From a virus, in the IMG/VR virus record IMGVR_UViG_3300044846_000615, positions 1 through 30,630 of that record: a stretch of 30,630 nt of DNA. The stretch is one strand, 5' to 3'. Numbering within the stretch: position 1 is the stretch's first letter; each line of letters begins with the position of its first letter. A model generated the notes under the pieces. That model had not been told where the DNA came from. It was given only the letters and a program-made list of their open reading frames with translations, and did no database searches. The translations under genes were made by a program, and so were the position numbers. Below are positions 1 to 30,630 of this stretch, piece after piece.

Positions 1-433
1 TACAGTTCAAGTTCGACCCACTTCTTTTTAGAGCATCGTTTATGTTTTTCCGCAGAGGATAAAAATGTTCAGACTGGGTGACCCGTATCAATTGAGGGCA
101 AGTCGCGTATGCGACGCGCCAGTTCATTAACGCACAAAGTAACAAAACCTAAAACACAGTAATGCTCCCCCCACAGTTCGCCCCGAAGGACAGGTCGCCG
201 TAGCCAAACTCTTTTAGCCGACACCAAAATATCAAACATATGACGTTGTTTACGCTGCTCCCCCACATCAAAGCATAGGGGTCGAACCACGTTCCCGTGG
301 ATAAGCCCCACACCACGCAAACGGTGCACAACCCTTGGTTGCCCAATCCTATTCATCTAGGGTGGGACTTGCTCGTTTGCTGTCTCCCGACAGGTGTGCA
401 ATGACAATACCACATGTCTGCTATTCTTGCAAC
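1..433. other. Upstream region without a confident gene
   Basis: No reading frame here is convincing. On the + strand the first bases could be the end of a gene running in from the left: two frames stay open to stops at about 60-62 and 79-81. A 21-codon ORF (65-130) has a possible ribosome site (AGAGGAT) but no recognisable sequence. On the - strand a 95-codon ORF (69-356) has codon choices that could be coding, but it has no Shine-Dalgarno sequence and no family I recognise. A perfect 5-bp inverted repeat with a 4-base loop lies at 102-115. No tRNA cloverleaf was found. The end of the stretch holds the probable promoter of the first gene. Confidence 0.5.
401..433 (+). promoter_or_regulatory. 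Probable promoter, possibly giving a leaderless mRNA
   Basis: An extended -10 element, TGC then TATTCT, occupies 419-427. A -35-like ATGACA lies at 401-406, spaced 15 bases, which is short. The ATG of the next gene is at 434, only six bases after the -10 box, and no Shine-Dalgarno sequence precedes it. Transcription would therefore begin at or next to the start codon. Leaderless mRNAs are common in Actinobacteria, so this is plausible, but it is inferred from spacing alone. Confidence 0.4.
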
Positions 434-1321
434 ATGGCAACAAAAAAAGACCCGAAACAAAAAGAAAACCAAGCACGTAAACCTGTCGCCGCAAAAGCAA
501 TGGCTGATACTTCTGGTTCCAACCTTGCAGATTTCAAAAAAGTTGTACTCAACACCCCGCAACGTGCAGCAAACAACCTGCTCAACGTAGTCAAATCAAC
601 ACCGTTAGGTATAGCCGCCCAAACCGCAGCAAAAGGTGCAGCAACCTACCAAAACAAAGGTTACAAAGCAGCAGTAACAGAACAAGCAAAAATTGCTGGA
701 CTACAAATAGCATCCGAAGCCATCAGTTACGGCACAGGGAAAGCCCTACAAAAAGGCGTTGGTGCCGTGGTTAGCACTGGTCTACCAGCCCGAATCAGCA
801 ACAAAGTCACAGGTCAAAAAGTTCTTGTTCATGGAACACCAGATTTTGAAAAATTGGTTGGCAACAAGTTGATGCCAAAAGCAGGAAGCCCTGGTTCCCC
901 AACCGAAAAAGTTGTGTTCGGTTACAACCCACAATTTAAAGGAAGCGGCAGCGCCGACTACCTCGAAGGAAGCGTCAAGCAGTACACAGGTCCAAAAGGT
1001 GGGGCAATCATCGCGAAGTTTCCTAAAAAGAGTTTGAAAAACTTGGAGTATCAAGAAAGCAATGCTGGTTTAGTTAACCAAATGGCGGCAAAAGGGAACC
1101 CTCTTGACCCTAAAAATCCTCCTTGGGTTCTTTCTCAAAGCCCAGCAAAAATTGTTGCAAAGGTTCCTGTTGCTGGCGGCGATTTCAAAAACCAATTGGC
1201 AAAAGAACTTAAACTTGCGGGTGCACCTTTGCGTGATTCAACCAGAGAAAAGGCTATTGCAAAATTGTTGAGAGAACGAGCATCTAAGAAGTACAACAAA
1301 AACAACCCTTCAGTCGTATAA
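434..1321 (+). CDS. Basic protein with an HGT-motif domain, possibly ADP-ribosyltransferase-like
   Basis: I do not recognise a named family. The ATG at 434 (295 aa) is preferred over an upstream GTG/TTG-type start because the residues before it are unlike protein and the predicted promoter ends just upstream. Residues 1-20 are rich in Lys, and residues 20-120 look helical and Ala/Lys-rich. From about residue 130 a beta-rich domain begins with VLVHGTPD (H133). It continues through VFGYNP (Y164) and a Lys-rich C-terminus. His-Gly-Thr followed about 30 residues later by an aromatic resembles the start of the diphtheria-toxin/PARP type of ADP-ribosyltransferase fold, but I cannot place the catalytic Glu with confidence. 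The gene sits directly upstream of the terminase, so a packaged or early-acting protein is possible. Confidence 0.8.
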   Translation: MATKKDPKQKENQARKPVAAKAMADTSGSNLADFKKVVLNTPQRAANNLLNVVKSTPLGIAAQTAAKGAATYQNKGYKAAVTEQAKIAGLQIASEAISYGTGKALQKGVGAVVSTGLPARISNKVTGQKVLVHGTPDFEKLVGNKLMPKAGSPGSPTEKVVFGYNPQFKGSGSADYLEGSVKQYTGPKGGAIIAKFPKKSLKNLEYQESNAGLVNQMAAKGNPLDPKNPPWVLSQSPAKIVAKVPVAGGDFKNQLAKELKLAGAPLRDSTREKAIAKLLRERASKKYNKNNPSVV

Positions 1322-1333
1322 GGTTGTCCCTGT

Positions 1334-3319
1334 ATGGGAACCAAACGTAAAGTCAACCCCGAAGACAAACAAAGATTCTTCGCAGCCATAGCAGCAGGCT
1401 CATCAATAACCGAAGCGTCACGCATCTCAGGTGTACACATCAACACAGGTTCACGCTGGTTAGCCCAATCCAAAGCAGCCAAAGCCAAACTAGACGCAGC
1501 AGTACTCGCAGTCACCAAAACCAAATCACGTGAAGGCGGCGCACAATACCGCCAATACGAACAAGACCTTGATGAGTCAAACAACCTGCTACCTGCCATC
1601 CCCCACAACCGTCTCTGCGACGAAGCCCTACGCGGCTTACACGACTTTGACTTCTTTAGAAAACATTATTTAGGTAGAGTCCCTTCACCATGGCAAGTAG
1701 AAGCAGCAGTGGCATTAGTCACAATGCTAGAAAACCCTGAAAAAGAATTTGTTGTACTTAACGTTCCACCAGGAGCAGGCAAATCAACCCTCTTCCACGA
1801 CGTTGCAGTCTGGTCTATTGTCCGTAACCGTGCCATCCGTGTGATGATTGGTTCCATCTCCCAAGCAATGGCAAAACAATACTCCCGCCGAATCCGCGAA
1901 ACCTTAGAACGCCAACAACCAATCCACCCAGACCCAGAAATTGTAAAGAAGGGACTGGCAGTTGATGCTCAAGGGTGTCTGTCTGTGGACTACGGTCGTT
2001 TCAAACCATCCGACAAAGGTGCACTATGGCGTGCAGAAGAATTCGTTGTAGAACAACTAGACGGCAACGGACTAGATAACAAAGAACCAACCGTACGTGC
2101 ATACGGTATCGACTCAGAATACATCGGACACCGTGCAGACCTCTGCCTTTTCGACGACGTAGCCTCTGTAGATAATGCTCGCGAGGGCAACACTCGTGAC
2201 AAACTGTTGGAACGCTGGGACCAAGTAGCCGAAGCCCGTGTAGACCCAGCAGGATTACTCGCTGTTGTAGGACAAAGACTAGGTTCAGGCGATTTGTATG
2301 CTCATTGCCTCAACAAAATCACGTATGACATCGACGATGATGATTATGACGGGTCAGACATGACCACACCAGAGTCTTTCGCTGCCACAGAACCAGTTAA
2401 ATCCTCTAAATACAAGCACATTGTGTACAAATCTTATTACCCTGAACTAGATGACGGTCCTAAATCACGTCGATATGATGCCAAACCGTACCCTGAAGGA
2501 CCATTACTGGACCCGCAACGTCTCGGTTGGAAAGATTTGTCATATATCAGGTACTCAAACCCGCGCACATTCAAAGTTGTATACCAACAAGAAGACGACG
2601 CAGACGACACCAACCTAATCTCACGTGTGTGGATAACAGGTGGGGTAGGACCCGACGGTGTTCTCTACCAGGGCTGCATAGATAATGACCGTTTACCAGG
2701 TCAAGTCCCCGAAGGACTCACCCCTCCAGTCATTTCACTAATTTCTGTTGACCCATCCCCATCACAATTCTGGGGCATCCAATGGTGGCTGTATCAACCT
2801 GCAACAAACCTCAGATATTTGATAGATGTCGAACGAATCAAACTGACTGCCGAAGAACTCTTAGGATATGACACGTCGACAGGGGAATACTCTGGACTGT
2901 TAGAGGATTGGACTAATCGTGCGTTCAGTTACGGCTACCCTGTATCACACATCGTGGTTGAGGTCAACGCCGCCCAACGATTCCTACTAGCCCACGACTT
3001 TGTTCGCAAATGGCAATCACGACAAATGGTAAACATTATCCCCCACACCACACACCGAAACAAATTTGACGAAAAACTTGGTATCGAAGCACTACTCCCA
3101 CCCCTCTACCGTTCAGGAGCAGTACGTCTACCAACCATGCGCGGCAACTGGAAAACTCTTGCACTTGTAGACGAACTCACCAAATGGTCGCCCGACAAAA
3201 AAAATGGTACCGACCTTGTAATGGCAAACTGGTTTGCAGAACTACACTTCCCAACAGTCGGCGGCATAAAACTTCCACCACGACAATGGCGACCCTCATG
3301 GATGCTGAGTGGCAATTAA
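1334..3319 (+). CDS. terL: Terminase large subunit with N-terminal helix-turn-helix
   Basis: This is the ATP-driven DNA-packaging motor and nuclease. Its 661 aa are longer than the usual 450-560. Residues 12-47 form a helix-turn-helix (AAGSSITEASRISGV then a GSRWL helix) of the kind normally found in the small terminase. The ATPase has a Walker A at 145-152 (PPGAGKST) and a Walker B at 270-275 (LCLFDD), the last two residues being Asp-Asp rather than the more usual Asp-Glu. The RNase H-like nuclease has candidate metal ligands D473 (SVDPS), E543 (VEVNAAQ) and D627 (GTDLV). The start is the ATG 13 bases after the previous stop. No separate small terminase gene is visible in the window, so the fused domain may do the DNA-recognition job. 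The terminase assignment is firm; the fusion reading is inference. Confidence 0.95.
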   Translation: MGTKRKVNPEDKQRFFAAIAAGSSITEASRISGVHINTGSRWLAQSKAAKAKLDAAVLAVTKTKSREGGAQYRQYEQDLDESNNLLPAIPHNRLCDEALRGLHDFDFFRKHYLGRVPSPWQVEAAVALVTMLENPEKEFVVLNVPPGAGKSTLFHDVAVWSIVRNRAIRVMIGSISQAMAKQYSRRIRETLERQQPIHPDPEIVKKGLAVDAQGCLSVDYGRFKPSDKGALWRAEEFVVEQLDGNGLDNKEPTVRAYGIDSEYIGHRADLCLFDDVASVDNAREGNTRDKLLERWDQVAEARVDPAGLLAVVGQRLGSGDLYAHCLNKITYDIDDDDYDGSDMTTPESFAATEPVKSSKYKHIVYKSYYPELDDGPKSRRYDAKPYPEGPLLDPQRLGWKDLSYIRYSNPRTFKVVYQQEDDADDTNLISRVWITGGVGPDGVLYQGCIDNDRLPGQVPEGLTPPVISLISVDPSPSQFWGIQWWLYQPATNLRYLIDVERIKLTAEELLGYDTSTGEYSGLLEDWTNRAFSYGYPVSHIVVEVNAAQRFLLAHDFVRKWQSRQMVNIIPHTTHRNKFDEKLGIEALLPPLYRSGAVRLPTMRGNWKTLALVDELTKWSPDKKNGTDLVMANWFAELHFPTVGGIKLPPRQWRPSWMLSGN

Positions 3320-3320
3320 G

Positions 3321-3356
3321 TATAGTATTGTTGGCATAGCCATCTACTGTAGGAGA
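3321..3356 (+). promoter_or_regulatory. Possible -10 element and Shine-Dalgarno before the portal gene
   Basis: TATAGT lies at 3321-3326, immediately after the terminase stop, in the only intergenic gap of this part (47 bases). A strong AGGAGA at 3351-3356 is placed about ten bases before a GTG start. No -35 box or TGn extension is visible, so the promoter call is weak. The ribosome site is clear and decides the GTG start of the portal gene. Confidence 0.4.
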
Positions 3357-3366
3357 ACTACAAACA

Positions 3367-5187
3367 GTGCAATCAGTTGAACAAATCGTAGCCCTCTACA
3401 ACGCTCGCCGCGAAGCGCAAGGACCCATCCTGCGCCGTATGCGCGAAGTAAGAGACTTAGCAAATGGCGACATCGTAATACCGTTATCGGAACTTGACCG
3501 CAACGCACGAACCAACGTAGCAAACCTACTCGTACAAGGCTTAGACCAAACCTCTATGCGTATCGCATCAACCATGCCGATGCCATTCTTCCCACCAATC
3601 AAACAAAACAATCCAGACTCACAAGAACAAGCACGCCTTCGCAAAAAAATTATTTTGTCATACTGGGACAAAAACAAAATGGGACTTAAAATGCGTCGAC
3701 GTGCAAGACACTTCCTCGCATACTCATCCAGCCCTGTGTATCTACGCCCAGATTTCAAAACGCTCACACCAACCTGGTCTATTCGCAACCCGCTCGACAC
3801 CTACGCTGCACCACACGAAGACCCAGACAACCTAGTCCCAGATGACACAATTTTTACGTACACAAAAACCGCTCAATGGCTTATCGACAATTACGGTCCA
3901 CAAGTTGTTGGCAAACTTCGCATGGGACGTGTGACACCAGACTCACGTTTCACCATTCTTGAATACTGTGACGATACAGAAATTGTTTTGTGTGTTATGG
4001 GTGCGCCAGTTGCAGAAGGAATGACACCACCAGAACGAGCAGGATTAGAAACACTTGAACTAGAACGCATGCCGAACCGTACAGGTATGCCACTGTCAGT
4101 TATCCCAAGTCGTATCTCATTGGATACCCCAAAGGGACAGTATGACGGTGTGCTTGGAATGTATTTCACGCGCGCACGTTTACAAGCACTCACGGAAATC
4201 GCTATCGAACGTGGCATCTTCCCAGACGAATACCTTGTAGCACGTGCTGGCGAGAACCCTGAAATCATCCAGATGGCTGACGGAAAAACAGGGCAGTTAG
4301 GTGTAGTTAAGGGTGGCGACATTCAACAGTTGCAAACAAACCCAGGTTACAAAACAGATACAGCATTAGACCGTCTTGAACGCCAAGAGCGTTTAGAAGG
4401 TGCTATCCCTGCAGAGTTCGGTGGCGAATCAGGCACCAACATACGAACTGGTCGTCGCGGCGAAAACGTGCTGTCATCCACAATTGACTTCCGTGTACAA
4501 GAAGCCCAAGCAGTATTTGAACAAGCACTCTACGAAGAAGACAAGATTGCTATTGCTATCGAACTAGCCTACTGGGGCAATCAAAAGAAATCGTTTTTCC
4601 TACAAGGACGCGCATCAGGTGGCATGACCAACTATGTGCCAAACAAAGTATTCGAAACAGACTTCCATTACGTCACATACCCATCATCAGGTTCCGATGT
4701 TAACGGTCTTATCGTAGGTTTAGGTCAAAGACTGGGTACAGGTTTGATGTCGAAAGAATCTGCACGTGAATCCGACCCGTTGATTACCGACCCTGAACTA
4801 GAAAAAGACCGCATCACATCCGAATCAGTAGAAGCAGCATTGCTGTCAAGTATCCAAGCACAGGCTGCTGACCCTAACGGACCATACCAACCAGATGACC
4901 TTGCATACCTAACGATGCTCACAGTGGAAAAGAACATGAGTTTGTATCAGGCTGTACAAAAAACTCAGCAACGCGCACAAGAACGTCAAGCAGCGATGGC
5001 ACCACAAGGCGCACCAGAAACAATGCCAGGATTAGCAATGCCAGGTATGGGTGCAGAACAACCTGCAGCACCACAAGGTCCAGGCGGTGTGGAAGGATTG
5101 TTAGCACAACTTGGTGGACCACCAGCAGGCGCAATGGCACAACCAGGAACACCTGGAGCGGTACTCAGTTTAGGAGGGAGACTATAA
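3367..5187 (+). CDS. Portal protein
   Basis: The portal is the ring at the head vertex through which DNA enters and leaves. This 606-aa protein follows the terminase directly and has the helical, charged make-up of portals. The N-terminus has a VALYNARR helix. A middle section around residues 120-160 has PVYLRPDF, SIRNPLDTY and a DPDNL loop. The region near residues 350-400 (GGESGTNIRTGRRGE, then VQEAQAVFEQALYEED) is like portal stem and wing segments. The last 60 or so residues are a Pro/Ala/Gly/Met-rich tail. Translation begins at GTG with AGGAGA upstream. The assignment comes from position, size and these segments, not from a sequence search. Confidence 0.88.
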   Translation: MQSVEQIVALYNARREAQGPILRRMREVRDLANGDIVIPLSELDRNARTNVANLLVQGLDQTSMRIASTMPMPFFPPIKQNNPDSQEQARLRKKIILSYWDKNKMGLKMRRRARHFLAYSSSPVYLRPDFKTLTPTWSIRNPLDTYAAPHEDPDNLVPDDTIFTYTKTAQWLIDNYGPQVVGKLRMGRVTPDSRFTILEYCDDTEIVLCVMGAPVAEGMTPPERAGLETLELERMPNRTGMPLSVIPSRISLDTPKGQYDGVLGMYFTRARLQALTEIAIERGIFPDEYLVARAGENPEIIQMADGKTGQLGVVKGGDIQQLQTNPGYKTDTALDRLERQERLEGAIPAEFGGESGTNIRTGRRGENVLSSTIDFRVQEAQAVFEQALYEEDKIAIAIELAYWGNQKKSFFLQGRASGGMTNYVPNKVFETDFHYVTYPSSGSDVNGLIVGLGQRLGTGLMSKESARESDPLITDPELEKDRITSESVEAALLSSIQAQAADPNGPYQPDDLAYLTMLTVEKNMSLYQAVQKTQQRAQERQAAMAPQGAPETMPGLAMPGMGAEQPAAPQGPGGVEGLLAQLGGPPAGAMAQPGTPGAVLSLGGRL

Positions 5188-5574
5188 ATGGCAGCATACG
5201 GACAACGCACAGATTTGAACATGGCACCATCAGCGGTACCAGGACAAACATACGGTGAAGCAGGCGCACAAATGGCTGCACAACGCGCAGTACCAATGGG
5301 CGCACCACCAGCACCAGCACCACCAGCACAAGGTGCATCAACTTCATACACAGCACCAGGTCAACTTGGACCATTGGACCGACCAACAGAACGCCCTAAC
5401 GAACCTGTAACTGCTGGCGCACCATTCGGACCAGGACGCATGTCACAAGGAAACGCATACATTGGACCACGCAACAGCGACCCAATCCTTGACGAACTAC
5501 GTGCACTATACGCAACTTACCCAAGTGATGAACTTGCAGACATGTTGGATTCCTATTTGCGCGAAGGCTACTAA
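5188..5574 (+). CDS. Small Pro/Ala-rich protein after the portal
   Basis: This 128-aa protein is not one I recognise. It starts immediately after the portal stop, with a strong Shine-Dalgarno (AGGAGG at 5172-5177) inside the end of the portal gene. Residues 1-90 are low complexity and probably disordered (Ala, Pro, Gly, Gln). The last 30 residues form a likely amphipathic helix (DPILDELRALYATYPSDEL). The same Pro/Ala/Gly composition ends the portal, so the two may have a common origin, or both may be linkers inside the head. Its stop codon overlaps the next start by one base (TAATG), so it should be co-translated with the giant virion protein. A minor head or connector role is only a guess. 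Confidence 0.85.
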   Translation: MAAYGQRTDLNMAPSAVPGQTYGEAGAQMAAQRAVPMGAPPAPAPPAQGASTSYTAPGQLGPLDRPTERPNEPVTAGAPFGPGRMSQGNAYIGPRNSDPILDELRALYATYPSDELADMLDSYLREGY

Positions 5575-8500
5575 TGGCTGGATTCTTTAACGTCTTCGAT
5601 TCCGTAGACGAGGAAAATAATGACAAAGACGCGCAAGGGAACATTGACGCACAAAACAAAATCGCTAAAACAATCACACCACAACAAGCATTAGCAGCAA
5701 GTCAAATCTACAAAAAATCTCCGTGGATTCCAGCACGTGTCATTTTAGACATGGCAAAGAACCCGACTCTTTCGCCACAGGCACAAGAAGCAATATCAGG
5801 TGTTGCCAGCAAAAAGTATGTTCAAACAAACACACCTAACAAACCTGATGACCGTAACTGGTTTGAAAAAACTATTTACGACCCAGCCAAAGCAGCAACA
5901 CGATGGGGTTTCGCAGCATTACAATTCACTCCAGACATAGTACAAAACGTTGCATCACAAGCATTTTCAGGCAATAACCCTGCAGGTGTTGACGGTTGGT
6001 TTGCTTCAACAGCATTAGGTGCGATGGCTTCAGGTCAAGACACAGGCAGCGGATTTTTTCTTGGTGGCAAAGCCGCCGAAACCCAAGCACAAAAAGCCCG
6101 AGACTTCCGTGGAACAATCAACAACCATGCTTGGACTGTTGGGCGCGGTGCAGCAGATGTTCTATTTACACCAGGAACCAAAGAGTACTCACTGCTTTCA
6201 GGGTTCTTTGATGCCGCTGTAAGCATTTTTGCTGACCCAACACTGTACGCAGGTCAAGCGTTCAAACTAGCCAAAACAGGTGAATACCTAGACGACACTG
6301 TTAAGGGTTTAGTTGGCACCCGCAAAATATCTCAAGGATTAGCAAAACAACTTGTTGACCGTGGTCTGGTACAAACAGACAAAATCCCTGCACTAACAGG
6401 AGAAGCCGCAATTGCCGCATCAAAAATTGCTAAAGGCGAAATAGGTTTAGATTCCGCTGAAGCAATCTCATTTAGAAACTCCGATTACTTTTCGTGGTTT
6501 GAACGAAACAACAAAGCAGTCAGAATGGCTGCCCGTATCGCAGGCTTTGGTGAAGAAGCAACCACACAAATTGCTGCACGAAAACTTACTGGAACAGCAG
6601 CAGCAGCGTTACGCGGCAAAGCAGCATTTCAAATCATGGAAGACTTCAAGGGAACCATCGACCCTGCAACCGCAGCACGACTGGCAGACGCAGACACCCC
6701 CCTAAAGGTTAAAGCAATCATTGGTGAGGCTGCTGCACGACTATCAGCAAACGTTGAAGATGTGATGTTGCCACGACAAATTGGTGACGTTGCAGGAGTT
6801 GGCGCAACCGCTGCTGCCCGTGAAGTTATCCGTGAACGAATCCCACTGTATCGAACCATTCGCAACAGCAGATGGTACACAGATATTCCTACAGAAAACG
6901 TATTGAACTTTGGTACTGGTTTGGAGCGGTCTAAGGCTGTGACAAACATGGCAAACTTTTTACGTGGACTTAAAATTCATACTGCACTACCAGAAACATT
7001 TGACAATTTTGTTGGTGAGGCAATGTCAAGCCTGTCTGTAGAAAACGCTGCAGAACGAAAAGTTGCCGCAGAAAACATTTATGCCAAGTTTATTGAAATT
7101 ATTACCGAACAATCTGGTGGTGACGTAAACATTGCCAGAGAAGCAACACGCAGAATTAAAGAAGAACTTGCCAAAATTCGTGTGTTCGGTGCCGACGAAA
7201 TGGGCAACCTAGATGACGGTGGTTTGCTACAACATTTGCGTCAACTTGGGTTATCCGATAAAGAGTTATCACGTTTCGGTCCAGATGAACTTGACCAACT
7301 GCGAATCCAAGGACCAACAGCACTTGTGGAACTAGCAGAGAACGTATATGTAATGCCAGACTACAGAAAACTTCGCGCATTAACAGGAAACAAAATAACC
7401 AAGTTTGCTTTGACTAACGCAAAAACTGGTGACCAACGCCTAATTCCAGCAATTGCCGAACAACTCCAAACAGAAATATGGAAACCAATGGTCTTAGCCA
7501 CAGGCGGTTATGTGGTCAGAAACATGATTGACTCACAAATTCGCATTGGTGCTCGTGGCTACGAAAACTTTTTTACACACCCATTCCATTTTATTCAAAC
7601 AGTTATGGGAAGCCGCTATGTTGGTCCACTCACAGGCAACCTTGAAGGAAAAGCGATTACATTTGAAGACTCATTAGATGATGTTGGCGGTGCGCTTACA
7701 AAAGTTTTGAATGATTTTCAAGATTCAACAAGCAAAACGTTATATCAAACACAAGCCATTGACCCTCTTGCCGCCAATGAGCGCATGTTACGAACCGAAA
7801 ACTTTTCGCTTATTGACAGAGGGTTGGACGCAGAAGGTCACACAACTGGATACGTTGACAACTTAGGTCAAATTTACAACGACCCTATTTTGCGTAGAGT
7901 TGCAGAAATATGGAATCTTCCAAAAACTGAACGCACAGCAGCAATTGTTGATTGGTTGGAAACATCCACTGAAGGCAAGGAGGCTGCAAAGTCGATTGTT
8001 GCATACTTCAAAAACGGTGTTCGTATTGCAGACCCAGCAACTGGCAGAACACAGTTTATAAAAATTTCCAACATTGACGATACAAACCTAATTGCTTCTT
8101 GGGTTGACAATGCGGCAAGCGCAAAAATACAAACAATTATCCGTAATGACGAAGAATTACGTTTTGTAATAGCGCACAACCGTGTCCCAAGAATCCAAAC
8201 AATCCTCGATGAGCGTGGCATCCCAACAACACGCCCAACCGCAACCCCAGGTGGCGGACTTACATCTGATGTTCAGTTTGAACCAAGAATGGACCCAATA
8301 AGACTAGATACCGTTGTCTACGCTGGAGATTCAACAACTACAGGTGTTGGCGGATTGGTAAAACTTGATGCAGGCGGTGAAGGAATTATTATTCGTGTAG
8401 ATAACTATGTTGTTCCAGACCCATTCAACCCAGGAACCACAATAACTCAACCTCACGCAGTCATCCAGCCTGTTGCGCCAGGTGAAGCGTTTACGGTTAA

Positions 8501-10436
8501 AACCAATGACCCAGGTTTGTTCGGTAGTCAAAGTTTGCGAGAAATGGTAGACCTAAAAGGCAACCAAGGAAAACTTGCACAGAAAGTAAAAGTTGCTAAC
8601 CGCATTGTGCAAGGCAAAACACAAAAACTTGACCGTCTAAGCAAATCATTGGATAGCGGTGTTGACTGGTTTTTTACAAAACTTGTTGGCAAAGCAACAC
8701 AAAAACTGGAACGTTCACCACTTTACCGCCAAGCGTTTTACCGTGAAGTTGCAGACAAAGCAGTTCTTCTATCACCAAGCGAACAAACCCGTTTGCAACA
8801 AAACATTATAAAATATGTTAACGATTTGAACGCTGACCTAATTGATGAAGGCAAAAGTGGGTCAATGACTGTAGAAAAATATGTTGGCAACAAAAACATT
8901 TACAACAAAATCTTTGGCAAAGTATCCACAGGCGACGGAACTATCGAAGAACTAGAACAATTTGCTTCATCAATGGCTGTCTATGACCTTAAAAAAATCT
9001 TGTACAACGCCCAAGAAAAAACCAACCTTGAAGACATGCTGCGAGTGGTCATGCCATTTGCTACAGCGTTCCGTGAAACCCTTGGACAATACTCGTCATA
9101 CCTGATTGAAGACCCATCAAGAGTACGTAAAACACAGTTGGCTTTGAACGCAGCAAACTACGATTCAGACAACCCTGACAACGCACTATCAGGTTGGTTT
9201 TCCAAAGATTCAACAGATGGCAAAAACGTGTTCAACTTCCCTGCTGGTGGATGGGCTGGTTCCTTACTGGCGTTCCCAATCAAGGGTGCTTTCCAAGTTT
9301 TAAACCTACCTGGTGGCGGTCCTGTAGTGCAAATTGCTGCATCGGAACTGTTGCCAGATACACCAAGATTGGACTTTGTACGCAATCTTGTTTTGCCGTA
9401 CGGTGATGTTGGTTTGAAATCGTTGGCACCACAGTGGGCTGCCCGTGGAATCGAAGCCATTAAGGGTGACACAACAAACATGGCAACAATCTTTGGTAGC
9501 ACCTACGCAGAAACAGTACGTTTCTTGATACAAACTGGCGAATACAATATGCAAGACCCGAACGAAGTAGCAAAAATGTATTCGGATGCGAAACGTAAAG
9601 CAAGAGTGATGGCAGGTTTACGTGCCCTATTTCAGTTCACTGGTCCTACCTCGCCACGTATTGACTTCCGTTTGGAAACAGATGGTGGTGACATCACCGC
9701 TTCCGCTTTGTCACAAGAGTTTTATAAACTCCAAGAAAACAACCGTGATACAGCAGTTGATGAGTTCATCAAAAAGTTTGGTGAAGATGCCTTCATCTAC
9801 CTTGGACACAAAACCGAACCAGTTAAAGGCGGTCTAGAACCAACCAAACAATTCGATGGATGGCAACGAAGCAACAGTGACCTGTTCAACGAATACGGAA
9901 ACACAGCAGGATACCTAGCCCCTGGTGGCGATGGGTTCAGTTTCCAAACTTGGAACCGTCAACTTAACAACAAAAACCGTCGACGACTCACAGCACCAGA
10001 GATGGTTGCAGCAGCCCAATACAAGATTGGTTCATCAATCTATCGTGAAAGACGAAACCAACTAGGAGACACCATTTCATCTGAGCAACGTGACTGGCTA
10101 TCACAATGGCGTTCATCCCTTAACAAAGAATACCCAGGTTTCCCAGCCAAAGCCCAATTCAACCCTGGCGAACTAGATGCCTTCACGAAAGAACTGCGAA
10201 GCCTGGTATCTGATAACCGTGTTTCTGACAATGCAACAGCACAATCAGTTGCACAGTACTTGGATGCCCGCGATGAAGCACTACAAAAAGCCGCTGAAGC
10301 AGGGTTAAGTTCATTGGATTCTGTTCGTGCACAACCTTTGAAGGACTGGTTGAGTAGTATTGCAGCAACGCTTGTTCAGCAAAACCCTGAGTTCGCCCGC
10401 ATCTTTGAAGATAAACTCGCAGGAGAGGTAGATTAG
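5574..10436 (+). CDS. Giant virion protein, 1620 aa, probably internal or ejected
   Basis: This is the largest gene of the window and is certainly coding. It lies between portal and scaffold/capsid, where tape-measure proteins are not found. It is mostly helical and polar, without convincing membrane spans and with little Cys. Visible segments are a helical N-terminus (PQQALAASQIYKKSPWIPAR), a region near residues 640-680 with VVRNMIDSQIRIGARGYENF, a beta-rich insert near 915-975, a segment near 1155-1195 with MPFATAFRETLGQYSSYL, and a helical end. I found no lysozyme or transglycosylase motif. In short-tailed phages, very large proteins encoded in the head module are often internal virion proteins ejected with the DNA, and that is my inference here. 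A head-morphogenesis role is the alternative. Confidence 0.85.
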   Translation: MAGFFNVFDSVDEENNDKDAQGNIDAQNKIAKTITPQQALAASQIYKKSPWIPARVILDMAKNPTLSPQAQEAISGVASKKYVQTNTPNKPDDRNWFEKTIYDPAKAATRWGFAALQFTPDIVQNVASQAFSGNNPAGVDGWFASTALGAMASGQDTGSGFFLGGKAAETQAQKARDFRGTINNHAWTVGRGAADVLFTPGTKEYSLLSGFFDAAVSIFADPTLYAGQAFKLAKTGEYLDDTVKGLVGTRKISQGLAKQLVDRGLVQTDKIPALTGEAAIAASKIAKGEIGLDSAEAISFRNSDYFSWFERNNKAVRMAARIAGFGEEATTQIAARKLTGTAAAALRGKAAFQIMEDFKGTIDPATAARLADADTPLKVKAIIGEAAARLSANVEDVMLPRQIGDVAGVGATAAAREVIRERIPLYRTIRNSRWYTDIPTENVLNFGTGLERSKAVTNMANFLRGLKIHTALPETFDNFVGEAMSSLSVENAAERKVAAENIYAKFIEIITEQSGGDVNIAREATRRIKEELAKIRVFGADEMGNLDDGGLLQHLRQLGLSDKELSRFGPDELDQLRIQGPTALVELAENVYVMPDYRKLRALTGNKITKFALTNAKTGDQRLIPAIAEQLQTEIWKPMVLATGGYVVRNMIDSQIRIGARGYENFFTHPFHFIQTVMGSRYVGPLTGNLEGKAITFEDSLDDVGGALTKVLNDFQDSTSKTLYQTQAIDPLAANERMLRTENFSLIDRGLDAEGHTTGYVDNLGQIYNDPILRRVAEIWNLPKTERTAAIVDWLETSTEGKEAAKSIVAYFKNGVRIADPATGRTQFIKISNIDDTNLIASWVDNAASAKIQTIIRNDEELRFVIAHNRVPRIQTILDERGIPTTRPTATPGGGLTSDVQFEPRMDPIRLDTVVYAGDSTTTGVGGLVKLDAGGEGIIIRVDNYVVPDPFNPGTTITQPHAVIQPVAPGEAFTVKTNDPGLFGSQSLREMVDLKGNQGKLAQKVKVANRIVQGKTQKLDRLSKSLDSGVDWFFTKLVGKATQKLERSPLYRQAFYREVADKAVLLSPSEQTRLQQNIIKYVNDLNADLIDEGKSGSMTVEKYVGNKNIYNKIFGKVSTGDGTIEELEQFASSMAVYDLKKILYNAQEKTNLEDMLRVVMPFATAFRETLGQYSSYLIEDPSRVRKTQLALNAANYDSDNPDNALSGWFSKDSTDGKNVFNFPAGGWAGSLLAFPIKGAFQVLNLPGGGPVVQIAASELLPDTPRLDFVRNLVLPYGDVGLKSLAPQWAARGIEAIKGDTTNMATIFGSTYAETVRFLIQTGEYNMQDPNEVAKMYSDAKRKARVMAGLRALFQFTGPTSPRIDFRLETDGGDITASALSQEFYKLQENNRDTAVDEFIKKFGEDAFIYLGHKTEPVKGGLEPTKQFDGWQRSNSDLFNEYGNTAGYLAPGGDGFSFQTWNRQLNNKNRRRLTAPEMVAAAQYKIGSSIYRERRNQLGDTISSEQRDWLSQWRSSLNKEYPGFPAKAQFNPGELDAFTKELRSLVSDNRVSDNATAQSVAQYLDARDEALQKAAEAGLSSLDSVRAQPLKDWLSSIAATLVQQNPEFARIFEDKLAGEVD

Positions 10437-10438
10437 TA

Positions 10439-11260
10439 ATGGCTATAGACCCAGTAACAGGCGAAGAAACATCAACCACACCTTCGTTGGTGGCACCGTC
10501 TGCGCTTGGCGCATCGTCTGGTGGTCTTGCACCCGATGTAAAACTTGGTGTACGTCAGGCTATCGGCGCAGAAATGGAAGGGTTTACACCACTGCCAGGT
10601 GACATTGTTTCCACCACCCCAATCTCAGCCAAAGAAGCAACGTCTGCACGTATCCGAGAAACTGTTGCCCCAGCATCATTTGGATATGTTGGGCAAAACC
10701 TCGTAGACGAACGCGGTGTCATTGTCCGTGGACAGTACGACCCAGCCAAAGAAGCATATAGCGAACTAGCAAGACTTGGCACAAATGACCGCATCGCATT
10801 ACAACAAACATTTGCATCGCGAGGATTGTATCCAAAGAACTTTCGTCCAACGGGAATGTTTGAATCAGCAGACATTACAGCAATGCAATCATTTTTGCGT
10901 TACGCCAACTATGCGGGTGTCACCACCAAAGTGGCACGGACATTGTTCCAATCAGATTATTCACCAACTGGTGGTCTTGGTAGGACTGTTCGACCTGACG
11001 CTAAACAAGATTTAGATTCTGCAGTGGACACAGTGTTCAGACAGTTCATGGCACGTGATGCAACCCCTGAAGAGAAGGCTGCGTTCCGTCAGATGGCTTT
11101 CAAACAGAAATCAACTGAAGCCTTTGGTGGGGCGCAGGCACCGAACATTGGTGTTGCTGCTGAGGCGTATGCTTCTCAACAGTTTGGTCCTGAAGCGCAG
11201 GCTACTAGTGCTGCTTCGTTGTTTGACATTTTGGATAAGAAAGTTAAAGGACTTGCATAA
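10439..11260 (+). CDS. Virion-module protein with a weak peptidoglycan-binding-like segment
   Basis: This 273-aa protein has its own good ribosome site (AGGAGAGG at 10421-10428) and starts two bases after the giant gene. The N-terminal 70 residues are Ser/Thr/Pro-rich. Residues 110-150 (IALQQTFASRGLYPKN, then TGMFESADITAMQSFLRYAN) follow the LQ...G...TG.F...T..AM..F layout seen in peptidoglycan-binding helical repeats and in several phage structural proteins. The C-terminal part (TVFRQFMARDATPEEKAAF) is helical. It forms a coupled series with the genes on both sides. A minor or internal virion protein is likely from position only; the cell-wall reading is a suggestion. Confidence 0.82.
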   Translation: MAIDPVTGEETSTTPSLVAPSALGASSGGLAPDVKLGVRQAIGAEMEGFTPLPGDIVSTTPISAKEATSARIRETVAPASFGYVGQNLVDERGVIVRGQYDPAKEAYSELARLGTNDRIALQQTFASRGLYPKNFRPTGMFESADITAMQSFLRYANYAGVTTKVARTLFQSDYSPTGGLGRTVRPDAKQDLDSAVDTVFRQFMARDATPEEKAAFRQMAFKQKSTEAFGGAQAPNIGVAAEAYASQQFGPEAQATSAASLFDILDKKVKGLA

Positions 11261-12822
11261 TGACACCACAAGAAAAAGAACTTGAAAAAGCAAAAAAGGC
11301 TTTAGCCAACGGAGAAGTCTATACGTATAAGGGTGTCAAGTATTCACTTACAAAACTTCGAGACGAACTTATCCCGTTACTAGAAGATGATGCTGTTAAA
11401 GAACAGAAGCGTATTGATGCCGCAAACGAAGCAAAAGGTGTTAAATCTAAAACACAGTCCGATATAAAGAATCAAACAAAACTTGCTATCAATACTGCTA
11501 AAAGATTAAAAAAAGACGCAGAGAGTTCGCTAAATTTTGTTCGCACAAAGTTTGGCAACGGTGAAATATCCGAACAGGAATATCAAACCGCATTGGATTT
11601 GCCTGGAAAAATTCAGGCGGATATTACTGCCATGGAGTCTGGTTCTGTTAATGCCAGACAAACTGGGACAGGTAGAACCTATGAAATTATTGGGCAAGAA
11701 CCAGTTGCAACTACTGTTCGCGGTCCTGAAGGGTTAACAGCAGAGGGAATAGTACCCAAAGAAACCCAAGAACTTATTGTTGAGTCCACCGACACCCCGA
11801 CAAGTATTACTCCTAAAGGTACTGCTGGCACACCCACAGCGATGAAAACATATGTTGATGCACAACTAAAAGCAAAAGGTTTGGCTGACACACCAGCAAA
11901 TCGCAAGACACTACGTACCGAATATCAAGCATTGCCTCCAACGGAAAAAGGAAAAGCAGCAGCACCAGCCGCAACAGACAACTCATGGGAACAACTGTTC
12001 ATAAAGAACAACCCTGCCAAAGCATGGTACCTAACAGACCTAGACCGAAACAAATACCCACAACTATTTGCCATCCTCAAAGAATACGCACTACCACGCC
12101 CACTCACAGTAGAAGAACAATCAGCGTTCGCAGCAAAACTTGATGGCACAGACTTCTTCCGAGAACTCAGCACCTCTGGCAAAGTACGTGAAATCAAAAA
12201 CGTTGTAGGAGAACTAGGTTTCGACAGCACAGACTTCACACAGTTTGTTCACACCGCTATCAACATGGGTTACACAGGTGACCGTTTGAAACAAGAAACC
12301 TACAAAGAAGTATTTAAGACTGGTGCCGATGGCAAATATGTGAACCCTACAGCGTTGGCTAGAGCAACCAAATCAGCCGACTACCTGAATGTTGTTAACG
12401 ATGCCCGCGCATATTTTAATACTGCAGGCGCAGACCAAGCATCAGTTCAATCTATTCTTACTGGTGGAATAACCAGAGAAGATTTCCAAAGGCAGCAACG
12501 AGAAATCGCTAAGAAACGTTACCCACATTTGGCTGACCTTATCGACCAAGGTGTGTCGTTAGAAAGTTTGGCAGGGAACTTCAAAAACACGGCAGCCCAA
12601 TTGTTGGAAGTTGACCCTAATACTCTTGACATGTCTGCAGCCGATTATGAGGTTGCCATAAACTTTGGTGAAGAAGGCAAGAAACGTGTTATGAGTACTG
12701 GTGAGTGGGATAGGTTGTTACGTACAGACCCTAAATACGGTTGGGAAAAAACCAACAATGCTAAAGATGAGGCTAGAGGTTTGGCTGCTAACTTAGTTCA
12801 AGCGTTCGGAAGGATTATCTAA
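11260..12822 (+). CDS. Predicted helical virion-module protein, 520 aa
   Basis: I do not recognise a named family. The ATG overlaps the previous stop by one base (TAATG). Residues 1-130 are highly charged, Lys/Glu-rich and likely coiled coil. Residues 130-235 are a Thr/Pro/Ala-rich linker. From about 240 a compact helical domain begins (SWEQLFIKNNPAKAWYLTDL) with repeated short helices. The section ILTGGITREDFQRQQREIAK, then YPHLADLIDQGVSLESLAGN, resembles the layout of a segment in the next gene, so the two may be distant paralogues. Codon choice changes inside the gene: roughly 11,940-12,240 uses A/C-ending codons while the flanks use more T and G. Position suggests an internal or minor virion protein. 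Confidence 0.85.
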   Translation: MTPQEKELEKAKKALANGEVYTYKGVKYSLTKLRDELIPLLEDDAVKEQKRIDAANEAKGVKSKTQSDIKNQTKLAINTAKRLKKDAESSLNFVRTKFGNGEISEQEYQTALDLPGKIQADITAMESGSVNARQTGTGRTYEIIGQEPVATTVRGPEGLTAEGIVPKETQELIVESTDTPTSITPKGTAGTPTAMKTYVDAQLKAKGLADTPANRKTLRTEYQALPPTEKGKAAAPAATDNSWEQLFIKNNPAKAWYLTDLDRNKYPQLFAILKEYALPRPLTVEEQSAFAAKLDGTDFFRELSTSGKVREIKNVVGELGFDSTDFTQFVHTAINMGYTGDRLKQETYKEVFKTGADGKYVNPTALARATKSADYLNVVNDARAYFNTAGADQASVQSILTGGITREDFQRQQREIAKKRYPHLADLIDQGVSLESLAGNFKNTAAQLLEVDPNTLDMSAADYEVAINFGEEGKKRVMSTGEWDRLLRTDPKYGWEKTNNAKDEARGLAANLVQAFGRII

Positions 12823-13688
12823 TGTCACAAATTGATTCCACTGCTAGCGACACACAAACCGCTTCAGATATTTTGCAAGCAACCCTGAAGTATTATGGAA
12901 TGGATAACCCGCAGTTATTGGCTGATGTTAAAACCGCATTGGCTGACCGACGTTTAACAGCATCATCGTCACTGGATGACATTGGTATTCAGTTGCGTGA
13001 TTCTGCTGCTTTCCGAGAACGCTTTGCAGCAAACGAAACTCGACGTGCCGCCAATAAACCCGCCTATTCGGTAAGCCAATATCTACAGTTAGAATCCTCA
13101 TACCGTAATACGCTATCGGGTGCAGGTATGCCAGCAGACTTCTACAACACCCCAGAAGACTTCTCCAACTTCATAGCCAACGACATCTCACCAGATGAAG
13201 TCAAAGCCCGCGTAGACCAAGGCTATGCCGCAGTCAAAAACGCTGACCCAAAAGTAGTCAACGAACTCAAAACCCTATACGGACTAGACGATGGCACACT
13301 TGCCGCTTTCTTCGTAGACCCAGCACGAACCAAAGACCAAGTGCTAAGAGCAGCCCGAGCAGCCGAAGTAGCCTCACAAGCCCGCCAACAAGCAGGCATC
13401 AGCCTCGGAGCACCAGCAGCAGAACTACTCGTCCAACAAGGCGTAACCCAAGAAGAAGCCCGAACAGGTTTCGCCCAAGTATCCCAACTACAAGAACTCA
13501 CCCGCCCACTCCAAGGAGAACAAGCCTTGACCCAAGAAGAACTAGTAGCAGGGTCATTAGGAACAAACGCTGCAGCCGCTCAACGAGTAGCCAAAACTCA
13601 ACGCCGCCGCAAAGCAGGATTCGAAGCAGGCGGAGGATTCGCCCAAACACAACAATCCAACATCGGACTTACGACCGTAGGGCAATAA
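12822..13688 (+). CDS. Predicted helical virion-module protein, 288 aa
   Basis: This gene is the last of the portal-to-scaffold series. Its ATG overlaps the previous stop by one base and a Shine-Dalgarno (GGAAGGA) lies about 10 bases upstream. The protein is Ala/Gln-rich and helical. Residues 85-150 contain YLQLESSYRNTLSGAGMPAD, then FYNTPEDFSNFIANDISPDE and a GYAAV helix, a pattern I associate with internal virion proteins of environmental phages but cannot name. The C-terminus is basic (KTQRRRKAG) and then Gly/Gln-rich. From about 13,130 onward codon use swings strongly to A/C endings compared with the first 300 bases. The gene is followed by the promoter and leader of the scaffold/capsid unit. 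Confidence 0.85.
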   Translation: MSQIDSTASDTQTASDILQATLKYYGMDNPQLLADVKTALADRRLTASSSLDDIGIQLRDSAAFRERFAANETRRAANKPAYSVSQYLQLESSYRNTLSGAGMPADFYNTPEDFSNFIANDISPDEVKARVDQGYAAVKNADPKVVNELKTLYGLDDGTLAAFFVDPARTKDQVLRAARAAEVASQARQQAGISLGAPAAELLVQQGVTQEEARTGFAQVSQLQELTRPLQGEQALTQEELVAGSLGTNAAAAQRVAKTQRRRKAGFEAGGGFAQTQQSNIGLTTVGQ

Positions 13689-13709
13689 CCTGCATTAGTA
13701 AGTAAGTTG

Positions 13710-13718
13710 TGTTATAGT
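13710..13718 (+). promoter_or_regulatory. Extended -10 promoter of the scaffold/capsid unit
   Basis: TGT followed directly by TATAGT (13713-13718) is an extended -10 element in the only long gap of the head module. No good -35 box is seen, which fits an extended -10 promoter. Transcription would begin near 13725 and leave an untranslated leader of about 120 bases. Capsid genes need high expression, so a dedicated promoter is reasonable. Confidence 0.5.
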
Positions 13719-13724
13719 TACAAA

Positions 13725-13847
13725 CGATACCTTAAACGGTAGGAACCTGTACGGGAATCCCCCGCACCGTACGGCGACATGGGGTGACCAATCAACCGCA
13801 GCCACCACGTACCTCGGACATGGTGTGGGCAGAAACGAGAGTGCCAT
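13725..13847 (+). ncRNA. Hairpin-rich 5' leader of the scaffold/capsid mRNA
   Basis: The leader contains an 8-bp stem (13747-13754 with 13767-13774, one G-U pair, 12-base loop). A 4-bp stem lies just before it (13728-13741). An imperfect stem near the end joins 13801-13808 to 13823-13830. The near-repeat GACATGG..GTG occurs twice (13776-13786 and 13817-13827), and the CCACCACG between them could pair with either copy, so alternative folds are possible. No ORF fits. The start codon at 13848 follows a weak GAGAG. It could stabilise the mRNA or control translation. I recognise no known riboswitch class. Confidence 0.4.
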
Positions 13848-14297
13848 ATGTCAGATATTGACAACTACGACAACGAAGACCAAATGGAATCAAACCAAAA
13901 CCCTGTTAGGGCAAGGATGAAACAATTGGAGAAAGAAACCGCCGACCTACGCAAGTTGGTAGCGGAATCTGAAGTAGCAAAACGAGAACTAGCGTTCGTG
14001 AAAGCAGGCATCGACCTCACTGCACCAGCGTCAAAGTACTTTGTTAAAGGCTACGACGGAGAACTTTCCCCAGATGCCATTAGGGAAGCCGCTGTTGAGG
14101 CGCAACTGATTAGTCCCCCAGATTCCACACCATCCAGAGAAGAAGCAAACGCTTGGCAACGAACCGCAAAAGTCGCGGCAGGAACCCAAACAACGCAACC
14201 ACCTGTTGACTGGACTCGAAGGCTGAACGACGCACGAAGCCCTCAAGAAGTAGATTCAATCCTGGCAGAAGCACGAATAGCACTACAAAATTCGTAA
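13848..14297 (+). CDS. Probable capsid scaffolding protein
   Basis: This 149-aa acidic protein lies immediately before the major capsid gene, where phage scaffolds usually sit. Residues 1-20 are acidic and polar. Residues 20-52 are a likely coiled coil (RARMKQLEKETADLRKLVAE). The middle (AGIDLTAPASKYFVKGYDGE) and a C-terminal helix (SPQEVDSILAEARIALQ) match the general layout of scaffolds of actinobacterial phages, which template shell assembly and are then lost. The call rests on position, size and coiled coil. It is read from the long leader upstream and is separated from the capsid gene by 27 bases. Confidence 0.78.
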   Translation: MSDIDNYDNEDQMESNQNPVRARMKQLEKETADLRKLVAESEVAKRELAFVKAGIDLTAPASKYFVKGYDGELSPDAIREAAVEAQLISPPDSTPSREEANAWQRTAKVAAGTQTTQPPVDWTRRLNDARSPQEVDSILAEARIALQNS

Positions 14298-14324
14298 CAA
14301 CTTCTACACAAAGGAAAAATAATC

Positions 14325-15293
14325 ATGGCAGGCGAAACCCAACTCTCGTCGTTGTCCGTAGACCAGGTAGCATTTGACCGTCTCGCATATTTTGCGTTGC
14401 GTTCAGAACTCTTGTTCGACCAGGCAGCAGACGTACAACCAGTACAGCAAGCAATGCCAGGAACTGGCGTCACATTCACAATTTTCAGCGACATTGCAGC
14501 AGCAACGTCAACACTGAACGAAGTGACCGACGTTACTCCTACAGCATTGTCCGACAGCCAAGTAACCGTAACTCTTAACGAATACGGTAACGCAGTTGTC
14601 ACCACAGCCAAGTTGCGCGGAACAGCGTTCTTGGATGTTGACTCAGCAGCAGCAAACATCATCGGTTACAACGCAGGCGATTCAATCGACCAAGTTGTCC
14701 GTGAAGTGCTTGCAGGCGGAACCAACGTGGTATACGCAACAGGTGGTTCTTCAACACCAACGAGCCGTGTATCAGTTTCGGCTGATGACGTACTTGCCGC
14801 TGACGACGTTCGCAAGACCGTCGCACAGTTGCGTGGAGCAAACGTAGCAACCTTCAACGGTTCTTACATCGGCTTCATCCACCCAGACGTTTCATACGAC
14901 TTCCGTTCAGCAACGGACGCAGCCGCATGGCGTACCCCAGCAAACTATGTCAATCCAGAAGGTATCTACAATGGAGAAATCGGCTTGTTTGAGTCGGTAC
15001 GTTTCATTGAGACACCACGTGCCAAAGTGTTCACTGACGCTTCGAACGGTACCAGCACAACTGGTGCAGTTGACGTGTATTGCACACACATCATGGGTCG
15101 TCAGGCTCTTGCTAAGGCATACTCAGCACAAGATGGTAACGGCGCAGTGCCGAAGATTGTTCGCGGTAACGTGACCGACCTTCTCATGCGTTTGCAGCCA
15201 TTGGGTTGGTATTGGCTTGGTGGCTACGGTCGCTTCCGTGAGGCAAGCCTCCGTCGCATTGAGTCTTCATCCTCAATTGCAACTAACGTCTAA
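14325..15293 (+). CDS. Major capsid protein, N4-gp56 family
   Basis: This 322-aa protein forms the icosahedral shell. It has the HK97-fold pattern of the N4-gp56 family: an N-terminal arm with DRLAYFALRSELLFDQAAD, the stretch LNEYGNAVVTTAKLRGTAFL, then the spine-like helix GYNAGDSIDQVVREVLAGGT. A conserved end follows with the phrases YIGFIHPDVSYDFR and WYWLGGYGRFREASLRRIES. A good Shine-Dalgarno (AAGGAAA at 14311-14317) precedes the ATG. Length agrees with the family. It follows the scaffold and is closed by a strong terminator 26 bases after the stop, suggesting a separate high-level transcript for scaffold plus capsid. Confidence 0.92.
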   Translation: MAGETQLSSLSVDQVAFDRLAYFALRSELLFDQAADVQPVQQAMPGTGVTFTIFSDIAAATSTLNEVTDVTPTALSDSQVTVTLNEYGNAVVTTAKLRGTAFLDVDSAAANIIGYNAGDSIDQVVREVLAGGTNVVYATGGSSTPTSRVSVSADDVLAADDVRKTVAQLRGANVATFNGSYIGFIHPDVSYDFRSATDAAAWRTPANYVNPEGIYNGEIGLFESVRFIETPRAKVFTDASNGTSTTGAVDVYCTHIMGRQALAKAYSAQDGNGAVPKIVRGNVTDLLMRLQPLGWYWLGGYGRFREASLRRIESSSSIATNV

Positions 15294-15318
15294 TTAGTTT
15301 CTAGTTAGATAAGGCTTT

Positions 15319-15350
15319 AGCCCCCTGCTTCGGCGGGGGGCTTTTGCTTT
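15319..15350 (+). terminator. Rho-independent terminator after the capsid gene
   Basis: A ten-base-pair stem (AGCCCCCTGC with GCGGGGGGCT, one T-G pair) closes a TTCG tetraloop at 15329-15332. It is followed by a T-rich run (TTTGCTTTT). This is the clearest terminator in the window and separates the head unit from the fibre unit. Confidence 0.93.
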
Positions 15351-15359
15351 TGGTATAGT
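15351..15359 (+). promoter_or_regulatory. Extended -10 promoter of the fibre unit
   Basis: TGG followed by TATAGT (15354-15359) begins right at the end of the terminator's T-run, so it restarts transcription where the capsid transcript stops. The expected start point is near 15366, leaving a leader of about 14 bases that includes the GAAAGG ribosome site of the next gene. The same TATAGT hexamer is found at 3321 and 13713. Confidence 0.5.
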
Positions 15360-15379
15360 ATGTTGAACGAAAGGTTCCT

Positions 15380-15748
15380 ATGTCTATTTCCAATTATGCA
15401 GAGTTAAAAATTTTGGAGCACACGACAGGTAAAACTGCGTGGACTATGCCTACGAACGTGTATGTGAAACTGCATTTGGGTGACCCTGGTGAGGCTGCTA
15501 CTTCTAATGCGGCTGTTGAGGCGACTCGTAAGGTTGCTGCGTGGGCTACTGCTGCGTCGGGTTCTATTGTGACTTCTGGAACGATTGAGTGGACTAACGT
15601 TTCGACTACTGAAACTTATTCGCATTGGTCTTTGTGGGATGATGTTTCTGCTGGTAATGCTTTGTGGTCGGGTGCTTTGGCTACTACGGCGGCTGTGACT
15701 GCTGGCGATACTTTTCAAATCACGTCACTTACGTTGACGCTGGACTAG
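15380..15748 (+). CDS. Virion-associated fibre-type protein (LHLGDPGE family)
   Basis: This 122-aa protein has a beta-rich layout common in phage structural genes. It runs from YVKLHLGDPGEAATSNAAVE near residues 27-46, through alternating strands, to ETYSHWSLWDDVSAGNALW, ending in a strand-rich TFQITSLTLTLD. Proteins of this type are often annotated as tail-fibre or minor tail proteins in environmental phages, though their exact place in the particle is not known to me. The ATG has a ribosome site (GAAAGG) and stands first after the extended -10 promoter. Codon use here is T/G-ending, unlike the head genes upstream. Confidence 0.8.
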   Translation: MSISNYAELKILEHTTGKTAWTMPTNVYVKLHLGDPGEAATSNAAVEATRKVAAWATAASGSIVTSGTIEWTNVSTTETYSHWSLWDDVSAGNALWSGALATTAAVTAGDTFQITSLTLTLD

Positions 15749-15762
15749 GAAGGTAGCCCTTA

Positions 15763-15999
15763 GTGGCAACAGGTTTTCCTACTTCGCTTGATGCGTTGAC
15801 TAATCCGCTTTCTACGGATGCGTTAACAAGTCCTTCTCACGCTGACCAGCATGCTGATGTGAATGATGCTGTTGAGGCGTTGCAGGCTAAAGTGGGTGTG
15901 ACTGCTTCGGCTGTTGTAACCAGTTTGGATTATAAGGTTAATAAACCGTTGAACTCGGATGTTTTGGCGGCAATTATTTTGATGGACGTCGGGAGTTAA
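15763..15999 (+). CDS. Short fibre-associated protein (PTSLDAL-HADQHADVNDAVEAL type)
   Basis: This 78-aa protein begins at GTG with a strong AGGAAGG at 15747-15753. It contains the phrases FPTSLDALTNPLSTDALTSP and HADQHADVNDAVEALQAKVG. This motif pair is frequent at the N-termini of phage tail fibres, where it forms a trimerising helix. Here it is a free-standing gene of 78 residues instead of a domain of a long fibre, so the fibre appears to be built from separately encoded pieces. It lies between two other small structural genes with 2-14 base gaps. Confidence 0.82.
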   Translation: MATGFPTSLDALTNPLSTDALTSPSHADQHADVNDAVEALQAKVGVTASAVVTSLDYKVNKPLNSDVLAAIILMDVGS

Positions 16000-16001
16000 T
16001 T

Positions 16002-16337
16002 ATGGCATCGGGTGACAGAGTTGAATCTAGGTTGGGTGGTCCTGTCCAGTTGGGTACTTCGACTACAACTATTTGTACTGCGGCTTCGGGTGTCACTGAG
16101 GTTATTAAGCAGATTGTTATTTGTAACACGGATACGGTTGACCGTACTGTGACTTTGGCTATTGGTTCTGCGGCTACTGCTGCGAATCGTTTGATGTCTT
16201 CGTTGCCTATTGGTGCGAATGATGTGATGGTTTGGGATACGGCACTTGTGTTGTTGACTGGTGAGACGTTGCAGGGTTTGTCGGATACGGCTTCTAAGGT
16301 GACGGTTACTGTTGTCGGTTGGGAAAAGACCAACTAG
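16002..16337 (+). CDS. Small beta-sandwich virion protein
   Basis: This 111-aa protein is built from alternating hydrophobic and polar residues (QIVICNTDTVDRTVTLAIGS) that predict a compact beta-sandwich, with a final WEKTN. Proteins of this shape are common beside tail-fibre genes and are often called minor tail or fibre-associated proteins. No enzymatic motif is visible. The ATG follows GGGAG at 15991-15995. Its end lies two bases before the start of the collar-domain protein, so the two are likely translated together. Confidence 0.78.
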   Translation: MASGDRVESRLGGPVQLGTSTTTICTAASGVTEVIKQIVICNTDTVDRTVTLAIGSAATAANRLMSSLPIGANDVMVWDTALVLLTGETLQGLSDTASKVTVTVVGWEKTN

Positions 16338-16339
16338 TT

Positions 16340-17008
16340 ATGGGTTTGTCTGTCGGTTTGGGTAATGTGACTCAGGTGCCTGCTGGTATTGTGTCGGCGT
16401 TTGCTGGTGTTACTGCTCCTTCTGGCTGGTTGATGTGTTACGGACAGGCTGTTTCTCGTACAGAGTATTCTGCGTTGTTCACTGCGTTGAGTACGACTTA
16501 TGGTTCGGGTGATGGTTCTACTACTTTTAATATTCCTGATATGCGTGGTCGTGCTGTTGCGGGTGTTGACAATATGGGTGGTACTGCTGCTTCACGTTTG
16601 ACAAGTACGGTTCTTACTGCTTCTAATACTTTGGGTGCTACTGGTGGTACACAGACTCACACGTTGGACATAAGCCAAATACCTTCTGTTGCTTCTGCCA
16701 CTCATAGGCACGATTTTAAATTTGCATTAAACGATAATTACTATCAACCATCAGGAACTGCTGGTGCCATGACTGGTTCGGGTGCGTATAGATACTCTAC
16801 TGGCGCATATCAAAGTTCAAGTGCTGATGGCAGCGTCACCGATACACGCCAAGACGCAGGTGCAGAAACAATATCAAGTGGTAGTTCGGGTAGGTATGCC
16901 ACAATTGGCGATACGCAAACACCATCTGCAACTGCTGGCGGCGGCACAGCCCACTTGAACACGCAACCAACGATTGTTTTGAACTACATTATTAAGGCAA
17001 CACAATGA
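16340..17008 (+). CDS. Tail-collar domain fibre protein
   Basis: This 222-aa protein carries a phage tail collar domain at about residues 14-72: PAGIVSAFAGVTAPSGWLMC, then YGSGDGSTTFNIPDMRGR. The rest is Ser/Thr/Gly-rich with a HRH motif after the collar and the typical closing strand NTQPTIVLNYIIKATQ. Collar domains occur in short tail fibres and receptor-binding proteins. The ATG at 16340 is preferred over a TTG at 16319 because the latter overlaps the preceding gene and adds seven residues unlike the family. Codons change from T/G-ending to A/C-ending in the second half. The stop overlaps the endonuclease start as ATGA. Confidence 0.9.
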   Translation: MGLSVGLGNVTQVPAGIVSAFAGVTAPSGWLMCYGQAVSRTEYSALFTALSTTYGSGDGSTTFNIPDMRGRAVAGVDNMGGTAASRLTSTVLTASNTLGATGGTQTHTLDISQIPSVASATHRHDFKFALNDNYYQPSGTAGAMTGSGAYRYSTGAYQSSSADGSVTDTRQDAGAETISSGSSGRYATIGDTQTPSATAGGGTAHLNTQPTIVLNYIIKATQ

Positions 17009-17034
17009 CTATTTCTGCTACTACACAAGGGCTA
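17005..17034 (+). repeat. Ten-codon start duplicated at the endonuclease, upstream copy
   Basis: Codons ATG ACT ATT TCT GCT ACT then ACA CAA GGG CTA encode the same ten residues as 17631-17660. All nine codons after ATG differ in the third base between copies. This copy uses the T-rich codons typical of the neighbouring fibre genes, so it is probably the ancestral start. Confidence 0.9.
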
Positions 17035-17630
17035 AAAACATGCAACAGGTGCAAAGCAGAACAACCGTTGTCAAGTTACAGCGTTAGAACTAACGGCAAA
17101 TACTTATCGAAATGTCGACCATGCCTTGCAAAAGCATCAGCCAATTACCGTGCCAACAACAGAGAAAAATATCTTGCCGACAAGAGAGCAGCATATAAAA
17201 AAAGACAAGAAAAAACTTCTTGCGCAGCGACTTCTTTCAACTGGGACAATCTTTCTATTAACCAAAAAGAGGCAAGTGGATGTGGAATCTACTGCATAAC
17301 CATTAGTGATTATTTTTACATTGGTTCTTGTGTGAATTTTAATGACAGAATGTATGACCACACTCGGAAACTTGGTTACGGTAAGCACGTAAATCGTTTT
17401 ATGCAAAATGTGTTTAACAAATACAAAACATTTGACGCTGAGTTAATTGAGTCATGTTCCCCATCTGAACTTGCATTTACCGAACAACGCTATATCGACC
17501 AGTGGTTTGGTCATAAAAATTGTTTGAACCTGCGACCGAATGTAAAAACTATGCTTGGATTTAAACATAGCGAAGAAACAAAAAAGAAATTATCTGCTAT
17601 TTTTAAGGGTGTAAACAGTAGGAGTCCAAA
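17005..17630 (+). mobile_element. Homing endonuclease insertion inside the fibre operon
   Basis: The element separates the collar gene from the fibre gene to which the duplicated start belongs. It brings its own Shine-Dalgarno for the downstream gene (AGGAG at 17620-17624, six bases before the ATG). Removing 17005-17630 would join the collar stop directly to the fibre start and restore the same ATGA junction. The element boundaries are inferred from the duplicated ten-codon start. Confidence 0.7.
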
Positions 17631-17634
17631 ATGA
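17005..17634 (+). CDS. GIY-YIG homing endonuclease with zinc knuckle and NUMOD3
   Basis: This 209-aa protein has the domain order of a phage homing endonuclease. C13/C16 and C37/C40 form a zinc-ribbon-like knuckle, followed by a basic linker (about 45-70). The GIY-YIG nuclease comes next (G94-I95-Y96, Y105-I106-G107, R115 and likely catalytic E160). A NUMOD3 DNA-binding motif near 185-202 (GFKHSEETKKKLSAIFKG) ends the protein. It would cut fibre genes lacking the insertion and copy itself by repair. The first ten residues, MTISATTQGL, are identical to those of the next gene, so it appears to use the fibre gene's original start signals. It is free-standing, not in an intron or intein. Both ends keep a four-base ATGA overlap. 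Confidence 0.93.
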   Translation: MTISATTQGLKTCNRCKAEQPLSSYSVRTNGKYLSKCRPCLAKASANYRANNREKYLADKRAAYKKRQEKTSCAATSFNWDNLSINQKEASGCGIYCITISDYFYIGSCVNFNDRMYDHTRKLGYGKHVNRFMQNVFNKYKTFDAELIESCSPSELAFTEQRYIDQWFGHKNCLNLRPNVKTMLGFKHSEETKKKLSAIFKGVNSRSPK

Positions 17635-17660
17635 CCATCTCGGCAACAACTCAGGGACTC
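17631..17660 (+). repeat. Ten-codon start duplicated at the endonuclease, recoded downstream copy
   Basis: Codons ATG ACC ATC TCG GCA ACA then ACT CAG GGA CTC encode the same peptide as 17005-17034 with every degenerate codon changed. The next three codons (AGG CAG GGC) share this style. Then the gene returns to T-ending codons (GTT TGT ACT), placing the apparent boundary near 17669. Confidence 0.9.
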
Positions 17661-18287
17661 AGGCAGGGCGTTTGTACTTCGTCTAATAGACCTGTGACAC
17701 CGTTTGAGGGTCAAATGATTTATGAGACTGATACCGATTTGACTTACATTTATGGTGGGTCGGCTTGGCAGCAGGTGTCGGGTGGTACCGCTGTCGGTAA
17801 CTCAGGGCTGGTATATGTCGCTGGCGCTAGTTTTTCGGCAGTCACAGAAATTTTGCTTGACTCTGTGTTTACTTCCACATACCGTAACTACCGTTTTATT
17901 TTTGACTGTCGAAGTTCTGCTGGTGGTAACATATTCACATGGCAGGTGCGTTCTGCTGGCTCTACAATTTCAACTGCTACTTATCGTTATCAAACGCTTA
18001 ACATAAGTGCAGGTACGGTTACTGGAGGAAATGCTTCAGGTGCAGGAAGCATGAGAATTGGCGCAAACGATACTTCTGCCTATCATGCGATGACTATGGA
18101 TATTTTTTGTCCTCAAATTGCGCAACCAACAAGAACTATTTCTGCTTTTAATCGTGACAGCGGACTTACGGTAGAAAATGTTTGGGGTTCACATACCGAA
18201 TCAACATCGTATGACGGTATGAGAATTGCTGTTGCAAGCGGAACCATGACTGGTTCCTACGCTCTCTACGGATGCAGGAACTCCTGA
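17631..18287 (+). CDS. Fibre protein with GVCTSS-anchor module, first copy
   Basis: This 218-aa protein starts MTISATTQGLRQGVCTSSNR. Residues 13-50 are an attachment module (GVCTSSNRPVTPFEGQMIYE, then a GGSAW strand) found at the N-termini of many environmental phage fibre proteins. From about residue 55 the sequence is a beta-rich Ser/Gly/Thr domain ending in ALYGCRNS, presumably the variable or receptor-contact part. It is the gene interrupted upstream by the endonuclease. The ATG follows AGGAG at 17620-17624, which lies inside the endonuclease gene. The stop overlaps the next likely start (TGATG). The next gene carries the same module, so this is a tandem pair with different C-termini. Confidence 0.85.
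   Translation: MTISATTQGLRQGVCTSSNRPVTPFEGQMIYETDTDLTYIYGGSAWQQVSGGTAVGNSGLVYVAGASFSAVTEILLDSVFTSTYRNYRFIFDCRSSAGGNIFTWQVRSAGSTISTATYRYQTLNISAGTVTGGNASGAGSMRIGANDTSAYHAMTMDIFCPQIAQPTRTISAFNRDSGLTVENVWGSHTESTSYDGMRIAVASGTMTGSYALYGCRNS
17709..17731 (+). repeat. 23-bp direct repeat in the fibre anchor module, copy 1
   Basis: The 23 bases are identical to 18374-18396 in the next fibre gene and encode the GQMIYETD part of the attachment module. Identity at DNA level, in contrast to the diverged flanks, suggests recent duplication or exchange between the paralogues. Confidence 0.85.
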
Positions 18288-18895
18288 TGCCTCTTAGTTC
18301 TGTTGTTGGTGCGCAATCGATTATTAAACCTGGTGTGTGTACGTCGTCTACTCGTCCTGCTGTGCCGTTTGAAGGTCAAATGATTTATGAGACTGACACG
18401 GATGTGTTGGCTATTTGGAACGGGTCGGCTTGGCGACAGTTGGCGGCTGCGGCAGCAACATCAGGTTCAGTGCTACAAGTCCAATCAACAACCGTTACAG
18501 CACAACCAACTACCAGCACTGCTTCAATGACAGACATTACAGGAATGACTGTAACAATTACACCTAAAAGTTCAAGTAGCAAAATTTTAGTGACAGGCAT
18601 GTTTAATATTGGTATGGATTCCACGGATGATATGTGGTTCAACCTTGTTCGTGGTTCAACGGCTTTGACTGGAACTGGTACGACTTGGTATCAACGAGGT
18701 AACGCTTTTAGCAACCAAACGCTTCACGTAATGCCTTTTCCAATTAACTATTTGGATAGTCCTGCAACTACTTCTGCAACCACATACAAATTACAGTGGC
18801 ATCCACGGGTTGGAAGTTTGTCTCTCAATAAAAGATACCTTGATACAACGGTAGGTCTTGTTAGCACTATCACAGTTACGGAAATTGCTGGGTAG
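18287..18895 (+). CDS. Fibre protein with GVCTSS-anchor module, second copy
   Basis: This 202-aa protein has the same attachment module as the previous gene (GVCTSSTRPAVPFEGQMIYE, then NGSAWRQL), here beginning about residue 15. It is followed by a different beta-rich domain: MTDITGMTVTITPKSSSSKI, and a later YKLQWHPRVGS strand. The C-terminal domain resembles the general layout of short phage adhesin domains and may bind a surface glycan or protein, but no catalytic motif is seen. The ATG at 18287 overlaps the previous stop by one base and follows AGGAA. An ATG at 18272 would add five residues inside the previous gene and is less likely. Confidence 0.85.
   Translation: MPLSSVVGAQSIIKPGVCTSSTRPAVPFEGQMIYETDTDVLAIWNGSAWRQLAAAAATSGSVLQVQSTTVTAQPTTSTASMTDITGMTVTITPKSSSSKILVTGMFNIGMDSTDDMWFNLVRGSTALTGTGTTWYQRGNAFSNQTLHVMPFPINYLDSPATTSATTYKLQWHPRVGSLSLNKRYLDTTVGLVSTITVTEIAG
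18374..18396 (+). repeat. 23-bp direct repeat in the fibre anchor module, copy 2
   Basis: Identical to 17709-17731. It marks the module shared by the two neighbouring fibre genes and could serve as a recombination site for swapping the downstream receptor-contact domains. Confidence 0.85.
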
Positions 18896-18898
18896 CAA

Positions 18899-19723
18899 AT
18901 GGCTACCCTCTATAACCAAACAGGATACACCTACAACCAAATAGGTGCAATCTACAACCAGGCTGCAATCGAACGCACAGCCACAGGTAGTGGTCAAGGC
19001 ACACAAACAGCCACCCAAAACTTCTTTACCACCCTCACCACCACAGCCACAGGCGACGGTTTAGGCACATCCAACAACAGCATCGTCGTCGGCTTACTAC
19101 GAACAGCGTTTGGTGCAGGTGGCGCAACCACATCCGACACAGCCGAATGGAACATCAACCCTGCAAGAACCGCCACAGGCACAGGCACAGGCGACGGTAC
19201 CGCTAACCGTGTAATCGTAAAACTTCGTGCAGCCACAGGTGAAGGCTTAGGAACATCCACTACACTCGGACTACATGTTGCACCACGAACTGCTACAGGC
19301 TCAGGCACAGGCACACAAACAGCCACACGTATCGTCACGGGCATCCGTACAGCGACAGGTTCGGGAACGGGAACGCAAACAGCGACAAGTATCAGGGGAC
19401 TATTTAGAGCATGCACAGGTACAGGTTTAGGAACACAAACAGCCGAATGGGACAAATCCCACATCTTCCGTGTCCCAGTTACCAGCACATATCCGTTCGC
19501 TCAACGCCTCGGCACATCTGGTGCTGACCGACTGTTCTCTTTCGTACCACAAGGTATACGCCAATACAACCTGTTCAAACTTACCGATGGCTCATACCAG
19601 ATAACTGACCCTCGTATGCCTGAACGCATAGTCAAGGTGTACTACGGTGGGCATGATAACTTCTTGGATGCTACTGAAATAGCAGAACTGACAGCAGCGG
19701 GATACGGAGCGAGCATAACCTGA
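18899..19723 (+). CDS. Repeat-containing fibre protein with a YYGGHD C-terminal module
   Basis: This 274-aa protein has three parts. Residues 5-25 have three seven-residue YNQ repeats. Residues 26-189 are eight repeats of 20-22 residues built on RTATGSGTGTQTAT followed by a short hydrophobic strand, which suggests an elongated Gly/Thr beta-shaft. Residues 190-274 are a compact domain ending TDGSYQITD, then VYYGGHDNFLDATEIAELTA. The last part recurs in the next gene. No catalytic residues are evident. The protein probably forms a shaft with a terminal domain in the virion or on its surface. Codons are A/C-ending, opposite to those of the fibre genes just upstream. The ATG lies three bases after the previous stop. 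Confidence 0.83.
   Translation: MATLYNQTGYTYNQIGAIYNQAAIERTATGSGQGTQTATQNFFTTLTTTATGDGLGTSNNSIVVGLLRTAFGAGGATTSDTAEWNINPARTATGTGTGDGTANRVIVKLRAATGEGLGTSTTLGLHVAPRTATGSGTGTQTATRIVTGIRTATGSGTGTQTATSIRGLFRACTGTGLGTQTAEWDKSHIFRVPVTSTYPFAQRLGTSGADRLFSFVPQGIRQYNLFKLTDGSYQITDPRMPERIVKVYYGGHDNFLDATEIAELTAAGYGASIT
18974..19465 (+). repeat. Eight tandem 20-22 residue Gly/Thr repeats (coding)
   Basis: Repeats begin at residues 26, 48, 68, 90, 110, 130, 150 and 170. Repeats six and seven have the same first 14 residues but use different third bases in ten of the 14 codons, so the peptide is conserved while the DNA is not. The other repeats vary more freely. Confidence 0.88.
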
Positions 19724-20019
19724 TGGCAACTTTTAGACCACCAACCGATGACTTTGTTGTACCAGTAATCATTTCCAGTGTTTACAATCAGGGACAACTT
19801 TCTAAAGAGGAACGGATGGCTAACCGTTTAGGTAATCGAATCACACCATCTGCCAGGGGTCGTAACATATATCTTTTAACAGATGGGTCATACACAGATA
19901 ACCAGCCTTCAACGTTTGCTGTTATATCCAAAACCTATTACGGTGGGCATGACATTGAGATTGATGCCACCGAGGTAGCATCGTTAACAGCCGCAGGATA
20001 CGGAGCATACATTTCGTGA
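19723..20019 (+). CDS. Small YYGGHD-module protein
   Basis: This 98-aa protein consists almost entirely of the terminal module seen in the previous gene: INSERT-free RGRNIYLLTDGSYTDNQPST followed by KTYYGGHDIEIDATEVASLT and AAGYGAYIS. It looks like a duplicated module freed from its shaft, perhaps an alternative tip or an assembly partner of the repeat fibre. Its N-terminal 40 residues (FRPPTDDFVVPVIISSVYNQ) differ from the other gene. The ATG overlaps the previous stop by one base (TGATG), and its own stop overlaps the GTG of the next gene (GTGA). Confidence 0.8.
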   Translation: MATFRPPTDDFVVPVIISSVYNQGQLSKEERMANRLGNRITPSARGRNIYLLTDGSYTDNQPSTFAVISKTYYGGHDIEIDATEVASLTAAGYGAYIS

Positions 20020-20291
20020 AACATCAAGAAACACATCCCGACCTAGATGTCGAAGGATGCTTTGGATGTCGTGTTGCAGGGGTTCGTATGGGTGTCAACA
20101 CCACTACCAGTCGTGGGAGTAAGGTGGCAGAAATCAATACAACAGAACGTAACTGGAACAAAGATATGCCAGCATACAAACGTCTTCGTGCGGATGGTTT
20201 ACAACCGAAGAAGATTGATGGTGCTGCCAACGTAGAGAAAAGAGCGCAAGAAGGATGGCAAGTGGAAACAGGGATACTTCCAACTATCTGA
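20016..20291 (+). CDS. Small protein with CxxC motif
   Basis: This 91-aa protein has its GTG start overlapping the previous stop by four bases. An N-terminal CFGC (residues 15-18) follows HPDLDVEG and is preceded by a His-rich start (KHQETH), so a metal-binding knuckle is possible, though only two Cys are present. The remainder is basic, with a TERNWNKDMPAYKRLRADGL helix. Similar HPD-EGCFGC proteins recur in environmental actinobacterial phages, but I know of no function. It lies between fibre genes and the glycosyltransferase gene, which overlaps its last 37 bases. Confidence 0.75.
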   Translation: MKHQETHPDLDVEGCFGCRVAGVRMGVNTTTSRGSKVAEINTTERNWNKDMPAYKRLRADGLQPKKIDGAANVEKRAQEGWQVETGILPTI

Positions 20292-21388
20292 ACCTTGTTG
20301 GTGTCAACATCGAAAAAGTGGGTTACGGCAAAATGGTTGTCGGACTGCGTAATGCGTTATCGGAAAAGGTAACACTTGTTGAAGATGCTGAACATGTTGT
20401 TTTTGCTTTAAGACCTAACTTGATTAAAGGTTGGCAGCGTACGCAGGTGCCGCATTTGTTGACTATGTGGGAAACGAATTGGTTGCCACCAGAGTTCTCT
20501 GACTATCTACAAAACTTTAGTAAGGTCATTGTTCCTTCGTTGCATAACTGGGAACTGTTCTCACAATTCCATGATGATGTGCATATGATTCCGTTAGGTG
20601 TTGACCGTGGTATGTGGTTCCCTTCGGAAGATAAACCTGATGGCAAGTTCCGTATCATGTGCGGGGGTTCGGAATGGTATCGCAAAGGTATGGATGTGGT
20701 GTTAGAGGTGTTTAACAAGTTGCAGTTACCTGACGCAGAGTTACATATCAAAATTGTTCCGCCGCATCTGTTCGCACCGAAAGATTTGGAGTATCCGAAT
20801 GTGGTGGTGCATCGTGACTGGTTGACTGTGGAGCAGGAACGTGATTTGGTTCGCTCTATGCACGGGTTTATATCTGTTTCACGTGGCGAAGGGTTTGGGT
20901 TAATGCCGTTACAAGCAATCTCTGCTGGTGTCCCAACGATTCTTTCTGATGCTCATGGTCATCGAGAGTTCTCCAACCTTGCCACCCATCGGATACCTAC
21001 TACTAGTGTTCCTACTGCTAAAGGTGTTTGGCAGGACATGGGTGATTGGGATGAACCTGACCCTGAAGCACTCGCTGAAGCCATCAAAGATTTGTATGCG
21101 AACCGTGACAAGTATCGTCGTCAGGCAAACCTGACAGCCCCACAAACAGCGGCGTTCAACTGGGGTACAGCCGCCGACCAGTTACTACAAATTGTTAAAC
21201 CATCTGGGAAACAGGTACCAGATGATTGGATGCCATTGGAACCTACATGTGAGATACAGGTGTCACGGCGTGTTCACGCCACCATTGGTGGTCATACTGT
21301 GAAGATGGTTCCAGGGGAAATGTATACTGTAGTGTTGAATGTGCGCGATACTTTGCGTGAATCAGGATACTTATTGGAGACACTATGA
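20255..21388 (+). CDS. Glycosyltransferase, GT-B fold (GT4-like)
   Basis: This 377-aa protein would transfer a sugar from a nucleotide-sugar donor. It shows the two-domain GT-B layout: N-terminal VGVNIEKVGYGKMVVGLRNA, a middle HMIPLGVDRGMWFP, then the donor domain with FRIMCGGSEWYRKGMDVVLE. The donor-binding signature EGFGLMPLQAISAG begins at E212. In GT4 enzymes the pattern is Glu, seven residues, Glu; here the second position is Gln220. The last 50 residues (VSRRVHATIGGHTVKMVPGE) form an added small domain. Targets could be virion proteins or host surface glycans. The start is uncertain: the ATG at 20255 overlaps the previous gene by 37 bases and lacks a well-spaced Shine-Dalgarno. Confidence 0.9.
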   Translation: MASGNRDTSNYLNLVGVNIEKVGYGKMVVGLRNALSEKVTLVEDAEHVVFALRPNLIKGWQRTQVPHLLTMWETNWLPPEFSDYLQNFSKVIVPSLHNWELFSQFHDDVHMIPLGVDRGMWFPSEDKPDGKFRIMCGGSEWYRKGMDVVLEVFNKLQLPDAELHIKIVPPHLFAPKDLEYPNVVVHRDWLTVEQERDLVRSMHGFISVSRGEGFGLMPLQAISAGVPTILSDAHGHREFSNLATHRIPTTSVPTAKGVWQDMGDWDEPDPEALAEAIKDLYANRDKYRRQANLTAPQTAAFNWGTAADQLLQIVKPSGKQVPDDWMPLEPTCEIQVSRRVHATIGGHTVKMVPGEMYTVVLNVRDTLRESGYLLETL

Positions 21389-21540
21389 AATCTAAACCAG
21401 TGTGGGATACACCTAATCCTAAGAAGAAATCTGTGAAACTGTCTCCTAAGAAGAAGGCTGCTGCGAAGGCTTCGGCTAAAGCGGCTGGTCGCCCGTACCC
21501 TAATCTGATTGATAATATGAACGCAGCGAAGAAAAAGTAA
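21385..21540 (+). CDS. Lys-rich small protein (WDTPNPKKK type)
   Basis: This 51-aa protein overlaps the glycosyltransferase stop by four bases (ATGA). It begins MKSKPVWDTPNPKKKSVKLS and ends RPYPNLIDNMNAAKKK. About a third of its residues are Lys or Arg, so nucleic-acid binding is likely on charge alone. I have seen this WDTPNPKKK / GRPYPNLIDN arrangement in environmental phage genomes without a known function. It is the first of three adjacent basic proteins and is followed by a one-base stop/start overlap (TAATG). Confidence 0.82.
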   Translation: MKSKPVWDTPNPKKKSVKLSPKKKAAAKASAKAAGRPYPNLIDNMNAAKKK

Positions 21541-21800
21541 TGGCTAAGACTGCTGCTTGGACACGCAAAGAAGGCAAGAACCCTGCTGGCGGGTTAAACG
21601 CTAAAGGTCGAGCCTCCGCTAAAGCGCAAGGTATGAACTTGAAGCCACCTGTTTCTGCTGCCCAAGCAAAGTCTTCTCCTAAAGCGGCTGCCCGCCGTAA
21701 ATCGTTTTGTGCACGGATGGGTGGTATGCCAGGTCCGATGAAAGATGAGAAAGGCAGACCGACTCGTAAGGCTTTGGCTTTACGTAAATGGGATTGCTAG
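21540..21800 (+). CDS. Basic phage protein (AWTRKEGKNPAGGLNAKGR type)
   Basis: This 86-aa, strongly basic protein has the conserved phrases AAWTRKEGKNPAGGLNAKGR and FCARMGGMPGPMKDEKGRPT, ending TRKALALRKWDC. The pattern belongs to a small widespread phage family, often listed as a domain of unknown function, found in cyanophages and other aquatic phages. The many Lys/Arg residues and invariant Gly/Pro suggest DNA or RNA contact, perhaps condensation in the head, but this is inference. It starts one base into the previous stop. Confidence 0.88.
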   Translation: MAKTAAWTRKEGKNPAGGLNAKGRASAKAQGMNLKPPVSAAQAKSSPKAAARRKSFCARMGGMPGPMKDEKGRPTRKALALRKWDC

Positions 21801-21841
21801 TTCGTGGTAATCTGTTCGTCTCAACCTTGAAAGGAAAAGTT

Positions 21842-21973
21842 ATGCCAATGGTCGGAAAAAAAGAATTCGGTTACGGTGCAAAAGGTATGGCAATGGCGAA
21901 AGCAGAAGCCAAGAAAACTGGTAAGCCGATGAAGATGGACAAGTCCAAAATGAAGGCTAAGAAAAAGAAGTAA
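21842..21973 (+). CDS. Very short Lys/Met-rich basic protein
   Basis: This 43-aa protein begins MPMVGKKEFGYGAKGMAMAK and ends in a run of Lys. The ATG at 21842 has a strong Shine-Dalgarno (AAAGGAAAAG) a few bases upstream, which decides it over an ATG at 21788 inside the previous gene. Short KKxFxYxxKG proteins of this sort are common in aquatic phages and are presumed to bind nucleic acid. It is the third consecutive Lys-rich gene and is followed directly by the connector-like gene. Confidence 0.82.
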   Translation: MPMVGKKEFGYGAKGMAMAKAEAKKTGKPMKMDKSKMKAKKKK

Positions 21974-22861
21974 ATGACCACAGCAGCAACCGTCATTGAT
22001 AGGACGTTGCGGCAACTACTGTCTGGAACGGTTGAGGCTCGCAACAAACTGGCTTCAACTGTTACCAGCAGTGATACCAGTGTTACTGTCACGTACTCAT
22101 TGGATGGATTGAGTGTTGGACAAGTTTTTGAAATAGATTCAGAACTGTTTTACGTTTGGTCTGCTGATGCTGGCGCCAAAACTTTAGAAGTGCAACGCGG
22201 ATACAACGGGACTACTGCTGCAGCACATACTGCTGGTGCGATTGTTACTGTTAGCCCACGGTTCCCTAGAGCGCAATGCCTTGAAGCGTTGAACGACGAA
22301 ATCTCTGACTTGTCTTCACCAATGCACGGCTTGTTCCAAATCAAAACAATGAACATCGATTACAACGGTTCAGATGTGATGGTTAACTTGACGGGTGTTA
22401 CAGCCATCATTGACCTTGTGCAAGTGTCAGTTCGATATATGACTGACGATTATCCGATAGCACGTAAGGTGCGTCTTATCCGTGACCTTCCAACAGATGA
22501 CTTTGCTTCAGGGTTCGCAATCCGTTTCGACCAAGGGGTGTTCCCTGGCAGGTTACGTGTTGTATACAAAGCACCGTACGCGACTGCAGCAACTGAGTCG
22601 GTGGATGTGAACAGCACGGGTGGTGTGCAGGAAACTCTTACAGATATTCTTGCTTTGGGTACACAGATTCGTTTGATGTCTCCACGTGAAATGAAACGTA
22701 ACTTCACTGAATCACAAGGTGACACCCGTAGAGCAGAGGAAGTTTCTTCTGGGGCTGTTGGAAACAGTTTCAGTCAGTTGCAACGTTTGCGTCGTGACCG
22801 TATTCAGGCTGAAGCAGCAAGACTTTCGAGGGCGTACCCAACTTTTTTATCGAAGGATTAA
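21974..22861 (+). CDS. Connector-like structural protein, 295 aa
   Basis: The N-terminal half has repeated strands (SVTVTYSLDGLSVGQVFEID, then FYVWSADAGAKTLEVQRGYN) and an AAHTAGAIVTVSP turn. This layout often occurs in phage head-tail connectors or tail accessory proteins. It continues with helix FPRAQCLEALNDEISDL and a C-terminal charged helix (RREMKRN-type and QLQRLRRDRIQAEAARLSRA). No enzymatic motif is seen. It starts directly after the preceding stop and lies just before the large tail protein, so a role between head and tail is likely. The call is from layout and position, not from a search. Confidence 0.78.
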   Translation: MTTAATVIDRTLRQLLSGTVEARNKLASTVTSSDTSVTVTYSLDGLSVGQVFEIDSELFYVWSADAGAKTLEVQRGYNGTTAAAHTAGAIVTVSPRFPRAQCLEALNDEISDLSSPMHGLFQIKTMNIDYNGSDVMVNLTGVTAIIDLVQVSVRYMTDDYPIARKVRLIRDLPTDDFASGFAIRFDQGVFPGRLRVVYKAPYATAATESVDVNSTGGVQETLTDILALGTQIRLMSPREMKRNFTESQGDTRRAEEVSSGAVGNSFSQLQRLRRDRIQAEAARLSRAYPTFLSKD

Positions 22862-22864
22862 ACG

Positions 22865-24745
22865 GTGTCGGTAACAACATTTACCTTACCGTATTTTGGG
22901 ACACCTCCTTTCTATTCAGGTACGGCAGTATCTTCACTTGTTCCTAATGTTTTTCCTGTTGCTATTGATGGTCGCCCGTTTATGGTTGACCAAAAATCAG
23001 GGAAGTTTCAACGAGGTTACGAGCAACGTGTTCGTGATTCTACGGATGATTCCACTAGCCCTGGTGAGGGTGCTATTAACCCTGGTGGTTTGTGGAGGCG
23101 CGGTCAGGATTCTTGGCATAGTGGTGCGGGGCAAACCTATGCAGACATGAATGATTCTGCGCCGTTTAGGTTTTACAAATCTAAAGGTGTGAACCCTTGG
23201 GTTAAGGGGCAGTTGAGTTTGCATAACGCAACTAAAGTTTCGTTGTCTAATGCTTCTACTACACAGCACATGGTTGTTTGTGGAACCCGTGTTTATGTTG
23301 CGTTGGATGGCGACGTCAAATTCACTACCAATCCATATGCGGCTAGTCCTACATGGACTGCTGTTGTTGACACTGCTGGTGGTACCGCAGCACCTACAGG
23401 AACGGTTGCTGCTATGGCTACCGACGGTAATAAAGTTTATTTGGCTTACCCTGCTGATGGCATAAGACAAGTAATCCCTTCTGTTGACCCTGCTCTTATT
23501 TCAAATACTAAATTTGTTACTGGTTCTGAATCTTTCACCATGCTTGGGTTTGCTAAGAACTATATGTTTGGTGCGCACGACCACGACCTTCATTTGATTA
23601 GCGATACTGGTACTAAATCACTTGTTATTGAACCTGACGATACGGAGTTCCGTTTTGTTGGTGTAGCCACAGGACAAAACGCTGTGTACGCGGCAGGGTT
23701 CTCAGGGAAGAAATCCCTTATTTACAAAATCACTATTAAAGCAGACGGTACTTTGGATACGGGTGTGGTTGCTCTTGAACTGCCAACAGGTGAAGTGGTG
23801 ACAGCAATCAGTGGGTACCTTGGGTCAATTCTTGTTGGTACGAACAGGGGTGTCCGTTACTGTTCAACAGATGCCAATGCAAGTCTTATCGCAGGACAAC
23901 TAATTCCGACATCAGGTGCAGTACAAAAGTTTGCGTCAAATGACAGGTTTGCATATTTTACATGGACAAACTATGACGGAACATCGAGTGGATTGGGAGC
24001 GTTAGACCTGTCCGTGTTTATCGCACCTAATACCCCAGCGTTTGCTACGGACCTTATGCATACCTCTACCGCCGCTGTCAACAGTGTTGTTGTGTTTGAC
24101 GACCCAGTAACACCGTTCGCCACGAAACGTATGTTTGCATTGAGCGGGGTTGGTATCATCGTTGAAGACTCCGCTAACCTTGTTGCTTCAGGAGAAATAG
24201 AAACAGGGTCATGGCGTTGGGGAATTCCAGACCGCAAGTTCATCGCCAAAATAGACACACGTTCCACCTCTTTGGTTGGGTCTATCACTTCATACTTGAA
24301 AATTGATGATGGCGCATACGAAGCAGCAGGCACATGGGCTGAGGCTGGCGATACCGAAAACTCGTTTGACGGGTCAGATTCTAAAGCAATTGAAGCAAGT
24401 TTTAAGTTTGTGTTAGAAAGAAGCACTGCCACAACAGGACCAACCTTTACTCGTTGGATGGCTAGAGCCTACGCTGCCCCTTTCCGTTCGCAAGTTTTCT
24501 CTGTCCCTATTATCTTGCATAAGTCGGTAACGGTAAGAGGGAAAGAATACTATTTTGATGTTGACGAGGAGCAAACCTTTTTTGATGGGCTAATTGAATC
24601 CCCTCGGATTATTACCCTACAGATAGGTTCTTTCACGCATAATGTTATTCTTGAAGATATTGTCTGGCAGCCTGTAGATTCTTCGGGTAACAGTTGGGCA
24701 TTCGAGGGTACGCTTGTAGTAACCTTGCGGTCAGTCGAAAACTAG
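22865..24745 (+). CDS. Large tail protein, likely beta-propeller (nozzle or tail hub)
   Basis: This 626-aa protein is dominated by repeated beta strands with Gly/Asp turns (HMVVCGTRVYVALDGDVKFT, then ATDGNKVYLAYPADGIRQVI), which predicts a multi-bladed propeller in residues 120-400. The N-terminus has FGTPPFYSGTAVSSLVPNVF, and the C-terminal third is another beta domain (EYYFDVDEEQTFFDGLIESP). In short-tailed phages the nozzle is a protein of this size with such propeller-like folds, and in others similar genes encode tail hub parts. The start is a GTG four bases after the previous stop with GAAGGA just upstream. Codons are T/G-ending for much of the gene. Function is inferred from layout. 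Confidence 0.8.
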   Translation: MSVTTFTLPYFGTPPFYSGTAVSSLVPNVFPVAIDGRPFMVDQKSGKFQRGYEQRVRDSTDDSTSPGEGAINPGGLWRRGQDSWHSGAGQTYADMNDSAPFRFYKSKGVNPWVKGQLSLHNATKVSLSNASTTQHMVVCGTRVYVALDGDVKFTTNPYAASPTWTAVVDTAGGTAAPTGTVAAMATDGNKVYLAYPADGIRQVIPSVDPALISNTKFVTGSESFTMLGFAKNYMFGAHDHDLHLISDTGTKSLVIEPDDTEFRFVGVATGQNAVYAAGFSGKKSLIYKITIKADGTLDTGVVALELPTGEVVTAISGYLGSILVGTNRGVRYCSTDANASLIAGQLIPTSGAVQKFASNDRFAYFTWTNYDGTSSGLGALDLSVFIAPNTPAFATDLMHTSTAAVNSVVVFDDPVTPFATKRMFALSGVGIIVEDSANLVASGEIETGSWRWGIPDRKFIAKIDTRSTSLVGSITSYLKIDDGAYEAAGTWAEAGDTENSFDGSDSKAIEASFKFVLERSTATTGPTFTRWMARAYAAPFRSQVFSVPIILHKSVTVRGKEYYFDVDEEQTFFDGLIESPRIITLQIGSFTHNVILEDIVWQPVDSSGNSWAFEGTLVVTLRSVEN

Positions 24746-24752
24746 GAGTTTT

Positions 24753-25925
24753 ATGGCAGTTAATGGTAAAAGCAGAAGGTCATATCGAGGTGCGCCTGTA
24801 TCCAACACGCTTAAGGTAACCCTTAACGCAAACGCAACCACCATCACACTGACTGCTCCAATGTCTGGTTTCTCTACCGATGCTGAACCTTTCTTTGTTG
24901 TGGTTGACCCTGGTACTGCTAAGGAAGAAAAGATTTGTGTTAAATACGCCACCACCGATACTCTTACTGTTGTAGACCCTGCTGTTACTTCTACATGGGG
25001 TTCATCTGTTAATGGTCGTGGTGCTGATGGCACTACTGACCGTGAACATTTACAGGGTGCTGTTATTTATCCTGTGTTTACGGCGTTAGAAGCAAATCAG
25101 TCTAACGAGTTGGTATCTAAATACGCTAACGCTGGGTCTGTTGTGTATCAGGGTTCGGGAACGCCAGGTACTTTTACTGAACTTGTTGTTGGTACGGCTG
25201 CTCAAGTGTTGAAAGTAAACTCTGGTGCTACAGCCCCTGAATGGGGTCAGGTTACTGCTGAGGGTATTGCTACTGGTGCTGTGACTTCAGCCAAAATTCT
25301 TGATGCAACTATTGTGCAGGGTGATTTGGCTTTGACGTTGTTGAAGGTTCTTTGTCCTGTTGGAACTATTAGTGCTTATGCTGGTGCGACTGCTCCTACG
25401 GGATGGTTGTTGTGCGATGGTACTGCCACTACAGGTTATACGGAACTGATTGCTTTGGTTGGGGCTACAACCCCGAACATGAAAGGCAAAGTTGTTGTTG
25501 GACTGAACTCTGTTGAAACAGAGTTTGACACTTTGTTTGAAACTGGTGGTGCAAAAACTGTTACTTTGACTTCAGCGGAATCTGGTGTCCCTGCCCACTC
25601 CCATACGAATACGGCAACGTTTACTGGCAACTCAGGGACAACTAGCAGTAAAAATCTTGAACACAACCACTCATACAGCAGTGACCAGTTTTTTTCCATA
25701 GGCGTTTTCAATGCGGCAGACCTTCCTGGTGACATTTATCAGGCTTCTGGTTCAGCCAACACAGGGGGAATGTCTACCAACGTAACCCATGACCATAGTT
25801 TTACTCCATCAGGCACAGTGACAGTGACCAACGTACCCAACACCGCAGCAAATGCAGCCTCAGCGCACACGAACTTGCAGCCGTACATAACCCTTAACTA
25901 CATCATTAAACACGACTACGTTTAG
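24753..25925 (+). CDS. Tail-collar fibre protein with HxH motifs
   Basis: This 390-aa protein has an N-terminal attachment domain (residues 1-115: RRSYRGAPVSNTLKVTLNAN, GRGADGTTDREHLQGAVIYP). A linker follows, then a tail collar domain from about residue 202 (PVGTISAYAGATAPTGWLLC to NMKGKVVVGL). After the collar come HSH (H282/H284), HNH and HDH motifs. In short tail fibres such His pairs often bind metal ions that hold the trimer together. It closes with LQPYITLNYIIKHDYV. It has the same collar end as the gene at 16340, so the phage encodes two collar fibres. AGGAG at 24744-24748 marks the ATG. Confidence 0.9.
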   Translation: MAVNGKSRRSYRGAPVSNTLKVTLNANATTITLTAPMSGFSTDAEPFFVVVDPGTAKEEKICVKYATTDTLTVVDPAVTSTWGSSVNGRGADGTTDREHLQGAVIYPVFTALEANQSNELVSKYANAGSVVYQGSGTPGTFTELVVGTAAQVLKVNSGATAPEWGQVTAEGIATGAVTSAKILDATIVQGDLALTLLKVLCPVGTISAYAGATAPTGWLLCDGTATTGYTELIALVGATTPNMKGKVVVGLNSVETEFDTLFETGGAKTVTLTSAESGVPAHSHTNTATFTGNSGTTSSKNLEHNHSYSSDQFFSIGVFNAADLPGDIYQASGSANTGGMSTNVTHDHSFTPSGTVTVTNVPNTAANAASAHTNLQPYITLNYIIKHDYV

Positions 25926-25927
25926 AG

Positions 25928-27214
25928 ATGCGGTCTAGCCGTTGGCTGATATTTGCGCCTCTCGCAGTATTCGCTTTATTTCCACCAGCCGCTAAAGCCG
26001 ATGTTCTCGGCAACTGGACATACAGTCAGTCACAAGATTGTGGTGGCTCAATAGAGGTAGTTGACAACATCATCACTTTGCATGGTCCTGACTTGAACGG
26101 TTGTAGTGGTGGGGCGCATTGGGTGCAAATTGAAACGGTTGTGCCTGCTGATGTGAACACAGTTGACTTTGATTGGTCGTATCAAACCAATGATGGTTGG
26201 GTGTATGACCCGCCACAGTACGGCATCAACGGCGTATACACATTGATTACACAAGTCAACACTTCGTCAGGAACTATGTCTATACCTGTGGTTGAAGGCG
26301 ACATTTTTACGTTCCGTCAATACTCGATAGATACCTGTTGCCAGCCTGGTCATTTGTCTATTGCTAATCTTTCTTTATGGGACACCACAACAACATCCAC
26401 GACTACAACGACGACCACTTCTACTATTGCACCCTCTACGACTGTGCTTGTGGTAGAAGAATCGACTACTACGATACTTCAAACAACGACCACACTGCCA
26501 CCAGACACGACAGTGCCAGAGGCGACAACAACGACGGTGGTGGAAGCGTCAATAACAACGGTTGAAGCGTCAACAACAACGGTTCTTGAACCTTTAACAA
26601 CAGTTCTGGAAACGACAACGGTTCCCGACACCACCATCCCCGACACCACCGTTCCTGATACCACGGTGCCTGACACCCTGCCACCAGACACCCTGCCAGA
26701 CGCACCAGAAACGCCTGAGACGCTCCCAATAGATGTAACCGAGGAAATACCAGCCGAACTAGTAGAAGCCCTCCTAGACGCTGTGGACAGTGGCGAACCA
26801 CTCACCGAAGAACAATTCGACACAGCCATAGAAGCACTCGGCGACCTCAACGAAGAAGAAGCCGTAGCCCTAATCGAGCAACTCCTTGACACCGAAGTAA
26901 CAGCCGACCAAGCCGAAGAACTCGCCACCAACCCTGACGTGTTGGCTGTCATCACCGAAGAACAAGCCACAGAAATCTTTGAAACCATTGAAGTAGAACA
27001 ACTAGACGACACCCAAATAGCCGAACTCACAGCCGCAATCCAAGACGCACCCCTCGCCGTACAAGAAGCCTTTGAAGCGACCATCGACATCTTCGGCGGA
27101 TTTGACGACTATGTGCCAACAGGTTCCAACATCCCTGTAGGAGAACGACGAACCCTCATCGCCATCGCAGCGGGGGCAACCCTCACAGCGGCATCAACTA
27201 GAATAAGACGATAA
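25928..27214 (+). CDS. Secreted Thr-rich surface protein with helical C-terminal domain
   Basis: This 428-aa protein begins with a signal peptide (RSSR, then WLIFAPLAVFALF, cleavage likely after A24). Residues 25-151 are a Cys-containing beta domain. Residues 152-265 are a mucin-like Thr/Pro/Glu linker (TTTTSTTTTTTTS and VPDTT repeats). Residues 268-395 form acidic helical repeats (EEQFDTAIEALGDLNEEEAV). The end has GSNIPVGERRTLIAIAAGAT, which may be a membrane anchor. The Thr linker is like those of surface proteins of Acidimicrobiia. A signal peptide is unusual in a phage structural region. The gene lies between the collar fibre and the holin/endolysin genes, so a role at the cell envelope (exclusion, adhesion or lysis) is possible. 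Codons swing to A/C-ending near 26,720. Confidence 0.85.
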   Translation: MRSSRWLIFAPLAVFALFPPAAKADVLGNWTYSQSQDCGGSIEVVDNIITLHGPDLNGCSGGAHWVQIETVVPADVNTVDFDWSYQTNDGWVYDPPQYGINGVYTLITQVNTSSGTMSIPVVEGDIFTFRQYSIDTCCQPGHLSIANLSLWDTTTTSTTTTTTTSTIAPSTTVLVVEESTTTILQTTTTLPPDTTVPEATTTTVVEASITTVEASTTTVLEPLTTVLETTTVPDTTIPDTTVPDTTVPDTLPPDTLPDAPETPETLPIDVTEEIPAELVEALLDAVDSGEPLTEEQFDTAIEALGDLNEEEAVALIEQLLDTEVTADQAEELATNPDVLAVITEEQATEIFETIEVEQLDDTQIAELTAAIQDAPLAVQEAFEATIDIFGGFDDYVPTGSNIPVGERRTLIAIAAGATLTAASTRIRR

Positions 27215-27381
27215 TGAAACGCCTCTCCAACCTCATCAAAGACAACGCCTGGACATACGCAGGCACAGGACTAGTCCTCATCACCCTGTCAGGTCCTACC
27301 TTAAGACAGGCTATATGGGTGGTTGGTGTATCATTAGTTTTACACGCAGCATTAACTCTCAGCACAAAGGAATCAGAATGA
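27214..27381 (+). CDS. Small two-helix membrane protein, possible holin
   Basis: This 55-aa protein begins MKRLSNLIKDNAWTYAGTGL and has two hydrophobic stretches (WTYAGTGLVLITLSG at 13-27; AIWVVGVSLVLHAALTL at 34-50) separated by a short polar TLRQ turn. The start overlaps the secreted-protein stop by one base. The end overlaps the next gene by four bases (ATGA). Size, two membrane segments, basic start and position just upstream of the endolysin fit a holin or a holin partner. Which of the two small membrane genes is the holin cannot be decided from sequence alone. Confidence 0.75.
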   Translation: MKRLSNLIKDNAWTYAGTGLVLITLSGPTLRQAIWVVGVSLVLHAALTLSTKESE

Positions 27382-27614
27382 AGAAAGCACAAGACATCGC
27401 AGGTCGTATCGTGGCAGTGTTCCTGTCCTCAGCGCTGGCAATCGTAGGCGGCAGTGCCGTTATTGCCCCCGAGTTGGAAATTTGGAAGTCGGCGGTTTTA
27501 GCAGGCTTTGCCGCTACTGCGACAGTCATCCAGAAACTTGCTCAGTCATCGCTTGATGGCAAACTCACTATGGAAGAAATCAACAGTGCGTTCGGCGCAA
27601 AAGCCGAAAAGTAA
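27378..27614 (+). CDS. Putative holin, 78 aa, two membrane segments
   Basis: The ATG at 27378, after a good AAAGGAA, gives MKKAQDIAGRIVAVFLSSAL. A first membrane helix spans residues 10-28 and a second, with ELEIWKSAVLAGFAATATVI, spans about 36-52. The C-terminus is short and charged (DGKLTMEEINSAFGAKAEK). This arrangement of two helices and a DGKLT-EEI tail is recurrent in actinobacterial phages directly before endolysin genes. Holins form membrane lesions that release or activate the endolysin at lysis. A longer upstream start (27315) would run inside the previous gene and is unlikely. Confidence 0.8.
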   Translation: MKKAQDIAGRIVAVFLSSALAIVGGSAVIAPELEIWKSAVLAGFAATATVIQKLAQSSLDGKLTMEEINSAFGAKAEK

Positions 27615-27618
27615 ACCT

Positions 27619-28146
27619 GTGGCGTACCCTGTTGTACCCGTAAAACTTTGCGACCATCTAAAGACTGCGGTTGCAGGCAAACTTACTGCTGACCAGTTAC
27701 GCAAAACTGTTGGTGGCACGTTGCATCATTGTGCTGCTGACGCATGGGAAGCGATGGTTGATGCCGCATCTAAGGCTGGTATCAAACTGACACCGACATC
27801 AGCAGGCGACACATATCGCACACTCGAATCCCAAACCAAAGCGTTCTTCCAACGGTACCAACTGGAACCAACAGGCAACCCTGACACACGCACCTTCGAA
27901 GGTAAGAAGTGGTATCTGAAAAAAGGTATGGCATGTTTGGCAACACCAGGCAAATCGCAGCATAACCTCGGGATTGCCGTTGATGTGGCTACAGCATCAG
28001 GACCTAGACTTGCATGGATGCTAGCCAATGAACATCTATTCGGCTTCTCACATGAAGTTCAGTCGGAGCCGTGGCACATACGCTACACCCAAGGAAACCA
28101 AGTTCCGCCTGCGGTTGCAGCCTTCGTTGCTGCGAAAGCCGTATGA
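27619..28146 (+). CDS. Endolysin, M15-type D-Ala-D-Ala carboxypeptidase
   Basis: This protein should cleave peptide bonds in peptidoglycan stem peptides or cross-links. From a GTG start (175 aa) it has the zinc ligands of the VanY/M15 family: H115 and D122 in SQHNLGIAVD, with E150 and H153 in EPWHIRY. About 80 residues before the catalytic core are a separate helical segment (KLCDHLKTAVAGKLTADQLR) that may bind cell wall. The GTG at 27619 is favoured because it gives MAYPVVPVKLCDH and begins after the holin stop; the longer frame from 27508 overlaps the holin gene. The ribosome site is weak. Its place among small membrane proteins supports a lysis role. Confidence 0.9.
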   Translation: MAYPVVPVKLCDHLKTAVAGKLTADQLRKTVGGTLHHCAADAWEAMVDAASKAGIKLTPTSAGDTYRTLESQTKAFFQRYQLEPTGNPDTRTFEGKKWYLKKGMACLATPGKSQHNLGIAVDVATASGPRLAWMLANEHLFGFSHEVQSEPWHIRYTQGNQVPPAVAAFVAAKAV

Positions 28147-28147
28147 C

Positions 28148-28366
28148 ATGGATGCTGGTTGGGCTAGTGTTCTCGCTGCTGCTGTTGCTGGTACTTTCGG
28201 TCTGCTAACAGTTCTTGTTGCTAGGTTCGCTAAAGAAAACCGTGCCGACCACGCTGTAGTTCAAGGGATTTTGAGGGGCATGCACAAAACGATTTACCGT
28301 ACTGAGGACAAGATAGATGTTGTTGCAAACAAACTTTCGGAGCATGTAGAAAACCACAAAAAGTAA
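28148..28366 (+). CDS. Small membrane protein with coiled-coil tail
   Basis: This 72-aa protein has a single N-terminal membrane helix (GWASVLAAAVAGTFGLLTVLVARF) and a polar, probably coiled-coil rest (TEDKIDVVANKLSEHVENHKK). It starts two bases after the endolysin stop. Such one-helix proteins occur at the end of lysis cassettes as holin partners or as spanin-like proteins. Because the presumed host has one membrane, a holin-accessory role (XhlA-like layout) is more likely than a spanin. A longer reading from 28028 would overlap the endolysin gene and lacks family likeness. Confidence 0.8.
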   Translation: MDAGWASVLAAAVAGTFGLLTVLVARFAKENRADHAVVQGILRGMHKTIYRTEDKIDVVANKLSEHVENHKK

Positions 28367-28389
28367 CCGAATAACAGTTGCAGGTTCGG
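28367..28389. repeat. Inverted repeat CCGAA-TTCGG before a small gene
   Basis: CCGAA (28367-28371) and TTCGG (28385-28389) are separated by 13 bases, directly after the stop of the small membrane protein. It could be a weak terminator stem or an operator, but no T-run follows. A -10-like TATATT begins two bases after it. Confidence 0.4.
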
Positions 28390-28390
28390 C

Positions 28391-28396
28391 TATATT
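28391..28396 (+). promoter_or_regulatory. Possible -10 element
   Basis: TATATT lies ten bases before the ATG of the next small gene in a 40-base gap with no Shine-Dalgarno sequence. No -35 box is present. A very short leader is suggested, as for the first gene of the window. The call is weak. Confidence 0.28.
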
Positions 28397-28406
28397 TGCT
28401 GGTCCC

Positions 28407-28565
28407 ATGACACGCGAAACGTTATACACAATCCGCAAATTCCTTGTAACAGCAAGGGTTTCCCGCCCTGAAGAAGACGAATTCTTTACCGCACTCAGAG
28501 CGTTAGACCGTCTCATAGTTGAGGACGCTAAAACTCTCCAGATGGCTGGAAGTTCACTAGACTAA
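28407..28565 (+). CDS. Small helical protein, 52 aa
   Basis: The protein reads MTRETLYTIRKFLVTARVSR, then PEEDEFFTALRALDRLIVED and a short KTLQMAGSSLD tail. It is helical and amphipathic with no Cys or membrane segment. I recognise no family. It is the first of three small genes placed between the lysis unit and the recombination operon and is preceded by a possible promoter. The codon choices and the tidy spacing to the next gene (four bases) support its being real. Confidence 0.62.
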   Translation: MTRETLYTIRKFLVTARVSRPEEDEFFTALRALDRLIVEDAKTLQMAGSSLD

Positions 28566-28569
28566 ACCT

Positions 28570-28695
28570 ATGTCCCAACAAGACTGGCTGACCTGCCCCG
28601 ACTGCAACATCAGTTGGTTGTATGCCGAAGGCAAGTACTGTGCGATTTGTAAAGAACGAGGGGAACATGACACCGAACCCACTTACGAAGACTGA
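28570..28695 (+). CDS. Zinc-ribbon microprotein, 41 aa
   Basis: MSQQDWLTCPDCNISWLYAE is followed by GKYCAICKERGEHDTE, giving two CxxC knuckles (C9/C12 and C24/C27), the spacing of a small zinc ribbon. The tail is acidic. Such proteins may bind nucleic acid or a polymerase subunit, but the sequence alone does not say which. The next gene starts inside its last 29 bases, so the two are probably translated together. Confidence 0.7.
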   Translation: MSQQDWLTCPDCNISWLYAEGKYCAICKERGEHDTEPTYED

Positions 28696-28939
28696 ACCAC
28701 CAATGGTGTTAGTCCACTGGGCTGACACACATCTTTCCGATGGTGGCTGGCTCGACATGGACGAGTACGAAGATGACGGTGAATGTATTGTTGCAAGTTT
28801 GGGTTTCATGGTTGCTGTTGGCGATGCAGGTTCGAAGAAAGACCACGTGAATTTGTGGCAGACGTTATGTAAGGGTGAAGGTATCCACGCAATCCATATT
28901 CCTGCTGGGATGGTGCGGTCAATAAAAATCTTGGGATAG
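28667..28939 (+). CDS. Small conserved phage protein (VHW..THLSDGGW type)
   Basis: The ATG at 28667 follows GAGGGG a few bases upstream and gives 90 aa. An earlier ATG at 28622 lies within the previous gene and has no ribosome site. The protein has VLVHWADTHLSDGGWLDMDE, then a hydrophobic CIVASLGFMVAVGDAG and the end HAIHIPAGMVRSIKILG. A protein of this layout is common in phage genomes near DNA-metabolism genes, but I cannot name its function. It ends three bases before the -35 box of the recombination promoter. Confidence 0.78.
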   Translation: MTPNPLTKTEPPMVLVHWADTHLSDGGWLDMDEYEDDGECIVASLGFMVAVGDAGSKKDHVNLWQTLCKGEGIHAIHIPAGMVRSIKILG

Positions 28940-28942
28940 TCC

Positions 28943-28971
28943 TTGACATAGGTATCACACCCGTGTATGGT
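28943..28971 (+). promoter_or_regulatory. Consensus promoter of the recombination operon
   Basis: TTGACA at 28943-28948 and TATGGT at 28966-28971 are separated by exactly 17 bases, the best promoter in the window. Transcription would start near 28978. The leader of about 27 bases carries the AAAGGGAAA ribosome site of the exonuclease gene. Confidence 0.7.
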
Positions 28972-28976
28972 GATAC
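28952..28976. promoter_or_regulatory. Inverted-repeat operator over the recombination promoter
   Basis: GTATCAC (28952-28958) and GTGATAC (28970-28976) are perfect seven-base arms separated by 11 bases. The repeat covers most of the spacer and the -10 box, so a bound dimer would block RNA polymerase. No repressor gene is visible in the window. Confidence 0.58.
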
Positions 28977-29004
28977 ATGAAGGAACCACTATGAAAGGGA
29001 AATC

Positions 29005-29961
29005 ATGCAAATCACACGTCATCGTGTAACAAAACCAACCCACGGCGAGCAAGACTGGTTAGACATACGCTTCTGGGATAATCAGAAACGTAAACGAGTA
29101 TCAGCGTCAGCAGTAGCCGCAATCTACGGGCTACATCCGTTTGTGCCAGCAGACAAATATGCTGCGGAACTGTTAGGTGATATTCCCCCTGCACCTATCC
29201 CTCCGAACCCTGCAATGGAACGCGGTAACCGTTTGGAACCGTTCGTATTGGAATGGGCTAGAGATAAAACAGGTATTGATTACATCACCCCTGAAGAAAT
29301 GTTTGTTGCTGAAACAGATGACGGTGCAAGGATGATTTCTACTTTGGATGGATTCTTTGAATCTGATACCGAACGTAAGGTGTTGGAAATCAAAACGATG
29401 AACCGTGAATGGCAAGGCGAACTACCTGACTACTGGCGTATTCAAGGCATCCAGCAAGCCATCTGTTCTGACGTAAGACAAATTACGTGGGCTGTGTTTG
29501 ACTCAACAATGGTGCTTCATATCCATGAGCAAATCATCAGCGATGGTGAGGTTGAAGAACACTGTGAGAAGGTTGCCAAATGGTTGACCTCAATTGATTT
29601 GGGTATGACCCCAGAAGGAGTCCATTGGTCTTATGAAACTATTACCGCTCGTTACCAGAAGCCTGCACCTACGTCTATTGAACTTCCGTCTACGGCTAAA
29701 GAGTTGGTTACACAACTGAAGCATGTGAAGTCGGAACTTAAAGCGTACGGTGAAATTGAGGACAGGTTGAAAGCAGAACTGTGCGATTTGATTGGACCGA
29801 ACGAGGTTGCTACTGTCGATGGAACAATCGTTGCAACATGGAAGGGCAAGTCATGGGCATCGTTAGACATTAAATCGTTGAAGATGAATGAGCCTGCTCT
29901 TACAGAAAAATATAGTAAGCAAGTAACCAACAGAACACTTCTCTTGAAAGGGGAAAGATAA
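29005..29961 (+). CDS. YqaJ-family viral recombinase exonuclease
   Basis: This 318-aa protein is a lambda-exonuclease-like nuclease that trims double-stranded ends to give single strands for annealing. The YqaJ pattern is clear: SASAVAAIYGLHPFVPADKY near 33-52, a GNRLEP with E78, LDGF with D115, LEIK with E128 and K130, and the IQGIQQA motif with Q147. These fit the PD-(D/E)XK active site. The last 100 residues contain a Lys/Glu-rich helix and an added domain. The ATG at 29005 follows AAAGGGAAA. It forms an operon with the annealing protein, whose start overlaps its stop by one base, the usual exonuclease/annealase pairing. Confidence 0.92.
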   Translation: MQITRHRVTKPTHGEQDWLDIRFWDNQKRKRVSASAVAAIYGLHPFVPADKYAAELLGDIPPAPIPPNPAMERGNRLEPFVLEWARDKTGIDYITPEEMFVAETDDGARMISTLDGFFESDTERKVLEIKTMNREWQGELPDYWRIQGIQQAICSDVRQITWAVFDSTMVLHIHEQIISDGEVEEHCEKVAKWLTSIDLGMTPEGVHWSYETITARYQKPAPTSIELPSTAKELVTQLKHVKSELKAYGEIEDRLKAELCDLIGPNEVATVDGTIVATWKGKSWASLDIKSLKMNEPALTEKYSKQVTNRTLLLKGER

Positions 29962-30572
29962 TGAAACTAGAAGAAATCCTTGGCGCATACGGTGTGCCAG
30001 ACCCAAAGATTGTTGGCAAACTACCTAAAGGTGGAACGTCACTCGATTTCGTGGGACACGCAGACATCACCCGCATCCTGCTAGAGATTGACCCGACATG
30101 GCGTTGGGTTCCTATCGCATGGGATAACGGTCGACCATCAATCCATGTTGAGAACGGTATTGCAACCATGTGGGGTGAACTCACAATCCTTGGACAAGCC
30201 CGTCTAGGTGTTGGTTCGGTGCGTGCAGACAAACAAGAACTAGACAAAGAACTTGTCGGTGACTTCCTTCGTAACGCTGCAATGCGTTTCGGTATCTGCC
30301 TATCGTTGTGGACTAAACAAGAATGGGATGACAACGCTAAACCTGCACCAGCACCCAAAGCAGTTAAAGCAGAACCTGCTGGTGATGCACCACTATCTCA
30401 AGAACAGATTGAACAGTTCATTTCTGCTTGCGAGAAGGCAGGGTTCACACCTGAAACTGTTGCCGCTAATGCCAAAGTTAACTGGGGCAAAGGTGCAATC
30501 ATATTGAGCAGTCATCTTCCGTTGTTGCGTTCAGCGTTCAACGATTTGAAATCATTTAAGGAAGGCGCATAA
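29961..30572 (+). CDS. Single-strand annealing protein (Rad52/ERF-like)
   Basis: This 203-aa protein should coat and anneal the single strands exposed by the exonuclease. Visible features are DFVGHADITRILLEIDPTWR near 29-48, MWGELTILGQARLGVGSV and the segment VGDFLRNAAMRFGICLSLW. Together they are the layout seen in ERF/Rad52-like annealing proteins of actinobacterial phages. After residue 122 a Pro/Ala/Lys linker leads to a C-terminal helical domain (SQEQIEQFISACEKAGF) that may contact single-strand-binding protein. The ATG overlaps the exonuclease stop by one base. Whether it is ERF, Sak or another subfamily cannot be settled by eye. Confidence 0.85.
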   Translation: MKLEEILGAYGVPDPKIVGKLPKGGTSLDFVGHADITRILLEIDPTWRWVPIAWDNGRPSIHVENGIATMWGELTILGQARLGVGSVRADKQELDKELVGDFLRNAAMRFGICLSLWTKQEWDDNAKPAPAPKAVKAEPAGDAPLSQEQIEQFISACEKAGFTPETVAANAKVNWGKGAIILSSHLPLLRSAFNDLKSFKEGA

Positions 30573-30630
30573 TGGCGGCGACACGAACCGTTGACCCTGC
30601 AGGCATCTATCGTTCTACAAAGATGGTGTC
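30572..30630 (+). CDS. Start of a gene cut by the window edge
   Basis: An ATG overlapping the previous stop (TAATG) opens a frame that runs to the end of the window: MAATRTVDPAGIYRSTKMV. Nineteen residues are too few for assignment. Its place after the annealing protein suggests a further gene of the recombination/replication operon. Confidence 0.6.
   Translation, partial: MAATRTVDPAGIYRSTKMV

Follow-up and report, generated by a model that had tools for sequence, protein, structure and literature searches.

Why should a homing endonuclease gene and the fibre gene behind it begin with the same ten amino acids, and spell them differently at every codon after the ATG? The question arises in a 30,630-nucleotide stretch of viral DNA (positions 1 to 30,630 of IMG/VR record IMGVR_UViG_3300044846_000615; hereafter the window), where an ORF of 209 aa at 17005 and one of 218 aa at 17631 each start with MTISATTQGL. 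Judging from the sequence comparisons described here, the locus very probably holds a free-standing GIY-YIG homing element that inserts into phage structural genes within their first 8-12 codons and carries a recoded 5' end for the gene that it interrupts.

One start peptide in two spellings

Codons 2 to 10 of the endonuclease read ACT ATT TCT GCT ACT ACA CAA GGG CTA, its opening 29 nt extending from the ATG to the CT of codon 10, while the fibre gene behind it uses ACC ATC TCG GCA ACA ACT CAG GGA CTC. The pairing noticed in the initial annotation is exact: the peptides agree at 10 of 10 residues, and none of the nine codons after the ATG is shared. Codon 11 also differs, being AAA (Lys) in the endonuclease and AGG (Arg) in the fibre gene. 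The accompanying argument from chance is less strong: approximately 2.4 matches are indeed expected when synonymous codons are drawn uniformly, but zero matches have a probability of about 5%, which by itself is suggestive at most. We refer to the upstream copy as captured and to the downstream copy as rebuilt; across all elements described below, the longest run common to the two is 6-9 nt.

The endonuclease scores above the Pfam cut-offs for GIY-YIG (PF01541; 23.2 bits versus 22.6) and NUMOD3 (25.9 bits versus 20.4), and Pfam finds neither a LAGLIDADG nor a Hint domain in it (Table 1). Residues R115, E160 and N175 do not vary in the alignment of endonuclease relatives, giving the catalytic domain the conserved Arg, Glu and Asn of GIY-YIG homing endonucleases. 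Pfam returns no match over the N-terminal region with cysteines C13, C16, C37 and C40, which we read as zinc-finger-like. Between copies of the enzyme, dN is lower than dS both within the element of the window, element 1 (0.006-0.008 versus 0.016-0.049, from few changes), and within a second element, element 2 of L005/L006 (0.008 versus 0.146), consistent with a maintained protein.

At the left junction, the TGA stop of the collar gene overlaps the captured ATG, as it does in the endonuclease-free alleles L009 and L019, and at the right junction the rebuilt fibre ATG overlaps the endonuclease stop (ATGA), so that translational coupling is kept on both sides. An AGGAG stands six bases 5' of the rebuilt ATG, within the insert; the equivalent site is AGGAG in L005/L006 and AGGAGG in L007, and is absent from the crassphage case described below. 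An intron-encoded endonuclease was rejected, as 16300-18400 has no Rfam match at E ≤ 1 and the fibre gene has its own start, and an intein was rejected on account of the separate ORFs and their stop/start overlap.

Table 1. Features of the endonuclease locus (positions in the window)
Feature	Position	Strand	Basis
Tail collar-domain gene, upstream	16340..17008	+	Pfam Collar PF07484, 81.9 bits
GIY-YIG/NUMOD3 homing endonuclease ORF, 209 aa	17005..17634	+	Pfam domains; dN < dS between copies
Captured native fibre start ATGACTATTTCTGCTACTACACAAGGGCT, now first endonuclease codons	17005..17033	+	Equals endonuclease-free starts
Inserted mobile unit	17034..17666	+	Breakpoints by alignment with empty alleles
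CxxC...CxxC zinc-finger-like region (C13, C16, C37, C40)	17041..17124	+	Sequence and alignment, motif reading
GIY-YIG catalytic domain	17284..17502	+	Pfam and alignment
NUMOD3 DNA-binding motif, predicted	17557..17616	+	Pfam
AGGAG Shine-Dalgarno-like site before rebuilt fibre start, inside insert	17620..17624	+	Sequence
Recoded fibre start: respelled codons 2-10, then AGG (codon 11) and CAG (codon 12)	17631..17666	+	
Fibre gene, 218 aa	17631..18287	+	Native DNA from 17667 (codon 13, GGC)

Endonuclease-free relatives carry the upstream spelling

Protein searches of IMG/VR yielded 7 endonuclease loci and 67 fibre loci as relatives. The initial annotation had proposed that the element took over the original start and rebuilt that of the fibre gene, and the empty (endonuclease-free) alleles support this: in relatives that share the collar and fibre genes, the fibre start has the DNA of the upstream copy, exactly in L009 and except for one codon in L019. 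The empty-allele start reads ATG ACT ATT TCT GCT ACT ACA CAA GGG CTT CGA CCA GGC GTT and equals the captured copy through base 29 in L009, L010, L011, L017 and L040. Further empty counterparts with the upstream version exist for the occupied loci L002/L003 (L017/L018) and L004 (L040/L041).

In the four occupied/empty comparisons (with L009, L019, L017 and L040), homology stops after GGGCT, an identical left breakpoint that defines one insertion site, and restarts at codon 13, GGC. The insert thus delimited contains the endonuclease body, a new ribosome-binding site and the recoded fibre start, and it displaces seven native bases, T CGA CCA; native CTT CGA CCA (L-R-P) has become CTC AGG CAG (L-R-Q). 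The claim that the fibre protein is kept unchanged consequently does not hold in full, given P12Q here and 3 residue changes in the L005/L006 element. Nor is the upstream copy written in T-ending codons throughout, as had been thought (ACA CAA GGG); its sequence is that of the native fibre start and nothing more.

The rebuilt spelling is rare. Its 29-mer has 4 exact matches in 2.9 million IMG/VR contigs, all of them adjoining this endonuclease. Of 43 distinct MTISATTQG start contexts without the endonuclease, 41 have more codons in common with the captured copy and two, L089 and L166, with the rebuilt one. The outcomes that would contradict the proposal, free relatives with the rebuilt codons or with a range of unrelated spellings at the fibre start, were not found in IMG/VR, the collection on which we judge rarity. 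Codons drawn from the pool of 43 contexts should match the upstream copy at 5.5 of 8 positions on average and would fail to match at any of them with a probability of ~2e-6, a value that overstates independence because the contexts are related; of randomly drawn pairs of endonuclease-free starts, 0.1% have no codon in common. As a control, the tandem fibre genes of L095 (7440, 7985) have the same start peptide and starts identical at 26 of 27 nt. Among neighbouring ORFs screened for the same first ten residues, this is the one further pair of whole gene starts. In the DNA examined of endonuclease-bearing contigs, no 48-nt native site remains (≥13 mismatches).

The insert lies behind three upstream genes

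The same insert is found behind the collar gene in the window and L001, behind a fibre gene starting MGIDAAYGIGS in L002/L003 and behind a third gene in L004, and 17034..17666 is therefore a mobile unit. Together with its immediate edges, the unit is 97.8-98.5% identical across these contexts, and different fibre bodies follow it. Over 4.5 kb L001 and the window are 99.9% identical, and over 3.2 kb L002 equals L003, so that the independent contexts number three, not five.

A second endonuclease, of HNH type, is present in L002 (2631-3122) and in the matching stretch of L004, just 5' of a gene starting MASGDRV. It abuts the stop and the start of its neighbours, without start capture or rebuilding. 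Within the window, third-base usage shifts sharply between adjacent genes over 15380-20016, from T/G in 15380-16672 (T 50-62%) via intermediate usage in the second half of the collar gene to A/C in the gene at 18899 (A 36%, C 36%), which suggests a mosaic of recently joined modules.

Start capture recurs in other fibre phages

The L005/L006 endonuclease, 54% identical to that of the window, starts with MAISNNSTGL, and the fibre gene behind it with MAISNNARGS, every codon having been changed. Over its first 31 bases the endonuclease gene is identical to the empty allele L134 and has 2 mismatches to L106, and the match takes in the bases just 5' of the ATG. Of 29 such free starts, one ties, 28 are nearer to the captured copy and none is nearer to the rebuilt copy. 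In L007, a third endonuclease has captured ATGGCAATCTCTAGTAACGCAAC as in L101, with the first 23 bases equal; in the fibre gene, codons 2-7 are rebuilt and native DNA begins at codon 8. This comparison has one empty comparator, L101, whose upstream DNA is unrelated. The L007 endonuclease (1597-2244) lacks the N-terminal CxxC region and has a C-terminal helix-turn-helix (CENP-B_N) instead, so elements that share a kind of target appear to have exchanged DNA-binding parts.

As far as these alignments tell, the N-terminus of the endonuclease tracks the target gene and not the endonuclease phylogeny. The rebuilt stretches of the three fibre elements (E1, E2 and E3) differ from one another and arose separately, whether from one retargeted ancestor or by independent captures; with the crassphage case, at least four rebuilt segments look independent. 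A profile search of IMG/VR gave no endonuclease loci beyond the initial seven, a DNA search of the 4.3-kb region against named phages gave no match, and no relatives were found in bacterial and archaeal genomes.

A crassphage case

In the crassphages cr125_1 and cr114_1, a GIY-YIG gene 5' of a virion structural gene starts ATG ATT AGT AAT ACA GCT CAA A, which is the native structural-gene start in MT838674 (L215); the cr125_1 endonuclease holds ATGATTAGTAATACAGCTCAAA, as in L215. The structural-gene start of cr4_1 (L213) matches except for one codon, CAA versus TAG, which is read as Gln in these phages. Behind the endonuclease of cr125_1 and cr114_1, the structural gene starts ATG ATA TCA AAT ACA TTT CAA. 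Compared with cr4_1, the first 90 nt of the cr125_1 structural gene agree at 63 of 90 positions and the next 1,260 nt examined are ~99% identical. The recoding runs well past the captured bases and several residues are changed. These features, together with a different GIY-YIG gene in the comparator cr4_1, make the case strong but less clean than element 1. At this junction, two different GIY-YIG genes lie 5' of one structural gene (L213:270-989 versus L202:1935-2600), one of which captures the start and the other does not.

Start capture was not seen in cr56_1, cr112_1 and cr109_1, nor in a survey of Xanthomonas and Pseudomonas phages (5 of 5 GIY-YIG genes with a gene next behind), and the majority of GIY-YIG relatives checked in named phages lack it; capture is thus not general. 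Another short start capture is possibly present in cr6_1 (L216:791-1504, 1483), where MEINK (GAG ATA AAT) opens the endonuclease and MEINS (GAA ATC AAT) the structural gene after it, a four-residue resemblance (MEIN) that is weak and that we do not count.

Proposed mechanism and alternative explanations

The transmitted unit would comprise the endonuclease body, an ATG and the recoded N-terminal codons of the interrupted gene, to which the fibre cases add the Shine-Dalgarno-like site. During co-infection, the enzyme would recognise and cut the conserved native start in an endonuclease-free genome. As the junctions suggest, repair would then copy the unit in, with the native start and the sequence upstream of it as the left arm and the conserved fibre N-terminal module as the right arm. 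The outcome is visible in the DNA: the old start codon opens the endonuclease in frame, and the fibre restarts at the rebuilt ATG. Since the two starts share no run longer than 9 nt, the occupied allele would no longer be a target, would offer only one usable left arm for repair and would escape deletion via recombination between direct repeats. The native fibre start would then be a defined target and the rebuilt start its matched, presumably resistant allele.

The origin of the respelling is where an alternative deserves most attention. The rebuilt start may be a capture from a diverged phage, taken out of its fibre gene together with the endonuclease or earlier, cut resistance being a by-product of the divergence, as has been suggested for fungal mORFs; we take this seriously but do not favour it. 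The L089 start (ATG ACC ATC TCA GCA ACG ACA CAG GGC) agrees with the rebuilt copy at 4 of 8 codons and at all but 4 of 27 nt, so that the rebuilt copy lies nearer to L089 (4 nt) than to the captured copy (8 nt), and L166, like L089, is an endonuclease-free start nearer the rebuilt version. Third-base T, at 9% in the 11 rebuilt codons, is unlike the 46% of the fibre body, and foreign gene ends are the proposed origin of the fungal mORFs of Glomus and Allomyces (PMC3630166). However, the rebuilt version is not known from any free allele, the free start closest to the rebuilt copy of element 2 is still 7 of 27 nt away, and in all three fibre elements the recoding ends almost where the duplication ends, which a random foreign tract need not do. 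It is rather unlikely that the recoding serves stability alone, perfect repeats leading to deletion of the element, so that copies with diverged repeats alone persist, and resistance being irrelevant with the target already split by the insertion. In every element the shared runs are indeed shortened to 6-9 nt from 29 nt, and the fibre regions recombine freely, as one unit with different fibre bodies attests. Yet a native start left unrecoded downstream would restore the whole target, so that sequence does not tell resistance and stability apart, and element 1 respells every possible repeat codon, beyond what is needed to block recombination.

Two further readings have much less in their favour. 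Tuning of fibre translation at the new start through codon choice or RNA structure, unrelated to homing, would fit the strong Shine-Dalgarno-like site that every fibre element supplies 5' of its rebuilt start, but we think it very improbable: the predicted start folding of element 1 is similar in both states, -11.0 kcal/mol when occupied versus -10.6, -9.0 and -12.2 kcal/mol when empty, and all repeat codons are changed, including those far from the ATG. Least credible of all is a replacement event, in which the endonuclease took the place of the body of an adjacent fibre paralogue with the same start peptide, the two starts being old paralogues. Tandem fibre-gene arrays with shared N-terminal modules do exist, but the tandem starts of L095 are nearly identical. 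Moreover, the gene order of empty L009 is collar, MTISATT fibre, MPLSSVVG fibre, with a single gene at the empty site and both breakpoints inside the start of that gene. This order indicates insertion of a gene and not replacement of a paralogue, and on this ground the two-paralogue reading was rejected.

Comparison with known systems

The start-capturing element proposed here has counterparts at the 3' ends of genes. In WHO elements of Torulaspora and Lachancea yeasts, each homing exchanges the 3' end of FBA1 for a resistant version, which allelic differences in sequence protect from cutting (Coughlan et al. 2020, PMC7282813). Both transmitted units include a diverged part of the target gene, which stays functional, resistance being presumed from sequence in the phage element. 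WHO elements, by contrast, are intein-derived LAGLIDADG zinc-finger proteins that act on the 3' end of one nuclear gene and leave displaced 3' fragments, whereas the phage element is a GIY-YIG enzyme that takes the 5' end and start codon of structural genes, the displaced start becoming its own N-terminus. Fungal mitochondrial mORFs also carry diverged gene 3' ends (Allomyces atp6; Glomus atp6, atp9, cox2 and nad3; Beaudet et al. 2013, PMC3630166), with 63.5% DNA identity between the atp6 copies and a GIY-YIG enzyme in the atp9 case (PMC3630166). An endonuclease between two gene-end copies that are conserved in protein and diverged in DNA is likewise what we find, here at the 5' end. The mORFs differ in concerning C-terminal (3') ends, for which a foreign origin is mainly invoked, as opposed to the N-terminal end, and, unlike the phage element, have neither start-codon capture nor a rebuilt ribosome-binding site.

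The synthetic HomeR drive carries a re-coded stretch of 22-27 residues of its target gene (PMC7968924). There too, a recoded target stretch on the drive allele keeps the protein and no longer matches the nuclease target, although HomeR is CRISPR-based, made for an insect and placed at a gene 3' end, whereas the phage element is natural and sits at a 5' end. This suggests that phages arrived at the recoded-rescue design of synthetic gene drives. On balance, we lean towards start-capturing homing endonucleases being a recurrent class in phages, with more than one origin (fibre phages and crassphages), and a natural counterpart of home-and-rescue.

Free-standing endonuclease genes in phage genomes are familiar from T4-type phages, where such enzymes, some of them GIY-YIG, are described as spreading via double-strand-break repair (PMC2988022). 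A term search of that review found neither synonymous recoding nor tail fibre targets mentioned, a search of another phage homing endonuclease paper (PMC10448857) returned nothing on synonymous recoding, and word searches of the open-access literature gave no phage precedent. With WHO elements and mORFs known at 3' ends, what appears to be new is the 5' end, the takeover of a start codon, the GIY-YIG enzyme and the location in phage virion genes. The locus shows how a homing endonuclease can sit within the first codons of a virion gene, without intron or intein, taking the start and giving a respelled one back, and annotators should be aware that such endonucleases bear fibre-derived N-termini.

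The first 30-50 nt are nearly identical among fibre genes with different bodies in L095 (7440, 7985), L011, L040 and L042, suggesting that they may act as a recombination module for fibre exchange. Being conserved in several fibre genes, this start module would offer a multi-copy homing target, and because the target start is common to these genes, the element may shape the recombination of host-range genes.

Follow-up and report, generated by a model that had tools for sequence, protein, structure and literature searches.

The DNA analysed here (the window) is one strand of 30,630 nucleotides, positions 1 to 30,630 of the IMG/VR virus record IMGVR_UViG_3300044846_000615. Between a tail gene and a set of lysis genes it carries an open reading frame (ORF) for a putative surface protein of 428 amino acids. 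The parts of this protein and the neighbouring genes are as follows.

24753..25925, plus strand: tail collar fibre protein, directly upstream of the surface protein (Pfam Collar, 2.3e-7; PHROG tail families)
25928..27214, plus strand: surface protein ORF, ATG to TAA, 428 aa
25928..25999, plus strand: Sec-type signal peptide, aa 1-24, ending in AKA (sequence; hydropathy maximum; AxA-type ends recur among relatives)
26000..26383, plus strand: N-terminal jelly-roll beta-sandwich, aa 25-152, the exchangeable tip (AlphaFold; VIA; 93 viral loci; PA14 swap)
26384..26713, plus strand: Thr/Pro/Glu linker, aa 153-262 (Thr, 46 of 110 residues)
26714..27103, plus strand: acidic helical core, aa 263-392 (charge count; fused homologue modelled with short helices)
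27104..27151, plus strand: DDYVPTGSNIPVGERR motif, aa 393-408 (columns invariant or nearly invariant in alignments A2, A3 and A5)
27152..27214, plus strand: hydrophobic tail TLIAIAAGATLTAAS, basic end TRIRR and TAA stop (hydropathy; homologous segment modelled as a 22-residue helix)
27214..27381, plus strand: 55-aa two-helix membrane hairpin, tm55 (phrog_29041), whose start overlaps the surface protein stop (TAATG)
27378..27614, plus strand: holin-like protein of 78 aa with two transmembrane (TM) segments, whose start overlaps the hairpin stop (ATGA) (sequence; weak phrog_443 match)
27619..28146, plus strand: VanY-type D-Ala-D-Ala peptidase endolysin (Pfam VanY, 2.2e-15)
28148..28366, plus strand: small membrane protein following the endolysin (phrog_32850; PHROG match)

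The label ‘holin-like’ is a weak one, combining a phrog_443 holin match at E=0.059 with two hydrophobic stretches and the position of the gene. The same 78-aa two-TM protein (window 27378-27614) is at odds with the label ‘nuclease’ of phrog_26427, a family that is probably mislabelled. The VanY endolysin (window 27508-28146) matches a stretch within the tape-measure profile phrog_16823 (E 2.7e-48), suggesting that this type of peptidase may have been exchanged between lysin and tail genes, and a glycosyltransferase gene lies inside the late structural region (window 20255-21388; phrog_2170).

An earlier note, made from the sequence alone, had described a signal peptide, a Cys-containing beta domain, a Thr/Pro/Glu linker of about 110 residues and an acidic helical part, placed just before the lysis genes. 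Sequence and hydropathy bear out this layout in the 428-aa ORF, as do the flanking genes its position, with the tail collar gene upstream and the holin-like gene and VanY endolysin downstream. The hydrophobic end that it noted is also present, but is short, and a second membrane gene of the unit (27214-27381) had gone unmentioned. Read by eye, the signal peptide is MRSSRWLIFAPLAVFALFPPAAKA, with a cleavage site between AKA and D. Cys residues occur at positions 38, 59, 137 and 138; Thr density reaches a maximum of 44 per 100 residues, vs. at most 21 in any of the 13 further long ORFs compared; and the last 166 residues contain 40 Asp/Glu and five Lys/Arg. Only two hydropathy peaks are evident, the signal peptide and residues ∼408-424, the latter followed by RIRR, making the tail TLIAIAAGATLTAAS a probable membrane anchor. 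The predicted structure of a fused homologue (a moderate model, pTM 0.43) shows a helix over the hydrophobic segment, a terminal hairpin and short helices in the core; topology was judged from hydropathy together with this model, which suggest that the protein is exported and anchored in the membrane. The Thr/Pro/Glu linker (aa 153-262) is likely to be a wall-spanning stalk. The T content of the C-terminal half of the gene (window 26628-27228) is 11-18%, vs. ∼28% in the N-terminal part, in line with separate histories for the two halves.

Searched on its own against Pfam and PHROG, the surface protein gave nothing but weak, chance-like matches, and no significant structural match was found for the fold of its C-terminal part. 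Judging by full-length relatives on 40 IMG/VR contigs (59-100% identity, with the full protein as query), the ORF is nevertheless a real gene rather than a chance reading frame. An alignment of the C-terminal part retrieved 239 IMG/VR relatives, and a wider C-terminal alignment at least 412 loci; the contigs concerned include some of about 40 kb and others of 100-270 kb. These proteins are referred to here as the YVPxGS surface-protein family, after the DDYVPTGSNIPVGERR motif that is their best-conserved stretch; a profile of the helical core and the YVPxGS..RR motif, both of which the window protein carries, defines membership. Among annotated phage records, only DSL-LC01 (OQ999401) matched; this metagenome-assembled phage has a predicted Actinomycetia host, and its matching protein, the hypothetical protein WJZ48438.1, has no assigned function (PMC10611076). 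Its C-terminal module is 43% identical to that of the window protein over 95 aa, and it likewise has Thr linkers and a signal-peptide-like start; it differs in its length of 944 aa, its several beta domains and its fused hairpin. A near-identity search of phage records gave no match with the whole window, and a search with tm55 as sole query also gave none. The family is large and apparently undescribed, a search of the non-subscription literature having found no paper on it. A second signal-peptide-bearing family, MDPVCHSG.EGTWG..., occurs near the lysis genes of large phages (L058:6703-8086, L096:8213-9661).

A narrow C-terminal alignment gave no match among 84,980 bacterial and archaeal genomes. 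Run against genome contigs, the wider alignment retrieved four chromosomal loci in actinobacterial metagenome-assembled genomes (MAGs), one of them named Acidimicrobiaceae, and a phage-only family was therefore rejected. The genes flanking these four loci are metabolic, and another chromosomal copy lies near genes whose translations resemble IMP dehydrogenase and GroEL; MAG binning error, a small residual possibility, does not fit such neighbours. Among 395 Acidimicrobiia genomes the C-terminal module was detected in 8, and among 221 genomes of one family of this class in 16. The chromosomal proteins (L203-L206 and others) share with the window protein a signal peptide, a beta ectodomain, Thr linkers, the acidic helical core, the motif (as a YVP(T/V)GS anchor), the hydrophobic segment and the hairpin, fused or as the next ORF, but their tips are DUF4082, RCC1 or unrecognised domains, and lysis genes are not adjacent. 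Its presence in chromosomal genes for surface proteins, in one family of Acidimicrobiia, marks the C-terminal module, by homology, as a host-type wall-spanning anchor. In a quick tree (unrooted, with some long branches) the host rows form three separate groups among the phage rows, suggesting repeated exchange. PMT-type mannosyltransferase homologues in six of seven host genomes make glycosylation of the Thr stalk possible.

The resemblance to a host surface protein that the earlier note had remarked on thus appears to reflect a shared anchor module, and its guess at the host group gains support from the same Acidimicrobiia homologues. The separate searches of the two ends that it proposed gave at least 412 viral loci and 16/221 host-family genomes for the C-terminal module, vs. 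93 viral loci and 0/221 for the N-terminal domain. The annotated terminases closest to that of this virus (OX376640/OX376641, 27% identity), together with the Acidimicrobiia homologues, make an actinobacterial host likely.

Either the membrane hairpin forms the C-terminal end of the surface protein itself (in the 100-270 kb phages and DSL-LC01) or the next gene encodes it, and it was present, fused or adjacent, in all complete loci inspected; at eight inspected loci where the profile had missed it, the hairpin lay slightly farther downstream, or the locus was ended by the contig end. The end of the DSL-LC01 protein resembles the separate 55-aa gene of the window. Among 98 split loci, the hairpin start overlaps the surface-gene stop by 1 nt in 37 and by 4 nt in 33. 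Fusion in large phages, DSL-LC01 and hosts, together with this coupling in small phages, indicates that the surface protein and hairpin work together. Of the 18 small-phage loci compared with the window, all except one encode a hairpin whose amino acid sequence is 95-100% identical to tm55; identity at its fourfold-degenerate sites is 65-94%, and tail genes are only 43-59% identical in most loci. By these values, the hairpin module moves between phages and is under purifying selection.

The usual order directly after the surface gene is hairpin, holin-like gene, VanY endolysin. When only distinct loci of sufficient length are counted, 53/60 split and 29/31 fused phage loci (82 of 91 together) have a holin-like or lysin gene no more than 3 kb away, vs. 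none of the four host loci. In 81 of the 98 split loci the holin-like gene starts at -11 to +2 nt from the hairpin stop, and on the 267,766-bp contig IMGVR_UViG_3300042868_009074 each of two paralogous surface genes (L075, L085) is followed by a holin-like gene at the very next base; directly after the unit, such a gene was not detected in 16 split and 13 fused loci. At five inspected loci (L149, L146, L140, L158 and L166, one of which is on a 97-kb contig), a glycosyltransferase-like gene rather than lysis genes comes after the hairpin gene.

Homology to host genes and the mixing of phage and host rows in the tree would also be expected of a host surface gene acquired by chance and carried without benefit. 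We attach almost no weight to this explanation, against which stand the number of viral loci (at least 412), the conserved position beside the lysis genes and, in most small-phage loci, the purifying selection on tm55 evident from the amino acid and fourfold-site identities given above.

The linkage itself raises the question of a lysis component or regulator, in which the hairpin would be the partner or antiholin of the holin-like protein, and the tip would help to break the wall or an outer glycan layer, or would time lysis by sensing the outside. The overlapping or abutting hairpin and holin-like genes of the 81 split loci, the two surface/holin-like pairs of the 267-kb phage and the endolysin that comes next in small phages are all consistent with such a role, and the RI/T system of phage T4 illustrates that an external signal can gate a holin. 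However, the host homologues combine the protein and the hairpin without nearby lysis genes (0/4), the 16 split and 13 fused loci without a detected holin-like gene directly downstream point the same way, and a general lysis part would not be expected to swap tips often. The hairpin is caught between these observations: it adjoins the holin-like gene, making it a holin or antiholin candidate, yet is fused to host surface proteins that lack lysis genes. We regard a lysis role, the strongest rival to the masking proposal given below, as unlikely overall, though with an appreciable share of the probability, and the tight coupling to the holin-like gene keeps it in play. A more specific version, an outside-sensing switch whose tip detects neighbours, superinfecting virions or released glycans and whose hairpin signals the holin-like protein to advance or delay lysis, seems to us a long shot.

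The tip (aa 25-152) is modelled by AlphaFold, with high confidence, as an all-beta jelly-roll (pLDDT 91.6). Its best VIA match is the C-terminal domain of VesC (Z 12.0); at Z of about 8-9 come carbohydrate-binding modules (CBMs), domains of phage tailspikes (7.8-9.4 for several of these two groups) and MAM domains. By VIA it has a jelly-roll/CBM-like fold, a common one that does not in itself imply sugar binding, although such binding is plausible. Among predicted viral structures, the closest belong to uncharacterised proteins from uncultured phages, and residues 25-152 have no match in Pfam, including PA14 and the known CBM families. Sequence comparison with solved structures gave weak matches to fluorescent proteins (up to E 0.009), which were judged spurious. 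Domains of the window type were found at 93 viral loci, among fetched loci only in YVPxGS surface proteins, and in none of the 221 host-family genomes, in a search that detected the viral positive controls.

Elsewhere in the family the tips match PA14, fn3, PPC, SUEL lectin and beta-helix domains, and in large phages adhesive multi-domain tips reach 1,400 aa. Near-identical phages may differ in this domain: the tail protein p21974 is 100% identical between a locus with a PA14 tip (L030) and one with a jelly-roll tip (L004), and the tail protein of the window is 98.6% identical to that of a locus with a different tip (L013). Conversely, 12 pairs with tail identities of 52-57% have tips that are 94-99% identical. 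Judged from these comparisons, tip swapping follows the cassette exchange pattern of genes that meet variable surfaces, and this exchange, together with the glycan-binding-like fold, leans towards a surface-masking or adhesive role.

An adhesive role could take other forms. Progeny might be brought near new hosts if infected cells, or their vesicles and debris once lysis is over, stuck to other cells or particles, as the exchangeable tips and the large multi-domain tips would allow; very late expression would leave little time for adhesion by living cells, and we consider this quite improbable. A virion protein, namely a receptor-recognising adhesin or fibre whose late-operon gene comes after that of the tail collar, is suggested by the position of the gene directly downstream of the collar fibre gene and by the occurrence of the tip fold in phage tailspikes. 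It is hard to reconcile with a cleavable signal peptide, a hydrophobic tail and a membrane hairpin, with homologues on host chromosomes, and with tip domains confined, among fetched loci, to YVPxGS surface proteins, and is in our view highly improbable.

Among known systems, LPXTG sortase substrates likewise have a C-terminal motif, a hydrophobic stretch and a basic tail, and sortases are present in seven of seven host genomes. The window family nevertheless differs in carrying a conserved DDYVPTGS..RR motif in place of LPXTG, with RR before the hydrophobic stretch, and in having a dedicated hairpin partner; assignment to the LPXTG substrates was accordingly rejected. PblA and PblB of the streptococcal phage SM1 are also phage-encoded, lie near lysis genes and end up as bacterial surface adhesins, but they are tail-derived, lack a signal peptide or membrane anchor, and reach the surface through holin/lysin action.

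Building on the anatomy, family, hairpin partnership, host homology, tip exchange and lysis linkage established above, we propose as the likeliest reading, with a confidence somewhat short of an even chance, that the protein is a surface-displayed adhesive, made late, which masks host surface glycans against adsorption by progeny and superinfecting phages. This phage-borne version of a membrane-anchored surface protein of host type would be secreted by the Sec pathway; its hydrophobic tail, together with the hairpin protein from the translationally coupled next gene, would hold it in the cytoplasmic membrane. The Thr/Pro-rich stalk would carry the variable, glycan-binding-like jelly-roll tip through the cell wall, and since the holin-like protein and the endolysin are encoded in the same operon, display on the infected cell would come late, shortly before lysis. 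Once at the surface, where this anatomy would place it, the tip would occupy the variable glycans of the host and would thereby keep both progeny and superinfecting relatives from adsorbing to the dying cell and its debris. The envelope function that the earlier note had put forward fits the anatomy and the lysis-gene linkage alike, and the two forms that it suggested, superinfection exclusion and a new lysis component, both stay candidates.

A precedent for masking is Llp of phage T5, which blocks the receptor and so counters adsorption to cells already infected and to the fragments of lysed ones (PMC9586334). As a phage-made envelope protein proposed to prevent useless adsorption, Llp is a functional analogue rather than a homologue: it is a small lipoprotein made early in infection of a Gram-negative host, with the outer-membrane protein FhuA as its binding target, whereas the window signal peptide ends AKA-D, with no lipobox Cys at +1. 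Two counterpoints apply, namely that Llp-like receptor blockers act early, while the surface gene sits in a late, lysis-linked position, and that the jelly-roll fold serves roles other than glycan binding.

Many lake viruses of Actinobacteria bear a host-style surface protein beside their lysis genes, and the infected cell probably remodels its own surface before it bursts. This points to a widespread, hitherto unnamed strategy, based on modular host-type surface proteins whose outer domain is swapped between near-identical phages. Whether phages remodel the surface of their host as infection ends thereby becomes testable, and the tips may offer a handle on the receptor sugars of abundant, largely uncultured freshwater Actinobacteria.
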